64,000 nt of DNA, taken from NCBI RefSeq assembly GCF_004087915.1, contig NZ_CP035108.1, positions 2,294,001-2,358,000 on the forward strand. The letters run 5' to 3'. Of the stretch, positions 1-64,000 are shown one piece after another (position 1 is the first letter of the stretch; each line of letters begins with the position of its first letter). The DNA is from Geovibrio thiophilus (GTDB lineage: Bacteria > Chrysiogenota > Deferribacteres > Deferribacterales > Geovibrionaceae). The notes under the pieces were generated by a model. It was not told the origin of the DNA and ran no database searches. It was given only the letters and a program-made list of their open reading frames with translations. The translations under genes and the position numbers were made by a program.

Positions 1-8
1 GAGAGAGT

Positions 9-52
9 TTGAGAGAACCCTTTCTTTACTGTAAAAGAAAGGGTTCTCTCAA
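9..52 (-). terminator. Perfect 19-bp stem hairpin downstream of pheT
   Basis: The arms at 9-27 and 34-52 are perfectly complementary around a 6-base loop. The motif is GAGAGAACCCTTTCTTT and its complement. It lies just beyond the pheT stop codon and is flanked by short T or A runs on both sides, so it could terminate transcription in either direction. The arm resembles the hairpin at 19733-19780, so it may belong to a dispersed hairpin family. Confidence 0.7.
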
Positions 53-77
53 TTTAAGAATCCTTATAAGAAAGAAA

Positions 78-2453
78 TCAGCGCAGTCTTGCGCCGAAGT
101 CTTTTTCCAGTTTTGCTATGGCGTTTCTGAGAACGGCGTTGGTTTCTTCATCCGTGAGTGTTTTCTCAGGGTCGGAGAAAAAGATTCTGAACGCAAGGCT
201 TATCTCATCATCAGCCAGCCCTTTGCCGGAGTAAGTATCGAAGAGGGTGACGCTCTCAATGAGTTTGCTCTCTTTTGACACGGCGTCGGTTATATCCGCC
301 GAGCGGACTGACTTTGAAACAGCAATAGAGAAATCCTTAAACACTGTGGGGAGTTTGGAAAATTTGGAATATTTCTTCTTCTCAAGCTCTTTTTCAAGGA
401 GCCTTTCAAGGAATATTTCGCATACGCAGATCGGCTGGTCGGAATCCACTGCCTCAAGGGTATCGGGGTGAAGCTCTCCGAAGAAGCCGAGAGATTCGCC
501 GTCCAGCATGATTTCCGCGGATTTGCCCGGGTGCATGAACGCTCTTTCCGAGCGGGTGTAGCTTACTTTACCGAGATTGTAGCCCGCAAGAATGTTTTCA
601 ACCACACCCTTTAAAGCGTAGAAGGCTTCCTCAACAGGCTTAGTGTTCCATGAGAGCCCCCAGTAGCCGCCGTACACGGCAAAGGCGAGCCTTGTTTCCT
701 GAAGAGGGATGCCTTCGCCTTCTTTTATATAAACTGATGATGTCTCAAAGATATTCGCCGCTTTTGCTCCGCGGTTTACGTTGTAGAGTATAGTTGATAC
801 AACGCCGGGGAAAACGTATGTGCGAAGAGCGTTCATGTCCTCTGAAATGGGGTTTTTGAGGATTACGAAGCGCTCTCTATCGTCAAATATGCCTAAATAT
901 TTGTCGTTCATGAAGGAATAGTTCACCGCCTCTGAAAAGCCCAGTGAGGCGAGCTTATTCTGGAGCAGCCTTTTGTGAGTGAGCAGCGGCATGAGCCTGT
1001 CACTGTCAGCGGGGATGAGAGGCACGGTTGCCCTGATGTTGTCATAGCCGTAAAGCCTTGCAACCTCTTCCGCCACATCCTGCCATCTCTCTATGTCCAC
1101 CCTCCATGAAGGGGAGGTAACCTTATAGCCTTCTGCGCATTCCTCAGCATCCATTCCCACGGATGCGAGAATTTTCAGCATTTTTTCCGTGCTTATGTCA
1201 GTTCCGAGGAGGGCATTCACTTTTTCAGGGGTGAACATCACTTCGGGTTTTGTAACTCTTTTATAGTCATTGGAAAGAACGCCTCTGCAAACTGAGCCTC
1301 CGGCAAATGAAGCAAGCAGGCTTGCCGCGTAGTCTACCATGCGGATTGTGTTTACCGGGTCAATTCCCCTTTCGTATCTGTAGGATGAGTCTGTCTGCAT
1401 GCCGAGTCTTCTGGCGGTGAGGCGTGTGCTCTCCGGCTTGAAGTATGCGCACTCAAGGAAAACATCCGTGGTGTCGTCACTGATTCCCGAATGCTCGCCG
1501 CCCATGATTCCGGCGACTGCGAGCGCTTTTTCCTCATCACAGATGAGAAGCATGTAATCTTTAAGGGTTCTTTCTTTTTCATCAAGGGTGAGAAGCTTTT
1601 CGCCTTCGGCGGCGTTTCGGACTACTATGCCGTTTCTGATCATGCGCAGATCAAATGTATGGAGCGGCTGACCATACTCAAACATCACATAGTTTGTAAC
1701 ATCCACCACATTGTTTATAGGGCGCACACCTGCGGCACGCAGCCTGTTCTGCACCCAGAGAGGCGAGGGGGCGATTTTCACGCCTTTTATCACCCTGCCG
1801 AGGTAGACAGGGCATTTTTCTTCGTCATTAACTTTTACATATGAATAGTTTGAAGCGGCATCCGCCGTTTCCTCAAGTTTAAATTCCTTTGCTTTCAGCG
1901 GAAGGCTGTATATTGCGGCTATTTCACGGGCAACGCCTATAACACTAAGACAGTCTGACCTGTTGGGAGTTATGGACACCTCAAGCACAGTGTCGCCGAG
2001 TCCGAGAATCTCGTTTATGTCCGCACCGAGGGGGAGAGATTCAGGCAGGGGCATTATTCCGTCAGACTTTTCGGCAAGACCGAGCTCCGCTTCGGAGCAG
2101 ATCATCCCGCAGGATTCGATTCCCCTGATTTTTGCTCTTTTGATTTTGAAATTGCCGGGGAGCACAGCGTCAATTTTGGCAAAAGGCACTGTCTGCCCCG
2201 CCGCGACGTTCGGCGCACCGCACACAACCTGATATTCCTCTGTCCCGTCCGTAACTCTGCAAAGGGAGAGCTTGTCGGCATCGGGATGTTTCTCACGGTG
2301 GAGAACCTTTGCCACGACAGTGTTTTCGGCTCTCTCTGATTTATGTACGCCTTCGATCTCAAGCCCCGCCATTGTGAGCCTGTGGCAGAGGTCGTTTATG
2401 CCTATGCCTGATATATCTACAAATTCGTTTAACCAGCTGATACATACCTTCAT
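78..2453 (-). CDS. pheT: Phenylalanine--tRNA ligase beta subunit
   Basis: Beta subunit of the cytoplasmic (alphabeta)2 phenylalanyl-tRNA synthetase, which charges tRNA-Phe; this subunit carries the editing and tRNA-binding modules. At 791 residues it has the usual bacterial length. It opens with MKVCISWLNEFVDISG and continues into a tRNA-binding OB fold (roughly 40-150), with VCGAPNV visible. The central B3/B4 editing region (roughly 210-390) has NNVVDVTNYVM, and the C-terminal anticodon-binding fold contains FKDFSIAV. The start is supported by AGGAG ahead of the ATG. This Shine-Dalgarno overlaps a copy of the pheS tail with its TAG stop, suggesting pheS and pheT were once directly adjacent. 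Today two tandem repeat units separate them, so co-transcription is likely but not shown. Confidence 0.97.
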   Translation of the reverse strand: MKVCISWLNEFVDISGIGINDLCHRLTMAGLEIEGVHKSERAENTVVAKVLHREKHPDADKLSLCRVTDGTEEYQVVCGAPNVAAGQTVPFAKIDAVLPGNFKIKRAKIRGIESCGMICSEAELGLAEKSDGIMPLPESLPLGADINEILGLGDTVLEVSITPNRSDCLSVIGVAREIAAIYSLPLKAKEFKLEETADAASNYSYVKVNDEEKCPVYLGRVIKGVKIAPSPLWVQNRLRAAGVRPINNVVDVTNYVMFEYGQPLHTFDLRMIRNGIVVRNAAEGEKLLTLDEKERTLKDYMLLICDEEKALAVAGIMGGEHSGISDDTTDVFLECAYFKPESTRLTARRLGMQTDSSYRYERGIDPVNTIRMVDYAASLLASFAGGSVCRGVLSNDYKRVTKPEVMFTPEKVNALLGTDISTEKMLKILASVGMDAEECAEGYKVTSPSWRVDIERWQDVAEEVARLYGYDNIRATVPLIPADSDRLMPLLTHKRLLQNKLASLGFSEAVNYSFMNDKYLGIFDDRERFVILKNPISEDMNALRTYVFPGVVSTILYNVNRGAKAANIFETSSVYIKEGEGIPLQETRLAFAVYGGYWGLSWNTKPVEEAFYALKGVVENILAGYNLGKVSYTRSERAFMHPGKSAEIMLDGESLGFFGELHPDTLEAVDSDQPICVCEIFLERLLEKELEKKKYSKFSKLPTVFKDFSIAVSKSVRSADITDAVSKESKLIESVTLFDTYSGKGLADDEISLAFRIFFSDPEKTLTDEETNAVLRNAIAKLEKDFGARLR

Positions 2454-2462
2454 TACATTAAC

Positions 2463-2747
2463 TCCTAGAACTGCTTCAAAAAGAGGTGATTCTCTTATCT
2501 TATAATAGTTCGTAAAAACCTACATCCTGTGGTTGTTACTCACACGCTCGCGCCGCACTGAGTGCGCCTTCGCTCCGCACGGCGGAATCCCTTCCGTGGG
2601 ATTCCTAGAACTGCTTCAAAAATTTGAGGTGATTCTCTTATCTTATAATAGTTCGTAAAAACCTACATCCTGTGGTTGTTACTCACACGCTCGCGCCGCA
2701 CTGAGTGCGTCTTCGCTCCGCACGGCGGAATCCCTTCCGTGGGATTC
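2463..2747. repeat. Two tandem ~143-bp palindromic repeat units that include copies of the pheS 3' end
   Basis: Two near-identical units begin at 2464 and 2604, and the pheS tail itself follows at 2747 (periods 140 and 143). Each unit starts with a copy of the last ~31-34 bp of pheS, including the TAG stop, with a 3-bp deletion in the first copy. It continues through a pheS-unrelated block with the linkers ACACGCTCGCG and CTTCGCTCCGCACGGCGG. Three small palindromes are visible: AACC/GGTT around an ATCC-containing loop, CGCAC-TGA-GTGCG, and GGAATCCC/GGGATTCC. The linkers match repeats near 7.2-8.0 and 33.3 kb while the stem arms do not. No coding function is seen. Confidence 0.9.
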
Positions 2748-3764
2748 CTAGAACTGCTTCAAAAATTTGAGGTGATTCTCAAAAAACAGACGAAGGTCGT
2801 CTATGCCGTATTTCAGCATGGCGATACGCTCTATACCCATACCGAAGGCGAAGCCTCTGTATTTCTCCGCATCGTAGTCCACGTGTTTGAACACGGCGGG
2901 GTCAACCATTCCGCAGCCGAGAATCTCAAGCCAGCCGGTCTGTTTGCACACACGGCACCCTTTGCTTCCGCAGATTACGCAGCCCATGTCCACCTCTGCG
3001 CTGGGTTCGGTGAAGGGAAAGAAGCTGGGGCGGAAACGCACAGGCACGTTATCGCCGAACATTTTCTGTATGAACACAGTGAGAATCCCTTTCAGGTCGC
3101 CGAAGGTGGTTCTTTCATCCACAAGGAGCCCTTCCACCTGATGGAACATCGGCGTGTGGGTTATGTCGCTGTCACAGCGGTAAACCTTTCCGGGGGCTAT
3201 TATCTTCACAGGAGGTTTGTTTTTCAGCATAGTACGCACCTGCACAGGGGATGTGTGAGTGCGCATAAGTATCTCATCTGTTATGTAAAACGTGTCCTGC
3301 ATGTCTCTTGCGGGGTGCTCTTTGGGTATGTTGAGCGCCTCAAAGTTATAGAAATCGTGTTCAACCTCGGGACCTATAGCCACCTCAAAGCCCATGGCGC
3401 TGAAAATATCCACTATCTCGTCAAAGACCTTTGTGACAGGATGAATGCTTCCGGCGGTGAAAGGAAGTCCGGGAAGAGTTATATCCAGAGATTCTCCCGT
3501 GAGCTTGGCGTTTTTTTCCGCGCCTTTGAGCTCAAGCTCCTTCGCATCGTGCAGAGCTTCAAAATCCGCACGGAGGGAGCCTATTTTCATTCCCGCCTCT
3601 TTCTTATCCTCATGTGAGGATATGTCCTTGAGCTGTCTGTTAAGGTTGCTTATAAGCCCGTTTTTACCGAGATACTTCACTTTCACCTGATACAGGGCAT
3701 CAAGAGAGCCTGCCTGAGCAATCTCCGTCCTGTAGCCTTCGAGTCCGCTTATGTCGAGCTGCAT
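2748..3764 (-). CDS. pheS: Phenylalanine--tRNA ligase alpha subunit
   Basis: Catalytic alpha subunit of phenylalanyl-tRNA synthetase, a class II aminoacyl-tRNA synthetase in the cytoplasm. It is 338 residues, the usual length. An N-terminal coiled-coil region (roughly 1-85) precedes the class II core with HPVTKVFDEIVDIFSAMGF, the motif 2 region MLKNKPPVKIIAPGKVYRCD and the C-terminal GMGIERIAMLKYGI (motif 3). Phe-PheS hallmarks such as FRPSFFPFTEPSAEVD are present. It lies upstream of pheT but is separated from rplT by unrelated genes and repeats, so it probably uses a promoter in the 214-bp gap to the divergent metallophosphoesterase gene. Its last codons and stop are the segment copied into the adjacent repeats. 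Confidence 0.97.
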   Translation of the reverse strand: MQLDISGLEGYRTEIAQAGSLDALYQVKVKYLGKNGLISNLNRQLKDISSHEDKKEAGMKIGSLRADFEALHDAKELELKGAEKNAKLTGESLDITLPGLPFTAGSIHPVTKVFDEIVDIFSAMGFEVAIGPEVEHDFYNFEALNIPKEHPARDMQDTFYITDEILMRTHTSPVQVRTMLKNKPPVKIIAPGKVYRCDSDITHTPMFHQVEGLLVDERTTFGDLKGILTVFIQKMFGDNVPVRFRPSFFPFTEPSAEVDMGCVICGSKGCRVCKQTGWLEILGCGMVDPAVFKHVDYDAEKYRGFAFGMGIERIAMLKYGIDDLRLFFENHLKFLKQF

Positions 3765-3892
3765 TTATCGTTCTCCGCTTTCTTTCACAAATTCAGTTAA
3801 GCAAGCATGATATTAAAAACAGGTGCAAAATGGCAAGGAATTATTTGAAAAATGCTGATTTAAGACATCAACTAAACTTGACATTTTTTGAC

Positions 3893-3909
3893 ACTTATTA
3901 TCAATAAGT
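3893..3909. promoter_or_regulatory. Inverted repeat ACTTATT-N3-AATAAGT between divergent genes
   Basis: A perfect 7-bp inverted repeat lies in the AT-rich gap between pheS (minus) and the metallophosphoesterase gene (plus). Two TTGACA -35-like words sit just upstream of it in the plus direction. It could be an operator or just AT-rich chance symmetry; no regulator is encoded next to it. Confidence 0.3.
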
Positions 3910-3978
3910 ACAACATTTTCTTGATTTTTTAGTTTCATAGTGCCTCTGTAAATTTTTTTTTGCGGAGGATATAATAAT

Positions 3979-5889
3979 ATGTCACATGATAACGACAACA
4001 AGACCAGACTTGGAAGACGCCAGTTCCTTAAGCTTTCAGCAACGGCAATGAGCGCCGCCGCTGTGGGAATGACAGTCGGCTGCGGCAGTTCTTCCAGTTC
4101 GGACAGCGCTGAGACTGCGGCTCCCAGAGCAGTTCTTCCCACCTCTACGGCATGGAAATTCGGAGTTATCTCAGATACTCAGTGGACAAAGAATGATGAC
4201 GGTGAAAACCCCGCTTCAACCGCAGTTGACATAATCAACAATGTAAATGACGAATTTGTAAGACACGGCGTTAAGCTTGTTGTCGCAGTGGGAGACCTCA
4301 CTGATGACGCAAGACAAAACTTCACCGCTACCCACACTCCCACCGGCACGGTAATCAGCTACACAGCCGAAGACGGTTTCGGGATAAGAGCCCGTTACAC
4401 GCAGAGACTGTACAATGAAGGAATAGGCTTTTTCCCTCTGAGAGGCAATCACGATGACTCCGCTGCTGCTGCTACACAGTTCCTCCGTTTTTTTCCGCAG
4501 ACACGCACAGGAGAGCAGAACAACCAGAGCATTCAATCCACAGCTTACTCTGTCCAGAACCCCGATGTTCAGTGGCTTCCCGAAATCCCCAGAACAAACA
4601 CGGCAGCATTTACCATGGGTTCAAACTTTTCAAGCCCGGTTTCAGCAAACATCAGTGACATGACAGGACTTTCGTACTCATTCGATTACAGCAACGTGCG
4701 CTTTGTGCTCCTTGACCACTTCACTGCTGAAGACGGAGCATACAACGACACAACCCCCGTTGAGAATGCTGTTGAAACCACCGCAAACCCTATCATGCAC
4801 CAGCAGGACTGGATAAGCGGCAGGCTTTCAGGACGCTCGGCGAATACGCATGCCTTCTGTTTTGCTCACAAGGGGCTGCTGACTCAGGATCACTCTGATG
4901 TCATGTTCGGCTACACTGTTGACAATATTCTGGCTCCGGATTTCAGCACGTTTGCAGCCCCCGGACTGGATGAATACATAACAAGTCTTGAAGAGAACGG
5001 CGTCCGCTACCATATAAACGGACACGATCACATGCACGACCGCAGCCTTGTAAAATCTTTAAACGGTTCAGAAGCAAAGGTTATGCAGATTGTAACCGCT
5101 TCTGACAGCTCCAAGTTTTATACTCCGGGCAGTGATGTTGAAGATACGGCGGCAGATTATGGTATCACACTTGTCAACAAATCAAACGATGCGCTCCTCT
5201 GGGGCGGACAGCGTCAGGAACTCGTTGCTCAGGAGCTCTATACTGTCGGCTACTATATTTTTACAGTTGACGGTCCTGTGGTCACTGTGGATTTCTACTC
5301 TGCCCCCGCATATGCGGAAGACAGTTTCTCGACCACACCCACACTCAACTTCTCAAAGAGAGAAACCTTCGGCTACAGCCTTAACGGCGAATCCTACACC
5401 ATCGCTCAGGGCGGAGACCTCACAGTAGTTGATTCCACAAGCACCGGCGGAACGAACGCAAAAATAATCAACGGCAAAAACGGCAACCTCCAGCAGGAAT
5501 CAGCTTCCGGACGCAGGTTTAATATTCATGTGAACACAGGCTGGCTTGACGCACAGGATTCTTTAAGTGAAATATTCTTCCTTAACGGTATGGCATACAC
5601 CATGGGAAGCGAGCAAACAGATGTTTTCACACTGTCCATGAGCTATGATTCTTCCAAAGTCAGCTCCGCTGAAATTGCAGGCGGCAAATTCGGAATAGCT
5701 ACAAACGATGAAGACGGAACATGGATAAATGCCGTTAACCAGAACTTCGGCGGCGGGAACACATTCGTTCAGCGCGAATGGCAGTCGGACGACAAACTCG
5801 GCACATGGGGCGTAGATACAGCGTCAGGCACTGTCTGGGCTGTAGTAAACTATAACGGCTATTTCGCTGTGGTTAAAGGCATGGCGTAA
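3979..5889 (+). CDS. Tat-exported calcineurin-like metallophosphoesterase, probable lipoprotein
   Basis: Predicted exported phosphoesterase of 636 residues. The N-terminus has a twin-arginine signal (GRRQFLKLSATAMSAAAVGM) followed by TVGCGSSSSS, which could be a lipobox with Cys near 37. The metallophosphoesterase core (roughly 55-390) shows the metal-binding motifs in order: SDTQW (usual DxH with Gln for His), GDLTDD, GNHDD, FAHKG and NGHDHMHD. The remaining ~240 residues look like beta-rich extracellular domains with no motif I recognise. The ATG at 3979 has GGAGG upstream. It is a lone gene on the strand opposite the translation cluster and ends in its own terminator, consistent with insertion into that cluster. 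The substrate is unknown. Confidence 0.85.
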   Translation: MSHDNDNKTRLGRRQFLKLSATAMSAAAVGMTVGCGSSSSSDSAETAAPRAVLPTSTAWKFGVISDTQWTKNDDGENPASTAVDIINNVNDEFVRHGVKLVVAVGDLTDDARQNFTATHTPTGTVISYTAEDGFGIRARYTQRLYNEGIGFFPLRGNHDDSAAAATQFLRFFPQTRTGEQNNQSIQSTAYSVQNPDVQWLPEIPRTNTAAFTMGSNFSSPVSANISDMTGLSYSFDYSNVRFVLLDHFTAEDGAYNDTTPVENAVETTANPIMHQQDWISGRLSGRSANTHAFCFAHKGLLTQDHSDVMFGYTVDNILAPDFSTFAAPGLDEYITSLEENGVRYHINGHDHMHDRSLVKSLNGSEAKVMQIVTASDSSKFYTPGSDVEDTAADYGITLVNKSNDALLWGGQRQELVAQELYTVGYYIFTVDGPVVTVDFYSAPAYAEDSFSTTPTLNFSKRETFGYSLNGESYTIAQGGDLTVVDSTSTGGTNAKIINGKNGNLQQESASGRRFNIHVNTGWLDAQDSLSEIFFLNGMAYTMGSEQTDVFTLSMSYDSSKVSSAEIAGGKFGIATNDEDGTWINAVNQNFGGGNTFVQREWQSDDKLGTWGVDTASGTVWAVVNYNGYFAVVKGMA

Positions 5890-5934
5890 CAAGCTGAGAG
5901 ATTCTTTAGCAAACTGAATTACTGCAAACCAATA

Positions 5935-5975
5935 AAAAGGGGGAGCCTGACACGGCTTCCCCTTTCCGTTATTAT
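5935..5975 (+). terminator. Rho-independent terminator after the metallophosphoesterase gene
   Basis: The stem AAGGGGGAGCC/GGCTTCCCCTT closes a TGACAC loop and is followed by a T-rich tail. It lies between convergent genes and may also serve the enoyl-CoA hydratase gene from the other side, since an A-run precedes the stem. Confidence 0.75.
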
Positions 5976-6014
5976 TTATGAACAAACATTCAGACACGTT
6001 TAACCGGAGAAGTG

Positions 6015-6791
6015 CTAACGCAGTTTCCACTCGGCTTTTCTTTTTTCAAGAAATGCTCTTATCCCTTCCGCAGCGTCCTCAGTGGCGCAAAGTTCCGCAA
6101 AAACCTTTGTTCCGTTATCAACCGCCGCATGATAACCCATATCGTAAGAACCGCTGATTCCTCTTTTTCCCGCAGAAACGGCAAGGGGGCTTTTTGCAGC
6201 TATGGCATCGGCTATTTCCTCAGTTTTTCCTTCCAGTTCCTCATCCGGCACAACCCGGTTAACAAGCCCCATCTCATACATTTCCTGCGCAGTAAACCTT
6301 TCGCCCAGAAGCACCATCTCCATTGCCTTCTTTCTGCCGATGTTTTTTGTCAGAGGAATGCCCGGACCGGTGCAGATAAGCCCTACATTAACAGCCGTTG
6401 TGCCGAAGACGGCAGACTGCGCAGCTACAGTCAGATCACAGGCAAAGCTAAGCCCTGCGCCGTTTGCCACGCAGTAACCCTTTACAGAGGAGATTACAGG
6501 CTTCTTCATATTTGCTATGGTGTGGTTGTGCATATCCATAAGGGCAATGAATTCAAAAAGCTTTTCATCGTCAACGCTCTCCAGAACTTTCAGATCAATA
6601 CCCACTGAAAAATGCTTCCCGTTATTGCGTATGATAACGACACGGACATCATCGTCCTTATCAAAATCCTTGAGCGCCTGATTCAGAAGTAAAGCAAACT
6701 CAATGCTGAACGCATTGTTCTCCGAAGTGCGGTTCAGGGTGATGTAGCCCTTGTGATTGTTTTTTTCGGTGATAATCTCAGAATTCGCCAT
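6015..6791 (-). CDS. Enoyl-CoA hydratase/isomerase (crotonase) family protein
   Basis: Crotonase-fold protein of 258 residues, the normal family length. The N-terminus reads GYITLNRTSENNAFS. The oxyanion-hole regions NNGKHFSVGIDLK and KPVISSVKGYCVANGAGLSFACD are recognisable, and the C-terminus carries AAEGIRAFLEKRKAEW, typical of the family (helix that packs on the neighbouring subunit). The start at 6791 is chosen for GGGAGG six bases upstream; a longer open frame upstream lacks such a site. The exact reaction (hydration, isomerisation or other acyl-CoA chemistry) cannot be told from sequence. No other beta-oxidation genes lie nearby, and its place between rplT and pheS is unusual. Confidence 0.85.
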   Translation of the reverse strand: MANSEIITEKNNHKGYITLNRTSENNAFSIEFALLLNQALKDFDKDDDVRVVIIRNNGKHFSVGIDLKVLESVDDEKLFEFIALMDMHNHTIANMKKPVISSVKGYCVANGAGLSFACDLTVAAQSAVFGTTAVNVGLICTGPGIPLTKNIGRKKAMEMVLLGERFTAQEMYEMGLVNRVVPDEELEGKTEEIADAIAAKSPLAVSAGKRGISGSYDMGYHAAVDNGTKVFAELCATEDAAEGIRAFLEKRKAEWKLR

Positions 6792-6890
6792 AACGCCTCC
6801 CAGTAAAACTATGTTATATTGATTATACAGAAAGAGCAATATAAATACGAACGACGGTTCACAATAGGCGTTGAATTCTTCGCTGACGCT

Positions 6891-7123
6891 CTGAGTGACG
6901 CATAGCTGCGTCACTCAGCTTATTGACAAAGTCCATTTCAAAGTAAAAAAGTATATATTTGCATAAATCCTCCCCAGCCCTCCTTTGCGAAAGGAGGGGG
7001 TTTTGCTTTTAGTGACAACGATTTTTCCCTTTAATAATGGGAATTGAGGGGGATTTTATAGAGATGAACAAGCCTGTTACTGTGTTTGTCATCAGTCTCA
7101 GAGTGACGCATAGCTGCGTCACT
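6891..7123. repeat. Repeated palindrome AGTGACGC-ATAGCT-GCGTCACT (two copies)
   Basis: CTGAGTGACGC/GCGTCACTCAG at 6891-6918 is a perfect 11-bp stem with loop ATAGCT. The same core with loop ATAGCT recurs at 7102-7123, where it runs into CTGCGAGGAGTCC and GACGAAGCAGTCTC. The second string resembles the widespread GTCATTGCGAGGAG...GAAGCAATCTC intergenic repeats of many bacteria. Neither copy is coding. Confidence 0.75.
6937..7082. repeat. Dispersed intergenic element, copy 1 (second copy near 38.6 kb)
   Basis: The stretch contains GCCCTCCTTTGCGAAAGGAGGG, GTTTTGCT, a CCCTTTA...GGG hairpin, ATTGAGGGGGATTTTATAGA and ATGAACAA-CCTGTT. The same words in the same order occur at 38579-38739. Sequences with CCCTCCTTT...AAAGGAGGG and GAGGGGGATTTT are common intergenic repeats in several bacterial groups. 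No ORF with a ribosome binding site is present. Confidence 0.75.
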
Positions 7124-7170
7124 GCGAGGAGTCCAAGCGACGAAGCAGTCTCTTGTTTAATAGTAAGGAA

Positions 7171-7804
7171 CCGTACATCCTGTCGGATTTTTGTACACGC
7201 TCACGGTTTGCATAGCAAACCTTCGCTGCGCACGACGGCAGCCGCATCCTGCGGCTGGTTTGAGCGGCTTCCACAAAAAAAGGGAAACCCTAATCAGGAT
7301 TTCCCTTTTCCGTATCTGATTTGCCGCAAAAATCCGTACATCCTGTCGGATTTTTGTACACGCTCGCGGTTTGCGTAGCAAACCTTCGCTGCGCACGACG
7401 GCAGACGCATCCTGCGGCTGGTTTGAGCGGCTTCCACAAAAAAAGGGAAACCCTAATCAGGATTTCCCTTTTCCGTATCTGATTTGCCGCAAAAATCCGT
7501 ACATCCTGTCGGATTTTTGTACACGCTCGCGGTTTGCATAGCAAACCTTCGCTGCGCACGGCGGCAGACGCATCCTGCGGCTGGTTTGAGCGGCTTCCAC
7601 AAAAAAAGGGAAACCCTAATCAGGATTTCCCTTTTCCGTATCTGATTTGCCGCAAAAATCCGTACATCCTGTCGGATTTTTGTACACACTCGCGGTTTGC
7701 ATAGCAAACCTTCGCTGCGCACGGCGGCAGACGCATCCTGCGGCTGGTTTGAGCGGCTTCCACAAAAAAAGGGAAACCCTAATCAGGATTTCCCTTTTCC
7801 GTAT
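7171..7804. repeat. Four-copy tandem array of a 163-bp palindromic unit
   Basis: The word GTACATCCTGTCGG recurs at 7173, 7336, 7499 and 7662, an exact 163-bp period. Each unit contains stem 1 AAATCCG/CGGATTT around TACATCCTGT, linker ACACGCTCGCG, stem 2 GGTTTGC-ATA-GCAAACC, linker CTTCGCTGCGCACGGCGG, stem 3 (G/A)CCGCA-TCC-TGCGGC, then a GGGAAACC...TTTCCC terminator-like hairpin with A- and T-runs. In copy 1 stem 3 is a perfect pair; copies 2-4 carry one mismatch. The open frames crossing the array only reflect the 163-bp repeat (no ribosome binding sites, no family) and are not genes. The unit is too long and too uniform for CRISPR. Confidence 0.93.
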
Positions 7805-7828
7805 CCTTCTACAGATAAAACCTTAATA

Positions 7829-7992
7829 CTAAGCGTTTACCTGTTTAACAAGCTGCCTCTTAATTTACCGCTGCAAAAAGTACATTCTGTCTTTTTGCAG
7901 ACACGCTCAGTTGGGTTCAACCCGCCTTCGCTACTTTTGAGCAGTTTTCAAACAGGTCTGATCGCTAAGCGTTTACCTGTTTAACAAGCTGC
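7829..7992. repeat. 28-bp duplication of the rplT 3' end flanking a palindromic element
   Basis: CTAAGCGTTTACCTGTTTAA plus CAAGCTGC occurs at 7829-7856 and again at 7965-7992, where it is the genuine end of rplT including its stop. Between the copies (7857-7964) lies a member of the palindromic family: CTGCAAAAAG/CTTTTTGCAG around TACATTCTGT, linker ACACGCTCAG, GGGTT-C-AACCC and CCTTCGCTAC. Just past the rplT stop, an inverted near-copy of the rplT tail (CCTGTTTGAAAACTGCTC) could fold back on it. Confidence 0.9.
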
Positions 7993-8312
7993 TCAAACTG
8001 TTCGGGGCTTTTGATAGCCATTTCAGAAAGCGATTTCCTGTCGAGGGTGATGTTCTTTTCTTTCAGCTTGCCTATGAAGGTGCTGTAGCTGAGGCCGTAT
8101 TGTCTTACGGCGGCTCCGATCCTTATGATCCAAAGAGTTCTGAAGTCGCGTTTTCTGCGTTTTCTGCCTTTGTAAGCTTCAGCAAGAGCGCGTTCGCCCT
8201 GCTCGCGGCTTTTTTTGTAGACATTGTTCGCTGCGCCCTGAAAGCCTTTGGAGACCTCAAGCCATTTTTTGTGACGTTTGCGGGCTTTGACCCCGCCTTT
8301 CGCTCTTGGCAC
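7965..8312 (-). CDS. rplT: 50S ribosomal protein L20
   Basis: L20, an early-assembly protein of the large ribosomal subunit that binds 23S rRNA and in several bacteria represses its own operon. It is 115 residues, the normal length, beginning [19 protein letters not shown] with the basic N-terminal extension, and then [14 protein letters not shown]. It follows rpmI closely in the conserved infC-rpmI-rplT order. The last 28 bp are duplicated 136 bp downstream around a palindromic element, leaving the reading frame intact. Confidence 0.98.
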
Positions 8313-8329
8313 TGTTCGTCCTCCTTACA

Positions 8330-8527
8330 TTAAGCGTACGGCAGCAGTTTTTTGATATTTGCTGCGTCTTGTCCTTCAAGGATGCCAGGGTGGCGCAATG
8401 CGCGCTTTCTTCCGCTGCTTTTTGAGGTGAGGATGTGCCTCAAAAAGCCTTTTTTGTACTTAACCTTACCACTGCCGGTAACTTTAAATCTTTTGGCAGC
8501 GCCCTTATGGGTTTTCATCTTAGGCAT
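8330..8527 (-). CDS. rpmI: 50S ribosomal protein L35
   Basis: L35, a small basic protein of the large ribosomal subunit. It is 65 residues, the family size, and reads MPKMKTHKGAAKRFKVTGSG with the HILTSKSSGRKR motif. It lies 17 bp upstream of rplT and 17 bp downstream of infC on the same strand, in the classical operon order. A purine-rich Shine-Dalgarno precedes the ATG. Confidence 0.98.
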   Translation of the reverse strand: MPKMKTHKGAAKRFKVTGSGKVKYKKGFLRHILTSKSSGRKRALRHPGILEGQDAANIKKLLPYA

Positions 8528-8544
8528 TAGCCTACCTCCGAAAA

Positions 8545-9084
8545 TTAGTTGTTAACAGGCGAGATAATCATCACCTGCTGACGACCCTGCATCTCAGGTG
8601 TCTTCTCAACGACTCCTAAGCCTGTGACGTCCTGCGTCACTCTATTCAAAAGCTCCGTGCCGCTGTCCTGAAACATCATTTCCCTGCCTCTGAAACGGAT
8701 CACAAGCTTGACCTTATCCCCTTCTTCGAGGAAACGCCTTATGTGCCTCAGCTTCGTCTGGTAGTCATGATCTTCAATCTTCGGACGGAACTTTATCTCC
8801 TTGGTTTCGATCTGATTCTGACGCTGTTTTTTACGTGCTTCACGATCTTTCTTGTTCTTCTCAAATTTGTATTTGCTGAAGTCCATTACACGGCAAACGG
8901 GAGGTGTCGCGCTTGCTGATACCTCGACGAGATCAAGTCCGGCTTCGGCGGCCAACGCCAGAGCCTCCTTTATCGGTACCACTCCTCTTTGACTGCCGTC
9001 ATCAAGTATTAACCTTACTTCAGAAGAGGTTATTTCTTCGTTCATCCTTTCTCTGTCGAGCGATTGCTGCTGTCTGCCGCGTAT
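8545..9084 (-). CDS. infC: Translation initiation factor IF-3, probable AUA start
   Basis: IF-3 binds the 30S subunit, prevents premature 50S joining and checks the start codon-anticodon pairing. The N-terminal domain (EVRLILDDGSQRGVVPIKEAL, DLVEVSASATPPVCRVMD), lysine-rich linker and C-terminal domain (KEIKFRPKIEDHDYQTKL) are all present. The only in-frame ATG (9045) gives 166 residues, starts inside the usual RINEEI motif and has no good Shine-Dalgarno. Thirteen codons upstream an ATA at 9084-9082 sits three bases after GGAGGTGA and gives 179 residues, the normal length. Rare AUU/AUA/AUC starts are the known autoregulatory device of infC. The site overlaps the thrS stop. The start is inference; the gene identity is firm. 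Confidence 0.93.
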   Translation of the reverse strand: MRGRQQQSLDRERMNEEITSSEVRLILDDGSQRGVVPIKEALALAAEAGLDLVEVSASATPPVCRVMDFSKYKFEKNKKDREARKKQRQNQIETKEIKFRPKIEDHDYQTKLRHIRRFLEEGDKVKLVIRFRGREMMFQDSGTELLNRVTQDVTGLGVVEKTPEMQGRQQVMIISPVNN

Positions 9085-9087
9085 GAC

Positions 9088-11007
9088 TCACCTCCATAAT
9101 TCGAGTGACTTACTTACGTCAAGCCCTCTTAATACACTAATATAAGCGGAAAGATCAAGATTATTTTTATTTTCTCCATCTCTTAGCCGCACGGTCAGGG
9201 TGCCGTTTTCCACTTCGTTCTTGCCGAGAATGACCATATGAGGGATCTTCTCAAGCTGCGCTTCCCTGATTTTCAGGTTTATTTTTTCGTTTCTGTAATC
9301 GCCTTCAACACGGAAGCCTTCCGCCCTGAGAGCGGCTTCAACTTTTTTGCACATTTCAAGGGAATCGTCAGTGATGTTCATCACTCTGACCTGAACAGGC
9401 GTAATCCACACGGGAAAGTTGCCTGCGAAATGCTCTGTAAGAACGCCGATGAATCTGTCAACTGAACCGAGAATAACCCTGTGGAGCATTATCGGGCGGT
9501 GTTTCTGTCCGTCCTCTCCGATATACGAGAGCTCAAAGCGCTCCGGCAGGTTAAAATCCGCCTGAATTGTGGCGCACTGCCAGAAACGTCCAATGGCGTC
9601 TTTAAGCTTAATATCTATTTTGGGACCGTAAAAAGCCCCGTCCCCTTCGTTTATCTGGTAGGGAAGTTCTTTAATCTTTAACGCTTCAAAAAGGGCTGCT
9701 GTCGCTTTTTCCCAGTTTTCATCACTGCCTATGTATTTTTCGGGCTTGGTAGAGACCTCAATCTCAAACTCGAAACCGAAAACATTCATAACATCGGTTA
9801 CGAAATCGATTATTTTGACTATTTCACCGTTGAGCTGCTCAGGAGTACAGAAAACATGCGCGTCATCCTGAGTGAACGCGCGGACACGCATAAGCCCGTG
9901 GAGAACGCCGGATTTTTCGTGCCTGTGCACTGTTCCAAGTTCAAAAAGCTTCAGCGGAAGATCACGATAGCTTCTCAGCTCGGACTTGTACACCATAATA
10001 TGGTTAACGCAGTTCATGGGTTTGATGCCGAATTCCACATCGTCAATCTTAGTGAAGTACATATTATCGCCGTAGTTATCGTAGTGACCGGAGCGTTTCC
10101 ACATATCCGACTTAAGGATAGCGGGACCGTAAACCACTTCGTAGCCTCTTTTGAAATGCTCCTGCCTTTCGTACTCTTCCAGAATGGCACGGAGCCTACC
10201 GCCCTTGGGCAGGTATATGGGGAAGCCCGCGCCTATATCATCCTCGACCATGAAGAGCTTGAGCTCCCTGCCGAGTTTTCGGTGGTCACGTTTTTTCGCC
10301 TCTTCAAGCATGTTGAGGTAAGCGTCAAGCTCGTCCTTTTTAAACCAGCTTGTGCCGTAGATACGCTGAAGCTGGGGGTTTTTCTCATCCCCTCTCCAGT
10401 ATGCGCCCGCAACGGAAAGCAGCTTGTAGTGCTTAATTCTTGAAGTGTTGTCAATGTGCGGTCCGCGGCAGAGATCCATAAAGTCGCCCTGTTCGTAAAG
10501 CGATACTGTAGGGTCTTCTATTGCGTCTATGAGCTCAATTTTATAGTTCTCGCCCATGTCGCTGAAAACTTTCTTCGCCTCTTCCTTGGTGAGCACTTTT
10601 CTGCGCACTGTTATTTTTTCGGCGGCGATTTTTGCCATTTCCTTTTCGATCTTTTCCAGATCTTCGGGAGTGAACTTCATGTCGCCGGTGTCGAAATCAT
10701 AAAAGAAGCCGTCTTTAATAACGGGTCCTATGGTTACTTTAACTTTAGGATAAACCCTCTGAACTGCCTGCGCCATGAGGTGGGCTGTGGAGTGGCGGAG
10801 AATTTCCAGACCTTCCGCGTCTGTTTCCGTTATTATTTTAACTTTATCGCCTTCACTTAAAATGTATCCGAGATCGACCGCTTTGCCGTTTACTTCGCCT
10901 GCTACAGCTTTTTTGGCGAGTCCGAGGCTTATATTTTTCGCCGCGTCAAGAACGCTGCTGCCTTCGTCAAGAACCCTCTGACTGCCGTCCGCAAGTACAA
11001 TATTCAT
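9088..11007 (-). CDS. thrS: Threonine--tRNA ligase
   Basis: Class II synthetase that charges tRNA-Thr. It is 639 residues, the normal length. Domains in order: TGS (roughly 1-62, [20 protein letters not shown]), the second additional editing domain with [12 protein letters not shown] (zinc-type HxxxH, around 73) and DLCRGPHID, the catalytic core with [13 protein letters not shown]-type motif and [20 protein letters not shown], and an anticodon-binding domain ending in [11 protein letters not shown]. Zinc ligands Cys, His and His are recognisable in the core. It is the first gene of the thrS-infC-rpmI-rplT cluster; the 182-bp gap to the divergent adaptor gene must hold its promoter. Its stop codon overlaps the infC ribosome-binding region. 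Confidence 0.98.
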
Positions 11008-11189
11008 ATATGTCTCCTGTTTTGTGCCTGTTGGATATAAACCTTAAGATTATGACGAGAATGCGTGCTTGTCAATAGTACCTCTGTGAATATGCGCAAA
11101 AGATTATTATTAATGAAAACAAACTTTTGTGTTTATGAACTGTCGGGAGAATTGTATATTTATGGTTTACAGACACCGAGGTTGAAGGG

Positions 11190-12425
11190 ATGAAAAAGAT
11201 TTTTGCCATTCTTCTCGCCTGTACACTGCTTGGAGCGGGGGTTTTCGCCTTTCTCTCCAAACGTGGCGGCGGAAAAATCCAGATACTGGAAACAGTAAAA
11301 GCGGAAAAAGCGACTATAGAGGATCAGCTTCTGGCTACGGGCATCGTAAAACCCGTTGTGGGCGCAAAAATTGAGATAGGAGCAAGGGCGACCGGACTTA
11401 TAAGCTCGCTCCCCGTCAAAGTCGGCGACAGAGTTGAGCAGGGGCAGCTCATAGCCAAGATAGACAGCAGAGAGATTGAACGCAACATCGAAACCATGCG
11501 CATAAGCCTGAAAACACTGAAAGCGAACCTTGAGAAGGAAAGAAGTCTTTTTCCGGTAAACACCGACCTTCAGCGAAAGAATATAGAGAAGCGTGAGGCG
11601 GATCTCCGTCTGGCGGAGCGCAACTACGGCAGGCAGAAAAAACTGTATGATCAGGACGCATCCACGGATGAAAAGCTTGATCAGTCTCTCCATGAGCTTA
11701 AACTCGCTCAGGCGGAGCTGGACAGCGTGAAAACCGAGCTTGAGAAAATACGCACCACACACGTAAACGACATTATTGTGCTGGAAAACCAGATAAAAGA
11801 GACCGAGGCAAGGCTTCAGGAGCTTCTGGTTCAGAGGTCATATTACGACATACACGCCCCTATATCCGGCGTTGTGACTCAGGTTGCGGCGGACGAAGGG
11901 GAAACTATAGTGGCAGGCTTGCAGGTGGCGAATCTGATCACGATTCTCCAGCCGGAAAAGCTTGAGATGTGGATCTACGTGGACGAAACTGACATCGGCA
12001 AAATAAAGGAAGGGATGAAGGTTTTCTACACTGTGGACACCTATCCGAAAAAGAGATTTGACGGCGTAATAAGCCGCATATACCTTGAGCCGGAAACCAA
12101 GGAAGGGATAGTTTATTACACGGCGGTGATAAGCATAACGCCGGAGGACGCTCTTCTCCTCAAAACCGACATGACCACCCATGTGCGGATAGTCAGAGAG
12201 GTAAAACAGGATGTTCTCTCCGTGCAGAACGGAGCTGTCAAGTGGGACGGCGCGGAGAGTGTTGTATATAAAATTACCGGAGACAGGAAAAACCCCGCAG
12301 AACGGATCAGCGTTAAAACCGGAGTCAAGGATGAAAACCGCACCGAGATTACCGAAGGCTTGAGTGAGGGGGATGAAATCGCCCTTAAAATAATACTGCC
12401 TGAAAAAAAGCAGGGGTTTAATTAA
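11190..12425 (+). CDS. MacA/HlyD-type periplasmic adaptor of an ABC exporter
   Basis: Membrane-fusion (adaptor) protein of 411 residues, predicted to be anchored in the inner membrane by an N-terminal segment (IFAILLACTLLGAGVFAFL) with the rest in the periplasm. A split biotinyl-lipoyl hairpin (IGARATGLISSLPVKVGDRV and YDIHAPISGVVTQVAADEG) flanks a long coiled coil (roughly 95-215), followed by the beta-barrel and membrane-proximal domains. Such proteins link a MacB-type transporter to an outer-membrane channel. Its TAA overlaps the ATG of the ATPase gene by one base (TAATG), indicating translational coupling. The matching permease is absent here, so function depends on a permease elsewhere. 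Confidence 0.88.
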   Translation: MKKIFAILLACTLLGAGVFAFLSKRGGGKIQILETVKAEKATIEDQLLATGIVKPVVGAKIEIGARATGLISSLPVKVGDRVEQGQLIAKIDSREIERNIETMRISLKTLKANLEKERSLFPVNTDLQRKNIEKREADLRLAERNYGRQKKLYDQDASTDEKLDQSLHELKLAQAELDSVKTELEKIRTTHVNDIIVLENQIKETEARLQELLVQRSYYDIHAPISGVVTQVAADEGETIVAGLQVANLITILQPEKLEMWIYVDETDIGKIKEGMKVFYTVDTYPKKRFDGVISRIYLEPETKEGIVYYTAVISITPEDALLLKTDMTTHVRIVREVKQDVLSVQNGAVKWDGAESVVYKITGDRKNPAERISVKTGVKDENRTEITEGLSEGDEIALKIILPEKKQGFN

Positions 12426-13090
12426 TGGCTCTGGCGAAGCTGGTTGACATACGCAAGAAATATACTCTGGAAGGGCTTGAGCTTGAGGTACTTAAGGGTA
12501 TCTCACTTGAGATTGAGAGCGGCGAATTCATCGCTGTCACTGGACCCTCCGGTTCAGGAAAAACCACGCTGATGAATATCCTCGGTCTGCTCGATTCACC
12601 CACATCAGGGCAGTATTTCCTCAACGGGGAGGATATTTCGGGGCTAAGTGACGATGAACTCTCACACATACGCAACCGCACTGTGGGGTTCGTTTTCCAG
12701 AGTTTTCATCTCATCCCCCACGCGAATGTGCTTGAAAATGTGCTTCTGCCCGCTTATTACAGCGGCGAAAGCATGAAGATAATGGAAAAGAGAGCCCTTG
12801 AGCTCCTCGACAGAATCGGGCTGGCGGATAAGCGCAAAAACCGCCCTAACCAGCTTTCAGGCGGTCAGCAGCAGAGGGTGGCAATAGCAAGGGCGCTGAT
12901 AAGCAACCCGCAGATAATCCTCGCTGATGAACCCACAGGACAGCTTGACAGTGAGACTTCCGCATCGATCATGGAGCTTATAACCGAGCTGAATAAAGGC
13001 GGCAAAAATATAATAGTCGTCACCCACGACCCGATAACGGCGGCATACGCACGGCGAGAGATAAAAGTTTTGGACGGGATGATAGGCTAA
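12425..13090 (+). CDS. MacB/LolD-type ABC transporter ATP-binding protein
   Basis: Cytoplasmic ATPase of 221 residues, the size of the stand-alone nucleotide-binding subunits that pair with FtsX/MacB-like permeases. Visible motifs are Walker A GPSGSGKTTLMN, the Q-loop in VGFVFQSFHLIPHANVLENV, signature [15 protein letters not shown], Walker B IILADEPTGQLDS and the H-loop VVTHD. It is coupled to the adaptor gene. Normally a permease gene follows, but only a 14-codon remnant is seen before the tRNA genes. Confidence 0.92.
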   Translation: MALAKLVDIRKKYTLEGLELEVLKGISLEIESGEFIAVTGPSGSGKTTLMNILGLLDSPTSGQYFLNGEDISGLSDDELSHIRNRTVGFVFQSFHLIPHANVLENVLLPAYYSGESMKIMEKRALELLDRIGLADKRKNRPNQLSGGQQQRVAIARALISNPQIILADEPTGQLDSETSASIMELITELNKGGKNIIVVTHDPITAAYARREIKVLDGMIG

Positions 13091-13091
13091 A

Positions 13092-13136
13092 ATGCGTTTG
13101 CGGCAAATTTTATGTTGCAAATCCATGAGAATTTAA
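13092..13136 (+). pseudogene. Possible 5' remnant of the missing ABC permease gene
   Basis: One base after the ATPase stop codon an ATG opens a 14-codon frame, MRLRQILCCKSMRI, then a stop. MacB/FtsX-like permeases often begin with a similar Arg/Leu-rich MxLRExL segment, and a permease gene is expected at this point. The -35 box of the tRNA promoter lies within it. This may be the scar of a deletion that removed the permease, but the match is short and could be chance. Confidence 0.35.
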
Positions 13137-13142
13137 TATAAT
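13115..13142 (+). promoter_or_regulatory. Sigma-70-type promoter of the tRNA-Ala/tRNA-Lys genes
   Basis: TTGCAA at 13115-13120 and a perfect TATAAT at 13137-13142 are separated by 16 bp. Transcription would begin about 13149, eight bases before tRNA-Ala. Confidence 0.75.
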
Positions 13143-13156
13143 CCCAATCTCTGAAC

Positions 13157-13229
13157 GGGGGTATAGCTCAGCTGGGAGAGCGCGACGCTGGCAGTGTCGA
13201 GGTCATCGGTTCGATCCCGATTACCTCCA
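13157..13229 (+). tRNA. tRNA-Ala (anticodon GGC)
   Basis: Full cloverleaf: acceptor arms GGGGGTA/TACCTCC, D-arm GCTC...GAGC, anticodon stem CGACG/TGTCG with loop CTGGCAG (anticodon GGC), and T-arm ATCGG-TTCGATC-CCGAT. The discriminator is A and the 3' CCA is not encoded. Confidence 0.97.
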
Positions 13230-13272
13230 TAAGGTTTCAAAGGGAAGCTGTTTTAAAGAAAACAGTTTCTTT

Positions 13273-13302
13273 TTTCTTTTCAGATACTGAAAAGAAACTT
13301 TT
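13273..13302 (+). terminator. Hairpin with T-tail between the two tRNA genes
   Basis: TTTCTTTTCAG and CTGAAAAGAAA form a perfect 11-bp stem with a 3-base loop, followed by CTTTTT. It could terminate part of the transcription after tRNA-Ala or act as a processing site. The AAAGAAA-rich arm recalls the hairpins at 9-52 and 19733-19780. Confidence 0.5.
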
Positions 13303-13324
13303 TGATGTTGTCAAAAGATTTCGG

Positions 13325-13397
13325 GGGATATTAGCTCAGTTGGTAGAGCAGCTGACTCTTAATCAGTAGGTCGTAGGTTCGAGCCCTACATATCCCA
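13325..13397 (+). tRNA. tRNA-Lys (anticodon CTT)
   Basis: Full cloverleaf: acceptor arms GGGATAT/ATATCCC, D-arm GCTC...GAGC, anticodon stem GCTGA/TCAGT with loop CTCTTAA (anticodon CTT), and T-arm GTAGG-TTCGAGC-CCTAC. The discriminator is A and CCA is not encoded. Confidence 0.97.
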
Positions 13398-13417
13398 TAT
13401 ATAGGATTAAAACAAAA

Positions 13418-13448
13418 AGAGCACCTCAACAGAGATGCTCTTTTTTTT
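13418..13448 (+). terminator. Terminator of the tRNA operon
   Basis: AGAGCA/TGCTCT pairs around CCTCAACAGAGA, with an inner CTC/GAG pairing, and is followed by a run of eight T. It ends the tRNA transcript. Confidence 0.85.
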
Positions 13449-13488
13449 GTGTATACTCAGTCAGGAGTATATTTATTTTATTTTTGTC

Positions 13489-13686
13489 TTATGCTCTTGC
13501 GTTGTGGTGAAGCTTGCCGTGCGAGTCTATGTGCAGAGCTTTTCTGAAAAGCCTGCCTGTTTTGGCTGATAAAGAACCGAGCATTTTATGGAAAGCTTCG
13601 CTGCGCAGTTCCCTGCCTCTCATTTCAAGCCCGAAGATTTCCTCGTGCGACATCTGTGATGTATAAAGTTTGCTGACAGTTTTCAT
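13489..13686 (-). CDS. Small basic protein of unknown function
   Basis: A 65-residue, Arg/Lys/His-rich protein with a predicted amphipathic helix across REL-RSEAFHKMLGS-SAKTGRLFRKAL. I do not recognise a family. The start is well supported by GGAGG ahead of the ATG. It lies alone between the tRNA terminator and a divergent LysR-type gene, so the regulator may control it; that is inferred only from the divergent arrangement. There is no membrane segment or signal peptide. Confidence 0.6.
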   Translation of the reverse strand: MKTVSKLYTSQMSHEEIFGLEMRGRELRSEAFHKMLGSLSAKTGRLFRKALHIDSHGKLHHNARA

Positions 13687-13832
13687 ATATTTCCTCCGAA
13701 ATTATCCTGTTTCATTACTGTTTCAACTCATAACTTAATATGCTATATAATTATGGACAGCAAATAGCCAATATTCGGCAACAGCTGTGCAAAAATGCAC
13801 ATCGCCTGTTTCCGGCTAAAATGAGAGGGATA

Positions 13833-14729
13833 ATGTATCAGAACTGGGATGATTTGAGATATTTTCTGGCTGTGAGCAGGACAAACTCATTCGCGGGGGC
13901 GGCAGCACGTCTTCAGGTAACGCACAGCACAGTTGCAAGGCGTATTTCCGCGCTGGAGGAGTCACTTGATACAACGCTTTTCGTGCGTACTGAAAAAGGC
14001 TGCCGTCTGACTGCTTCCGGAGAGACTCTGCTCCCCTATGCGGAAAATCTGGAAGCGACAATGATGAACCTTGAAGAAAACGTCCACGGCAAAAACAGCC
14101 AGCTCTACGGCACGGTTCGCATAAGTGCGCCGGACGGTCTGGGGAACTGCTTTCTGGCTGTCCAGCTCGGCGGTTTCCTGAAACAGCAGCCGAATCTTGA
14201 GATAGAACTGATCCCTGTTCCGATGTATTACAGCCTTTCCAAGCGTGAAATAGACATTCTCATAACTCTGACCAAGCCCACGTCAGGCAACATCATAGCC
14301 CGTAAGCTCAGCAATTACCGCATAGGTCTGTTTGCGTCCGGAGATTATCTGGCGGCTCATGGTGAGCTCGGTAGTAAAGAAGACCTCGCATCCCACGATA
14401 TAATAGACTACATCAGAGATCTTCTTTATGACGAGAACCTGAACTTTATGAAGGATTTTGCTCCTAATCAAAACAGCCGGTTCAAGAGCTCCACCATAGT
14501 CGGTCAGATGTACGCCGCTGTCTCCGGCACAGGTGTTGCGGCTCTGCCTTATTTTATGGCTCATACCAAGCCGGAGCTTGTTCCTGTTCTGCCGGAGATG
14601 TTTACGGAGCGTTCCTTCTGGCTTCAGGTGAACCCTGATTCAAGACAGCTTGCCCGTGTGCGGGCAACGATCGATTATATTGCCGATCGGGTGACGGAAA
14701 ACAAAAAACTGTTCATGTCGCTCCCTTGA
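13833..14729 (+). CDS. LysR-type transcriptional regulator
   Basis: DNA-binding regulator of 298 residues, the usual family length. The N-terminal winged helix (WDDLRYFLAVSRTNSFAGAA, then VTHSTVARRISALEESL) is followed by a type 2 periplasmic-binding-like effector domain (roughly 90-290). The start at 13833 is preferred because GAGAGG precedes it and the protein then begins right at the conserved HTH; a longer open frame upstream adds 31 residues of no family character. The target genes are unknown; the divergent small gene at 13489-13686 is a candidate. Confidence 0.88.
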   Translation: MYQNWDDLRYFLAVSRTNSFAGAAARLQVTHSTVARRISALEESLDTTLFVRTEKGCRLTASGETLLPYAENLEATMMNLEENVHGKNSQLYGTVRISAPDGLGNCFLAVQLGGFLKQQPNLEIELIPVPMYYSLSKREIDILITLTKPTSGNIIARKLSNYRIGLFASGDYLAAHGELGSKEDLASHDIIDYIRDLLYDENLNFMKDFAPNQNSRFKSSTIVGQMYAAVSGTGVAALPYFMAHTKPELVPVLPEMFTERSFWLQVNPDSRQLARVRATIDYIADRVTENKKLFMSLP

Positions 14730-14786
14730 ATCGGCGGAACTATCAGACAAAATAGAATATTTTGTGCCAAAAACAACGCTCCGCCG
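14728..14786. terminator. Inverted repeat between convergent genes
   Basis: AATCGGCGG after the LysR stop pairs with CCGCCGATT near 14785, enclosing a smaller ACAAAAT/ATTTTGT hairpin. It lacks a strong T-run, so termination is plausible rather than clear. Confidence 0.4.
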
Positions 14787-14796
14787 CCGATTGAAA

Positions 14797-15066
14797 TCAT
14801 CCGGTGAATTTATTTTCGGGCATGAACGACAGAGCAGTCACGAGGATGCTCCCCATGAGGCTCATTATGCCGAACCATGCGGCGATGCCAACGGCGGCAT
14901 TCCATTCCCTTATGCAGGGGAGCACGGATGCGGCAAGCAGAAGCCATCCGGCTGTTCTGAAAACATACTTTTTCATACCTTTTATATTCTTTGAGTGACG
15001 CTCCATGGAAGCGGCTGTCAACCCGAAACCGACCAATGCGAGCACGCAGGAAAGCAGTATATTCAT
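14797..15066 (-). CDS. DUF3325-like small membrane protein
   Basis: An 89-residue protein with about three hydrophobic segments (ILLSCVLALVGFGLTAASM, TAGWLLLAASVLPCI, AAWFGIMSLMGSILVTAL). By size and by position directly downstream of a PepSY membrane protein it matches DUF3325-type proteins that accompany inner-membrane PepSY reductases in iron-acquisition loci. The start at 15066 lies three bases after the upstream stop; the longer open frame would lie inside the upstream gene. Confidence 0.6.
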   Translation of the reverse strand: MNILLSCVLALVGFGLTAASMERHSKNIKGMKKYVFRTAGWLLLAASVLPCIREWNAAVGIAAWFGIMSLMGSILVTALSFMPENKFTG

Positions 15067-15068
15067 AA

Positions 15069-16664
15069 TCAGTTCCCTCTTCCGACCGGAACGCCGGAGA
15101 GAGCCCCATCCGGCACATTCCGCTTCTCGGTGAGTTTCCATCCGGCATAGCCGAAAAGAAGCCCCAGACCGAACACAGTGAGGTCAAACCCCATGATTAT
15201 CGCATTCCCTCCGGATACGGCGCTGAAAAGATTCACCTCAGACGTGAAAGCGTTCAGTACCGGCATAAGGCAGTAAAGCGAAGCCGAGAAAAAAAGCTGC
15301 TCACGCCAAGCGTTTTTCGGCGTGCGGAGCACAGGATGCAAAAAGAGAAGAAACCATGCGGCAAAAAACACATATATCTCCCACTGCGCCCTTGACGCAA
15401 GATTCGCAGGCAGAAGCCTGTTAGCCCAGAAATGAACGCCTGTCGCCGTCACCAGTCCTGTTATTCCGCCCACATTCAGCACCTCAACAAGCTTCCTGCC
15501 GAATGATTTCTTCATCGCGGCGGATTTTTTATTGACCCAGATGATAAGCCCCGTACCGATCATAACCGTTCCCAGTACACCGGAAACGAAGAAGAGCCAC
15601 CGCAGAAAGGTGTCAGCGAACCGGGCAAGATGCAGAGATGTGAGAACCCCTGCTGTTTTTGCTACGCCGTCTGACGCCTGCATATTCATCATCCCCATGA
15701 ACCTGCCTTTAGATCCTTTATAGGTGAGTCTCTCGGCGCTTCCGGTTCCTTTGAATCCGTTGACTATATCAAGCCCTGTTCCGGGGCTGACGGTGACAAG
15801 CGTGTTTCCTGAATACGGATTACTCACGCTGATACTGCCTGCCTCTCTGCCAAGCCTTTCCTCCGCATCTGCCAGAATCGTCCTTATATCAGGCAGAGGG
15901 GTCTTTTCATCGGGCAGGGGAATCTGCTCCTGCCGCATGTGCATTGCTATGTGATCCTCAAATGCTTTGGCGGTTTTATGTGAATTGAACGGCAGAATAT
16001 AAATCATAACCAGCACAAGACCGGAATAAGTGATCATGAGATGGTAAGGCAGAGCAAGGACGGATGTGAAGATATGCGCGTCAAGCCATGATCTCAGACC
16101 TTTTTTTCTTCTGAACATAAAAAAATCCTTAAATATGCGCTTGTGTATGACAACACCGCTTATTATGGCGATGAACATAAACATTGTCGCTATACCGACT
16201 ATCCGCCGTCCCATTGCCCTGTCCAGCCCGTAAAGCTCTATATGAAAACGGTAAAGGAAGTTGCCGCCCTCTGTGTCTCTGGCTCCGAGATATTCCCCTG
16301 TCAAAGGATCAAGATACCTCATCGGCATAGCGGTGCGGACGTAATCCACCTGCTTCATATCCATGGGAAGCCTCTCCCTGTGACCGACCTGAAGAACAGG
16401 GCTGCGTTTATCGGCAAAGATTATGCTCCATTCAGCGGCGTCGGGAAGGTTCGCTTCCAGATACTTAAGCGCCATCTCAGCCTGAAATGCCTTGTCGGCG
16501 GCGTCCAAAACTGCTTTATGGGTTTCAGGGTGCATCCAGTAAGTTATTTCATCCTTGAAGTAGGAGTAAGTGCCTGTGAAAAATATGACGAACAAGAGCC
16601 ATCCGGTCAGAAGCCCGCTCCATGTGTGAAGCCTGCCTATTGATTTGCGGAAGGTTTCCTTCAT
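15069..16664 (-). CDS. PepSY-associated membrane protein (PiuB/FpvG-like)
   Basis: Inner-membrane protein of 531 residues with the PepSY_TM layout. It begins FRKSIGRLHTWSGLLTGWLL (His-containing first membrane helix), has PepSY-like periplasmic regions, and then further helices with HIFTSVLALPYHLMITYSGL, LHLARFADTFLRWLFFVSG and WEIYVFFAAWFLLFLHPVL. Relatives are thought to reduce ferric siderophores or pass electrons across the membrane, for example FpvG of the Pseudomonas pyoverdine system. The ATG at 16664 overlaps the stop of the upstream gene by one base. The operon DUF3649-PepSY-DUF3325 is a recurring set, usually near TonB receptors; none is present in this window. Confidence 0.82.
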   Translation of the reverse strand: MKETFRKSIGRLHTWSGLLTGWLLFVIFFTGTYSYFKDEITYWMHPETHKAVLDAADKAFQAEMALKYLEANLPDAAEWSIIFADKRSPVLQVGHRERLPMDMKQVDYVRTAMPMRYLDPLTGEYLGARDTEGGNFLYRFHIELYGLDRAMGRRIVGIATMFMFIAIISGVVIHKRIFKDFFMFRRKKGLRSWLDAHIFTSVLALPYHLMITYSGLVLVMIYILPFNSHKTAKAFEDHIAMHMRQEQIPLPDEKTPLPDIRTILADAEERLGREAGSISVSNPYSGNTLVTVSPGTGLDIVNGFKGTGSAERLTYKGSKGRFMGMMNMQASDGVAKTAGVLTSLHLARFADTFLRWLFFVSGVLGTVMIGTGLIIWVNKKSAAMKKSFGRKLVEVLNVGGITGLVTATGVHFWANRLLPANLASRAQWEIYVFFAAWFLLFLHPVLRTPKNAWREQLFFSASLYCLMPVLNAFTSEVNLFSAVSGGNAIIMGFDLTVFGLGLLFGYAGWKLTEKRNVPDGALSGVPVGRGN

Positions 16665-16951
16665 CACGCACCCCCGAGCAGCAGCATTGAGCCGGTGACC
16701 GCAAACAGCACAAGCATAACCGCCCATACTGTCTTTGTTCCGGCATTGGAAAAAACCCAGACCAGCGCGCAGGCATAAGTGATAAAAAACAGCATATTCG
16801 CAGCCTTTTCCGACTGAATCGGATTAAAAGGCATAACGCCTGCCAGCAGAGCGGAAACCATCGCGGACAGCGCATAACCGCCGGCAACACCCAGCAGGAT
16901 ACGGGAAACGGTTTCAAACCCGTGAGATTTTTCCGGTATACTCTCAGCCAT
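16664..16951 (-). CDS. DUF3649-like small membrane protein
   Basis: A 95-residue protein with three hydrophobic helices (LLGVAGGYALSAMVSALLAG, MLFFITYACALVWVFSNAG, WAVMLVLFAVTGSMLLLGG). It is the first gene of the operon with the PepSY protein, whose start overlaps its stop. Size, topology and context fit DUF3649 proteins of iron-uptake membrane clusters. No Fur-like box was convincing in the 248-bp AT-rich region upstream, and I see nothing else there. Confidence 0.62.
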   Translation of the reverse strand: MAESIPEKSHGFETVSRILLGVAGGYALSAMVSALLAGVMPFNPIQSEKAANMLFFITYACALVWVFSNAGTKTVWAVMLVLFAVTGSMLLLGGA

Positions 16952-17164
16952 ATTATTCCTCTTTATGCAAAAAATAAGTGACCCGAAGCTTTTCAGGCAC
17001 TCCGATCGGCATAAATGAATCTCTGAATATGGATTTCTGTATTTAAACCAATGTTAAAAATGTGGATAACAAGAATATTAGATATTGTCAATAAATTTAA
17101 TCTTCCCTAACTCGACACATAACTATTTAATATTTCTGAAAATATAGCAATAAATAGTTTTAAA

Positions 17165-17189
17165 AACGGCGATCCGGATGACCGCCGTT
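17165..17189 (-). terminator. Terminator downstream of the DUF169 gene
   Basis: On the minus strand AACGGCG and CGCCGTT pair around an 11-base loop, followed by TTTTAAAA. It lies just past the stop of the DUF169 gene. Confidence 0.7.
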
Positions 17190-17199
17190 ATCATTTATT

Positions 17200-18012
17200 T
17201 CAGCTTATCAGTTCCTTCCACTGGTCCTCCTCAAGGAAGCTCCCTTCGACATTCGCCTCCATCTCAAGAAACAGTGAATAAGGCATGCTGAATGTCAGCA
17301 CATCTTCACCGAGGCTCTTTTTTATTGTTTTGCGGGCAGTTATGTCAAACATACCGATTACCCCTTTTGGGTTTTCGCTTCCGGCTTCCTTGTAGGTGAG
17401 TATACCGACCGAGTGGCAGCCCGCTCCGAACGGCGCCTTGACATTCTCTATCCCTTTTCTGAAGTAATTGCACATTATAACCATCGCCGAGAGCTGGGCG
17501 GGTTTACAGACAAACGTCACGCTCACGGGAGTTTCCTTCTCGGGGTCAACCATGGAAAGCGGCTTGAAAACCGTCATTTTATCCAGATTAATGAATCCGA
17601 CCGTATCCACAAAATCTTCGGTCAGTTCAGGATTCTTGATATAGCGCTCCCCGTGTGAAAAGTGACGCAAAAAGTGCTCCGGCGCCCTGCCCTTCATGCC
17701 GCTGATGACCGCTTCACCTTTGGGAAAGCCTTCGTTGCCTGATGAGAGGAAATGACAGAAGCACTCCCGCCCGCCGGGAAAAACATTTGTGTAGCAGTCG
17801 CCGTAGCCCAAGCCCACACCTGCGCCCGGACAGCCGAACCGCTTAGAGTCCGTAACGCCTATTTTCCCCTTAGCCGCCGAAGCCATAAGGGAGATGACAC
17901 AGCCCGTTTTACCCTCACCGAAAGCTATTGCCCCTTCCGGCGCTTCGTCTGTCCAGAGTGTAGCCACAGGCTCAAAACCGAGCCTGACAGATTCCGCCAG
18001 TCTGCTCTTCAT
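17200..18012 (-). CDS. DUF169 domain-containing protein
   Basis: A 270-residue soluble protein of the DUF169 family, common in strict anaerobes. It has Cys-rich stretches (FGCPGAGVGLGYGDCYTN, GGRECFCHFLS and later FGAGCHSVGILTYKE) and the typical closing FSMPYSLFLEMEANVEGSFL. The family's biochemical role is not established; conserved Cys residues suggest metal or redox chemistry, which is inference. It is monocistronic with its own terminator; no neighbour helps define the function. Confidence 0.82.
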   Translation of the reverse strand: MKSRLAESVRLGFEPVATLWTDEAPEGAIAFGEGKTGCVISLMASAAKGKIGVTDSKRFGCPGAGVGLGYGDCYTNVFPGGRECFCHFLSSGNEGFPKGEAVISGMKGRAPEHFLRHFSHGERYIKNPELTEDFVDTVGFINLDKMTVFKPLSMVDPEKETPVSVTFVCKPAQLSAMVIMCNYFRKGIENVKAPFGAGCHSVGILTYKEAGSENPKGVIGMFDITARKTIKKSLGEDVLTFSMPYSLFLEMEANVEGSFLEEDQWKELIS

Positions 18013-18275
18013 ATCCGCCTCCTTAATTTCGTGTATTATAGATCAATGACAATTTCCGGTCATTAATATTTCATGCAAATATTCTTTGCCTGCAATCAAC
18101 ACTTTTTTTGTCTGCTCATAAAATATGCAGCGGCAGATTCATTTTTGACCACAAACAGTTACTTCCTTATGACGATTTCCGCAAAATTCTCACTTTTCGC
18201 CGTCCGCAGGGCTCTGCGTCATATTTTCCAAACTGGTACGCATCTTGCGTATATGTTTGAAAAGAGGTGATTATT

Positions 18276-19682
18276 ATGTTTAATTTTACGTCAGGGCTGC
18301 ATGATAGACTGCTGAAACCGCTTGAGAGAATGGCTTCAGGCAGATGGGACTTAAACGGCAGGTTCGAGTCACTCAGGGGAGGACTTGCCGAAAAAGCGGG
18401 CAACGTGCTGAACAAAGTCTTTGAATCACTGAGAAAAACAATCGAATCCATATCCAAGTCATCCGTAACCCTCTCCCAAATAGCACCGGAGCTTGATCAG
18501 GCTGCAAAATCCCTTGAGGAGCAGTCAAAAATTCAGGCGGAAAAGGTAGTGCAGATAGCCGCCGCAGGGAAGCAGATGGCTGTTTCCGTGGAGCATGTGA
18601 CAGACAGCACACTGGAAGCCACTCAGTTTTCATCGCAGATAACCAAATCTGCCGGAATAGCCATGGAAAAAAGCCGACTCTCCGAAAAATCCATGCTGGA
18701 GGTCAAGGAGATGGTGACAGGACTGAAAAACCAGATGGAAGCCCTATCCGAACAATCCGGCAAAATAGGTTCCATCATGGAGATGATAAAGAAAATCGCC
18801 GACCAGACAAACCTGCTGTCCCTCAACGCATCCATAGAAGCGGCAAGGGCAGGAGAAGCCGGACGCGGATTTGCCGTGGTCGCAACGGAGGTCCGCAAAC
18901 TGGCGGAGCAGTCCATGGAAGCGACAAACGGCGTCGAAGGGATACTCTACAGCATAAAAAGCAGCATAGAAACCTCAATGGGTTCAGTGGGAAAGGTGCT
19001 CTCATCCGTTGAGAAGTCAGCGGGAATAAGCGAGGAAGCGGTGGAGCTTCTGTCTGACGTTGCCGCCCACATGGATGAGCTGGACAGACACCTCAACACC
19101 ATAGCCGCAGCAGGACAGGAGCAGGATGTAACCGTGAAATCCGTAGTAAGCGAGATAGACGGCATAGCCGCCGCTGCCGAGGAGCAGTCAGCCCTTGCGA
19201 CACAGTTAGGCGGCATAGTGGACAAAATAAACGGCGGATGTGACGATCTCCTTGTATCCGTGGGAGTTTTCCGCACAGGCTCACACGAACGGGCGGAGAA
19301 GGCGACTCTGGAAGCGGCGAAAAGCAGAGAGATCACATCCATGAACGCCTCCTCCATCGAAAGCTACATGAATCAGTTCATCAAACACCACAGTTACATA
19401 GAGCTTGCCTACATAACGGACGCGAGAGGGAGGCAAATCTCGCCGAATATATGGAACAAAAAGGTCAGGGAATCAAACGACAGCCGCTCCGTCGGCTCCG
19501 ACTGGGCAACCAGAGACTGGTTCAGGAAACCGAAAGAGACAGGAGATGTTTATGTCACAGACATTTACAGGTCAGTAGCCACTGACAACTTCTGCTTCAC
19601 CGTTGCCGTACCTGTGAAAGACTCCAAAGAGAGCTTCGCCGGAGTTCTGGCGGTGGATATAAGCTTTGCGGATATGATGTAG
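18276..19682 (+). CDS. Soluble methyl-accepting chemotaxis protein with C-terminal Cache-like domain
   Basis: Predicted cytoplasmic chemoreceptor of 468 residues; no membrane segment is visible. Residues ~30-340 form the long coiled-coil signalling hairpin with the conserved tip [20 protein letters not shown] and [18 protein letters not shown] around 173-215, which docks CheA/CheW. After that, residues ~355-468 form a compact PDC/Cache-like region ([49 protein letters not shown]). The sensor is therefore C-terminal and apparently cytosolic, the reverse of the classical receptor order. The start is supported by AGAGGTGA upstream of the ATG. It is monocistronic and followed by a long hairpin terminator. 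Confidence 0.88.
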
Positions 19683-19732
19683 AAGACTGTCATCTGAAAA
19701 AGAGGAAAGCAGAATTTGGTTTCTTTGGAAAG

Positions 19733-19780
19733 AAACTGAGAAAACCTTTCTTTGCCATTAAAGAAAGGTTTTCTCAGTTT
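19733..19780. terminator. Perfect 21-bp stem hairpin after the chemoreceptor gene
   Basis: Arms at 19733-19753 and 19760-19780 are perfectly complementary (core GAGAAAACCTTTCTTT) around GCCATT, and an outer TTTGGTTT/AAACCAAA pair extends the symmetry. T-runs follow, so it can end the chemoreceptor transcript; it also faces the convergent EamA gene. The arm is nearly that of the hairpin at 9-52. Confidence 0.75.
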
Positions 19781-19804
19781 TAAGTTTTTATAAACCAAAC
19801 TCAT

Positions 19805-20677
19805 TCAATTTTTCTTCTGCGCCAGCAGCACTCCGGCGGCTATGACGGCAGAACCTGCAAGCTGCGAGGCTCCCAAGGATTCGCCAAGCATGCCCCACCC
19901 CATAAACACGGCAAACACCGGAATTAGGTTTATGAAAACCGCCGCCCTTGTGGCGGGTATCTTGCTGATTCCCCAGTTATACATTCCGAAGGCGCCTATC
20001 GTTACGAATACTCCCAGATAAATAACTGCGGCTGTAACCCTTCCGCTCCACTCGGCATCAAACACGCCGGACGCTCCGCCGGAGAAGAACAGCACGCCCG
20101 AGCCAGCCTGAATGAGCGTGAGCACCCACGGATTAAACCTTGCGGAAAGCCTCCGTGTGAGCACCATATACCCCGCGGCGCAGACCATGGCGCCCAGTTC
20201 CATCATGTTGCCGAGAGCCGGATTCGCCGCTTTGTCATCGCCGCCGCTGCCGAATGTGAGCCACGCCACACCGAGGACGGACACGGCAAGCCCCGCCATA
20301 GCTGTTCTGCCCGTCTTTTCGCTTAAGAAAACCGCGGAAAGCACAGCGACAAACATAGGCACAGTGGATGAGATCACTCCTGCCTGAGAAGCGGTAGTGA
20401 ATCTGAGAGCGTTAGCCTCAAGCAGAAAATACAGACACGGCTGCAAAAGCGCCATCACAGCGAGAAGCTTTATCTCCCCCATGGTTATATTTTTCGGAAA
20501 CAGCCTGAAGCAGAAGGGAAAAAGCAGTGTAAAGCCTGCCGTCATCCTTATCCAGACTATTGTCGAAGGCGGAAGCTCGCTAAGTGCTATACGTGTGGCG
20601 GTGAATGAGCCCGCCCAGAAAATAACCGCGCACAGAACCGCCGCAAAGGGCAGAAGCGCGGAATGTTTTTCAGTCAT
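19805..20677 (-). CDS. EamA/DMT-family transporter
   Basis: Inner-membrane transporter of 290 residues with the ten-helix, two-repeat EamA layout (RhaT/YdcZ-like drug/metabolite superfamily). Each half shows the typical motifs: FWAGSFTATRIALSELPPS in the first repeat and GAFGMYNWGISKIPATRAA then FINLIPVFAVFMGW in the second. The substrate is not predictable. AGGAGG precedes the ATG. It is the last gene of a minus-strand run rsmE-WYL regulator-NTF2 protein-transporter, separated from the preceding gene by 93 bp. Confidence 0.9.
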   Translation of the reverse strand: MTEKHSALLPFAAVLCAVIFWAGSFTATRIALSELPPSTIVWIRMTAGFTLLFPFCFRLFPKNITMGEIKLLAVMALLQPCLYFLLEANALRFTTASQAGVISSTVPMFVAVLSAVFLSEKTGRTAMAGLAVSVLGVAWLTFGSGGDDKAANPALGNMMELGAMVCAAGYMVLTRRLSARFNPWVLTLIQAGSGVLFFSGGASGVFDAEWSGRVTAAVIYLGVFVTIGAFGMYNWGISKIPATRAAVFINLIPVFAVFMGWGMLGESLGASQLAGSAVIAAGVLLAQKKN

Positions 20678-20770
20678 GACTGTTCCTCCTCATATCGAGG
20701 ATGCGAGGATAGACTGTTTTTATCAAAGAGTATTGCAGAAAATTGCTCCCGAACCGCTTCCGCCCCTCTG

Positions 20771-21109
20771 TTATTTTTCGGAGAGAACTATTCGCAACTC
20801 GGTGATTTTTCCGCTGTTCACCTTAAGCTGATAATCCAGAGGGAGGGGGCTGCCCTCAAATTCCCCCGAAACCATCAGAGTGAGCAGAGCATTCTCACCG
20901 TCTTCGGAGTAGTCCAGAAAATCGTATGACACTTTGTACTTCACATTTGCTGCATCTATCCATTTTCTGATCTCAGTGTGCCCCTGAATGCGTTCGCCTT
21001 CGTCATAAACCGTTGCGTCTTCGGCGAAGCATGCTGTTATCGCCGCTCCGTCATGCCTGTTTTTTGCTGTTACAAATTCCGCCATAAGCACCGGAAGATT
21101 ACCGCTCAT
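20771..21109 (-). CDS. NTF2/SnoaL-like fold protein
   Basis: A 112-residue single-domain protein of the NTF2/SnoaL-like superfamily, with FVTAKNRHDGAAITACFAED and ATVYDEGERIQGHTEIRKWI as the family pattern. Such proteins may be small enzymes or binding proteins; no specific activity can be assigned. GGAGG lies upstream of the ATG. It follows the WYL regulator gene by 70 bp, and that gap holds a clear inverted repeat, so it may be a target of the regulator. Confidence 0.78.
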   Translation of the reverse strand: MSGNLPVLMAEFVTAKNRHDGAAITACFAEDATVYDEGERIQGHTEIRKWIDAANVKYKVSYDFLDYSEDGENALLTLMVSGEFEGSPLPLDYQLKVNSGKITELRIVLSEK

Positions 21110-21153
21110 ATGAGAGCCTCCTTAAGGTTTTTCAGGAGTATAAAGGCATGAAT

Positions 21154-21171
21154 ATGACACCAGTCTGTCAT
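21154..21171. promoter_or_regulatory. Inverted repeat ATGACA-N6-TGTCAT upstream of the NTF2 gene
   Basis: A 6-bp inverted repeat with AT-rich flanks that extend the symmetry lies between the WYL regulator gene and the NTF2-like gene. It is a candidate operator for the WYL regulator; binding is inferred from position and symmetry only. Confidence 0.5.
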
Positions 21172-21179
21172 AATTGAAA

Positions 21180-22085
21180 TTAATCCGTATAATAAATCAG
21201 AGCTCCCCTGAGCCTCAGCGCCACCTCTTTTCTTATGTGAGGCGGTTCGATAACCTCTGCATTGCTTCCCAGAGAGAGGAGAAAGGAATAAAGCCATTCA
21301 CTGTCAGGAAGCTCAGCTTCCAAACGACAGTCCCCTTCCGGCATGCGGCTTATCAGTGAATCATCAAAAAGATCCCATATCCGGCTGAGTATCTTTTCGT
21401 TAAATCTCAGCACGATTTTAACCGCCGGCTCCTCCGCATTATTCTTAACGGCGGAAATTGCCGGTCTCTCCGGACATGTCTCATCGCTCACAGTGACATT
21501 CTTCATTCTGGATGTGCGAAATGTCCTGTATTCATTCCTCTTTCTGCAAAAAGCGGAAAGATACCAAGTGTAGTCTCTGAAAATCAGCCTGTCCGGTTCC
21601 GCCTCACGCACAGACCGCCCGCCTTCGGCATTAACATATTCAAAGCTTATTAATTTTCTGAGCCTGAGTGCGTTTCTGATCAGATCCAGACGCTGCTTCC
21701 CCTTGTTTTCCGGACTGCCCCAAGGGGAAAAGTCAATCTCTATCCGATCGCTTGTGCCTGTCTGCCGGAAAACCGCGCCGAGTTTTTCAATGAGTCTTTC
21801 TGTCTCCGGATACTGCGCAGCCTTGAGAGCGCCGAGAGCGTTAAGAAGCCCGTTCCTTTCCGCCTGTGAGAACACCGCCCGGCTGAGGGTGTATTCCTCC
21901 ATTATAGAGAATCCGCCTCCGCTCCCCTTCTCGGCGAATACAGGAACACCGACGGAGGAAAGTATGTCCATATCCCTATGGATTGTACGTCTGGAAACAC
22001 CGAACCTCTCCGCCAGTTCTCCTGCGGTTATCGTCTTCTTATTCAGCAGGATTATGATTATCTCAAGCAGGCGGTAAATTTTCAG
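21180..22085 (-). CDS. YafY/WYL-domain transcriptional regulator, probable CUG start
   Basis: A 301-residue regulator with an N-terminal HTH (ITAGELAERFGVSRRTIHRD) and a WYL domain whose core here reads RDYTWYLSAFCRKRNEYRTF. A WCX-like C-terminal part (AEVIEPPHIRKEVALRLR) follows. The first in-frame ATG (21971) would cut off the whole HTH. The frame reaches back to CTG AAA ATT TAC at 22085, five bases after GGGGAGG, overlapping the rsmE stop by four bases. A CUG start coupled to rsmE is therefore the likely initiation site (MKIYRLLE...). WYL proteins often sense small ligands or nucleic acid; the targets are probably the NTF2 and EamA genes downstream. Confidence 0.85.
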   Translation of the reverse strand: MKIYRLLEIIIILLNKKTITAGELAERFGVSRRTIHRDMDILSSVGVPVFAEKGSGGGFSIMEEYTLSRAVFSQAERNGLLNALGALKAAQYPETERLIEKLGAVFRQTGTSDRIEIDFSPWGSPENKGKQRLDLIRNALRLRKLISFEYVNAEGGRSVREAEPDRLIFRDYTWYLSAFCRKRNEYRTFRTSRMKNVTVSDETCPERPAISAVKNNAEEPAVKIVLRFNEKILSRIWDLFDDSLISRMPEGDCRLEAELPDSEWLYSFLLSLGSNAEVIEPPHIRKEVALRLRGALIYYTD

Positions 22086-22777
22086 AACAGCCTCCCCAGA
22101 ATATACGGTACGGCGCTTTCCACGTTCAAAATCCTTTCACCCACAGAGAAGAAGCTGAATCTGACCTCTTCCAGCGTGTCCAACTCCTTCTGTATGAAGC
22201 CGCCTTCAGCGCCTATCACAAGAGTTGCCGCCTCCTTTATTTCAGACCGCAGCGGAGCACCGGCGGGATGAGCGGCAAGACGCAGAGTATTTTTGCTGAT
22301 TTCAGGGAGAATCTCACGTACAAAGGGAGTGAAGAAACGGTGGAAGGTGATATGGGGAAGAACGGTGTCCTTAGCCTGTTCGAGAGCGGGTATGAGAAAG
22401 TCTTCCAAGCCTTCAAGAAGCGGACTTGACCAGTAGCTTTTCTCAACCCGCCATGAGTTGAATATATGAATATCCTTCACACCGAGACAGGTCAAGGTGT
22501 AAAGAACTCTTCTTAAAACCTTCGGGCGGGGCAGAGCGATGGTGAGGCGTACATTCAGGGGAGCGGGCGGGTCATTATCCGGTGTGAACATCAGAACGGC
22601 TTTTTCTTCGCCGACTTGTTCCACCTGTGCCGTTCCGAGTTTTCCGCCCAGAACCCCTGCTTTAAGTTCATCTCCATCGTTTTTTTTGAGCGTTTCTTTC
22701 AGGTGCTTAAGCCGCCTTCCCGAAACTTCCGCTCTGCCTTCTTTCAGCTCACTTTCTTTGAGAATGATAATGTTCAT
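22082..22777 (-). CDS. rsmE: 16S rRNA (uracil1498-N3)-methyltransferase
   Basis: SPOUT-family methyltransferase that modifies U1498 of 16S rRNA in the 30S subunit. It is 231 residues, the family length. The N-terminal PUA-like domain includes GRRLKHLKETLKKNDGDEL. The knotted SAM site is seen in VIGAEGGFIQKELDTLEE and in VGERILNVESAVPYIL. Its last codons carry the Shine-Dalgarno of the WYL regulator gene, so the two are translationally coupled. Confidence 0.95.
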   Translation of the reverse strand: MNIIILKESELKEGRAEVSGRRLKHLKETLKKNDGDELKAGVLGGKLGTAQVEQVGEEKAVLMFTPDNDPPAPLNVRLTIALPRPKVLRRVLYTLTCLGVKDIHIFNSWRVEKSYWSSPLLEGLEDFLIPALEQAKDTVLPHITFHRFFTPFVREILPEISKNTLRLAAHPAGAPLRSEIKEAATLVIGAEGGFIQKELDTLEEVRFSFFSVGERILNVESAVPYILGRLF

Positions 22778-22846
22778 GCTAGGAATGATACTGCCTTAAA
22801 CATCGGCTGTCAAAGAGTTAAGCTGAAAACCGCCCGAAGGGTAAAA

Positions 22847-23098
22847 CTATCTCAGTTCGGTTTCGTAAACACTTTTCCAGTATCTGGAATTTTCCGTTTC
22901 GTGCCCCTGAAGCCCGTAAGCTATAGCCCTGTACAGGTTGTTGTAGTAAAGCCCGCTTTCAAAACCTTTTTCCATGAGCATTTCAGCCATTTCCATGCCG
23001 ACAGAGGGGTCTCCCTCCTGAGCTACGGCATAAAGGCTCACGGTATCGCACATATTTTTGAGGTATTCGGGGCTGGTGTAAGGATGTCTGCTTCCCAT
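22847..23098 (-). CDS. Conserved small protein of unknown function
   Basis: An 83-residue, mostly helical, acidic protein without signal peptide or membrane segment. The pattern YAVAQEGDPSVGMEMAEMLM and YYNNLYRAIAYGLQG resembles a single short helical repeat unit, perhaps TPR/Sel1-like, but I cannot place it in a family. GGAGGTG lies four bases ahead of the ATG, so the start is good. It sits 69 bp upstream of rsmE on the same strand and may be co-transcribed. Confidence 0.65.
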   Translation of the reverse strand: MGSRHPYTSPEYLKNMCDTVSLYAVAQEGDPSVGMEMAEMLMEKGFESGLYYNNLYRAIAYGLQGHETENSRYWKSVYETELR

Positions 23099-23212
23099 TG
23101 TGCACCTCCGCGCGAAAAATAAAGCGGGATACAGGGTTACGTTAAACAGGACTGGTCTCCATAGGCTGATATTTATATTATAAGCAGAGTAATTAGCATC
23201 CGCAAGGGAAAT

Positions 23213-23252
23213 TGAAGAAAAAAGGACGGAGCCGCCTGTACCGGCTCCATCC
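23213..23252 (-). terminator. Terminator of the molybdoenzyme operon
   Basis: On the minus strand GGATGGAGCCG and CGGCTCCGTCC pair around a 7-base loop and are followed by a T-run. It lies just past the outer-membrane protein gene that ends the operon. Confidence 0.8.
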
Positions 23253-23269
23253 CCTTAGAGGAGGAAAGA

Positions 23270-24187
23270 TTAAAATGCCTTAACCAGAGTCAGCCAGAAT
23301 GCGTCGCCTTCCTTGGTATCCTTACCGCCGAATTCTTTATAATATTTCAGCCTGAGCTGCCCCTTGATCTGCGGTATCGCCATATCTATTTCGGGACCTG
23401 CCGCATAAATGCGGTCGAGATCATCCGATGTTCTGTCACTGCCCTTATCGTCAGTGATCTGCCAGTGAGCATACCCTGATATACCTACATCAAAGAGTCC
23501 GACTGATCTGCCGAAGCCCCATTCTACCAGCACATCATCACCGTATGTCAGATCAAGAACCCTGTTTTCAAAATGCTTTTCATATCTGGCAAGCACTGAC
23601 AGGCTCCAAAGCCTTTCAGAGTCAAAGAACAGTGTTGTTCCGGCTGTGGCGGTTATGTTGTAGTGGTCGCCGCCTATGGACGCCGCGTCGCTCTCATCAT
23701 ATTCACCTGTGGGAACAAGCATGGACAGGCTTATTGTCACATCCTGCCGAGGTCTGTGCCACGCCAGCACCAAAGGCTCCACAGTTATATCACCCACGCC
23801 GGTGCTTTCCGCATCCACACCTGCGGCATCGATTTTCAGATCAACATTCACTACGGGAATAATGATGTTCATACCGTAGTCTGCACCGAAAAACTTTTTG
23901 TTTGTCACATAGACAAAACGGTGCGCCATGGCGTAGGAGTTTACATCGAAGCCTATTTTTTGTTCATCACCGTTTTTGTCCCTCATAGTGTCGGATGAGT
24001 AGAGCTGATTATAAAGCACATAGTAAAAACCCGGTCCCGGAAACGATGCAGCCTTTATCCCCTCGGAACCCAGAGGGTAATCCACCGCCTGCGCGTCGGG
24101 AATGCCGATGGCGATAAGAAAAGTTAAAATGCAGAGAGCAGTTCTAATATTATTAAATGTTTTCTGAAAACTAAAATAAAAATTCAT
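23270..24187 (-). CDS. Phenol_MetA_deg-like outer-membrane beta-barrel protein
   Basis: A 305-residue protein with a long signal peptide ending near DAQA-VDY, then alternating aromatic/polar strands typical of an outer-membrane barrel, closing in ...TLVKAF with C-terminal Phe. It belongs by appearance to the 'MetA-pathway of phenol degradation' barrel family, whose function is undefined but probably transport. It shares YPLGSEGIKA, GMNIIIP, RYEKHFEN and GYAHWQITDDKGSD with the protein at 57676-58560. GGAGG precedes the ATG, which overlaps the chaperone gene by 17 bp. As last gene of the reductase operon it could let substrate into the periplasm; that is inference. Confidence 0.8.
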   Translation of the reverse strand: MNFYFSFQKTFNNIRTALCILTFLIAIGIPDAQAVDYPLGSEGIKAASFPGPGFYYVLYNQLYSSDTMRDKNGDEQKIGFDVNSYAMAHRFVYVTNKKFFGADYGMNIIIPVVNVDLKIDAAGVDAESTGVGDITVEPLVLAWHRPRQDVTISLSMLVPTGEYDESDAASIGGDHYNITATAGTTLFFDSERLWSLSVLARYEKHFENRVLDLTYGDDVLVEWGFGRSVGLFDVGISGYAHWQITDDKGSDRTSDDLDRIYAAGPEIDMAIPQIKGQLRLKYYKEFGGKDTKEGDAFWLTLVKAF

Positions 24188-24842
24188 CAGAGCCTCCTTT
24201 GGCAGTCACTGTGAGGGATGTCAGTTTCAGCACCCCTCTGTAAAAATCTGTTGCCGCATGTTTTTCAGCCTCTTCACAAAACATTCCCACCCAGTTTGCC
24301 GGATGGTTTTCAATAAAGCTGTCGGACATATCCTGATATTTGGAATATTCCTCAAAATTTTCCGTTTCAAGAGCTGTAAGACGGAGTGAAGCAAGATGTG
24401 CAGCATAGGCAAGTTCGGTGCCTATATAATCGTGCCTGTTATTGATCTCCATATACTCCGCGAAGCCGTTACACTGGTACTCCTGAGCCAGTACGCTGAT
24501 CAGTTTCAGGCTGCCTGAGTTCACATAAAGCTGCTCATATGGAGCTTTAGGACCGTAATCAGGCGCTACACCACGGAAAAGCTTTGTCCAGTCACGCTTA
24601 AGTTCGATTACCAGCTCATCACTACGGACAGCCTCACACGCATACTTGGTAATCATTGAAACCGCTGAGCTTATTCCGTTCATCGGAACAGAGCCGGAAG
24701 TAAGGTTCATCAGTGCTTCAATAAAATTTCTGTCAGGGTTGTAATTATAAAAAGCAGCCAGCAGTCTGAATGTCGCACGATCTATCTCTGCGTTGGATAA
24801 AGCTTCTTCTTTGCAGAATATCATATCGTTGTTTCCAGTCAT
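24171..24842 (-). CDS. TorD/DmsD-type chaperone for the molybdoenzyme
   Basis: A 223-residue cytoplasmic helical protein of the TorD/NarJ-like family, which bind the Tat signal peptide of a molybdoenzyme and keep it export-competent until cofactor insertion. The family pattern is visible as DWTKLFRGV-PDYGPKAPYEQLYV and AEYMEINNRHDYIGTELAYAAHL. The start at 24842 (MTGNND) is chosen for the upstream GGGGTG; the longer open frame would begin inside the intercistronic hairpin. It follows the Fe-S subunit gene in the operon. Confidence 0.87.
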   Translation of the reverse strand: MTGNNDMIFCKEEALSNAEIDRATFRLLAAFYNYNPDRNFIEALMNLTSGSVPMNGISSAVSMITKYACEAVRSDELVIELKRDWTKLFRGVAPDYGPKAPYEQLYVNSGSLKLISVLAQEYQCNGFAEYMEINNRHDYIGTELAYAAHLASLRLTALETENFEEYSKYQDMSDSFIENHPANWVGMFCEEAEKHAATDFYRGVLKLTSLTVTAKGGSDEFLF

Positions 24843-24863
24843 TATTGCACCCCGGTATAGGCT

Positions 24864-24889
24864 CCGCTCCGCATGCTTCTGCGGAGCGG
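24864..24889 (-). promoter_or_regulatory. Intercistronic 10-bp stem hairpin without T-tail
   Basis: CCGCTCCGCA and TGCGGAGCGG form a perfect stem with a 6-base loop in the 60-bp gap between the Fe-S subunit and chaperone genes. With no T-run in the direction of transcription it is unlikely to be a terminator; it may stabilise the upstream mRNA and set the lower dose of chaperone. Confidence 0.55.
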
Positions 24890-24902
24890 GCATCAGATTA
24901 GT

Positions 24903-25508
24903 TTATTCGATGTAGAATACACTGGGCTTAGTGCCCTCTTCCGGTCGGTATGGTTTCGGCTTGTACTGCCTGAATATTTTTGAAACCTCACTTTTAGGGT
25001 CATCGAGATCGCCGAAAATTCTGGCAATAGCGGGGCAGGTCTCCACACACGCCGGCGGCAGACCTTTTTCTCTTCTCGGTGCGCAGAAAGTACACTTATC
25101 CACAGTTCCGCTCACATGCTCACCGCTTCTGAGCTTTTCATAGGCATCCTGCCCCTTCATGCCCCAGTAGGTGGGAGCATCTTCGGAGTTGAAAAACCTT
25201 GCATCGTAAGGACAAGCCTCCATGCACTGCTTGCACCCGATGCACTCTGAAGCGGTAACCTGCACAGTGCCGTCAGCAAGTTTTTTGGATGCCTTTGTTG
25301 GGCACACCTCAACACACGGCGCATCATCACAGTGGTTGCAGATCAGGGGCATGTACCCTATTTTGCTGTTGGGGAATTTGCCGTGCTCCTCCGTGAGCGT
25401 TTTTGTATAAAATGTCCCGGGAGGCGTGGCGTTTGCCTGTTTGCAGGCAACTGTGCACCCGTTGCATCCGTAGCATCTTCTTTTATCCATTATCATTACG
25501 AGTTTCAT
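24903..25508 (-). CDS. Four-cluster ferredoxin-like electron-transfer subunit of the molybdoenzyme
   Basis: A 201-residue Fe-S protein of the DmsB/PsrB/ArrB type. Four Cys clusters are visible: CYGCNGCTVACKQ, CNHCDDAPCVEVCP, CIGCKQCMEACPYDA and CTFCAPRREKGLPPACVETCP, enough for four [4Fe-4S] centres. It has no signal peptide, so it should ride with the Tat-exported catalytic subunit into the periplasm. The gene lies 9 bp after the catalytic gene. No membrane anchor (NrfD/DmsC) follows, so electrons probably arrive from a separate quinol dehydrogenase or cytochrome. Confidence 0.92.
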   Translation of the reverse strand: MKLVMIMDKRRCYGCNGCTVACKQANATPPGTFYTKTLTEEHGKFPNSKIGYMPLICNHCDDAPCVEVCPTKASKKLADGTVQVTASECIGCKQCMEACPYDARFFNSEDAPTYWGMKGQDAYEKLRSGEHVSGTVDKCTFCAPRREKGLPPACVETCPAIARIFGDLDDPKSEVSKIFRQYKPKPYRPEEGTKPSVFYIE

Positions 25509-25517
25509 ACCTGACTC

Positions 25518-28244
25518 CTAACTCTGTTTATAGATTCTGACGGGAACAGTATTCGTTACGCCCATTGCAACAGGGTCGAAATCGGAGATTTTGTTTCCTG
25601 TAAGCTGATTGTAATGCAGGTATTTATCTCCGCTGTGTCCTGCGGATTTAATAAGCCTGCCCAGACTGCCCGCTATGCCCACTACACCGGGCTGCAAAAT
25701 CTCAGTCACATAAAGCCTGCCGGAAACCTTACCGTATTCGGATTCAACAACAACAGTGTCTCCGGTAGCCAGACCTTTTTCCTTTGCTGTTTCGGTATTG
25801 AGCGAAACTGTCCCGTAGAACGGATCAAAAGCTTCCCCTGTTTCAGTGAGATAAGGGAGCTGATCCACAGCGCCTATCCTCATAGGGGAATACTGCGTCT
25901 TGTATGTTATGGATACAAGATCGTATCTGTCGCCTTTTTTCACCGAGTTAACTTTGTTAGGGCGCCATGTTATTGTCGGCTCGTAATAGGAAAGATGATC
26001 TTCCATATCCCAGTCGGGCAGATATATTTTGTCTCTGTGGGCGGTAAAGTATTTGCGGAGTGTATCACCGCTGGCTTTAAGCCTTGAGAAATAGAACGGA
26101 AACCGCATCTCGCCTTTTTTATAGCGTCCGGTATTGTAACAGCTTCCCTGAGCTTCTCTCTGGATAATCAGCCCCGATTCGTTCAGGCTGTCCATGGTGT
26201 GTTCACTGCCGAAATATTTCCGAACGCCTCTGTCCCAGACCTCTCTTACGGAATATCTTTTATCAAGGTCGAAGTAGTCCTTTTCATCAAGAAAAGCGAT
26301 CGAGATTTCACCGATCATTACGCCCATTTTATTGATCGCATCGTTGAAATTCGAGATGATGCCCATACGCTCGGATATATCCATAATTATGTCCTGAGAC
26401 TGGCGGGAATCGTAGACTGCGGGAAACGGATCTCTGTACATAAGCATCTTAAGACCCATGGTATCTTTCTGATATACATCAAAAGCCGATTCATAGCAGT
26501 TAACTGACTCTTTCTCAAGAATCGCATGAGAGGGCAGCAGTATATCCGACATGTGAGCCATTTCGTCATAGTTGTAAGCCAGTGTTGCGGAAAAGGGGAT
26601 TCTGGATATTGATTCGGCAACCATGTAAGGCTCGGTTGTGCTTGAAATCGGGTTGCCGCCTACTGTAAGCAGAGCATCTATCTCATACTCAAGACCGTAT
26701 TTGTGCGGATCCATAGCTACCTGATACGCAAGAGCCGGTATTGAGTGCCTGTGCGGGAAAAATTCGTAGAGATCTATGTGCTGCGGCGGCCACACAGGTT
26801 CGTTGCATATAGCTTCCATCTTAGGAGCCACCACGCCGTCTGCGTCCGGATCAAGGAACGGTCCTCTGGCGCAGGCGACATTGCCTCCGGGCACATCAAG
26901 AGAACCCACAAGCATGTTTACAACTTTGCTCATGAGGTCTCCGCCTACACCGTCTTTCTGCCCCATTGTGCCGCGCTGGCAGATAACTGAAGATGTTCGG
27001 AGAGGGAATTTTTTGATTTTTCCGCTGTTGTCTTTCAGTTCGACTGTTTCGCCGATACTGGCGTTTTCAACGAACTCTTTTGCTATCTGACGGATCCTTT
27101 CAGCAGGCACGGTTGTTATTTTCTCCGCCCATTCCGCCGTATTCGTTTTGAGGCTTTCTTTGACAAGGAGAAAGCTTGCGGTAAGCTGTTCGCCGCCGAC
27201 TTTGACCCGCGCCTCAAGATCAGGTGTTTTCAGGGTTTTATCATCAAATGACTTAACTTTTTTATCCGCAAGATCATATATCTGCGGCTTGCCGTCTCTG
27301 CCTCTGAAATAATCTCCATGTGAGTTAATGAGGTAGGGTGAGTTTGTCCACCAGCGGAGAGACTCGGCATCATATTTTTTGATCTCATACATGATGGTAT
27401 GCGCTATTGCCATCAGGAAAGGCAGGTCTGTTCCGGGCTTGATCGGCACCCAGTCGCCTTTTCCGGCTTCTGCGGAACATCTGGGGTCGACAACGACAAA
27501 TTTTGTTTTCTTACCGACAATAGCGTCGACAGCGCCTCTTGCGCCACCGTTCGCAGCGCCAATGGACATTCCAGTATGTCTGCCCATGGTTATAACATAT
27601 TTGGCGTATGTAAGGTCGGAGACCGTCACGGGGAATATCCCCTGCACAAGATCTGCCGCATAATGCAGAGCGCAGAGAGTGCCGTTGCTTTTAAGATAGT
27701 TGGGTGTACCGTAAGCTGCGGCAAAATAGAAAAGATATGTACAGAAATAGTTCATATCCCCGAATCCCACCTGAAAGATAAATCTTCTGGGGTCTTTATC
27801 CCTGACTTCCTTGAGCTTTTTGGCGGTGGTTCCGAGAGCCTCGTCCCAAGAGATCTCCACCCATTTAGGATCCTCGTTGATCCCTTTTTTAGGGTTGGTT
27901 CTCTTCATGGGCGCTTTTACCCTGTAAGGATTATACAGGTTTTGGATCAATGCCTGCCCTCTTGCGCACATTGTTCCTTTGCCGTTTTCGGACTTAGGGT
28001 TTCCCTTGAGCTCGACAACAACTCCGTTTTCAACACGGTACATATTCGCACAGTCGCCGCGCATGCACATGCGGCAGTGGCTGAAATGCCAACCGTCTTT
28101 GCCGTGCGGGGCTGTTTTGATCGCCGTGTGCTCCTTTGCTTCTGTTCTGCCGGTATAGCCAGTTCCGATAACAGCAGCAGTGCCAAGCACTCCCATAGTC
28201 TTCAGAACTGTTCTCCGGCTGACGTTCACTAATGACTTCGCCAT
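25518..28244 (-). CDS. Tat-exported molybdopterin oxidoreductase, catalytic subunit (Psr/Phs/Arr-like)
   Basis: A 908-residue DMSO-reductase-family enzyme with N-terminal Tat signal (NVSRRTVLKTMGVLG), acting in the periplasm. An N-proximal [4Fe-4S] site is formed by CRMCMRGDC and the later GTMCARGQ. Molybdopterin-binding regions follow (VITMGRHTGMSIGAANGG, FVVVDPRCS, GGNPISSTTEP), and the C-terminal dinucleotide-binding domain includes DTVVVESEYGKVSGR. A Cys in SNGTLCALHYA is placed where many relatives carry the Mo ligand. The overall type fits polysulfide/thiosulfate, arsenate or related oxyanion reductases, but the substrate cannot be fixed from sequence. The lack of a membrane subunit resembles ArrAB. 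The operon continues with the Fe-S subunit, chaperone and outer-membrane protein. Confidence 0.9.
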   Translation of the reverse strand: MAKSLVNVSRRTVLKTMGVLGTAAVIGTGYTGRTEAKEHTAIKTAPHGKDGWHFSHCRMCMRGDCANMYRVENGVVVELKGNPKSENGKGTMCARGQALIQNLYNPYRVKAPMKRTNPKKGINEDPKWVEISWDEALGTTAKKLKEVRDKDPRRFIFQVGFGDMNYFCTYLFYFAAAYGTPNYLKSNGTLCALHYAADLVQGIFPVTVSDLTYAKYVITMGRHTGMSIGAANGGARGAVDAIVGKKTKFVVVDPRCSAEAGKGDWVPIKPGTDLPFLMAIAHTIMYEIKKYDAESLRWWTNSPYLINSHGDYFRGRDGKPQIYDLADKKVKSFDDKTLKTPDLEARVKVGGEQLTASFLLVKESLKTNTAEWAEKITTVPAERIRQIAKEFVENASIGETVELKDNSGKIKKFPLRTSSVICQRGTMGQKDGVGGDLMSKVVNMLVGSLDVPGGNVACARGPFLDPDADGVVAPKMEAICNEPVWPPQHIDLYEFFPHRHSIPALAYQVAMDPHKYGLEYEIDALLTVGGNPISSTTEPYMVAESISRIPFSATLAYNYDEMAHMSDILLPSHAILEKESVNCYESAFDVYQKDTMGLKMLMYRDPFPAVYDSRQSQDIIMDISERMGIISNFNDAINKMGVMIGEISIAFLDEKDYFDLDKRYSVREVWDRGVRKYFGSEHTMDSLNESGLIIQREAQGSCYNTGRYKKGEMRFPFYFSRLKASGDTLRKYFTAHRDKIYLPDWDMEDHLSYYEPTITWRPNKVNSVKKGDRYDLVSITYKTQYSPMRIGAVDQLPYLTETGEAFDPFYGTVSLNTETAKEKGLATGDTVVVESEYGKVSGRLYVTEILQPGVVGIAGSLGRLIKSAGHSGDKYLHYNQLTGNKISDFDPVAMGVTNTVPVRIYKQS

Positions 28245-28328
28245 AGTTTTCCTCCGTTTAAGAACATCAAAAATTAAGCACTAATCAACTCTTGAAAAAA
28301 GCTTACAATTCTTTAACGTGTCAACAAA

Positions 28329-28360
28329 GGACCAGAAGATTTAATTAGGCTGGGACCAGA
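28329..28360. promoter_or_regulatory. Direct repeats GGACCAGA in the divergent promoter region
   Basis: GGACCAGA occurs at 28329-28336 and 28353-28360, 24 bp apart in the same orientation, between the molybdoenzyme operon and the MocR-type gene. MocR regulators (GabR, PdxR) are known to bind direct repeats of this kind, and GGACCAG-like words occur in PdxR sites. It is a probable operator for the neighbouring regulator. Confidence 0.6.
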
Positions 28361-28413
28361 GCTTTGTGATATGATCATTTCAAACAGAGTTACATTTGAT
28401 TCAGAGGTTAAAT

Positions 28414-29826
28414 ATGCTTCAGGGAATAGTTTTTGATAAAAACTCCGGCACTCCTCTATACATACAGTTAGCGAAAGCTATACGCAGCCGGATAGAAAAC
28501 GGAGAATTTAAAAGAGGAGAAAAACTTCCCAGCAAACGAAAAATGATGTCGGTTCTGGATATAGGCAAAAATACCATATCCGCCGCAATGGATATGCTGG
28601 TACAGGAAGGCATGGTAAAAGCCTATCAGAAATCAGGATATTTTGTGGCAGAGCAGTGGGATATAAATATCCCCGACTGGCAGGCGTATATCAAAAGAGC
28701 GAAACACAAGCCCGGCAACAACGAACTCCGCTTCTGGGCTGACGCAGGCGGACTCACCGACTTCGGACTGAGCAGCGACTTCGATATATCACCGTTCATA
28801 GTGGAAGCTTTTAACAACGCACTGGTGCGCTCGTACGATCTGACTTGTAAAAACGATTACTCGGTGTACGGATACCTTCCCCTGAGAGAATCACTGATCA
28901 AGCACCTGAAGCTTTCCGGAATCAACGCGGAGATCGACAATATTCTCATCTGTCCCGGCAGCATTCAGGTTCTCTACCCTGTTTATGAATCATTAATGAC
29001 CAACGGTTCAAATTTTCTCCATGAAAAAAGCAATCTGATTGTAGCCATTTCCGACATCCACTCTTTGGGGATGAACATGATACCGATTGAGGCTGATCAG
29101 CACGGACTTTCCAGCGTGGAGCTTGAAAAAGCGATATTGAAATATAAGCACCCCATTCTCCACGTTGACCCCACGGATCAGGCACCCACCGGCATAGTGA
29201 TCAGCAAAAAGCGCAAAGCGGAAATAATGAAAATCATCAATAAGTACAAACTGCCTGTCGTGGAAATAGAGCATCTTCAGGACGCATGGTACAACAAGCC
29301 CTTTCCGCCGTCCTTTAAATCAATGGACACCTTCGGAAACGTCATTTATATCGGAATGCTCATAAGAAGCTGCCCGTTCGACCTGCAAATGTCATGGATT
29401 GTGGCAGACAAATGTATCATCAGGCATTTAAGCAACGTAATGATTCAGGATGGAATAAAAGCCAATTTCTTCATGCAGATAGCAGCGGATGAAATGTTCA
29501 GAAGCGGAATGTATTACAAAATGATGCACGCCGTGCGGTGCTTCATCAAAAAACGGCGGGAAACAGCTCTGGCTTTCTGTGAAAAACACCTTAAAGACAT
29601 AGGCATATGGAATGAGAAAAACTGCGGATTCCACTTCTGGCTCGAATTTCCCGGAACGAACACAAAGGCTCTGTTTAAAAATAATTATTATAAAACATTT
29701 CATCCCGGTCACTTCTTCGACAGGCAGGACACCACCCATATTCTGCTCTGTCCCGCATCAATTAAGGAAGACGAGATAGAAACATCCATTATCGAAATAG
29801 CCGGGCTGATAAGGAAAAGCGCATGA
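28414..29826 (+). CDS. MocR-type GntR regulator with degenerate aminotransferase domain
   Basis: A 470-residue fusion of a GntR winged helix (GTPLYIQLAKAIRSRIENGE, KLPSKRKMM) and a fold-type I aminotransferase-like domain (roughly 100-470). Canonical MocR proteins carry the PLP Schiff-base Lys in a SFSKTLxPGLRLGY-like motif. Here the aligned stretch reads YIGMLIRSCPFDLQMSWIV, with Arg318 at the Lys position and Gln in place of the phosphate-contacting Arg. The usual IEDDYDSEF region reads VEIEHLQDAWYNKPF, also altered. It should not form the PLP aldimine and may sense another ligand. The start at 28414 has AGAGGT upstream. Divergent from the molybdoenzyme operon, with a direct-repeat operator between, it is the likely regulator. 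Confidence 0.85.
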   Translation: MLQGIVFDKNSGTPLYIQLAKAIRSRIENGEFKRGEKLPSKRKMMSVLDIGKNTISAAMDMLVQEGMVKAYQKSGYFVAEQWDINIPDWQAYIKRAKHKPGNNELRFWADAGGLTDFGLSSDFDISPFIVEAFNNALVRSYDLTCKNDYSVYGYLPLRESLIKHLKLSGINAEIDNILICPGSIQVLYPVYESLMTNGSNFLHEKSNLIVAISDIHSLGMNMIPIEADQHGLSSVELEKAILKYKHPILHVDPTDQAPTGIVISKKRKAEIMKIINKYKLPVVEIEHLQDAWYNKPFPPSFKSMDTFGNVIYIGMLIRSCPFDLQMSWIVADKCIIRHLSNVMIQDGIKANFFMQIAADEMFRSGMYYKMMHAVRCFIKKRRETALAFCEKHLKDIGIWNEKNCGFHFWLEFPGTNTKALFKNNYYKTFHPGHFFDRQDTTHILLCPASIKEDEIETSIIEIAGLIRKSA

Positions 29827-29830
29827 AAAG

Positions 29831-29860
29831 AAAAAAGCCGCCTCTTTCAAAAGAGGCGGC
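29831..29860 (-). terminator. Terminator of lysA, between convergent genes
   Basis: GCCGCCTCTTT/AAAGAGGCGGC is a perfect 11-bp stem. On the minus strand it is followed by TTTTTT, so it terminates lysA; the plus-strand side lacks a T-run. Confidence 0.85.
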
Positions 29861-29869
29861 ATGAAGTGC

Positions 29870-31108
29870 TCAGAACTTGAGGGTCGTGAAATAGTCCTCA
29901 GGAGTTTCAGCTCTTCTGATCATCTCAAAGGAGCCGTCTTCATTGAGGAAAAACTCAGCGGAGCGGAGCTTGCCGTTGTAATTGAAGCCCATGGCGTGTC
30001 CGTGGGCACCTGTGTCATGGATGGCTATAAAATCGCCTTTTTCCAGAACGGGGAGCTTTCTGTCCACGGCAAACTTGTCGTTGTTTTCGCAGAGTGAGCC
30101 TACAACATCATAAACAGTGTCAGCGGGAGCGTTCTCCTTGCCGAGAACCGTTATATGATGATAAGCGCCGTACATTCCCGGACGCATAAGGTTCGCCATG
30201 CAGGCGTCAACGCCCACATAGTTTTTGTATATTTTCTTCTCATGCACAGCCTGAGTCACTAGGTAGCCGTAAGGTCCCGTGATCACCCTGCCGCATTCAA
30301 GGTATATTTTCGGCTTCAAGCCTTTAGAGGCAAGTATGCCTTCGTATTTTTCTTTAATCTTTTCGCCGAGAACCTCAAGGTTCACAGCTTCCTGCTCGGG
30401 CTTGTAGGGTATGCCTATACCGCCGCCGAGGTTGATGAACTCAAGCTCTATGCCGACTTTTTCCGCAATTTCAGCAGCCATTTCAAAGAGAATCACCGCT
30501 GTTTCCACGAAGTAGTCAACATTCAGCTCATTTGAGGCTACCATTGTGTGCATACCGAAGCGCTTAACCCCCTTCGCCTTGCATATGGAATAGGCTTCAA
30601 ACATCTGCTCACGGGTAAGACCGTATTTTGCGTCCTCCGGGTTGCCGATGATAGCGTTGCCGCCTTTGAGAGGTCCCGGATTGTAACGGAAGCAGATAAG
30701 CTCGGGCAGACCTGCCGCCTGTTCAAGAAAGTCAATGTGAGTGATGTCGTCAAGGTTGATGACAGCGCCCTGCTCCTTTGCTTTCTGATATTCCATCGCC
30801 GGAGTTTCGTTGGAGGTGAACATTATGTTCTCTCCGCTGATGCCCGCCATATCGCAAAGCATAAGCTCAGTGTATGAGCTGCAGTCGGCTCCGATACCGA
30901 TGGATTTGAGAAGCTTCATTACGGAAGGGTTGGGCAGAGCCTTAACGGCAAAGTATTCCCTGAACTCGGGCGCCCATGAAAAAGCCTTCTGAAGTCTTCC
31001 GGCGTTTTCCAGAATCGCTTTTTTGTCGTATATGTGAAAAGGCGTCGGGTATTTTTTTGTCAGTTCTTCAATCTGCTGCTTGGTGAAAGGGACTTTTTTT
31101 TCTGCCAT
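29870..31108 (-). CDS. lysA: Diaminopimelate decarboxylase
   Basis: PLP enzyme that converts meso-diaminopimelate to lysine, the last step of lysine synthesis. It is 412 residues, the usual length. The alanine-racemase-like barrel carries the PLP Lys in YFAVKALPNP, and further motifs are NLGGGIGIPY, LECGRVITGPYG and the active-site Cys segment SLCENNDKF. The start at 31108 has GGGAGAA upstream; a slightly longer frame exists. A related decarboxylase of the family (for example carboxynorspermidine decarboxylase) cannot be wholly excluded, and the polyamine transporter nearby makes that worth noting. Monocistronic with its own terminator. Confidence 0.85.
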   Translation of the reverse strand: MAEKKVPFTKQQIEELTKKYPTPFHIYDKKAILENAGRLQKAFSWAPEFREYFAVKALPNPSVMKLLKSIGIGADCSSYTELMLCDMAGISGENIMFTSNETPAMEYQKAKEQGAVINLDDITHIDFLEQAAGLPELICFRYNPGPLKGGNAIIGNPEDAKYGLTREQMFEAYSICKAKGVKRFGMHTMVASNELNVDYFVETAVILFEMAAEIAEKVGIELEFINLGGGIGIPYKPEQEAVNLEVLGEKIKEKYEGILASKGLKPKIYLECGRVITGPYGYLVTQAVHEKKIYKNYVGVDACMANLMRPGMYGAYHHITVLGKENAPADTVYDVVGSLCENNDKFAVDRKLPVLEKGDFIAIHDTGAHGHAMGFNYNGKLRSAEFFLNEDGSFEMIRRAETPEDYFTTLKF

Positions 31109-31203
31109 TGTACAATTCTCCCGCATGAGTTATGATTTTTTAACTAATGGCTTTAACATTCTTCTGCCGCCAATTCAACGAAAAAAAATATCAAAACACG
31201 CTT

Positions 31204-32655
31204 TTAACTCATATGATCTTTTATTACGGACATTTTAAGTTTTTTAAGGTTGTTGGAAAGGCTCACTTTATATATATGGGGGTTGAGAAATCTTTTGTAT
31301 GTACCGTGCAGAGCGCTCAGCTCCTGCATTGCGTGAGCCTGAATGCTTTTCAGCTCCGTTTTAGGCTCCGTCCTTTTCCCGTTTTCCATAACCTTGCGGA
31401 GAAGGAGCTTCGCTCCTGCGTAGTTTTCAAGGGTCTTGTATGAATACTCTATGGACGGGTGGTTCAGGCGGATCGGTTTTTTCTCCGCTATGAGCCCTTC
31501 CACCTCTTCCATGCTGTCCTCAAGAAGAACGAGATCCGCAAGCATCATCCCATCCTCCCCGTAAAACCTGTAAACATTCTTTATCCCGGGATTGGACATT
31601 TTTTCGGGGTTGTTGGTTATCTTCATCACTGAGGAGAAACTGCCGTTTTCCTCTTTTGCAGCAAGCTTATAAACACCAGTAAGAGAGGGATCTCTGTCAG
31701 CAGTCACAAGCCTTGTCCCCACACCGTAGGCATCAATGCTCGCACCTTCCCTGCTGAGCTGCTCAATGATCCATTCGTCCAGATCGTTTGAGGCTATAAT
31801 TTTTGCCTCAGTAAAACCTTCCTTATCGAAGACTCTCCGTGCCTCACGGCTGAGGAAACTCAAATCACCGCTGTCCAGCCTTATGCCGTAATTTCTGCGC
31901 CCTGCCGCCTTCAGCTTGGCAAAAACCTTCAACGCATTCGGTACGCCGGACATCAGCGTGTCATAGGTGTCCGCAAGGAGAATGCAGTCGTCCGGATACA
32001 TATCCGCAAAAGCCTCAAAAGCCGCACGCTCGCTGTCAAAGCTCATAACCCAGCTATGCGCCATCGTGCCTTTCACGGGTATGCCATATTCCTTTCCTGC
32101 AAGAACATTTGAGGTTGCCTTCACCCCGCCGATGAATGACGCTCTGGCGGCGGAAATCGCCCCATCCGTTCCCTGCGCCCTGCGGAGTCCGAACTCCATG
32201 ACCGACGCATCTCCAGCGACACCGCAGACCCGTGCTGATTTGGTGGCGATAAGCGTCTGAAAATTTATGAAGTTGAGAAGAAGAGGTTCTATAATCTGCG
32301 TTTCAAGGAGAGTTCCCTTCACCCGCATTAAGGGCTCGTTGGGAAACACCACAGTCCCCTCGCTTACGGAGTGGATCTCGCCCCTGAAACGGAAATCCCT
32401 GAGATAATCTATAAAGCGGTCAGAAAAGTAATTCAGACTCCGTATATACTCTATATCGCTGTCAATAAAGCTAAAATTCTCAAGCGCATCCAACAGCGGG
32501 TCAAGTCCGGCGAAAACTGCATAACCGCCGCCGAAGGGATGTCTGCGAAAAAACATGTCGAACACCGCCTGCCTGTCGGGATCCCTTTCAAGAAACCCCT
32601 GCATCATCGTGAGTTCGTAGAAATCCGTCATGAGGGCGGAGTATGAGCACTTCAT
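31204..32655 (-). CDS. pncB: Nicotinate phosphoribosyltransferase
   Basis: NAD-salvage enzyme that joins nicotinate and PRPP to nicotinate mononucleotide. It is 483 residues, the long bacterial type. Motifs include YSALMTDFYELTMMQGFLE at the N-terminus, GTMAHSWVMSFDSERAAF with the phosphorylated-type His, ILLADTYDTLMSGV, GIRLDSGDLSFLS and IIASNDLDEW. Its start overlaps the pncA stop by four bases (ATGA), so nicotinamidase and this enzyme form a two-gene NAD-recycling operon. Confidence 0.95.
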   Translation of the reverse strand: MKCSYSALMTDFYELTMMQGFLERDPDRQAVFDMFFRRHPFGGGYAVFAGLDPLLDALENFSFIDSDIEYIRSLNYFSDRFIDYLRDFRFRGEIHSVSEGTVVFPNEPLMRVKGTLLETQIIEPLLLNFINFQTLIATKSARVCGVAGDASVMEFGLRRAQGTDGAISAARASFIGGVKATSNVLAGKEYGIPVKGTMAHSWVMSFDSERAAFEAFADMYPDDCILLADTYDTLMSGVPNALKVFAKLKAAGRRNYGIRLDSGDLSFLSREARRVFDKEGFTEAKIIASNDLDEWIIEQLSREGASIDAYGVGTRLVTADRDPSLTGVYKLAAKEENGSFSSVMKITNNPEKMSNPGIKNVYRFYGEDGMMLADLVLLEDSMEEVEGLIAEKKPIRLNHPSIEYSYKTLENYAGAKLLLRKVMENGKRTEPKTELKSIQAHAMQELSALHGTYKRFLNPHIYKVSLSNNLKKLKMSVIKDHMS

Positions 32656-33284
32656 AACCTTACATCCGCCGACTGAACCACTCTTATTCCGGCTTCCTTC
32701 ATGGCGGAAACGGCTTTTAACACATTCCCTTCAGGAAAATCCACACCCTTGCAGGCATCCTCTATCACATATGTCTCAAATCCCGTCTTCACAGCGTCCA
32801 GCGCTGTGTACATGACACAGAAATCTGTAGCGAGTCCGGTCACATAGACTTTCCGCACACCCAGTTCATTCAGGCATCCTTTCAGCCCGGTCGGTGTTAC
32901 CCCGTCATTTTCCGTAAACGCCGAATATGAGTCTATATCGGGGTTAGTTCCTTTGCGGATGATAAGATGGAAGGCATCGGAATGAAGATCAGGATGAAAA
33001 TCAGCCCCGTGTGTTCCCTGAATACAGTGATCAGGCCACATTACCTGACTGACGCCGTTTAATGCCCTCACGCTGAAGGGCTCGGCGCCTTCGTTGCAGG
33101 AGGCAAATGAACCGTGATTCACGGGGTGCCAGTCCTGCGTGCCGATTATAATCTCGAAGCTGTCGATAAGAGAATTGATGACGGAAACGACTCTGTTTCC
33201 GTTTTTTACCGCCAGCGCTCCGCCGGGGCAGAAGTCATTTTGAACATCCACAACTATAAGTGCGGTATTTTTTCCGTATGTCAT
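32652..33284 (-). CDS. pncA: Nicotinamidase
   Basis: Cysteine hydrolase of 210 residues that deaminates nicotinamide to nicotinate (also pyrazinamide). The catalytic triad motifs are visible: Asp in VVDVQNDFCPGGALAV, Lys in the central region and Cys in GLATDFCVMYTALDA. Metal-binding residues are in GTQDWHPVNHGSFAS. The product feeds pncB, with which it overlaps by four bases. Upstream of its start lies the 33.3-kb palindromic repeat cluster, so the promoter must lie within or beyond the repeats. Confidence 0.95.
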   Translation of the reverse strand: MTYGKNTALIVVDVQNDFCPGGALAVKNGNRVVSVINSLIDSFEIIIGTQDWHPVNHGSFASCNEGAEPFSVRALNGVSQVMWPDHCIQGTHGADFHPDLHSDAFHLIIRKGTNPDIDSYSAFTENDGVTPTGLKGCLNELGVRKVYVTGLATDFCVMYTALDAVKTGFETYVIEDACKGVDFPEGNVLKAVSAMKEAGIRVVQSADVRL

Positions 33285-33298
33285 ATTTCACCTTAATT

Positions 33299-33575
33299 GA
33301 CAGTCAGAATCTGTACATCCTGTCAGATTCTGACACACGCTCGCGGTTTGCAAAGCAAACCTTCGCCGCACGGCGCATGTCTGTACTACCAAGGCAAAAG
33401 CCACTTCCTGTGGTTTTGCCTCACACGCTCGCGGGCGGATAAACCGCCCTTCGCTGCGCACGGCGCATGTCTGTACTACCAAGGCAAAAGCCACTTCCTG
33501 TGGTTTTGCCTCACACGCTCGCGGGCGGATAAACCGCCCTTCGCTGCGCACGGCGCAGTTCCATCCATGGAACTG
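33299..33575. repeat. Palindromic repeat cluster with two tandem 90-bp units
   Basis: First comes GTCAGAATCTG/CAGATTCTGAC around TACATCCTGT, linker ACACGCTCGCG, GGTTTGC-AAA-GCAAACC and CTTCGCCGCACGGCG. Then GGCGCATGTCTG starts at 33372 and again at 33462, two nearly identical 90-bp units with CAAAAGCCAC/GTGGTTTTG around TTCCT, the linker, GGGCGG-ATAAA-CCGCCC and CCTTCGCTGCGCACGGCG. A final AGTTCCAT-CC-ATGGAACT hairpin closes the cluster. Linkers match those at 2.5 and 7.2 kb; most arms are new. Open frames here are artefacts of the tandem units. Confidence 0.9.
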
Positions 33576-33585
33576 AACATAAAAA

Positions 33586-33660
33586 GCGTCATTGCGAACA
33601 CGAAGGGTGAGGCAATCTCAAAGAAGACTGCCGTGTCTCTCCCGCTCCTCGCAGTGACGT
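33586..33660. repeat. Small inverted-repeat element (MITE-like)
   Basis: GCGTCATTGCGA at 33586-33597 faces TCGCAGTGACGT at 33649-33660, imperfect inverted ends of a 75-bp stretch that also contains GAGGCAATCTC. The word family matches the GTCATTGCGAGGAG...GCAATCTC intergenic repeats known in many bacteria and the fragment at 7116-7155. No gene or ribosome binding site is seen in this stretch or in 33661-33840. Confidence 0.65.
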
Positions 33661-33841
33661 AATACAACGCCATTCCGGGCATCCGCTAAGAATCCCGCAA
33701 AGCTGCCGTGCTGCTGTTCCGGCATCTCTCCCATGACCGCGCAAATAAAATAAAATATGTAAAATAACTATACTACCATTAATCTATATTTCAAAGGGGG
33801 AAACTGGATTTTTACAAAACTTGAAAGAAAGGAAAAATAAA

Positions 33842-33865
33842 GAAGCTGCCCCGCGGGACAGCTTC
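33842..33865 (-). terminator. Terminator downstream of the small gene at 33905-34213
   Basis: GAAGCTGTCCC/GGGGCAGCTTC pairs almost perfectly and is followed on the minus strand by TTTATTTTT. It lies about 40 bp past the stop of the gene. Confidence 0.75.
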
Positions 33866-33904
33866 ATCGAATGCTGTTCTATTTTTTTTAACACACTGTT
33901 TTAA

Positions 33905-34213
33905 TTATTTGGCAACTCTGTTAAGGAGCATGCTGTCGAACTCTTCTTTAAGCTCATATGCGTTGCCGAGATATGTTATATCAACAGAATCGGCAAGGTA
34001 GCTTACTTCGTCAATCGTGAGGGAAGTCTTTTTAAATATATCCTTCGTACTGAGAACCCTTTCGCTCCACGGCTCGAATGAGTGCATGCTGAGAAGGTAA
34101 AAGTGCTCTTCCGTGATAATTATCCTTACTAGAATGACATTTCTGTAGGATTCGAGAGCTCTGTCATAAATCCTGAAAATATCACCCACACCGTAACGGG
34201 TTTTCTGTTCCAT
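33905..34213 (-). CDS. Protein of unknown function (102 residues)
   Basis: A small soluble protein, MEQKTRYGVGDIFRIYDRAL..., with a beta-rich first half (NVILVRIIITEEHFYLLSMHS) and a helical C-terminus. I do not recognise a family. AGAGGTGA upstream of the ATG and a terminator downstream support a real, single-gene transcript. The large AT-rich region upstream (34214-34805) may hold its promoter. No neighbour suggests a role. Confidence 0.6.
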   Translation of the reverse strand: MEQKTRYGVGDIFRIYDRALESYRNVILVRIIITEEHFYLLSMHSFEPWSERVLSTKDIFKKTSLTIDEVSYLADSVDITYLGNAYELKEEFDSMLLNRVAK

Positions 34214-34805
34214 AATCGCATCACCTCTTACTCTTCACAATACACCATTCCATCGGCATTTCAAGACAGAATTAAAACTTTTTCATCAGTAAAACAATCA
34301 CCTCCTGTTTAATAATAGGTGTATAATTTAACAACAAAATCATACACAAAACAGAACAGTTTTATTTCTTACAAAGTATTTATATTCAACAACTAATTTT
34401 CCTATCAAAAACACCTATACTCACTATAGGACATATGCTCAATATTCACCGCATCAGGGCATGTAAAAAAATTAACGATGTTTTAATTTTTTCAGATTAA
34501 ATATTAACCTCAAGTTGAACATTCTTAAAACGCAGCTCCGCTTCTTTAAAAATACTGCACTTTCAGCCACGCTTTTTTTACCTTATTTTGTGTTTTTTCA
34601 TCATTTTCATGGCTGTTTTATCACTTCTTTCCGTGTAATATGTTGATTTACGAAAAATATGACTGCGGAAACCTCGCCGAAGCGCACTTTTTCACACATG
34701 AAACAGAAGTTCCATAAGGCAATTTTGTCAAGAAACTGCAATATGTTACAGCAGTCCAACTGAAAAACTTGACAGAGTTTGTATATTTCCTGTAAATACA
34801 GCGGA
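34214..34805. other. AT-rich intergenic region without a supported gene
   Basis: About 590 bp between two divergent genes. It contains AT-rich tracts, a weak CCTAT/ATAGG hairpin near 34420, and a TTGACA at 34769-34774 followed after 17-18 bp by GTAAATA, a possible promoter for potA. A 21-codon frame MKQKFHKAILSRNCNMLQQS at 34698 has no ribosome binding site. A small RNA is possible but nothing shows it. Confidence 0.5.
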
Positions 34806-35906
34806 ATGAGACATAATACAGCGATAATCGAACTGAAGGACATAACAAAATCATTCGGCGAGAATACCATTTTGAAGAATCTCAATCTCTCCATCTCTGA
34901 CGGGGAGTTTGTGACCCTGCTTGGTCCGTCCGGATGCGGCAAAACAACAATACTCCGCCTTATCGCGGGGTTTGAGCAGCCCGATGAAGGGAGCATACTG
35001 CTTGCCGGAAGCGACATAACAGACCTTCCGTCCAATAAGCGGCATGTCAATACAGTTTTCCAGAGCTATGCCCTCTTCCCGCACATGACTGTTTTTGAGA
35101 ATGTTGCCTTCGGTCTGACAATGGACAAAATGTCCAAAACAGAAATCAGAACACATGTTGACGAGGTTCTGCGCATGGTCAAAATGTCAGAATACGCAGA
35201 CAGAAAGCCCAGCCAGCTCTCCGGCGGACAGCAGCAGAGAGTGGCAATAGCCAGAGCTGTGGTGAAAAAGCCGCGTATTCTGCTCCTTGACGAACCGCTT
35301 TCCGCCCTTGACTTCAAACTCCGCAAGCAGATGCAGGTGGAGCTGAAACAGCTTCAGCGAAGACTTGGAATAACCTTCATCTTCGTAACACACGATCAGG
35401 AAGAGGCGCTGAGCATGTCTGACAGGGTTATAGTCATGGATGAAGGCGTAATTCAGCAGTCCGGAACCCCTAAGCAGGTTTATGAGCAGCCGGCGAATCT
35501 TTTTGTCGCCCGTTTTGTGGGAGAGATAAACATACTCGGCACCGTGGTGGAAAAGCACACCGACAACGGATTTGCCTGTAAAATAGAAGGATTTTCCTGT
35601 GAGATCCACACAAAGAAGCGCCCCTCCGAGGGAGCGAGGATAAATATACTGCTTCGTCCCGAAGATCTCCGTGTGGAGGAACTGGCAAAGGCGGAAAAGC
35701 CTGAGGCTGGCTCAATCTTCGGACGGGTAGAGGAAACCACCTACAAAGGCGCAACCCTTGAATCAATCATTGCTCTGCCTTCGGGTAAAAAGCTTCTCGC
35801 AAGCGAATTTTTTGATGAAGAGTACGAGGAGTTTGACTATAAGCTCGGTCAGGATGTGGCGGTAAGCTGGGTTGACGGCTGGGAGGTGGTGCTGGTCGAT
35901 GAATGA
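34806..35906 (+). CDS. potA: Spermidine/putrescine ABC transporter ATP-binding protein
   Basis: Cytoplasmic ATPase of the polyamine importer, 366 residues. Walker [18 protein letters not shown], signature [19 protein letters not shown], Walker [13 protein letters not shown] and H-loop [14 protein letters not shown] are present, followed by a regulatory TOBE domain ([16 protein letters not shown]). The ATG at 34806 gives the usual N-terminus [12 protein letters not shown]. It has no clear Shine-Dalgarno, and a TTGACA lies only 32 bp upstream, so a leaderless or very short leader mRNA is possible; a TTG nine codons earlier is the alternative. First gene of potABCD. Confidence 0.93.
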
Positions 35907-36762
35907 GAGAAGCCTCTTTAAAACAGCAGTAATCACCGTAATTTCACTCTGGTTTCTGATATTTGTTTTTGTTCCGAATATACTTGTGTTCGGGGTCAGC
36001 TTCCTTGAGAGGCACGAAAACAACTTCGTGACATTCAGCTTTACGCTGGAGAATTATCAGAGGATCTTCTCCAGCGTGTATTTCACGGTATTCGCCGATT
36101 CCTTCAGGCTGGCGCTGATCTCCATGCTTATCTGCCTTGTCGTGGGCTATCCGTTTGCCTACAGGCTGGCGCGGCTCAAAGGCAGGGTAAAGAATATACT
36201 TTTCATGCTTATCATCATCCCCTTCTGGACAAGCTCGCTCATACGCACATACGCTATCATGATAGTACTCAAGACAAACGGACTGCTGAATACTGTCCTT
36301 TTATGGCTGGGGATAATAAGTGAGCCTCTGAACCTGCTCTACACCGGAACAGCCGTCACAATTGGCATGGTTTATTCGCTTCTGCCGTTTATGATTCTGC
36401 CCCTGTACGCCAGCATTGAAAAGCTGGACAAGGTGTACATCGAAGCGGCGGGCGACCTCGGCGCGGGCAAGATTCAGACTTTTATAAGGGTAATAATCCC
36501 CCTCACGATGCCCGGGATAATAGCCGGATGCACGCTGGTGTTCCTCCCTTCGTTCTGTCTTTTTTACATACCCGACCTCATGGGCGGCGCAAAGGATCTG
36601 CTTATCGGAAACCTGATTAAAAATCAGTTTCTCTCAGCCCGTGACTGGCCCTTCGGCTCCGCGGTGAGCGTGGTGCTCTCCGGCATTATGGCGGTGCTCC
36701 TCTTCGCGTACTACAAGAGCACTAAGATTGTGCAGAAGGCTTCTGAAAAGGGTGCGGTATGA
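35899..36762 (+). CDS. potB: Spermidine/putrescine ABC transporter permease PotB
   Basis: Inner-membrane permease of 287 residues with six hydrophobic helices, beginning [21 protein letters not shown]. The EAA loop that docks the ATPase is [21 protein letters not shown]. The ATG at 35899 overlaps the potA stop by eight bases, indicating coupling. It pairs with PotC to form the channel. Confidence 0.93.
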
Positions 36763-37526
36763 ACAGATTTTTCAAAAGCCTGTACATGCTGATGGTTTAC
36801 CTCTTTCTTTATATTCCTGTGATAATCCTCGTGGTGAACTCGTTCAACTCGTCCAAATACATGACAGGCTGGCGCGGCTTCACCCTTGACTGGTACGGCA
36901 AGCTCGCCTCCAACACAATGCTGATCGACGCCGCCGTAAACTCGTTCACTGTTGCGTTCCTTTCCGCCTCCGCAGCGACAGTGCTGGGTACGCTGACGGC
37001 GGTAACGCTTTACAGATACAGTTTTTTCGGCAAAAAGCTCCTTTATGCCCTTGTATATGTGGTGATAATGTCGCCGGATATTGTTATGGGAATCTCCCTT
37101 CTGGTGCTGTTTGCTTCCGTGAAGATTGAGCTCGGTTTCTGGACCCTGCTGGTGTCGCACATAACCTTCTCCATCCCTTTCGTGGTGGTTACGGTTTTCT
37201 CACGCCTCAGCGGGTTTGACAAAAATGTGATAGAAGCTGCGAAAGACCTCGGCGCGGATGAAATGCGGATATTCAAATCAGTAATACTCCCCATGTCTCT
37301 GCCTGCGGTGGCTGCGGGATGGCTCCTCAGCTTCACCCTTTCGCTTGATGATGTTATTGTGTCCTTTTTCGTAACGGGACCGGGGTTTGAGGTTCTGCCT
37401 CTGCGTATATTCTCAATGGTTAGGCTGGGCGTAAAGCCTGAAATAAACGCGCTCTGCGCGATTATACTACTGTTTTCGCTCGTCATGGTTATGACGTCGC
37501 AATTCTTGATGAGGGAGAGAAAATGA
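36759..37526 (+). CDS. potC: Spermidine/putrescine ABC transporter permease PotC
   Basis: Inner-membrane permease of 255 residues with six helices, beginning LYMLMVYLFLYIPVIILVV and containing SFNSSKYMTGWRGFTLDWYG, typical of PotC. The EAA loop is EAAKDLGADEMRIFKSVILP. It overlaps potB and potD by four bases each (ATGA), so the operon is tightly coupled. Confidence 0.94.
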   Translation: MNRFFKSLYMLMVYLFLYIPVIILVVNSFNSSKYMTGWRGFTLDWYGKLASNTMLIDAAVNSFTVAFLSASAATVLGTLTAVTLYRYSFFGKKLLYALVYVVIMSPDIVMGISLLVLFASVKIELGFWTLLVSHITFSIPFVVVTVFSRLSGFDKNVIEAAKDLGADEMRIFKSVILPMSLPAVAAGWLLSFTLSLDDVIVSFFVTGPGFEVLPLRIFSMVRLGVKPEINALCAIILLFSLVMVMTSQFLMRERK

Positions 37527-38551
37527 AAATTTTCCAGATTATCGCGCTTACTCTCGTAATGACCGTATCGGCATTCGCCGCAGGCAAGGAACTCTACCTG
37601 TACAACTGGTCTGAGTATATGCCTGAGGAAGTAATTCAGAAGTTCCAGAAGGAAACAGGGATCAAGGTTATCTACAACACCTATGACAGCAACGAGGCAA
37701 TGTACGCCAAAGTTAAGCTCATCAGCGGAAAAGGATACGACCTTATAGTTCCCTCAACCTACTATGTGAGCAAAATGAAGAAGGAAAACCTTCTTGCCAG
37801 AATCGACAAAAGCAAGATAAGCAACTTCAAAAACCTTGAAAAAAGCCTGCTGAACAAGCCCTACGATCCGGGCAACGACTACAGCGTTCCTTACCTCTGG
37901 GGCAGCACGGGCATTTCATACAACGCCGACAAGGTAAAAGACAAGGTTGACAGCTGGAGCGTGCTCTGGAAACCTCAGTACAAAGGCAAAATCCTTCTTA
38001 CAGATGATGTGCGGGAAGTCTTCCAGATGGCTCTTGTCCAGCTCGGATATTCCGGCAACACCATAAAGGAAGCTGAAATAAAAGCCGCTTACGAACTGCT
38101 GAGGAAGCTCATGCCTTCCGTGCGCACCTTCAACTCTGAATCGCCCAAAGTGCCGTACATCAACGGCGAAGTGACAATCGGCATGAACTGGAACGGAGAA
38201 GCCTTCCTTGCGCAGGAGGAAATGCCCTCCATGAGATACGTTTACCCCAAAGAAGGAGTAATCCTCTGGATGGACAACTTCGCTATCCCCAAAAACGCGA
38301 AGAACATAAACGAGGCTCACACCTTCATCAATTTCGTTCTCAGACCTGACATCGCGAAAATAATCAGCGAAGAGATCGGCTACGCAACCCCCAACAGAGA
38401 AGGTAAAAAGCTTCTGGATGAGGAAGTGAGAAATAACCCGACGTCATACCCCTCCGAAGCCATTGTGGCAAAAGGCGAGTTTCAGGAAGATGTGGGTGAC
38501 GCTATCCTCATATACGAAAAATACTGGGAAATGCTGAAAACAGGAAAATAA
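37523..38551 (+). CDS. potD: Spermidine/putrescine-binding periplasmic protein PotD
   Basis: Periplasmic solute-binding protein of 342 residues with signal peptide MKIFQIIALTLVMTVSAFAA. The mature protein begins ELYLYNWSEYMPEEVIQKF, the PotD/PotF signature, and contains YDLIVPSTYYVSKM and YLWGSTGISYN, lining the polyamine site. It delivers ligand to PotBC. Whether it prefers putrescine or spermidine cannot be judged here. Confidence 0.94.
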   Translation: MKIFQIIALTLVMTVSAFAAGKELYLYNWSEYMPEEVIQKFQKETGIKVIYNTYDSNEAMYAKVKLISGKGYDLIVPSTYYVSKMKKENLLARIDKSKISNFKNLEKSLLNKPYDPGNDYSVPYLWGSTGISYNADKVKDKVDSWSVLWKPQYKGKILLTDDVREVFQMALVQLGYSGNTIKEAEIKAAYELLRKLMPSVRTFNSESPKVPYINGEVTIGMNWNGEAFLAQEEMPSMRYVYPKEGVILWMDNFAIPKNAKNINEAHTFINFVLRPDIAKIISEEIGYATPNREGKKLLDEEVRNNPTSYPSEAIVAKGEFQEDVGDAILIYEKYWEMLKTGK

Positions 38552-38554
38552 CAT

Positions 38555-38575
38555 AAGGGGGCTTCTGTCCCCCTT
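38555..38575 (+). terminator. Hairpin after potD
   Basis: AAGGGGG and CCCCCTT pair around a 7-base loop directly after the potD stop. The following T content is modest, so termination may be partial. Confidence 0.55.
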
Positions 38576-38578
38576 GCT

Positions 38579-38739
38579 TCAAAGTTCTTTTAAAAGCAAA
38601 AAAAGTATACCTTTGTGTAAAATCCTCCCCCGCCCTCCTTTACAAAAGGAGGGTGTTTTGCTCTTAGCGGCAATAACTTCCCCCTTTAGCAAAGGGGGAT
38701 TGAGGGGGATTTTATAGATATGAACAAACCTGTTGCTGC
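38579..38739. repeat. Dispersed intergenic element, copy 2
   Basis: It shares ordered words with 6937-7082: AAAGTATA, AATCCTCCCC, GCCCTCCTTT...AAAGGAGGG, GTTTTGCT, CCCTTTAG...GGG, GAGGGGGATTTTATAGA and ATGAACAAACCTGTT. In this copy a CCCCCTTTAGCAAAGGGGG hairpin is perfect. It lies between potD and a small Cys-rich gene. Copies sit only in intergenic DNA, which fits a mobile or selfish small repeat. Confidence 0.75.
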
Positions 38740-38747
38740 ACGGCGGC

Positions 38748-38879
38748 TTATTTCTTTTCAGGTTTGCAGAGGTGCTTTTCCTTGGCTGCTTCTTTGCCGC
38801 ATTTGCAGATGTATTTGGGCTTTTCGCCGTCCAGCTTTTCTTTCCGTTCGGATTTTGAGAGTTCGCACATCTTTGCCAT
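38748..38879 (-). CDS. 43-residue Cys-rich (probable zinc-binding) protein
   Basis: A short gene: MAKMCELSKSERKEKLDGEK, then PKYICKCGKEAAKEKHLCKP-EKK. Cysteines in KYICKCG and HLCKP form a small zinc-knuckle-like pattern, and the YIC-x-CG-x-A...LCKP arrangement recalls small conserved proteins of anaerobic delta-proteobacteria, from memory only. Highly charged and cytoplasmic. The ribosome binding site is weak (AAGG ten bases upstream); a second ATG three codons in is an alternative. Codon-level regularity and the motif support it, but no function is known. Confidence 0.6.
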   Translation of the reverse strand: MAKMCELSKSERKEKLDGEKPKYICKCGKEAAKEKHLCKPEKK

Positions 38880-38956
38880 GACCGCAACCTTAATGAGATA
38901 TTTATTGTCTTATTAAGATACACGCAAACGTTGTTAAACGCAACAGAAGCCTGCGT

Positions 38957-40969
38957 TTAATGCCCGATCTGCTTCCCTATGAAAAATTCCTGCGTGTTAT
39001 GCGGCTCTTCACTCTCTGCGGGCTTCAGCTTTCTGTATGCCTCACCTTCCATCACCCAAGCCTTTGTATTGTCCTTTAGGTTGCTGGAAAGTATTGTCAT
39101 CATAAATTCTTTGGCATTTTTATCAGTAATTTCAAAAAGCTGCTCGACCCTAGAGTGCATATTGCGCTCCATCCAGTCAGCAGTGGAAATAAACAGCCGT
39201 TTTTTGCCGCCGTGATGGAAAAGAATGATTCGCGGGTGTTCCAGAAAACGTCCAATGATGCTGCGGATTCTGATATTTTCTGTCAGCCCCTTCACTCCGG
39301 CAGTTATGCCGCAGATCCCCCTGATTATCATCTCAATCTTAACCCCCGCGCGGGATGCGTCATGGAGCTTCATGATAAGCTCCTTATCTATCAGCGAGTT
39401 TATCTTAATAAGCATCTCCGCCTTTTTACCTGCCAGTGCGTTTTCTATTTCGTAATTAATTAGCGAGATAAGCTTTGCCTTGAGACCGGTGGGAGCAACG
39501 CTGATCCTGTTCCAATCCGCATAGTCGGTATAACCCATCAGCATATTGAAAAGGTTGGCGCATTCATGCCCCACAGCCTCATCCGCCGTTATGTAGTCTA
39601 TGTCGGTGTAGATTTTCGCCGTTGCCTCATTGAAGTTTCCGGTGGAGAGGTAGCTGTAGCGCACTATGCCCTGCGGCTCCTTGCGGATTATCTGCAAATT
39701 TTTGGAGTGGATCTTGAGTCCGGGTATTCCGTAGGTGACTATGCAGCCCGCTTCCTCCAGTTTTTTAGCCCAGCCTACATTGCGTTCCTCGTCAAAACGG
39801 GCTTTCAGCTCTATCACCACACAGATCTGCTTGCCCCGCCTTGCCGCCTCCGCCAGAGATTCAACTATGCTTGAGCCCCTGTTTGCTCTGTAAAGGGTCA
39901 TTTTAACTGCCAGCACCTGTTCATCCACGGACGCGCGGCGTATCAGCGCCGAATTGAATCCGAAGTCATGATACGGACGGTAGAAGACATAGTCTCTCTC
40001 TTTAAGCCTTTCAAATATGTTTTCATCTGCCGTCAGTCCGTAAGGCACAAACGGCTTGTGTTCCGGATACATCAGCTCCGGATTGCCGTCCGTCAGAGAA
40101 AAAAGGAACGTGAGATCAAGGGGCTTATCCACGATATACACATCCTCGTTATCAAAGCCGATACGTTCCTGAAGGAACTTAAGCACCTCATCCGGCGCTG
40201 TTTTATCAAGCTCAACCCTGACGACATTCCCTTTCTTGCGGGAAGAGAGCTTTTTTTCAATGATTTTCAGCAGATCCTCTGCCTCATCCTCATCCACCGT
40301 AAGGTCGGCGTTTCTGGTGAGGCGGAGGGTGTAGCTGTCCATGACCTTATATCCGGGGTAAACCTGCGGCAGACAGCGGGCTATTATCTCCTCGCTGGTC
40401 ACGCAGTATGTTCGGTGAAGGCGTATTTTAAAGACCCTTTGCAGGTTTTCAGGGATTATTATTATAGAGTAATGGGTCTCCCCCCCTTTTTCCAGCTTTA
40501 CAAATATGCACTGGCGGAGGTTATATATAAACGGAAAAGGGTTCGCCGCACTCAGGGTAACAGGAGAGATAAGCGGCTGAATCTCATCATTAAATATGGA
40601 TTCCACAATGTCTGAAAGCTCGCCGTCTATCTCCGGCTGAATGACTATATGGTGTCTGGCGCATTCCTTTATTACCTTGCGGAAGATCTTCTGCTGATCC
40701 TTCACAAGCCTGTGCGCGGTATCGGAAATTTTAGCGAGAAGCTCCTTCGGAGTGTAGCCGGAGACGTCCTTTATGTCGTATTTCGCCTCTACCTGATCAT
40801 AGAGCCCTGCGACACGGATCATAAAAAACTCGTCCAGATTGGACGAGAAAATTGCCAGAAACTTCAGTTTTTCCAGAAGCGGAACACTGTCGTCGTCCGC
40901 CTCTCTGAGTACACGCTCATTGAACTGAAGCCAGCTTATTTCCCTGTTTATAAATTTATACTCACTCAT
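38957..40969 (-). CDS. ppk1: Polyphosphate kinase 1
   Basis: PPK1 makes polyphosphate from ATP, reversibly, through a phosphohistidine intermediate. It is 670 residues, the family length. It begins FINREISWLQFNERVLREA; the catalytic C-terminal PLD-like domains contain GIPGLKIHSKNLQIIRKE with the phosphorylated His, YSYLSTGNFNEATAKIYTDI and HHGGKKRLFISTADWMERN with the second His region. It is the last gene of a minus-strand run that also encodes two Ppx-like proteins, ParA and a CHAD protein; its start overlaps the upstream gene by eight bases. Confidence 0.96.
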   Translation of the reverse strand: MSEYKFINREISWLQFNERVLREADDDSVPLLEKLKFLAIFSSNLDEFFMIRVAGLYDQVEAKYDIKDVSGYTPKELLAKISDTAHRLVKDQQKIFRKVIKECARHHIVIQPEIDGELSDIVESIFNDEIQPLISPVTLSAANPFPFIYNLRQCIFVKLEKGGETHYSIIIIPENLQRVFKIRLHRTYCVTSEEIIARCLPQVYPGYKVMDSYTLRLTRNADLTVDEDEAEDLLKIIEKKLSSRKKGNVVRVELDKTAPDEVLKFLQERIGFDNEDVYIVDKPLDLTFLFSLTDGNPELMYPEHKPFVPYGLTADENIFERLKERDYVFYRPYHDFGFNSALIRRASVDEQVLAVKMTLYRANRGSSIVESLAEAARRGKQICVVIELKARFDEERNVGWAKKLEEAGCIVTYGIPGLKIHSKNLQIIRKEPQGIVRYSYLSTGNFNEATAKIYTDIDYITADEAVGHECANLFNMLMGYTDYADWNRISVAPTGLKAKLISLINYEIENALAGKKAEMLIKINSLIDKELIMKLHDASRAGVKIEMIIRGICGITAGVKGLTENIRIRSIIGRFLEHPRIILFHHGGKKRLFISTADWMERNMHSRVEQLFEITDKNAKEFMMTILSSNLKDNTKAWVMEGEAYRKLKPAESEEPHNTQEFFIGKQIGH

Positions 40970-42479
40970 AAAGTACCTTCATCTCCAGTTCAACGGGTAT
41001 GCCGAAGGTTTCAAGGAACATCCCCTTCTTCTGGTCAAACCCGAGTTTTTCAAGGTAGGCGTGCTTTCTGGTTCTTGCTCTTATGATGATCCGGCTGCTC
41101 TGCACATCCACATCAACAGACTCCACAAGCTGCATATGGCTTGTGTCCAGTGCGTCCGCAATGCGGAGAATGCTCACCAGCTTTCTTATCGTCAGCTGTG
41201 TCTCCATATTCTGGTAGGAGAGCCTTGTCTCCGTGCTTTCGTCTGTACCGACTCTGTGCATCAGAACAAGGAAGGCGATTATTTTGATCTGCTCCTGATC
41301 AAGCCCGGGCATGTCAAACGCCTTCGCTATATAGTACGAGTGCTCATGGTGCATCTTCGCGTCTATGTAATAGCCTATATCGTGCAGGATCGCCGCCGAC
41401 TCAAGAAGCATGCGCTCGCTGGTACCCAAGTTGTGGAGATCTCCAAGAGCGTCAAAAATCTGGAGCGAATAATCCGTAACGACTTTGGAGTGGGGTTCAT
41501 CGAAGTTGTACCTCCTGCCGAGAAAGTACAGCGTATTCCTGAGCCTGCTTCTGAAGCCGTTGTCCCGGATATTGTTGGAGTAATATCTTGTAAGCACGTT
41601 CGGGAAAGATTTGCGGCTGAACTGCACCCTGTCCGTTCCGACGAACTGCATAAGTCGCAGATATGTTTCAAGCATCGGCACAAGCACCTTCGCCTCGCTG
41701 ATCCTTATGCCCAGCATGGTCATATTCTCCTGCGATGTTTTGTCCTTAACTCTCTCGTAGAGCTCCTCAAGCTTGGTGCGGTGGAAGTAGTTCTCCTTCG
41801 GTTCAAAGATGAACTGGAGCGTGTTTACCGAACTGCCTGAGCAAACAAGATATTTTATCTTAGACGAACTGCCGAGAGACGAGTTGATGGTGTTGAACAT
41901 TGTCTCCACGTACTGATTATACGCCTTGTACCTGCTGTGTATCGGCACCCCTTTGAAGAGCTGGCGCAGGCGGAGGCTGCCGTAAGGGAGCGAGCCGGAG
42001 AAAATGCTTGTATCGTCCTTGAGTATGTTTATGGACACGTTGCCGCTTGAGATATTGGCGAACAGAACCCCTCTTTTTTCATATGCCTCAAAGCCCTTGA
42101 TGTCATTCTTCACGCCTATGTACTTTATGTAGATCTCATCAGACGGTTCTATAACATCAAGCTTCAGCCCAGTTTTGTTCATCACATGGTCTATGAGGAA
42201 ATAGCGGTTGCGTGCTTCCCGCACCCCGCTGGTGCAGACGCATTTGTAGTTTTTTCTGATCCCGTACTCGTCCAGCTTGTGGCGGAACATTTGCAGGATG
42301 TTGGTAGCCTTGTAGACGCTGTCCAGCGTGATGTAGCCCTTGGTGAAAGTATCCTTGCCCAGTCCCAGAGGCTTGACAAGGGTTTCCATTATCCGCTCCT
42401 GCCCCTCGTTAAACTCCGAGATCTGCATTCGGAACGCACTGGCGCCTATGTTGATCGTTGCAAAAAGACCGTTTTTCAT
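40962..42479 (-). CDS. Degenerate Ppx/GppA-like protein with intact HD domain
   Basis: A 505-residue paralogue of the next gene, with an N-terminal actin-like Ppx/GppA domain and a C-terminal HD domain. In the Ppx domain the phosphate-1 motif DIGSNS reads NIGASA (Asn10), the DIGGGS phosphate-2 motif reads NISSGN (142-147), and the catalytic SGEEEA region reads EPSDEI. The exopolyphosphatase activity is therefore probably lost. The HD half keeps LHDIGYYIDAKMHHEHSYYI. It lies between ppk1 and the canonical ppx with overlapping ends, so it may regulate one of them or act as an HD hydrolase; both are inference. Confidence 0.82.
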   Translation of the reverse strand: MKNGLFATINIGASAFRMQISEFNEGQERIMETLVKPLGLGKDTFTKGYITLDSVYKATNILQMFRHKLDEYGIRKNYKCVCTSGVREARNRYFLIDHVMNKTGLKLDVIEPSDEIYIKYIGVKNDIKGFEAYEKRGVLFANISSGNVSINILKDDTSIFSGSLPYGSLRLRQLFKGVPIHSRYKAYNQYVETMFNTINSSLGSSSKIKYLVCSGSSVNTLQFIFEPKENYFHRTKLEELYERVKDKTSQENMTMLGIRISEAKVLVPMLETYLRLMQFVGTDRVQFSRKSFPNVLTRYYSNNIRDNGFRSRLRNTLYFLGRRYNFDEPHSKVVTDYSLQIFDALGDLHNLGTSERMLLESAAILHDIGYYIDAKMHHEHSYYIAKAFDMPGLDQEQIKIIAFLVLMHRVGTDESTETRLSYQNMETQLTIRKLVSILRIADALDTSHMQLVESVDVDVQSSRIIIRARTRKHAYLEKLGFDQKKGMFLETFGIPVELEMKVLYE

Positions 42480-43999
42480 AAAATAATCAGCTCCTTCCCG
42501 CTTATCTCCTCCAGAAGATCCTTTTTCATCTCGAATTTTTTCTTTTCAAGGGAAAGATTGTATTCGGAAATCAGCTTAATCTCTATCTTCTTAGGCTTAA
42601 CAGCAACTTCCAAATCCCTGACCAGAGATTTGTGCGACCTGTCCATAGCGTCCGCGGCACGGAGAATGGCGCTCATGGCTGCTGTCCTCTGCTGCTCGTT
42701 TTCGCTCATCATCTTAAAAAGCCTGTGTGATGAACGGGGCGGGCTTTTGCGGTGGTATCTGGCTATGTTGCCTATCATATTTATTTCGTCATGGTTGTAG
42801 CCCATGAGATCAGAGTTCGTTATAAGGTACTGGGAATGCTTATGGTGCTTGGAATATGAGATGTAGTTTCCTATGTCATGCAGGAGAGAGGCAGCCTCAA
42901 GCACCGCCCAATCATTCTTCTCAAGTCCAAGTTCAGTGTACAGACCGTCAAAGAGCTTCCTGCAAAGTTTTGTCACCTGCCTTGCGTGGCGCTCCTCAAA
43001 GGTGAACTTGTTGCCGATCTCAATGAGTCTGGCGTGGCGTATGTTGTCCATGTTCTGCTGAAAAGGAAGCTCAAGCCCCATTTTATTGATCGTGTCGATG
43101 GTGAGCCCGCTTCGCAAACCCCCGCTGAGGGTATAGAGCCCTTCACCGTCAATCTCTTCCAGCACGGCGTCAACCTGCATGGCGGCGGCGAGTATGATGT
43201 CCGCTCTTTTTTCCTCCATTCCGGGGATCTGCCTGCGTTCCTCCAGCGTCTTGTTGCGGATGTCGTTTATCAGTTTCTTGAGGTGCTTCCGCTCAAGGTA
43301 TTTCACCGTTCTGTCCGCCCTTTGTCCGCACGCCAGATAATGGATAGTGGAGAGGTTGCCCATTGAGCCCCCCGTGCACACCACAAGGTCTATGGATTTG
43401 GGGAGTTTAAGCCTGTGCACCTCTTTTACGAGAAAATCCTTCAGCGTCTGATACTCCGTATTAGTAACGGGATCGTTTTTGAAAAACATTCTTGTCAGCC
43501 TGTTGCATCCAAGCTCCACGCTGTGAGCCTTTTCAAGCTCTCCTCTGTTTACGATGGAGTATTCGGCGCTGCCGCCGCCTATATCAAGCACAAGGGCGTG
43601 GTATTTGTTTATCTCAAAGTTGGCGGAAGCGGCTATGAAGGTATAGCGTGCTTCCTCCTCGCCGCTGATTATCTCAACGCCGAAGCCGCAGGTTTCCATG
43701 ACCTTCTGAATAACCTCACTGTAGTTGGAGGCAGCCCTGAAGGATGCCGTGGCGACAGCACGCACCTGATGCACCTTCCAGTTGTCTATGATTGCGCGCA
43801 CCTCTTTAAGGCTTTGCAAAAGCCTCTTGAGAGCATCCTCCGTAATCATGCCGTATTCAAACACCTCGTCACCGAGGCGTACGGATTCCTTGTATTCCTC
43901 AAGAATCCTGTAGCTTTTGTCCTTAACCTGTGAAACCTGAAGGCGGACAGTATTGCTACCTATATCCACCACGGCTATGTTTATTCCGTTTCCTAACAT
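42476..43999 (-). CDS. ppx: Exopolyphosphatase (Ppx/GppA family) with HD domain
   Basis: A 507-residue enzyme that removes terminal phosphate from polyphosphate, or 5'-phosphate from pppGpp. Canonical motifs are VVDIGSNTVRLQVSQ, SGEEEARYTFIAA with the catalytic Glu, and LDIGGGSAEYS. The C-terminal HD domain has LHDIGNYISYSKHHKHSQY. Ppx alone or GppA cannot be told apart, but the adjacent ppk1 favours polyphosphate. It overlaps the degenerate paralogue by four bases. Confidence 0.92.
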   Translation of the reverse strand: MLGNGINIAVVDIGSNTVRLQVSQVKDKSYRILEEYKESVRLGDEVFEYGMITEDALKRLLQSLKEVRAIIDNWKVHQVRAVATASFRAASNYSEVIQKVMETCGFGVEIISGEEEARYTFIAASANFEINKYHALVLDIGGGSAEYSIVNRGELEKAHSVELGCNRLTRMFFKNDPVTNTEYQTLKDFLVKEVHRLKLPKSIDLVVCTGGSMGNLSTIHYLACGQRADRTVKYLERKHLKKLINDIRNKTLEERRQIPGMEEKRADIILAAAMQVDAVLEEIDGEGLYTLSGGLRSGLTIDTINKMGLELPFQQNMDNIRHARLIEIGNKFTFEERHARQVTKLCRKLFDGLYTELGLEKNDWAVLEAASLLHDIGNYISYSKHHKHSQYLITNSDLMGYNHDEINMIGNIARYHRKSPPRSSHRLFKMMSENEQQRTAAMSAILRAADAMDRSHKSLVRDLEVAVKPKKIEIKLISEYNLSLEKKKFEMKKDLLEEISGKELIIL

Positions 44000-44084
44000 T
44001 GACAGCGACTACCCCGAAATTCCGACATTTGAATAAGCTACATTATATTACAAAACAGCCGTTTGTAACCATTTTAAGACTATT

Positions 44085-44825
44085 TTACAAAATATTTACA
44101 ATTTCCTTCCATATGTTTCCGTAGCTCAGCGCAGCTTTGCTTTTCGGGCTGAACACACCCACAGGCGCACGGTGGAGCCCCATTTTCTCCACATCGGCGG
44201 AGTAGGGAACATAGCTTTCAAGGAGCTTCGCTTCCGTGAAATCAGCTCCGTCCATGACCTCACGGTGTATTTTCTTGCGTCTGTCCGCCATGGAGAAGAA
44301 CAGAGCCGGAGTGACATCCTTCATTTTATTTTCCTTCAGAAAATCAAGCAGCATTTCGCATGTACGGAGTGAAAGCGTAGTAGGAATGAGAGGCACGGCG
44401 ATAACGTCCGAGGCTCTCATTATACCCTCCGAAAGCAGAGTGATTCCCGGAGGCGCATCGGCTATGGCAAGATCATATTCTCCGCTTACGCTCCTGAACA
44501 TATCCCGCACCGCCTTCTTCGGCTTGTCTGCCGCATCCAGAAACAGATCCATATTGCGGCAGGAGAAATCAGCGGGGATAATATCAAGATTATCAAAATC
44601 AGTGGCTTTTATCTCCGCCTCAAGGTCACTTTTGCCCTGAACCGCTTTCTTCATACTTTTGTTGAGTTTCGGCTTCACACGGAAATAGAATGTGGAAGCC
44701 GCCTGCGGGTCAAAATCCCAGAGGAGCGTCCGAAGCCCGCTGCGTGCCGCGCAGTAAGCCAGATTCACCGCCGCTGCCGTTTTGCCCACGCCCCCTTTTA
44801 TGCTGTAAACCGCCAGTATTTTCAT
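44085..44825 (-). CDS. Orphan ParA/MinD-family ATPase
   Basis: A 246-residue ParA-type ATPase with the deviant Walker A KGGVGKT including the signature Lys, switch-region WDFDPQAAS and DAPPG. No parB gene or parS-like repeat is nearby, and chromosome-segregation genes are absent, so it is unlikely to be the chromosomal ParA. Orphan ParA proteins (McdA-like) distribute protein or storage granules over the nucleoid. Here it is enclosed by a CHAD-protein gene and ppx/ppk1, hinting at polyphosphate granules as cargo; that is inference. The gap to the CHAD gene is 16 bp. Confidence 0.88.
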   Translation of the reverse strand: MKILAVYSIKGGVGKTAAAVNLAYCAARSGLRTLLWDFDPQAASTFYFRVKPKLNKSMKKAVQGKSDLEAEIKATDFDNLDIIPADFSCRNMDLFLDAADKPKKAVRDMFRSVSGEYDLAIADAPPGITLLSEGIMRASDVIAVPLIPTTLSLRTCEMLLDFLKENKMKDVTPALFFSMADRRKKIHREVMDGADFTEAKLLESYVPYSADVEKMGLHRAPVGVFSPKSKAALSYGNIWKEIVNIL

Positions 44826-44841
44826 CAGCCTTCCCTTTATA

Positions 44842-46332
44842 TTATTTAAGCATTTCCCTTATAAGTCCGCGTGTCTTCACGGAAACAAAATCTTCTATCA
44901 GCTCCAGACATTTATCCCGTTCCGCACTCTGGAGCTCATCCAGATAGCGGGCTAGGTAGCCGGAAGCCACTGAAAGATTCAGGGGGTTTTTTAGCTTTTT
45001 TGCCGCCTCTTCAGTATAGTATAACAGTTTTTCCCGCTGAACCTCATAATCCTGATGCGCACCAAGGGCATCCTGAAGATTTTTCAGCTTTTTGGTCACG
45101 GTATCCGCCGCCTTCTCGGGGAAAAGCGGTCTGAAAAATTCCAGAGCGTAGCGAAGCTTCTTGCAGCCGATGCGCACTCTGTGTATCTCTCCGGCGGGGC
45201 TGCCGGCGTGCAGCCGTCTGCCGCTCTTAAGTATTTTGCCGTATGCGTTTTTAATCACTTCCGCAGCGGAATCCCGAACGCAGCGTTCCCCCTGCTCAGT
45301 GTGAATCTCCCGCGTGAGAAAGTCTCTCCAATCTGATTTCAGAGATCTGTATTCCTCAGAACCGAAAAGCGCAATGAGCTTCCCCTGCTCCTTTTTCTTG
45401 GAGTTAATAAGATATTTCTCTACAGGGAGAAGCTCGTCCCGCATATCTTCCGGCAGAATTTCCCTGTATTCCCGTATCTTTTTTATATACACATCCAGAT
45501 CCCGTGAAAGACTTGTCAGGGCAAACAAACCCGAAAGCCTTTCACGGAAGTGCGAGTGCTCCTCCGGCGGGAAAACACCCCTGAACATTGAAAAAGCCGA
45601 TCTGCTGCGTCTCAGCGCCACTCTGTAATCATGAAGAAACTCAGGGTCTCTGCCCCTTGTGACCCCCTCCTCGTTTTGTTCCATTATATTAAGCAGCTGC
45701 AAAAGAATATCCCGCAGGACATCCCCCGTGCGGGCGTCCGGAATATTGTCCGCTTCGGCTGAAGTTTTGTATGCTCCGGGCTTCAACCCTGATTTACGCA
45801 AGGCATAAACGGGAGGCGACTTGCGGGTTTCCTTGCCCCCCTGATCCTCCAGAGCTGCCTGCACAAGCGCCGCTTCCTTTTCGTAGCCCTTCATAGGCAT
45901 AAGTTCCGCAAAATAGCAGGAGAATCCGTCCGTTGAAATCTCAGTGAGCCCCAGCCGGCAGACTGTCTTGCCGTCTTCATTTATAATGCTGAAATAACCG
46001 GTTTTCAGGGCGCACTCCGCCTTAGCCTCCAGAACTCTGGGGCTGGTGCTGATCCTTACTATGTCTCTGAGCTTCCCTTCGGGTATGTCTTCGTAGGTTT
46101 CGGGTGGTAATGATATTTCTGTACTGACGGTTTTTCCGCCTCTGTAAAGTCTGAGAAGAGAGGGTGAGGAGAACAGCACACAGTCTGCCTGCCAGAGAAG
46201 CCAGTCGAAAGTATCGAGAATATGACCGGATTCCGCAGAACCCTTGATAACTTCAGAGCGAAGGCTCCAGCCTGTGAAGCCGCTTAACTCGGCAGGAGCG
46301 AAAGACGCAAGAACAAATATCTGTTTTTTCAA
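44842..46332 (-). CDS. CYTH-like/CHAD-domain protein
   Basis: A 496-residue cytoplasmic protein. Residues ~75-170 resemble a CYTH fold (LEAKAECALKTGYFSI, FAELMPMKGYEKEAAL); residues ~195-485 form the helical CHAD domain with conserved basic and His residues (FLHDYRVALRRSRSAF, IHRVRIGCKKLRYALEFF, LKNLQDALGAHQDYEV). CHAD domains are known to bind polyphosphate and locate to granules. The chosen start is a TTG at 46332, ten bases after the sixA stop and preceded by AGGAAGAGG; an ATG upstream lies inside sixA and has no such site. It lies directly before the orphan ParA gene. Confidence 0.85.
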   Translation of the reverse strand: MKKQIFVLASFAPAELSGFTGWSLRSEVIKGSAESGHILDTFDWLLWQADCVLFSSPSLLRLYRGGKTVSTEISLPPETYEDIPEGKLRDIVRISTSPRVLEAKAECALKTGYFSIINEDGKTVCRLGLTEISTDGFSCYFAELMPMKGYEKEAALVQAALEDQGGKETRKSPPVYALRKSGLKPGAYKTSAEADNIPDARTGDVLRDILLQLLNIMEQNEEGVTRGRDPEFLHDYRVALRRSRSAFSMFRGVFPPEEHSHFRERLSGLFALTSLSRDLDVYIKKIREYREILPEDMRDELLPVEKYLINSKKKEQGKLIALFGSEEYRSLKSDWRDFLTREIHTEQGERCVRDSAAEVIKNAYGKILKSGRRLHAGSPAGEIHRVRIGCKKLRYALEFFRPLFPEKAADTVTKKLKNLQDALGAHQDYEVQREKLLYYTEEAAKKLKNPLNLSVASGYLARYLDELQSAERDKCLELIEDFVSVKTRGLIREMLK

Positions 46333-46342
46333 TATCCTCTTC

Positions 46343-46801
46343 CTAATCTGTGAGCAGTTTCTGCTGCACAAGGTTTACAAGATGCCTGTTTTCCAGATGG
46401 CAGATGGAGCCCTTCTTAAGTACAATTTCCATGGAGCTGCCTGCCATGTAAAACGAAAGAAAGTCCGTCATATCAGGTTCATGCCCGACAAATGCCGTGG
46501 TAGTGTTTCCGGGCAGCTTCTTAACAGCCTCAAGCCAGCAGGCAATATCTGCCCCGGGGTTCAGCAGAGGCTCCCGCACAAGCTCACCCTTGGTAACCCC
46601 GCAGACTATTTCCGCAGTCTGCATTGCCCGTACTGCCTCAGATGTTACAACATGGTAAGGAGCCGGATACATGGAGAAATATCTTCGCGCGGCAAGCTCC
46701 ATCCGCCTTTTCCCTTCTGCGGTCAGCGGGCGGAGCATGTCGTCCTCCTCCCATTCATGCCTTTCCTGAGCGTGAGCATGGCGGATAAAATACTGCCTCA
46801 T
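46343..46801 (-). CDS. sixA: SixA-like phosphohistidine phosphatase
   Basis: A 152-residue histidine-phosphatase-superfamily protein with the catalytic RHAHAQ motif at the N-terminus and VGHEPDMTDFLSFY later, the SixA pattern. SixA acts on phosphohistidine, for example on the phosphotransferase protein NPr; here the partner is unknown. The start at 46801 has AGGTGA five bases upstream; a longer frame is open. It is the first gene of the polyphosphate run. Since PPK1 itself forms phosphohistidine, a role in this pathway is conceivable but untested. Confidence 0.85.
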   Translation of the reverse strand: MRQYFIRHAHAQERHEWEEDDMLRPLTAEGKRRMELAARRYFSMYPAPYHVVTSEAVRAMQTAEIVCGVTKGELVREPLLNPGADIACWLEAVKKLPGNTTTAFVGHEPDMTDFLSFYMAGSSMEIVLKKGSICHLENRHLVNLVQQKLLTD

Positions 46802-47009
46802 CACATTCACCTGATTAATTCTAACATTAAATAATGACTTTCCGCCCGTTTTTTCCATAATTAAAAGAATTTCCTCTCATTTCCGCACAATTTAAGGCAT
46901 TCATTTTTATTATTTTTGCCGTACTATTGATTATACATCTTAAAATAGATTAGGGTTTAATACTCTTGTGGCTAAAATGTCAGAAATTTGTCAGATAAAA
47001 GGAGATGTG

Positions 47010-47465
47010 TTGAAGCTTCATACTATTATCAGAAAACAGGTGCTCCCTGCGGACATAAACAAGACTTGGGATTTCTTCGGAGATCCGTCCAAACTGGCGG
47101 ATATAACCCCTCCTTGGCTGGGCTTCAAGGTAAAAACCGAGCTTCCGCCGGAAACATACGCGGGGATGATTGTCCGCTACACCATAACCCCGTTTGCGGG
47201 GCTGCCCGTTCAGTGGATTACTGAAATCACGCACGCAGTGAAGCCCTGCTTTTTCGTGGACGAGCAAAGGTTCGGTCCATACAGATTCTGGCACCATCAG
47301 CACATATTCAGAGAAACGCCGGAAGGAACGGAGATGACAGATATTGTGGACTATATCCTCCCCTTCGGTTTCTTGGGAGAAATCGCCCATTCCCTGTACG
47401 TGAGGAAAAAACTGGATGAAATATTCGCTTACAGGAAAGAAAAACTGAGTACAATTTTTTACTGA
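47010..47465 (+). CDS. SRPBCC (START-like) family protein
   Basis: A 151-residue protein of the Bet v1/START-like SRPBCC superfamily. The pattern VLPADINKTWDFFGDPSKL...ITPPWLGF and the closing IVDYILPFG fit cyclase/dehydrase-like or ligand-binding members. The TTG at 47010 is chosen because AAAGGAGA lies five bases upstream; an ATG at 46974 or GTG at 46968 would extend it without a ribosome binding site. Monocistronic or read into the pyrophosphatase gene 64 bp downstream. Confidence 0.78.
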   Translation: MKLHTIIRKQVLPADINKTWDFFGDPSKLADITPPWLGFKVKTELPPETYAGMIVRYTITPFAGLPVQWITEITHAVKPCFFVDEQRFGPYRFWHHQHIFRETPEGTEMTDIVDYILPFGFLGEIAHSLYVRKKLDEIFAYRKEKLSTIFY

Positions 47466-47529
47466 TGTCCTCTTGCGTTAACTGATATTCCCTGTTATCG
47501 TTCAAAATTATTCTTCAGAGGTTGTATTG

Positions 47530-49170
47530 ATGCCCGAAATATACGTTGTGGGACACAAAAACCCCGATACTGATTCCATCGCTTCCGCATACGGATACGC
47601 AAAACTCAAAAACAGACTGGATCCCGAAAACATATACACCGCGGCGAGATGCGGAAACCTTAACAAACAGACAAGATTTATATTCGATAAATTCGGCATA
47701 ACTCCCCCCGTCTTCATAAAGGATGTCTACCCTAAGGTCAGCGATGTTATGACGAGAAAGGTCATAGCAATAGACGAAAACGAGCCTGTTTTCGGCGTTA
47801 TCAGAAACATTGACGAGCTCAAAATACGCATCACTCCCGTGGTTGAGGGCGGAAACGTTTTCAAAGGGGTGGTGAGTATATTCGAGCTTTCCGACTTTCT
47901 CGCCACGAAGGATGTGACCACGAAGCCAGTGTTCCATTTCAGGGCGGAAAACTTTGAGAAAGTCATCGGAGGATACAGCTATGTACGCGGCAAAAAAGAA
48001 GAGTTCAAGGCATCGGTGATGATAGGCGCCATGCCATATGACCGCTTCAAAGCCCGCATGGAAGCCCAGCAGTCAAAAGAGATTGTGCTTATAGTCGGCA
48101 AGCGCAGAGACATAATCGAATACGCGGTGAAAAGTCAGCTTCCCGCCATTATTCTCACAGGAATAAAGGATGAGAGCGATGTGGATCTTGACTTTACCGG
48201 ATACGAAGGCTGGGTGTTCATCTCCGAACTGGACACGGCGGAAACCGTACGCCGTCTACAGCTCAGCATACCCACAAAGGCGGTAATGAAAACAGACATA
48301 CCGTCAGTAGATGAGAACGATTATCTTGAAGAGGTTAAGGACAAGCTTCTTCAGATAGACCACAAGGGTCTGCCTGTTCTGAGGGACAACAGGCTTATAG
48401 GCATAATCACCCGCTCGGACCTGATCAAGAAAACCCAGAAAGGGCTTATCCTCATGGATCACAATGAACTTTCCCAAGCGGTGGACGGCGCTGAAACAGC
48501 CCTGATACACGAAATTGTAGACCACCACAGGCTTGGAACCATCAAAACCAAGACCCCCATCCATTTCTTCGCCAAGCCGGTGGGCAGCACATGCACCCTT
48601 GTTTACCAGCAGTACATAATAAACGGCGCCGAAGTGGACAAAGATACAGCCTGCATACTCCTTTCGGGGATCCTCTCCGACACGGTTATTCTCAAATCAC
48701 CCACCACCACAGAGGAGGACAAAAGAGCTGTGAAGGCGTTATCCGAAATAGCGGGGCTCAACCATGAGGAATACGGGGTGGAAATATTCTCCGCCACTGA
48801 CAGCCTCAAAACAAGAGACCCTCAGAATATAATCAACACCGACTTTAAAATATACGAGGAATACGGCGTTAAGGTCGGCATAAGTCAGGTTGAGGTTGTG
48901 ACCCTTCAGGAGATGGACGAAGTTAAAGACACTCTCCTTGAGGCAATCATGAAAAGCACATCTGAAAAAGGGTTGGACTGGGGCATGCTCCTTGTCACCG
49001 ACATAATAATGGAGAAGAGCATTCTTCTCACCACGGGCTTTGAGGCGGCTGAAAAAATTCTCGCTTACAACAAGTCCGAGGACAGATGCTTTGACCTGCC
49101 GGGGGTTCTCTCCAGAAAAAAACAGCTTCTGCCTGAGATACTGCGTGTGCTCGAAGAGCTGAACGGATAA
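47530..49170 (+). CDS. ppaC: CBS/DRTGG-type manganese-dependent (family II) inorganic pyrophosphatase
   Basis: A 546-residue family II pyrophosphatase of the regulated CBS type. The catalytic DHH domain is split: VVGHKNPDTDSIASAYGYA at the N-terminus and IVDHHRLG around 330, with the DHHA2 domain at the C-terminus. In between lie a CBS pair (SDVMTRKVIAIDENEPVF, and after the insert TDIPSVDENDYLEEV) and a DRTGG domain (ASVMIGAMPYD). Such enzymes are inhibited by AMP/ADP and activated by ATP or diadenosine polyphosphates. It hydrolyses PPi in the cytoplasm. AGAGG precedes the start; a TTG one codon earlier is also possible. Confidence 0.93.
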   Translation: MPEIYVVGHKNPDTDSIASAYGYAKLKNRLDPENIYTAARCGNLNKQTRFIFDKFGITPPVFIKDVYPKVSDVMTRKVIAIDENEPVFGVIRNIDELKIRITPVVEGGNVFKGVVSIFELSDFLATKDVTTKPVFHFRAENFEKVIGGYSYVRGKKEEFKASVMIGAMPYDRFKARMEAQQSKEIVLIVGKRRDIIEYAVKSQLPAIILTGIKDESDVDLDFTGYEGWVFISELDTAETVRRLQLSIPTKAVMKTDIPSVDENDYLEEVKDKLLQIDHKGLPVLRDNRLIGIITRSDLIKKTQKGLILMDHNELSQAVDGAETALIHEIVDHHRLGTIKTKTPIHFFAKPVGSTCTLVYQQYIINGAEVDKDTACILLSGILSDTVILKSPTTTEEDKRAVKALSEIAGLNHEEYGVEIFSATDSLKTRDPQNIINTDFKIYEEYGVKVGISQVEVVTLQEMDEVKDTLLEAIMKSTSEKGLDWGMLLVTDIIMEKSILLTTGFEAAEKILAYNKSEDRCFDLPGVLSRKKQLLPEILRVLEELNG

Positions 49171-49196
49171 AATATAGATATGTTACGGAGACATAT

Positions 49197-50345
49197 ATGA
49201 ATTATATTCTTACTCTAACAGGTCTGTCACAGTCAGTTTCAATAAGCGCTTCGCAGATTATGCTGGGAGTTATGACTGTCTGGAGCTTATGGGTAATATA
49301 CAAAGAAGGCGACTTATCAATATTCAGAAGCCGCATGTTTCTTCTCATTGCTGCTGTTTTTATCAGTGCGGCGCTTACTGCCGTATTTGCGCCCGATTTA
49401 GAAAATAAAATGAAATCTGTGAAAAATTTCTGGATAATGGCTTACATTCCTGTTTCCATGTTTGCTGTCACAAGCAGAGACAGTCTCAGAACAGTTACCC
49501 TCTCCGCGGTTACCGGCGGAATAATTGCCGCAGTATACGGCATCACAGAATTTTACACCTCCTACGACAGCCTCAGACATTTTAACAGAGCCGACGGTTT
49601 TTTCAGTCACCCTCTTACCTATGGCAACTCTCTCGTAATTCTCATCACTGTCTCTGTTTTCGCAGTTATCAGCAAAAATATAACAAGCAGAAAAGAAAAG
49701 CTCTTCCATCTTTCCGGTGCATCGGTGATGTTTGCCGCGCTCCTGCTTTCCGGTTCACGTGGTCCTATGCTCAGTCTGATAGTCACTGTCTGCCTAATGG
49801 TCGTTCCTCTGTTCGGGAAAAAAAGCTTAGCCATAGGAGCCGGTGTGATTTTGGTCTGCGCTGTTGCCTTGTCATTTAGTGATACACTTCAGGAAAGATA
49901 CAGTGACTTCAATAAATCCGAATTCACTGACAGCACAACATCTTTCGGGACAAGAATTGTGCTTTGGGAAACATCACTGAAAATAGTCAGAGATAACCCT
50001 GTATTCGGCATCGGATACGGAAATTTCAAGAAATACGTGGACAAATATAATAATGAACCTCTTGCGTCAAAGGCGCATTCTCACAACTCTTACCTGTATC
50101 AGGCGGTCATTTACGGTTTAACAGGTCTTGCGGCTTTGCTGCTCCTGTTGGGCGGAATCGCACAGGAACTTATAAAGGCATCAAGAAAAAAAATACAGTA
50201 TGCTTATCCGGTTCTTGCGGCTTTTGTAACTTTTCTTCTCTGCGGACTGACCGAATACAACTTGGGAGATTCGGAAGTGGCGATGCTGATGTGGCTTCTG
50301 GCGGGAAGCGTTATGGGGGTTATGTTTAACGGAGATTCCGCTTAA
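49197..50345 (+). CDS. O-antigen ligase/polymerase (Wzy_C family)
   Basis: A 382-residue inner-membrane protein with about ten hydrophobic helices and one larger periplasmic loop (roughly 225-300). Wzy_C hallmarks are LLSGSRGPMLSLIV and the loop segment FGIGYGNFKKYVDKY with AHSHNSYLYQAV. WaaL ligases and Wzy polymerases share this pattern, so either O-antigen ligation or polymerisation is possible. No other LPS gene is adjacent. Its 3' end overlaps the convergent nagZ gene by 20 bp. Confidence 0.85.
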   Translation: MNYILTLTGLSQSVSISASQIMLGVMTVWSLWVIYKEGDLSIFRSRMFLLIAAVFISAALTAVFAPDLENKMKSVKNFWIMAYIPVSMFAVTSRDSLRTVTLSAVTGGIIAAVYGITEFYTSYDSLRHFNRADGFFSHPLTYGNSLVILITVSVFAVISKNITSRKEKLFHLSGASVMFAALLLSGSRGPMLSLIVTVCLMVVPLFGKKSLAIGAGVILVCAVALSFSDTLQERYSDFNKSEFTDSTTSFGTRIVLWETSLKIVRDNPVFGIGYGNFKKYVDKYNNEPLASKAHSHNSYLYQAVIYGLTGLAALLLLLGGIAQELIKASRKKIQYAYPVLAAFVTFLLCGLTEYNLGDSEVAMLMWLLAGSVMGVMFNGDSA

Positions 50346-51399
50346 GCTCCAGAATCCTCGCGTATGAGCGCTCAATGGAGCCGATGCTTATCCGTCCGTC
50401 CTCCACTGCTTTCTTTATAATATCAGCCGCCTTATGAGGAAAATCAGGATCATTGAAAAAGAAATTGGAATAAACCAGAACATCCGCACCCGCCTGAACA
50501 GCACGGACTATGACCTCCTCAAGAGGAAAATTATCCCTCACGGCGCCCATCTGAAGATCATCAGTGAATATCACTCCGTCATACCCCATCCGCTCTCTCA
50601 GAATGCCTAGGTGCTTCTCCGACATTGTAGCCGGATAAACAGGGTCAATTTTGGCATTAAACACATGAGCCGTCATGACAGACGGAGCAAGCCCTTTCTC
50701 AATGAGCAGGCGGAACGGCTCAAGCTCTTTTTCTGTCCAAGTATCCGTAACATCAGTAAATCCCAGATGCGAATCGCTCATAGCGCTGCCGTGTCCGGGA
50801 AAATGCTTTATTGAAGCGGCAATTCCCGCCTTATTATGCGCCTTCACAAACTCTCCCGCATATACGACGGCAGTTCCGGCATCTGCTGAGAAGCTTCTGC
50901 CCAGTCTGCCGATAATCGGCGAATCGGGATTGACATTCAGATCCGCAGACGGGGCGAAGTTTACATTAAAACCCGCAGCCGCAGCTTCGGAAGCCATTTT
51001 AAAATACTGCTCAAAGGCCTGTTCCGGAGTGAGCTTAGCTGCTGTTTCCTGATGGGACAGGTATCTGCCGAACCCTTTTTCAGGAACCAGACGCTGCACC
51101 CTGCCCCCCTCCTGATCCACTGCGGTGAAGAGAACGGGTGAACCGTTTCCTGCCGCTTTTTTCAAATCATTGTTAAATCGTCTTATCTGGCGCGGGTTTT
51201 CTATATTGTATTTATAAAGCACCACACCACCGATTTTACCCTCTGCTATCTGCGTTTTAACTAAAGAAATGCCCTCAGGGGAGGTGTCTTTGACCCCGAT
51301 CATGATCATCTGCCCCGTCATGACGGAAAGATCAGCGGAAAGGCACATGCCGGAAAGAGAAAAAGTGAACAAACACACGAAAAAAGCTTTAATCATCAT
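50326..51399 (-). CDS. nagZ: Beta-N-acetylhexosaminidase (GH3), signal-peptide form
   Basis: Glycoside hydrolase family 3 enzyme of 357 residues that removes GlcNAc from muropeptides in cell-wall recycling. Motifs are GVVLYKYNIENPRQI, VDQEGGRVQRL, KHFPGHG with the conserved catalytic His nearby (SDSHLGF), and FTDDLQMGAV with the Asp nucleophile. The N-terminus MMIKAFFVCLFTFSLSGMCLSA looks like a signal peptide, so it may act in the periplasm, unlike the cytoplasmic NagZ of E. coli. The start at 51399 is chosen for the signal peptide; the ribosome binding site is weak. Confidence 0.9.
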   Translation of the reverse strand: MMIKAFFVCLFTFSLSGMCLSADLSVMTGQMIMIGVKDTSPEGISLVKTQIAEGKIGGVVLYKYNIENPRQIRRFNNDLKKAAGNGSPVLFTAVDQEGGRVQRLVPEKGFGRYLSHQETAAKLTPEQAFEQYFKMASEAAAAGFNVNFAPSADLNVNPDSPIIGRLGRSFSADAGTAVVYAGEFVKAHNKAGIAASIKHFPGHGSAMSDSHLGFTDVTDTWTEKELEPFRLLIEKGLAPSVMTAHVFNAKIDPVYPATMSEKHLGILRERMGYDGVIFTDDLQMGAVRDNFPLEEVIVRAVQAGADVLVYSNFFFNDPDFPHKAADIIKKAVEDGRISIGSIERSYARILELKRNLR

Positions 51400-51543
51400 A
51401 TGCCGAATGATACTACTACGAACAAAAAACATCAACAGCGCAATTCCTGTGAATGGGTAAAATGACCTTTCATGTTAACCTGCCTTTGAATATTATCATG
51501 CTTATGGTAATATAATTTAATTCAACCAACAAAGGGGTTTAAC

Positions 51544-52392
51544 ATGAAAAAACTGGCAGTATTTCTCAGCATTCTGCTGCTCACGCTTACACTTGCGGGA
51601 TGCGGCGGAACAAACCTGTTCGAGGACGCGGCAGACGACAGCAGCAGCGAAGCGAAGGAGTTTGACGCAATCAAGGCTCTGGACGACGGCGATTATGACT
51701 ACGTTATCAGCTACTACACGTCAAAATCAAACCTTGATTCCAAACAACAGATTTATCTGGCTTCGGCTTACCTTGGCAAGGTCAATGTAGACTTTATCAA
51801 CCTTATAGAAGTTGCGGATTCCGATCTTGACACCTTCGACATTATCGCATCGATCTTCGGCGGCGGTGAAATTCTTGCCGATACGCCCACGCCTCCCACA
51901 TCAAACAGAGCGGCTTCAGCACTCTCCATCTCACAATATTTTGATGCCATAGAGCTTGCTTTCAACACACTTGACGAGAACTCCACAGACAAAGACGTCA
52001 AAACAATGAAGGGTGTTCTGGGCGCACTGGACACAGTTCTTATCATCGCCAAAACGGTTATGGACGTCAGCGGTGAGAATTCTCTTGTTCTCACTCAGGA
52101 AGGGATAACAGACGCACTCAACGGAGCTGTTGTTGATGAAGACGATGTCGTAAACAACGCCAGCGATGAAAACGACCTCGCAGAAGCCAATCTGAGAATA
52201 AACAGAAACCTCACGGCAATATCCGGCGCTGTTGATGTTTTCTCCAGCATCAAAGGCGGCGACACAAGCGACATTAAGGAAGACTTTGAAGAGTTCCTCA
52301 ATGATCTGGACTATGACGGCAACGATATTTACGATGCGGGCGATATTGCAGATTACATCAACCACGTGATAGTAGGGGGGCTGGTAGGATGA
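51544..52392 (+). CDS. Acidic lipoprotein of unknown function
   Basis: A 282-residue secreted lipoprotein with signal peptide and lipobox LAGC at Cys20. The mature part is Asp/Ser-rich and helical, with a TPR-like stretch early (AIKALDDGDYDYVISYYTSK, QQIYLASAYLGK) and an Asp-rich C-terminus. I do not recognise a family. It overlaps the outer-membrane barrel gene by four bases, so the two proteins are likely partners at the outer membrane. A possible sigma-70 promoter (TTGAAT ... TATAAT, spacing 19 bp) lies at 51486-51516. Confidence 0.72.
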   Translation: MKKLAVFLSILLLTLTLAGCGGTNLFEDAADDSSSEAKEFDAIKALDDGDYDYVISYYTSKSNLDSKQQIYLASAYLGKVNVDFINLIEVADSDLDTFDIIASIFGGGEILADTPTPPTSNRAASALSISQYFDAIELAFNTLDENSTDKDVKTMKGVLGALDTVLIIAKTVMDVSGENSLVLTQEGITDALNGAVVDEDDVVNNASDENDLAEANLRINRNLTAISGAVDVFSSIKGGDTSDIKEDFEEFLNDLDYDGNDIYDAGDIADYINHVIVGGLVG

Positions 52393-53453
52393 AAAAATTA
52401 ATTATTCTGTTAACGATACTTATACTTCCCTCGGCGCTGTTTGCGGCTTCTCTGGAGTACCCCTCCATAGTACGCTCCACAAAGGCTCTCGGTATGGGTG
52501 ACGCATACTACGCAATGGGTGAGGATCAGTACACAATGTTCTACAACCCTGCGGGGCTTGCGAGAATAGACAAATCAAGGTGGAGCATTCTGAATCTTCA
52601 GATCGGCGCCAACGAGAACATTCAGGACAACAAAAACGCCTACAGCGATACAGACTGGGATGACGAAGCCGAAGTGGCTGATTTCCTCCGTGACATAATC
52701 GGTGATTATCAGAACTTCAACGGCACATTCTTCCCCGCTTATTACAGAAAGAATTTCTCTCTCGGCGTATTCGCCAGCGCTCAGGTTACGGGCATTGCCA
52801 GAAACAAAGTATTCCCCGAGCTTGATACTGACGCGGTTATCGACTACGGCGTGATCGGCGGCATTTCCCGTTCGTTCATGAACGACAGGCTCGATGTGGG
52901 CGCAAGTGTTATCCTCATGAACAGACAGAGCCTCAGTGAAACATACTCTGTCGCAGACATAGCGAGTGACGACTTTGATGAAATAATCGAAGACGACCTT
53001 GAGGAAGGAACGGGTATTCTGGCAAATGTGGGCGTTATCTATAACATCACCCCCAAGGACACCGCAAATCTCAGAGTGGGCGCCGCTGTGAACAACATAG
53101 GCACCACAGGCATGGGGGACGCGAAAGACCTTGAGACAACGCTTAATCTTTCAGTGGCTTACTCTCCCAAATTCGGTCCCATATCCACCGACTTCGCAGC
53201 GGACTTCAGAGACGTTTTTCAGGCAAATGAGCAGGACAGCGACATAGCTAAGAGAGTCAACCTCGGAGCACAGGCAAAATGGAAAGCCCTCGCACTGAGA
53301 ACAGGTCTGCATCAGGGTTATTTCACCGCAGGCTTCGGCGTGGATCTGCGTTATGTAACCCTTGACTACGCTTACTATCAGGAAGAGCTCGGCGCATACG
53401 CAGGTCAGCTTGAGGACGAAAGACACGTCATCACACTGAGCTTGGGCTTTTAA
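52389..53453 (+). CDS. PorV/FadL-like outer-membrane beta-barrel protein
   Basis: A 354-residue protein with signal peptide ending SALFAA, followed by the PorV/PorQ/UPF0164-type N-terminus TKALGMGDAYYAMGEDQYT and MFYNPAGLARI. Beta-barrel strands follow and the chain ends TLSLGF with C-terminal Phe. The NPAGLA element is shared by FadL-like lipid transporters and PorV-type secretion scaffolds. Translationally coupled to the lipoprotein upstream. The cargo is unknown. Confidence 0.8.
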   Translation: MKKLIILLTILILPSALFAASLEYPSIVRSTKALGMGDAYYAMGEDQYTMFYNPAGLARIDKSRWSILNLQIGANENIQDNKNAYSDTDWDDEAEVADFLRDIIGDYQNFNGTFFPAYYRKNFSLGVFASAQVTGIARNKVFPELDTDAVIDYGVIGGISRSFMNDRLDVGASVILMNRQSLSETYSVADIASDDFDEIIEDDLEEGTGILANVGVIYNITPKDTANLRVGAAVNNIGTTGMGDAKDLETTLNLSVAYSPKFGPISTDFAADFRDVFQANEQDSDIAKRVNLGAQAKWKALALRTGLHQGYFTAGFGVDLRYVTLDYAYYQEELGAYAGQLEDERHVITLSLGF

Positions 53454-53483
53454 AGGTATCAACACAATTTAAACACATATGCG

Positions 53484-53512
53484 GGGGCGGAATTTTCCGC
53501 CCCTGTTTTATT
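53484..53512 (+). terminator. Terminator after the outer-membrane barrel gene
   Basis: GGGGCGGAA and TTCCGCCCC pair around a 2-base loop, followed by TGTTTTATT. It also overlaps the 3' end of the convergent sigma-54 regulator gene. Confidence 0.8.
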
Positions 53513-55130
53513 GCAGACCGTATTGCTTGAGTTTCCGGTAAAGAGTAGCCACGCCTATCCCCAGCCTGTCGGCGGCAAGCTTCCTGTTTCCCTTCACATG
53601 TACGAGTGTTTTTTCCACAGCCGCCCGCTCCATATCTTCAAGGGTGCGGAAACTAGAGTTTTCATAACCTCCGGCATCTGCGGCGTTGATCTCCGGCGGA
53701 AGGTCGGAGGCGCCGATAAGCCTTGATTCACACAAAGCGGCAGCCCTCTGGACGGCATTCTGCAATTCCCGCACATTCCCCGGCCAGTCATAATTCAGCA
53801 GAACTTCGGCTGCGGCGGGGGAAAATCCGGTGACATCGGTTTTCATCTCCGCTGAGGCCTGTTTCAGAAAAAAATGAGCGAGCGGAAGTATGTCCTCCGT
53901 CCTAGCCCTCAGAGGCGGAATATTCAGCTCTATAACCCTGAGCCTGTAGTACAGATCCTTTCTGAAACTGCCGTTCTTTATCTCGGTCTCAAGACATCTG
54001 TTTGTCGCGGAAATTATTCTGACATTTATTTTTCTGGGTTTATTTTCCCCAAGCCTGCGTATCTCCTTTTCCTGAAGAACCCGCAGCAGCTTCACCTGCA
54101 TGCTCGGGGAGGTCTCCCCTATTTCATCAAGAAAGAGAGTACCGCCTTCTGCCTCCTCAAAAAGCCCCTTGTGCTCTCTGTCTGCACCGGTGAAGGCGCC
54201 CTTGGCATGGCCGAAAAGCTCGCTTTCCAGCAGAGAGTCGGTAAACGCTCCGCAGTTTACCGCGATAAACGGACAAGCCGCGCAGGAGGAACTGTTATGT
54301 ATATAACGTGCCAGAACCTCCTTGCCCGCCCCGCTGTCGCCGACTATCAAAACGGGAGAGCACACTTTAGCAGTGCGCTCCGCAAGGTTGACAATATCCT
54401 GCATCTTCTTGCTGCGTATCACCATTCCTTCTACGGCATGTTTCTTAAGCTCAAGGTTCTGAAGGTGCATCTGGGTTTTTTTGAGCTTTTTCTCCGTGCT
54501 GCATATTCTGTCGGTGAGCTCGTTCATAATATCGTTTATGGAGTCCATGCCGTAAAAAGGAAGCTGCTCCTTGAGCGCATCCCCCCATTTATCGGCGAAG
54601 CGCCCCTCGATCTCACAGTACGCATCTCCTTTTCCCACGCATTTTGTTTCGATAAAGTAAACATCACGCCCGTGCTTGAACGATTCGTAGCCGCTGGCAA
54701 AGCCTGTCAGCGTCCAGCACACAGGTTCATCAGACCTGCCGAAGTGCAGGAGATGCTGCTCCGCCTCGTGGGAGCTCTTAATTATGGAATGAATAAGCGG
54801 CTCATCACCGCTTCCGTCCGTCTGCTCAATCATTGTTGTAATGAAGAGACCGAACAGGATATGCAGGTGCGCACCGCCGCTGGCACTGTTCAGTAGCTTG
54901 GGAAATTTGTTTTTCAGTATTTCCGCGGTTCGCCAGCCATGAGCGTATCCGTAGCGGGTGAGAACGTTTTTCGCTCCGTATTTGCCGAAAATCTGTATAA
55001 GTTCTTTCCGCAGCAGTCCTTTGGATATGCTGTCGTCAATCAGCACCCGCTGATTCATGAAGTAGATCACCTTGCTGTCCGGATCCACCTTTAAAAGGTC
55101 ATTGATTCGCATGTTAAGAATATCCATAAA
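53508..55130 (-). CDS. Sigma-54-dependent activator with XylR_N-V4R sensor
   Basis: A 540-residue enhancer-binding protein. The N-terminal ~105 residues fit XylR_N, the aromatic-effector domain of XylR/DmpR (LLRKELIQIFGKYGAKNVL, GWRTAEI), followed by a V4R domain (residues ~115-175; CWTLTGFASGYESF, CVGKGDAYCEIEG). A coiled-coil linker leads to the AAA+ ATPase (Walker A GDSGAGKEVLARY, the sigma-54 contact GAFTGA, FLDEIGETSPSMQVKLLRVL), and a Fis-type HTH ends the chain (RLGIGVATLYRKLKQYGL). The start at 55130 has AGGAT upstream. It is divergent from the flavin-reductase operon, whose promoter is of the sigma-54 type with two palindromes upstream. Confidence 0.92.
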   Translation of the reverse strand, partial: FMDILNMRINDLLKVDPDSKVIYFMNQRVLIDDSISKGLLRKELIQIFGKYGAKNVLTRYGYAHGWRTAEILKNKFPKLLNSASGGAHLHILFGLFITTMIEQTDGSGDEPLIHSIIKSSHEAEQHLLHFGRSDEPVCWTLTGFASGYESFKHGRDVYFIETKCVGKGDAYCEIEGRFADKWGDALKEQLPFYGMDSINDIMNELTDRICSTEKKLKKTQMHLQNLELKKHAVEGMVIRSKKMQDIVNLAERTAKVCSPVLIVGDSGAGKEVLARYIHNSSSCAACPFIAVNCGAFTDSLLESELFGHAKGAFTGADREHKGLFEEAEGGTLFLDEIGETSPSMQVKLLRVLQEKEIRRLGENKPRKINVRIISATNRCLETEIKNGSFRKDLYYRLRVIELNIPPLRARTEDILPLAHFFLKQASAEMKTDVTGFSPAAAEVLLNYDWPGNVRELQNAVQRAAALCESRLIGASDLPPEINAADAGGYENSSFRTLEDMERAAVEKTLVHVKGNRKLAADRLGIGVATLYRKLKQYGLQ

Positions 55131-55199
55131 GTTTATCCTGAATGAAATAATAAAATATAAACACTGTATCATTCTTTCACAGAATAACGCAACAAAAAC

Positions 55200-55237
55200 T
55201 TATCATCATGATAAACCGGACTATCAAATTGATAGTC
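55200..55237. promoter_or_regulatory. Two TATCA-N3-TGATA palindromes (probable enhancer sites)
   Basis: TTATCA-TCA-TGATAA at 55200-55214 and GACTATCA-AAT-TGATAGTC at 55219-55237 share the TATCA-N3-TGATA core. Their centres are 21 bp apart, two helical turns, and lie about 100-120 bp upstream of the predicted transcription start. This is the usual geometry for sites of a sigma-54 activator. The divergent regulator is the obvious candidate. Confidence 0.7.
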
Positions 55238-55298
55238 AAAACATCTGCCAGTAAAAAATTATCCTTTATTACAAATATATTAAAAAACTATAAAAATA

Positions 55299-55314
55299 TG
55301 GCACAATGTATGCT
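55299..55314 (+). promoter_or_regulatory. Sigma-54 (-24/-12) promoter of the flavin-reductase operon
   Basis: TGGCAC-AATGT-ATGCT matches the consensus TGGCAC-N5-TTGCW with GG and GC at the required 12-bp distance; the one deviation is A for T. Transcription would start near 55325, leaving a leader of about 120 bases before the ATG at 55447. Confidence 0.8.
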
Positions 55315-55446
55315 TTAGAAAATACGGATTCATTAACCCATGAAACGCCTTTAGTGCAGCGGCAAATACCAATATGGGCAAATTTAATTTTTATTAAACG
55401 TGAGGGGAAAAATATTTTCCCGGAAATCACATATAAGGAGAGTCAA

Positions 55447-57150
55447 ATGGACGAAAAAACAAAATTATCCAGACGTAGTTTCCTCAAAACAGGTCTCACC
55501 GGAGCGGCAGTGGCGGCAACCGCCGTCAGCTTCCCCGCTGCGGCTGCGGCAGCGGACGCACCTGCGGGGCATCCTCTTCCCAATGAATGCACGCAGTGGA
55601 GCTGGGAAAAACCGGTAAAACCCATTCCTGACAAACAGATCAGCAATACTGTCACCTCTGATGTCGTAGTAATAGGCGCAGGACTTTCAGGCATAGCCGC
55701 GGCACTTTCCGCTGCCGAATTCGGCGCAAAGGTTCAGCTTGTGGAAAAAAACAGCACATGGGCAGCCAGAGGCGGACACATAACCGCATTTGACAGCAAG
55801 GTTCAGAAGCGCATGGGCATAAAAAACGACTACAGACAGATAATACGTGACTGGATCGCATGGGCTCAGGGACGTGTGGATGAAAGGCTCCTCTGGAACT
55901 TCGCCGAAAAAAGCGGAGCGTGCATGGACTGGGCTGTCGCAATAGGCGAAAAACACGGACTGAAAGTCACCATGTGGGAGGGCTACTACAAGGGACCGGA
56001 CTATACAGAATATCCGGTGACCCACTTCTTTCATGAAGAAAATGCTGATCTTTCATATGTTTACGGCAACTCAACAGGTATAGGGAATGTCACTCTCGTA
56101 CCCGCTCTTGAAAAAGAAGCAAAATCAAAAGGAGTTGTCTTCAACTACGGTACACCCGCAGTACAGATACTTAAAGACGCAAAAGGAAAGGTTACCGGAC
56201 TCATAGCAGGCAAACCGGGCAAATACACCAAGTTCCTCACATCCAACGTTATCATCGCCACAGGAGATTACGCCTCGAACAATGAGATGAAAAAATGCTT
56301 CTCTCCTTTCTCCCTTAAAGCCGACGCACAGATATATTTCCCAAATAAATGCAACACGGGCGACGGTCTGATAATGGCTATGCAGGCGGGCGGCTCAATG
56401 CAGAGACATGAACCCCACGCGGCGGTCATTCACCTTGAAGCGGGCGCTGCCAGCTACGGTTTTCTTCATGTAAACGCTGAAGGGAAACGCTTCAAAAACG
56501 AGGATGTCAACACCCAATCCAAAAGCTGCACCAAAGAGCTTGAGCCCGAAGGAATAGCGTGGACAATCTACGACAGAGACGGTCTCAATCAGGTTAAAAA
56601 ACAGGTTGACGCAAATCTCGGCGGCGGTCTTTTCTACGGTCAGATGTGGCAGCCGTGGGGTAAGGGCTTCAACCTTGAAGTTGAAAAAATGACGCAGGAA
56701 GCGCACATCAAGGACGGAAAAGTTCTTGTGGCAAACACCATTGAAGAACTGGCGCGCAAAATGAACGTGCCCGTTGACAGCTTTGTTCAGACAGTAAAAC
56801 GCTACAACGAGCTTTACGCAATGCAGGACGACCCCGATTACGGCAAAAGAAAAGAGCTGCTCACACCCATCGCCAACGCACCTTTTTACGCAGGCAAACT
56901 TGCCAGTACGCTTCTTACCATGTGCGGCGGTCTCAGAACGGACAGCAGACTCTTCGTGCTTGACGCCAAAGGCGAACCCATTCAGGGGCTTTATGTTGTC
57001 GGGGCTGCTCAGGGCGAGTTCTTCGCAAACGACTACCCCACAATCTGCCCGGGTATAGGTCACGGAAGATGCCTCACCTTCGGCAGAATGGCAGGGATAA
57101 AAGCCGCCGGAAAAGACCCGTACAAAGTTATACCCTCAATAAAAATCTGA
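55447..57150 (+). CDS. Tat-exported FAD-dependent reductase (fumarate-reductase/flavocytochrome-c family)
   Basis: A 567-residue periplasmic flavoprotein with Tat signal LSRRSFLKTGLTG and AA-rich cleavage region. The FAD-binding Rossmann fold has VVVIGAGLSGIAAALSAAEF, then the mobile capping domain and the C-terminal FAD region (GLYVVGAAQGEFFANDYP, GHGRCLTFGRMAG). The His-containing HHTMGG of Shewanella fumarate reductase is replaced by LLTMCGG, so the substrate is probably not fumarate. No heme domain is fused; the next gene supplies it. AAGGAG precedes the ATG. It is transcribed from the sigma-54 promoter under control of the XylR_N-V4R activator, so a substrate related to aromatic acids is a guess. 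Confidence 0.88.
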   Translation: MDEKTKLSRRSFLKTGLTGAAVAATAVSFPAAAAAADAPAGHPLPNECTQWSWEKPVKPIPDKQISNTVTSDVVVIGAGLSGIAAALSAAEFGAKVQLVEKNSTWAARGGHITAFDSKVQKRMGIKNDYRQIIRDWIAWAQGRVDERLLWNFAEKSGACMDWAVAIGEKHGLKVTMWEGYYKGPDYTEYPVTHFFHEENADLSYVYGNSTGIGNVTLVPALEKEAKSKGVVFNYGTPAVQILKDAKGKVTGLIAGKPGKYTKFLTSNVIIATGDYASNNEMKKCFSPFSLKADAQIYFPNKCNTGDGLIMAMQAGGSMQRHEPHAAVIHLEAGAASYGFLHVNAEGKRFKNEDVNTQSKSCTKELEPEGIAWTIYDRDGLNQVKKQVDANLGGGLFYGQMWQPWGKGFNLEVEKMTQEAHIKDGKVLVANTIEELARKMNVPVDSFVQTVKRYNELYAMQDDPDYGKRKELLTPIANAPFYAGKLASTLLTMCGGLRTDSRLFVLDAKGEPIQGLYVVGAAQGEFFANDYPTICPGIGHGRCLTFGRMAGIKAAGKDPYKVIPSIKI

Positions 57151-57160
57151 AGGATATAAG

Positions 57161-57664
57161 ATGCTGAAACGGAAGCTGTTTTTTCCTCCATTAATGCTGC
57201 TCCCGCTTCTTTTCGCAGCGGGGCTTGCCTCCGCGGAGGCAGGCTCCGCATGCGGGGATAAATGTCACATCATAAAACCCTACGCGGAAGGGGCGAAGGA
57301 TGAGAAGCTCCTTGTGAGCAGACATTTTCAGGCAGGGATAGGATGTACGGAATGCCACGAATACACTGATGAAATCCGCAGAAACGAAGAGGATATGTAC
57401 GCCAAGGGCGAATACGAAGAACCCATGTACACCCGTGAATATGAACCGGAATTCTGCTTCAGGTGCCACGAAAGCTATGATGCCCTGCGAAAGCTCACAG
57501 AAGGGCTGAAAGAGCAGTGGGGGCGCAATCCTCATGAATCCCACATGGGTGAGATAGGATGTTATGAGTGCCACAAGGTGCATCAGCCGTCAAAGTTCGT
57601 ATGCGCCGAATGCCACCATGCAAACTGGAGTGAAAGACTTCCCAAAGGCTGGAAAACCGAATAA
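57161..57664 (+). CDS. Pentaheme c-type cytochrome
   Basis: A 167-residue periplasmic protein with signal peptide (MLLPLLFAAGLASA). Heme motifs are CGDKCH (a CX3CH variant), CTECH, CFRCH, CYECH and CAECH, so four standard sites and one atypical. His residues between the motifs can serve as second axial ligands. It lies 10 bp after the flavin reductase gene and is the likely electron donor to it from a membrane quinol dehydrogenase (NrfH/CymA type), none of which is in the window. Confidence 0.9.
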   Translation: MLKRKLFFPPLMLLPLLFAAGLASAEAGSACGDKCHIIKPYAEGAKDEKLLVSRHFQAGIGCTECHEYTDEIRRNEEDMYAKGEYEEPMYTREYEPEFCFRCHESYDALRKLTEGLKEQWGRNPHESHMGEIGCYECHKVHQPSKFVCAECHHANWSERLPKGWKTE

Positions 57665-57675
57665 AGGAGAACCAT

Positions 57676-58560
57676 ATGCTGAAAAAGCTGACTTTTATTG
57701 TATTACTGCTCACATTTACAGGACTCTCCCACGCTCAGGACTATTCCCTCGGCTCCGAAGGGATAAAAGCGGGAACCGCTCCCGGACCGGGATTTTATTA
57801 TCTGATGTACAACAACTACTATACATCCGATAAATCAATGGATAAAGACGGCGACGAAAATGACATAGGCTTCGATCTTTCAACCTTCGCCAACGTCCAC
57901 AGGTTTGTTTACGTAACCGATAAGAAAATTCTCGGCGCCTACTACGGCATGAACATCATCATTCCGCTGGTTTATGCTGATCTCAGTATTGACGCGGCAG
58001 GAGTGGATAAAGACGATACGGCAGTCGGCGACATTGTCGTGGAACCAATGTTTTTATCATGGCGCAAGGAACGTTATGAAGCGGTACTGGGAACAGCGCT
58101 GATTGTTCCCACGGGAAGCTATGATAAGGATCACGCCCTGAACATAGGCAAGGATCACTACACTTTCATGCTTACGCTGGGCGGAACATACTATCCCGAA
58201 CCGGACAGAGAATGGTCACTGTCGGTACTGACCCGTTACGAGAAGCACTTTGAGAACCAAGACACGGACGTAACCTACGGTGACGACATAGACTTTGAAT
58301 GGGGAGTAGCGAAGGCTGTTACCAAGAAAATAGAAGTCGGACTCGTCGGTTATGCACACTGGCAGATAACCGATGACAAGGGAAGCGACGTGACATGGGA
58401 GAGAAGCACCCATGACAGAGTTTACGGAATAGGACCCGAGGTGGATATATTCTCCGAAACACTCGGAGCAGTCTTCAAATGCAAACTCTACAAGGAGTTT
58501 GAGGCAAGAGACACAAACGAGGGAACATCCGCGTGGCTCACAATCGTTAAACCGTTATAA
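57676..58560 (+). CDS. Phenol_MetA_deg-like outer-membrane protein (paralogue of 23270-24187)
   Basis: A 294-residue protein with signal peptide ending SHAQ-DY, and barrel-like strands ending IVKPL. It shares long motifs with the molybdoenzyme-operon protein: YSLGSEGIKAGTAPGPGFYY, YGMNIIIPL, DAAGVD, RYEKHFEN and GYAHWQITDDKGSD. AAAGGAG precedes the ATG, 11 bp after the cytochrome gene. The recurrence of this family in two otherwise unrelated periplasmic-reductase operons suggests a shared task, perhaps substrate entry. Confidence 0.83.
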   Translation: MLKKLTFIVLLLTFTGLSHAQDYSLGSEGIKAGTAPGPGFYYLMYNNYYTSDKSMDKDGDENDIGFDLSTFANVHRFVYVTDKKILGAYYGMNIIIPLVYADLSIDAAGVDKDDTAVGDIVVEPMFLSWRKERYEAVLGTALIVPTGSYDKDHALNIGKDHYTFMLTLGGTYYPEPDREWSLSVLTRYEKHFENQDTDVTYGDDIDFEWGVAKAVTKKIEVGLVGYAHWQITDDKGSDVTWERSTHDRVYGIGPEVDIFSETLGAVFKCKLYKEFEARDTNEGTSAWLTIVKPL

Positions 58561-58575
58561 ACAGTTTATATCACA

Positions 58576-58609
58576 AAAGAGTGGGCGGAAAATTCCGCCC
58601 ACTCTTTTT
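58576..58609. terminator. Bidirectional terminator between convergent genes
   Basis: GAGTGGGCGGAA and TTCCGCCCACTC pair perfectly around AA, with AAAA before and TTTTT after. It ends the reductase operon and can also serve the convergent lipoprotein gene. Confidence 0.88.
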
Positions 58610-58610
58610 A

Positions 58611-59072
58611 TCAAAGGCACTTTTTATCTATGAACGTCACAGCCTCATCGACTATGCTTTTGAGAACATCTTCCTTTGTGCCTCTCTTAAGATCCCGCAT
58701 TATGTAGGTTTCCCTGAGCAGCGCACCCTTGCCGCTGAAAATCCTCACACTCACCTCAACATTACCCGTGCCGGAGTTCACGAGACTGTCGGTAAAAACC
58801 GGATCCGAATACTCAACAAGAACAATACGGACAATAAGATCGCTCTTCTCCCCCTCAAAGCCTTCCTTAACCTGAAGCTTCTTGAATCTTCCCGTGATTT
58901 CATCCGTGAGCTTTTTCTGGAAGTTTTTACCGAAATCAACACCGGCACCCTGAGAGGTGCTGTAATCCGCGGGCATTATGAGAACATTTTTAGCCACCTT
59001 ACACTCCTTCGGAGTGAGGCACGCACTGAGAAAAACTGCGCAGAAAGCGCAGAGTAAAACTTTTTTAATCAT
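58611..59072 (-). CDS. Small lipoprotein of unknown function
   Basis: A 153-residue predicted lipoprotein: signal peptide MIKKVLLCAFCAVFLSAC with lipobox LSAC at Cys18. The mature part has VLIMPADYSTSQGAGVDFG and a beta-strand-rich centre (SDLIVRIVLVEYSDP, VEVSVRIFSG), like DUF4410 or GNA1162-type lipoproteins, though I cannot be sure. It lies 17 bp downstream of the methyltransferase gene on the same strand; no functional link is evident. Confidence 0.68.
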   Translation of the reverse strand: MIKKVLLCAFCAVFLSACLTPKECKVAKNVLIMPADYSTSQGAGVDFGKNFQKKLTDEITGRFKKLQVKEGFEGEKSDLIVRIVLVEYSDPVFTDSLVNSGTGNVEVSVRIFSGKGALLRETYIMRDLKRGTKEDVLKSIVDEAVTFIDKKCL

Positions 59073-59089
59073 TGTTTCTGCTCCTTAAA

Positions 59090-60268
59090 CTATGCTTCGT
59101 CTTTATCCTGATATTTCTTGGTTCCTTTGTAAAGTTCATATTCAAGCAGGCGGCACTCAATTTTAGAGTTGAAAAACAAAGTCTTTGAAGATGTACGAAG
59201 ACCCACATGCTTCGCCAGATTCATATTCCCTGTGAATATGTAGCCCCTATAGCCCTGACACTTAGCTTTAAAAAAGTCTCCTATACCGCCGTAAACTGAC
59301 TCAAGCTGATTTTCGTCCCCAAGTCTTCTGCCGTATTCGGGGTTGAGAATCACCACTCCGCCCCCTTCGGGCACTGCGCAGTCACGGAAATCGCAGAGCT
59401 GATAGTCCAGATACTCCTCCACTCCGGCGTATCCGGCGTTCTCTTCCACTGCTTTCAGGCATCTTTCATCATGGTCGGAGACGATAACTCTTCCCTTGAT
59501 CTCCTTTTTGACCACACGGAGGGCATCATTGCGCATGTCGCTCCAGTCTTTTTTACTGAAGCCTGTTATGTGCATGAAGCCGAAATTGCGTCTTATTATT
59601 CCGCCCGCCATATTCAGTGCGCTCATAAGCGCTTCAACAGCCAAAGTTCCGCTGCCGCACATAGGGTTGATGAAGCTGTCTGTCCCTTTCCATGCGGTTT
59701 TCATGATGACCGCCGCAGCCAGAGTCTCCGTCATGGGCGCCATCATCGGGTTGTACCTGTAGCCTCTCTTTGAGAGAGCCTCGCCGGATGTGTCTATGTA
59801 CAGCGCGCATTCATCCTCTCTCCAGTGAAGAAAGAGAACGGCGGCGTTAAGTTCAGGACCAGTGTTCGGTCTTTTGCCGAGTTTTGCCGTCATTCTGTCG
59901 GCGATTGCGTCCTTACAGCGGAGATTGGCGAATCTCGTATCCTTAATGTTTTCATTCAGAACCGAGGAGGTTATGCTGAAATAGCCTTCAACATCCAGCA
60001 TGTCCTCCCACGGGAGCTTCTTAACCTCTTTGTAGAGTTCGTCCGGTCCTGCCGCGCGGAAGCGGGCAAGCTGGAAAAGAACACGGCTGCCTGTCCTCAG
60101 CATGAGGTTAAGGCGCATTGCGTCCTTCATGGAGCCTTCGATTTCAAGCCCTGCGGTAAATTCGTTTATTATGCCGTAGCCCAGAGCCTCAAGCTCTTCC
60201 TGCAAAAAGGGGTTTATTCCCTTTGCGCAGGTTACTACTATTCTGCTTCTGCTGCGGAATGCGTACAT
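59090..60268 (-). CDS. THUMP-domain class I RNA methyltransferase (RlmL-like)
   Basis: A 392-residue SAM-dependent N-methyltransferase of the RlmL(N-terminal)/YpsC type. The N-terminal ferredoxin-like and THUMP region (KGINPFLQEELEALGY, roughly 10-160) precedes the Rossmann domain with NPMCGSGTLAVEAL for SAM and NPEYG in the catalytic NPPY position. Relatives methylate 23S rRNA G2445. The start at 60268 (MYAFRSRSR) fits the family; a longer frame lacks support. Confidence 0.87.
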   Translation of the reverse strand: MYAFRSRSRIVVTCAKGINPFLQEELEALGYGIINEFTAGLEIEGSMKDAMRLNLMLRTGSRVLFQLARFRAAGPDELYKEVKKLPWEDMLDVEGYFSITSSVLNENIKDTRFANLRCKDAIADRMTAKLGKRPNTGPELNAAVLFLHWREDECALYIDTSGEALSKRGYRYNPMMAPMTETLAAAVIMKTAWKGTDSFINPMCGSGTLAVEALMSALNMAGGIIRRNFGFMHITGFSKKDWSDMRNDALRVVKKEIKGRVIVSDHDERCLKAVEENAGYAGVEEYLDYQLCDFRDCAVPEGGGVVILNPEYGRRLGDENQLESVYGGIGDFFKAKCQGYRGYIFTGNMNLAKHVGLRTSSKTLFFNSKIECRLLEYELYKGTKKYQDKDEA

Positions 60269-60399
60269 ACTTATAACACCTGTGAAACAAAAAACGGATA
60301 ATAGCATCCTAAAAAGCTATAAACAAGAACAACCCGCAATGCAGCCTTGAAGTGAAGCAAAAACAGCTTTATTATTAGCAGAACCCTGCGGAGGCTTTT

Positions 60400-61467
60400 A
60401 TGGAATCCGAACACCGAATCCTCATTGTAGACGACGACCCCGTGAACCTTGATATTATGCTGGAGATACTCGCGTCCGAATATTCCTGCGCCGCTGCCTC
60501 CACGGGCGAGGATGCGCTGAAAACCGAAAAAGCGTTCAGACCGGACATTATACTGCTTGATATAATGATGCCCGGCATGGACGGCTACGAGGTTTGCCGC
60601 AGGATACGCGCAGGGGAGACACACAGATTCACAAAAATCATACTCGTCTCCGGCAAATCCATGACGGAGGATCGTCTGAAAGGCTATGAAGTCGGAGCGG
60701 ACGACTATATAACAAAACCCTTCAATGATGACGAGCTGCTGGCAAAAATAAAAGTGTTCCTCAAGCTGAAGAGACTGGAAGAGGTGGACTCGGTAAAGCG
60801 GGATATAATCAACATCTTCTCCCATGAAACAAGAACACCCCTTTCCGCCATTGTGGGACCTGCGGAAATGCTGCTGGAGAATGAGCATCTGGACAGGGAA
60901 AGTAGGGAGCTTGCGGAACTGATTCTTCAGGGGGCAAAACAGATAGCGGATCTGGTGCATAAAACCACTATGCTTTGCAGGCTGAAATCAGGCTTCAAGC
61001 TCAGGATGACGGACTTTCAGGCATCCGAATGTCTGAATGAGGCTCTGCGGAAGAAACAGCGGGAAGCAGCGGCGAAAAACATAACAATAAAAACAGATAT
61101 AATTTCAGACAGCATGATCACGGGCGACCGTGAAGCGCTCACGGAAGCACTCACTATGCTTATGGAAAACGCTGTGATTTACTCACGGGACAACTCGGAA
61201 ATATCCGTCAGAATTCTCTACGAGCAGGGTACGGCTGTTTTTTCCGTGGAGGACTGCGGCGAGGGTCTGGATGATGAAACCAAAAGCACGATCTTCGGTG
61301 ATTTCAGCATAACAGGCAGCCGCAGGCATATCAAAGGAATGGGCATTGGTCTCAGCATAGTGAAGCACATAGCCGAAATGCACGGAGGCGGAGCGGAAGC
61401 CCTTGATTCAGAGTGCGGGGGAGCAGTTTTCAGGCTCTCTGTTCCGTGCAAAGGCGGACGGCTATAA
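60400..61467 (+). CDS. Soluble response regulator-histidine kinase fusion
   Basis: A 355-residue cytoplasmic protein with an N-terminal receiver (DDDP acidic pocket, phosphoacceptor Asp54 in LLDIMMPGMDG, Lys in YITKPF). A HisKA follows with His142 in IFSHETRTPLSAIVG, then a HATPase with MENAVIYSRDN, DCGEGLDDE and GMGIGLSIVKHIAEMH. Receiver-first kinases take input by phosphotransfer from another kinase. It has no membrane segment. The neighbouring gene encodes a membrane sensor with a degenerate kinase core, and their frames overlap, so they probably work together. Confidence 0.9.
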   Translation: MESEHRILIVDDDPVNLDIMLEILASEYSCAAASTGEDALKTEKAFRPDIILLDIMMPGMDGYEVCRRIRAGETHRFTKIILVSGKSMTEDRLKGYEVGADDYITKPFNDDELLAKIKVFLKLKRLEEVDSVKRDIINIFSHETRTPLSAIVGPAEMLLENEHLDRESRELAELILQGAKQIADLVHKTTMLCRLKSGFKLRMTDFQASECLNEALRKKQREAAAKNITIKTDIISDSMITGDREALTEALTMLMENAVIYSRDNSEISVRILYEQGTAVFSVEDCGEGLDDETKSTIFGDFSITGSRRHIKGMGIGLSIVKHIAEMHGGGAEALDSECGGAVFRLSVPCKGGRL

Positions 61468-63500
61468 AACATACCGGACAATACGGCAGCTTTCTTGTTC
61501 TTTTCCTTTTTCTGGCGGCTGCGGGCACGCTGCTTTTCTTTGCGGACGACCTGACCCGCTCCCCGCTTGAGATGCGCAATAAAAAAGATTCCCTCACCGC
61601 AATGGCATCAAGAGAGCTCGGGCAGGAGCTCGATAACGCCCTCAACAGAATAGCTTATGTACGGAAAAAGGAAGAAGCTGAAATAAATGAGAAGCTGAAA
61701 AACCGCGCGGACACGGCAAAAAAATTTATCATTAGAATGACGGAAACAAGGGGAAAAGCTCAGGGTCTGAAAACTGCCGTAGACGTGCTTTCGGCGCAGA
61801 ACAGACAGTATGGCAGGTACAGGCTGTATGTGCTCAGTCTGGATGGAAAAGCATATATCTTTCCGGCGGACAGGCAGTATGAGGGCTTATCTTTTTATGG
61901 TTTCGGAGCGGATAAAGGCAAAAACATATTCACGGACATTACGGAAGACACCTCCAAATATGAGGGGCGTTTCATTTCATACAGTCTTGATTCGCAAGCA
62001 GGCGGGACGCAAAGAAGAAAGCTGGCATACTTCACCTCGGACAGCCGTACAAACATAGCGGTAATTGCCGAGGCTGATCATGCAGAAGCTGAAAAGCTTG
62101 TCAAAAAAAAGGTTCTGGATGATCTCTCCAAGCTGTACATGCTTTACCCCGCCTACGGAAGAATAAATATATTTGAATCAGAAGCGGCTTCCGGCGGCAA
62201 GCTGAAAACTCTTCTCAGTGAAGAGCTGGAAAACACCCCTGAGAATGATTCGGAAAAAAGCACTGAGTTTTCACCTCTGATAAACGGAAAAACAGACAGC
62301 TTTCTCCATATAAGAAGAGATCCGGTCTTCGGCAAATATTTTGAAGTGATCACCCGCACAGCGAAGTATCCGGAGTGGAACTGGCACTTAACCAAGAGTC
62401 ATTTTTTTGAATATGAAAACATCTACGGAAATGTGGTTTCTCAGGTACGCACCTATGCCGGACAGGACATTTTCGGCGGCTATTTCATGGCAGCCGTATA
62501 TGCGGTTATGGTGTTTTTCACTGTTTTTATACTCACCAGAAACAGAGTGCTCGCCGTCTCGGCGCTGAGACCTGCCGAAGAAAAGCTCGGCAGACTCAGA
62601 GAAATGAACTTCAGGCTGATAGAAAAGATAAAGGAGCACACCGAAAAAGAGAACAGACTCAATGATGTCAAACTGGAACTGGAAGAAAAGCTCGCCCTCA
62701 AAACAAAAGAATATAAAAAAATGAACGAGATGCTCATAGCCGAAAACATGGAGAGAACTCAGCAGGATCAGATTCTCCGCGCTGAGAAGGAGAAGGCGGA
62801 AGCGGCAAATATAATGAAGCGGGAGTTCCTGACCAATACATCGGAAAAGCTCAATACCATGGTCACAGATCTTAAAACATTCTCGGAAACTGGCAGTGAA
62901 AGCTTTGAAAGCATGACAGCGGAAGAGATCAACGGACTCTTCGGAAAAATTCACGCCAAAGGCGGGGAGCTGATGAGCTTTCTCGGTCTCATTATAGATC
63001 TTTCCAAGCTTGAGGCAGGCAAAACAGAGGACAAAATATCACCTCTTGATTTCAGGGAACTTTTCGCAAGACTCAGCTATGAAACCATGCCACTTTTCTC
63101 CGCAACGGAAAGCAGTCTCAGTGCGGAGTTTTCCGCCGAAAATATACGTATTTTCACCCGATGCCGCCACGCCGAGCTGGCGTTTCTGCATCTTCTCACA
63201 CATGCCGCAAAAAACTGCGGAAAAAACAGTATGCTTTTCCTGCGCTGTTTCCCTACAAAATCGCTTCGTTCCGGTGTTCTGGTCAACTCGGCGACTGTGG
63301 AGATCGGTCATCTCACGGGCTTTAATGAGCTGAAAGAGCACAGCACATTCAGCCTGCCGTCAGGCTCTGACAGCGCATCGATAAACATCAGCATATTCAA
63401 CGAAGCCCTGAAACGCTGCGGCGGAACCTTTTTCACAACTGAAACAGATAAAGGAAGCCTTTTCTCGGTTGTTATACCGGACCTGAGTGAACAGCAATGA
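61413..63500 (+). CDS. Membrane Cache-type sensor with degenerate histidine kinase core
   Basis: A ~695-residue protein with one N-terminal helix (FLVLFLFLAAAGTLLFFADD), a ~320-residue periplasmic Cache-like sensor, a second helix (AAVYAVMVFFTVFILTRN), a long coiled coil and a HisKA/HATPase-like C-terminus. The phosphoacceptor motif reads FLTNTSEKLNTM with Glu478 where His is expected, and the ATP-binding N-box reads LLTHAAKNC without clear D-x-G-x-G boxes. It is probably a non-catalytic sensor that controls the adjacent kinase. The start is uncertain: GTG at 61413 or 61446 lies inside the preceding gene, and an ATA at 61464 follows AAGGCGGA. Confidence 0.78.
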   Translation: MRGSSFQALCSVQRRTAIKHTGQYGSFLVLFLFLAAAGTLLFFADDLTRSPLEMRNKKDSLTAMASRELGQELDNALNRIAYVRKKEEAEINEKLKNRADTAKKFIIRMTETRGKAQGLKTAVDVLSAQNRQYGRYRLYVLSLDGKAYIFPADRQYEGLSFYGFGADKGKNIFTDITEDTSKYEGRFISYSLDSQAGGTQRRKLAYFTSDSRTNIAVIAEADHAEAEKLVKKKVLDDLSKLYMLYPAYGRINIFESEAASGGKLKTLLSEELENTPENDSEKSTEFSPLINGKTDSFLHIRRDPVFGKYFEVITRTAKYPEWNWHLTKSHFFEYENIYGNVVSQVRTYAGQDIFGGYFMAAVYAVMVFFTVFILTRNRVLAVSALRPAEEKLGRLREMNFRLIEKIKEHTEKENRLNDVKLELEEKLALKTKEYKKMNEMLIAENMERTQQDQILRAEKEKAEAANIMKREFLTNTSEKLNTMVTDLKTFSETGSESFESMTAEEINGLFGKIHAKGGELMSFLGLIIDLSKLEAGKTEDKISPLDFRELFARLSYETMPLFSATESSLSAEFSAENIRIFTRCRHAELAFLHLLTHAAKNCGKNSMLFLRCFPTKSLRSGVLVNSATVEIGHLTGFNELKEHSTFSLPSGSDSASINISIFNEALKRCGGTFFTTETDKGSLFSVVIPDLSEQQ

Positions 63501-64000
63501 GGAAACACGACATAATCTCCGCTATAGAGAAAAACTTCGCCATGCTCGCCGCAGTGCTTCTCACAGGGATACTTTTTGCCGAAGCGGCGCTCCTGTCGGT
63601 CTATTCAGGAACTTATACCGCCAAAAAGGAAGCGGCGGTAAGGCTGGCTGCCGAAAACAGGAGAATGGGGATAGAGCATCTTCTTGAACAGCTTGAGGCG
63701 GAGATCGATTTTGTAATCAGACAGGACAGTGAAGAATCGCTCCAAGCTGCGCGGCGCAGGGTCGAGTCCTTTGCGGACGCAGTCGCCGGAACAAGGAAAA
63801 CATCAGGCAGCGAGGATGATTCCGCTCTTTTTGAGTATTTGAAAACAGCGAATATATCTTCGGGCGGAGAATACATATATGTCCTTAACAGCGACAGAAA
63901 GCTGATCGAGCACCCGCTGAAACACAGACTGAAGAGGGTAATCCACAGTGACGGAGTAGAAAAGCTGAGAAAGACCATGACGGAAATGCCCCCGGAAAGC
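63497..64000 (+). CDS. Cache-type membrane sensor, 3' end beyond the window
   Basis: An ATG at 63497 overlaps the stop of the preceding gene (ATGA) and the frame stays open to the end of the window, 168 codons. One N-terminal helix is visible (FAMLAAVLLTGILFAEAALL), then a region resembling the start of a periplasmic Cache sensor (SSGGEYIYVLNSDRKLIEHP). The output domain is not included. Continued overlap suggests a three-gene signalling operon with the two preceding genes. Confidence 0.75.
   Translation, partial: MRKHDIISAIEKNFAMLAAVLLTGILFAEAALLSVYSGTYTAKKEAAVRLAAENRRMGIEHLLEQLEAEIDFVIRQDSEESLQAARRRVESFADAVAGTRKTSGSEDDSALFEYLKTANISSGGEYIYVLNSDRKLIEHPLKHRLKRVIHSDGVEKLRKTMTEMPPES

Follow-up and report, generated by a model that had tools for sequence, protein, structure and literature searches.

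The regulator gene described here encodes a MocR-type protein in which the residues of the PLP site have been lost together. It belongs to a clade of such proteins, which we call pseudo-MocRs, nearly all of which are encoded beside a reductase gene. In the reading that we favour as probable, these proteins form a lineage-restricted MocR branch in which the aminotransferase-like domain, without covalent PLP, serves dimerisation and the sensing of another ligand, and the regulator controls the neighbouring reductase operon. The gene lies in a 64,000-nt stretch of Geovibrio thiophilus DNA (contig NZ_CP035108.1, positions 2,294,001 to 2,358,000), here called the window; its features are collected in Table 1.

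Table 1. Features of the regulator locus, in window coordinates.
Feature	Position	Strand	Basis
Outer-membrane protein (Phenol_MetA_deg), last gene of the operon	23270..24187	-	PF13557, E=5e-45
TorD-like molybdoenzyme chaperone	24171..24893	-	PF02613
4Fe-4S electron-transfer subunit	24903..25508	-	Profile searches
Divergent TAT-exported molybdopterin oxidoreductase catalytic subunit, 908 aa, ArrA/PsrA/PhsA neighbourhood	25518..28244	-	PF00384, PF01568, PF04879; PDB matches
Tandem candidate operator: two GGACCAGA half-sites (other strand TCTGGTCC), 24 bp apart	28328..28360	+	Promoter comparison, pattern scans
MocR-type regulator CDS, 470 aa, PLP-site residues lost	28414..29826	+	Profile and PDB matches, residue table; Foldseek top match GabR
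GntR winged helix-turn-helix domain, about residues 14-80	28453..28653	+	PF00392, E=4e-13
Aminotransferase fold-type-I-like domain, about residues 120-465	28771..29808	+	AlphaFold model, match to GabR C-terminal domain
Ile285-Glu286-His287, replacing GabR Asp279-Asp280-Tyr281 (I285 codon 29266-29268, H287 codon 29272-29274)	29266..29274	+	HMMER alignment, residue table
Arg318 codon (AGA), Schiff-base Lys position	29365..29367	+	HMMER alignment, residue table
Gln325 codon, phosphate-binding Arg position	29386..29388	+	HMMER alignment, residue table
Leu444 codon, substrate-carboxylate Arg position	29743..29745	+	Residue table

Re-reading of the ORF and its translation showed that the first-pass annotation had the frame, its coordinates and its motifs right; the gene starts with ATG, with AGAGG upstream. 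Full-length phmmer matches among PDB entries were to GabR and PdxR. An AlphaFold model (pLDDT 73.6, with low confidence in loops around residues 206-217, 254-262 and 293-306) returned GabR as the first Foldseek match and PdxR among the top matches, and the effector (C-terminal) domain of GabR matched it with a target-normalised TM of about 0.8 and an rmsd of 3.3-3.7. The predicted structure is consistent with the earlier view that the aminotransferase fold has been kept. Despite these full-length matches, the protein scores below every curated MocR cut-off (206.8 bits against 320 for the NCBIfam PdxR model NF052282, and 114.6 against 600 for the GabR model NF052285), and a Pfam search reported no match to Aminotran_1_2. 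The protein has the N-terminal GntR-type winged helix and the C-terminal fold-type-I aminotransferase domain of a MocR, and lacks the Schiff-base Lys, the pyridine-nitrogen Asp and the phosphate Arg.

In a HMMER alignment to GabR (4n0b), K312 corresponds to R318 and R319 to Q325, and the IEDDY motif of GabR reads VEIEH, which leaves Ile285 in place of the pyridine Asp and His287 in place of the stacking Tyr. The replacements of the Lys and the phosphate Arg and the altered IEDD region, previously noted from the letters alone, were all confirmed by this alignment. A further change can be added to that list: the substrate-carboxylate Arg, present in 32 of 37 canonical MocRs, appears as Leu444 in the residue table, and Arg is not among the common states at this position in the 38 pseudo-MocRs. 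GabR of Bacillus subtilis and PdxR of Bacillus clausii, of the MocR subfamily of GntR regulators, resemble the regulator in domain order, fold and direct-repeat operators. It differs from them in having other residues at the positions of the PLP lysine, Asp279, Tyr281, the phosphate Arg and the carboxylate Arg. Asp279 and Lys312 are reported to be conserved across all MocR clusters (PMC6677901).

To place these losses, 38 pseudo-MocRs, chosen by sequence and independently of gene context, were tabulated with 37 search matches that are canonical at the PLP site. In this 75-protein alignment, Asp279 is missing from all 38 pseudo-MocRs and Lys312 from 31, while all 37 canonical proteins keep both K and R. 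The Lys position holds R in 14 pseudo-MocRs, K in 7, N in 6, G in 4, L in 2, and V, Q, Y, D and A once each; the phosphate-Arg position is mostly G or Q. In the tree, for which 37 of the 38 were long enough, the pseudo-MocRs form a single clade (UFBoot 100, SH-aLRT 99.8) with three switches between K and not-K by parsimony. D, K and R are all present in the nearest canonical tree row (L108) and, as judged by motifs, in a protein of Peribacillus (P0002); because canonical proteins just outside the clade still have the PLP residues, the site was lost. Arg at position 318 is by itself not the key feature, since five of the seven Lys-bearing members, one of them a paralogue in the same genome, are close homologues that still lack the Asp, the Tyr, the phosphate Arg and the carboxylate Arg.

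The lysine of these seven members also favours a reading in which the protein still holds PLP, non-covalently or through another Lys, and is a PLP or amine sensor of the conventional kind; the retention of scaffold residues G153, G231, P258, G260 and E284 in pseudo-MocRs points the same way. We consider this quite improbable, as four of the PLP-site residues (Asp, Tyr, phosphate Arg and carboxylate Arg) have gone together. When we looked for an alternative aldimine lysine, no lysine column was universal; the only frequent ones in the aminotransferase domain, K302 and K391, occur widely among canonical MocRs as well, and seven members carry Phe in place of K302. In EnuR, the K302H replacement abolishes PLP binding and induction, and the PLP-free protein is a constitutive repressor (PMC8739950). 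Aldimine might occasionally form at the Lys of the seven Lys-bearing members. For the regulator itself, the joint disappearance of PLP-site residues, here and across the whole clade, makes PLP independence very likely, and supports the first-pass view that PLP chemistry is improbable.

All members of the clade come from Deferribacterota, save one from a Deltaproteobacteria metagenome-assembled genome (L094). Searches covered 51 genomes of the phylum, 385 relatives mostly from other phyla, and, by short patterns, 84,980 species genomes. No clear pseudo-MocR other than L094 was seen beyond Deferribacterota in the 84,980-genome pattern scan, among the 385 relatives, or, above weaker matches of about 245-252 bits, in 149 genomes of the class of L094. 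The weaker matches from outside Deferribacterota among the 385 relatives are canonical at the PLP site. Plasmid matches were about 26% identical; the best of them, at 27% identity, is Peribacillus P0002, which was translated and is canonical. Both P0002 and L108 (genome G376) are exporter-linked canonical MocRs. The motifs IEDDVYRDLW and NVLYLGSLSKTL of P0002 are locally similar to those of the regulator, but P0002 and L108 differ from it in retaining D, K and R. The adjoining exporter is LysE-like (by eye) or DMT, and no reductases are found there. One Deferribacterota genome, G016, has about ten matches to the family profile, and a further pseudo-MocR-like copy in it consists of two short ORFs and is apparently broken (L050:11399-12621). 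The pseudo-MocR of G040 is cut into two ORFs by an in-frame TAG (L115:4332-5753).

The regulator and the molybdopterin oxidoreductase gene are divergent, with 170 bp between them. The PDB entries closest to the molybdoenzyme, ArrA (6cz7) and a thiosulfate/polysulfide-type reductase (2vpw), match its N-terminal part only, and its NCBIfam scores fall below the cutoffs for PhsA (205 bits against 694) and ArrA (157 against 1600). Between 23270 and 28244 of the window, the operon has no evident gene for an NrfD/PsrC-type membrane anchor.

The first-pass annotation had tied the regulator to this operon by position, and the arrangement is indeed conserved. Every complete close homologue, like the paralogue of the same genome, has a divergent molybdoenzyme operon beside it; the orthologue keeps the pair, as do five homologues with 47-49% identity and L045 with 50%. 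Among these pairs is a second copy in the genome, made up of the Lys-bearing paralogue (genome positions 930246-931637) and a molybdoenzyme 59% identical to the first. More remote pseudo-MocRs adjoin other molybdoenzymes or FAD/flavocytochrome reductases. With reductases (molybdopterin or FAD/flavocytochrome) called by phmmer at 1e-15, 35 of the 38 pseudo-MocRs have one within 2 kb, compared with 0/37 canonical MocRs, a contrast whose Fisher values overstate significance, as orthologues are not independent. Restricting the comparison to loci with full 6-kb flanks gave 18/19 against 0/28, and at a 500-bp cut-off a reductase was near about 30 pseudo-MocRs (30 computed, 31 by eye). Of the three without a reductase, L046 and L110 lie at contig ends; the third, L052, has neighbours that are tatC- and moaA-like by eye.

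Other neighbours also recur at these loci. L039, L040, L042, L044, L046, L047 and L048 adjoin an MFS transporter whose N-terminal segment, 'NQFKVPP(M/I)M'-like, is conserved; this transporter is a candidate importer of the ligand or the acceptor; none was seen within a few kb of the regulator in the window. By eye, a cysteine-desulfurase-like gene (FDNAATTPPF) and YeeE/YedE- and rhodanese-like genes adjoin L040, L042, L044 and L045, hinting at sulfur chemistry.

The GGACCAGA direct repeats between the two divergent genes, at 28329-28336 and 28353-28360, are real and are likely to be the operator of the regulator. Half-sites of the form RRGNCHAG occur 24 bp apart in all eight complete orthologous divergent promoters, and the degenerate 24-bp-spaced pattern matches once in the window, against 0.14 expected. 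In the 3.0-Mb genome, RRGNCHAG-N16-RRGNCHAG has two matches, both in regulator-molybdoenzyme promoters, compared with 12 for the reversed control pattern. Matches at the loci were also found in G001, G004, G005 and G010, and relatives without the gene have 0-4 matches. At L043, and by eye also at L039 and L040, one half-site pair faces each gene; at L042 and L044 the strict pattern was matched on the regulator side only. Read toward the controlled gene, the half-site core is CTGG, and CTGG-N20-CTGG lies within 400 bp upstream of 7/38 pseudo-MocR genes (including L058 and L094, the latter from another phylum), compared with 0/37 canonical genes. In the flavocytochrome branch (family f6), a ACTGGTATCATTACCA...ACTGG block is conserved with a spacing of 23 bp. 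An upstream scan of the pseudo-MocR genes did not find CTGG tandem sites in most of the more divergent branches. As judged from these promoters, conservation of the predicted operator is limited to the gene's own branch (with L094) and most of the flavocytochrome branch, with L058 and L115 as single sites.

A direct-repeat operator is a MocR trait, and the conserved tandem half-sites give the regulator a putative one. TauR of Rhodobacter retains PLP and controls taurine use. Its direct repeats have a CTGGAC core (CTGGACYTAA, as quoted in PMC5320631), so that it shares CTGG in a direct-repeat half-site with the regulator, though the sites diverge beyond CTGG. MocR operators commonly consist of direct boxes, either alone or together with an inverted box (PMC5320631).

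The loss of motif residues might be read as decay of a pseudogene or as a sequencing oddity. This reading, which we rate as almost nil, is refuted by ORFs that are intact in all close orthologues, by an operator and synteny conserved over several genera, and by selection on the gene. Against its 82%-identical orthologue (L041), dN is 0.116 and dS is saturated; the gene is under purifying selection. A one-off mutation is ruled out by this selection and by the sharing of the losses across the whole clade.

We propose that the aminotransferase-like domain would hold no covalent PLP and would work in dimerisation and in sensing another ligand. A regulator dimer would sit on the pair of direct CTGG-type half-sites that lie 24 bp from each other in the divergent promoter, and would switch the molybdoenzyme operon and, where relatives have two operators, its own gene too. 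From the anatomy of the locus, it is very likely that the regulator binds 28328-28360 and controls the divergent operon. We lean weakly toward activation rather than repression because, by eye, an operator copy in relatives immediately precedes the promoter-like sequence of each gene; the choice is a guess, since a promoter scan recognised no sigma-70 promoter.

The ligand could plausibly be the electron acceptor of the reductase or a related anion. Sensing of the reductase substrate, as the first-pass annotation had suggested, is helped by the fact that branches differ both in their reductase (several kinds of molybdoenzyme, flavocytochromes) and in the residues of the old PLP site. Counting against it, the molybdoenzyme is TAT-exported and the regulator cytoplasmic, so the substrate would need to enter the cell. 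In the residue table, His287 is invariant in the gene's ten-member sub-branch, and position 318 is basic (Arg or Lys) in 18/18 members of this sub-branch, the flavocytochrome branch and L058. Because a basic residue occupies 318 in every member of the gene's own sub-branch, we speculate that the ligand may be anionic, for example an oxyanion or a carboxylate.

Alternatively, the aminotransferase domain might be a dimerisation scaffold only, in a ligand-free regulator governed by its own abundance or by another regulator. PLP-free EnuR still dimerises (PMC8739950), and the second operators in relatives look autoregulatory. We nevertheless think this unlikely. Between the 82%-identical orthologues the aminotransferase domain (identity 0.82) is better conserved than the winged helix (0.72; linker 1.00). 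In addition, the old-site residues vary by branch along with reductase type, while His287 and the basic residue at 318 stay constant in the ten-member branch. Extending the ligand-sensing reading to the whole phylum is more tentative: in Deferribacterota the aminotransferase fold may have become a PLP-free, evolvable sensor, giving one-component regulators (up to about ten per genome) each tuned to the acceptor of the neighbouring reductase, with the old PLP site as the acceptor pocket.

Published surveys treat MocRs as PLP proteins, and respiratory control by a PLP-type MocR is already known: MpaR of Pseudomonas aeruginosa controls an orphan oxidase subunit gene, ccoN4, and requires K314 for its activity (PMC10790758). 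The regulator resembles MpaR in its tie to respiration and differs from it in that MpaR retains K314. In the open-access literature, our searches turned up neither a PLP-less MocR clade nor MocRs that control molybdoenzymes or flavocytochromes. A whole PLP-less clade tied to respiratory reductases would demonstrate that sensing by the aminotransferase fold does not require its cofactor. The shared losses and the reductase neighbours suggest reuse of an old enzyme fold in the control, and perhaps the sensing, of alternative electron acceptors. With regulator, operator and reductase in one locus, such a clade would also offer ready handles for identifying what many orphan molybdoenzymes and flavocytochromes, among them those of gut-associated Deferribacterota, use as substrates.

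Elsewhere in the window, the stretch 33297-33662, where no gene is evident, has a direct repeat in its translation, with HGACLYYQGKSHFLWFCLTRSRADKPPFAA occurring twice.
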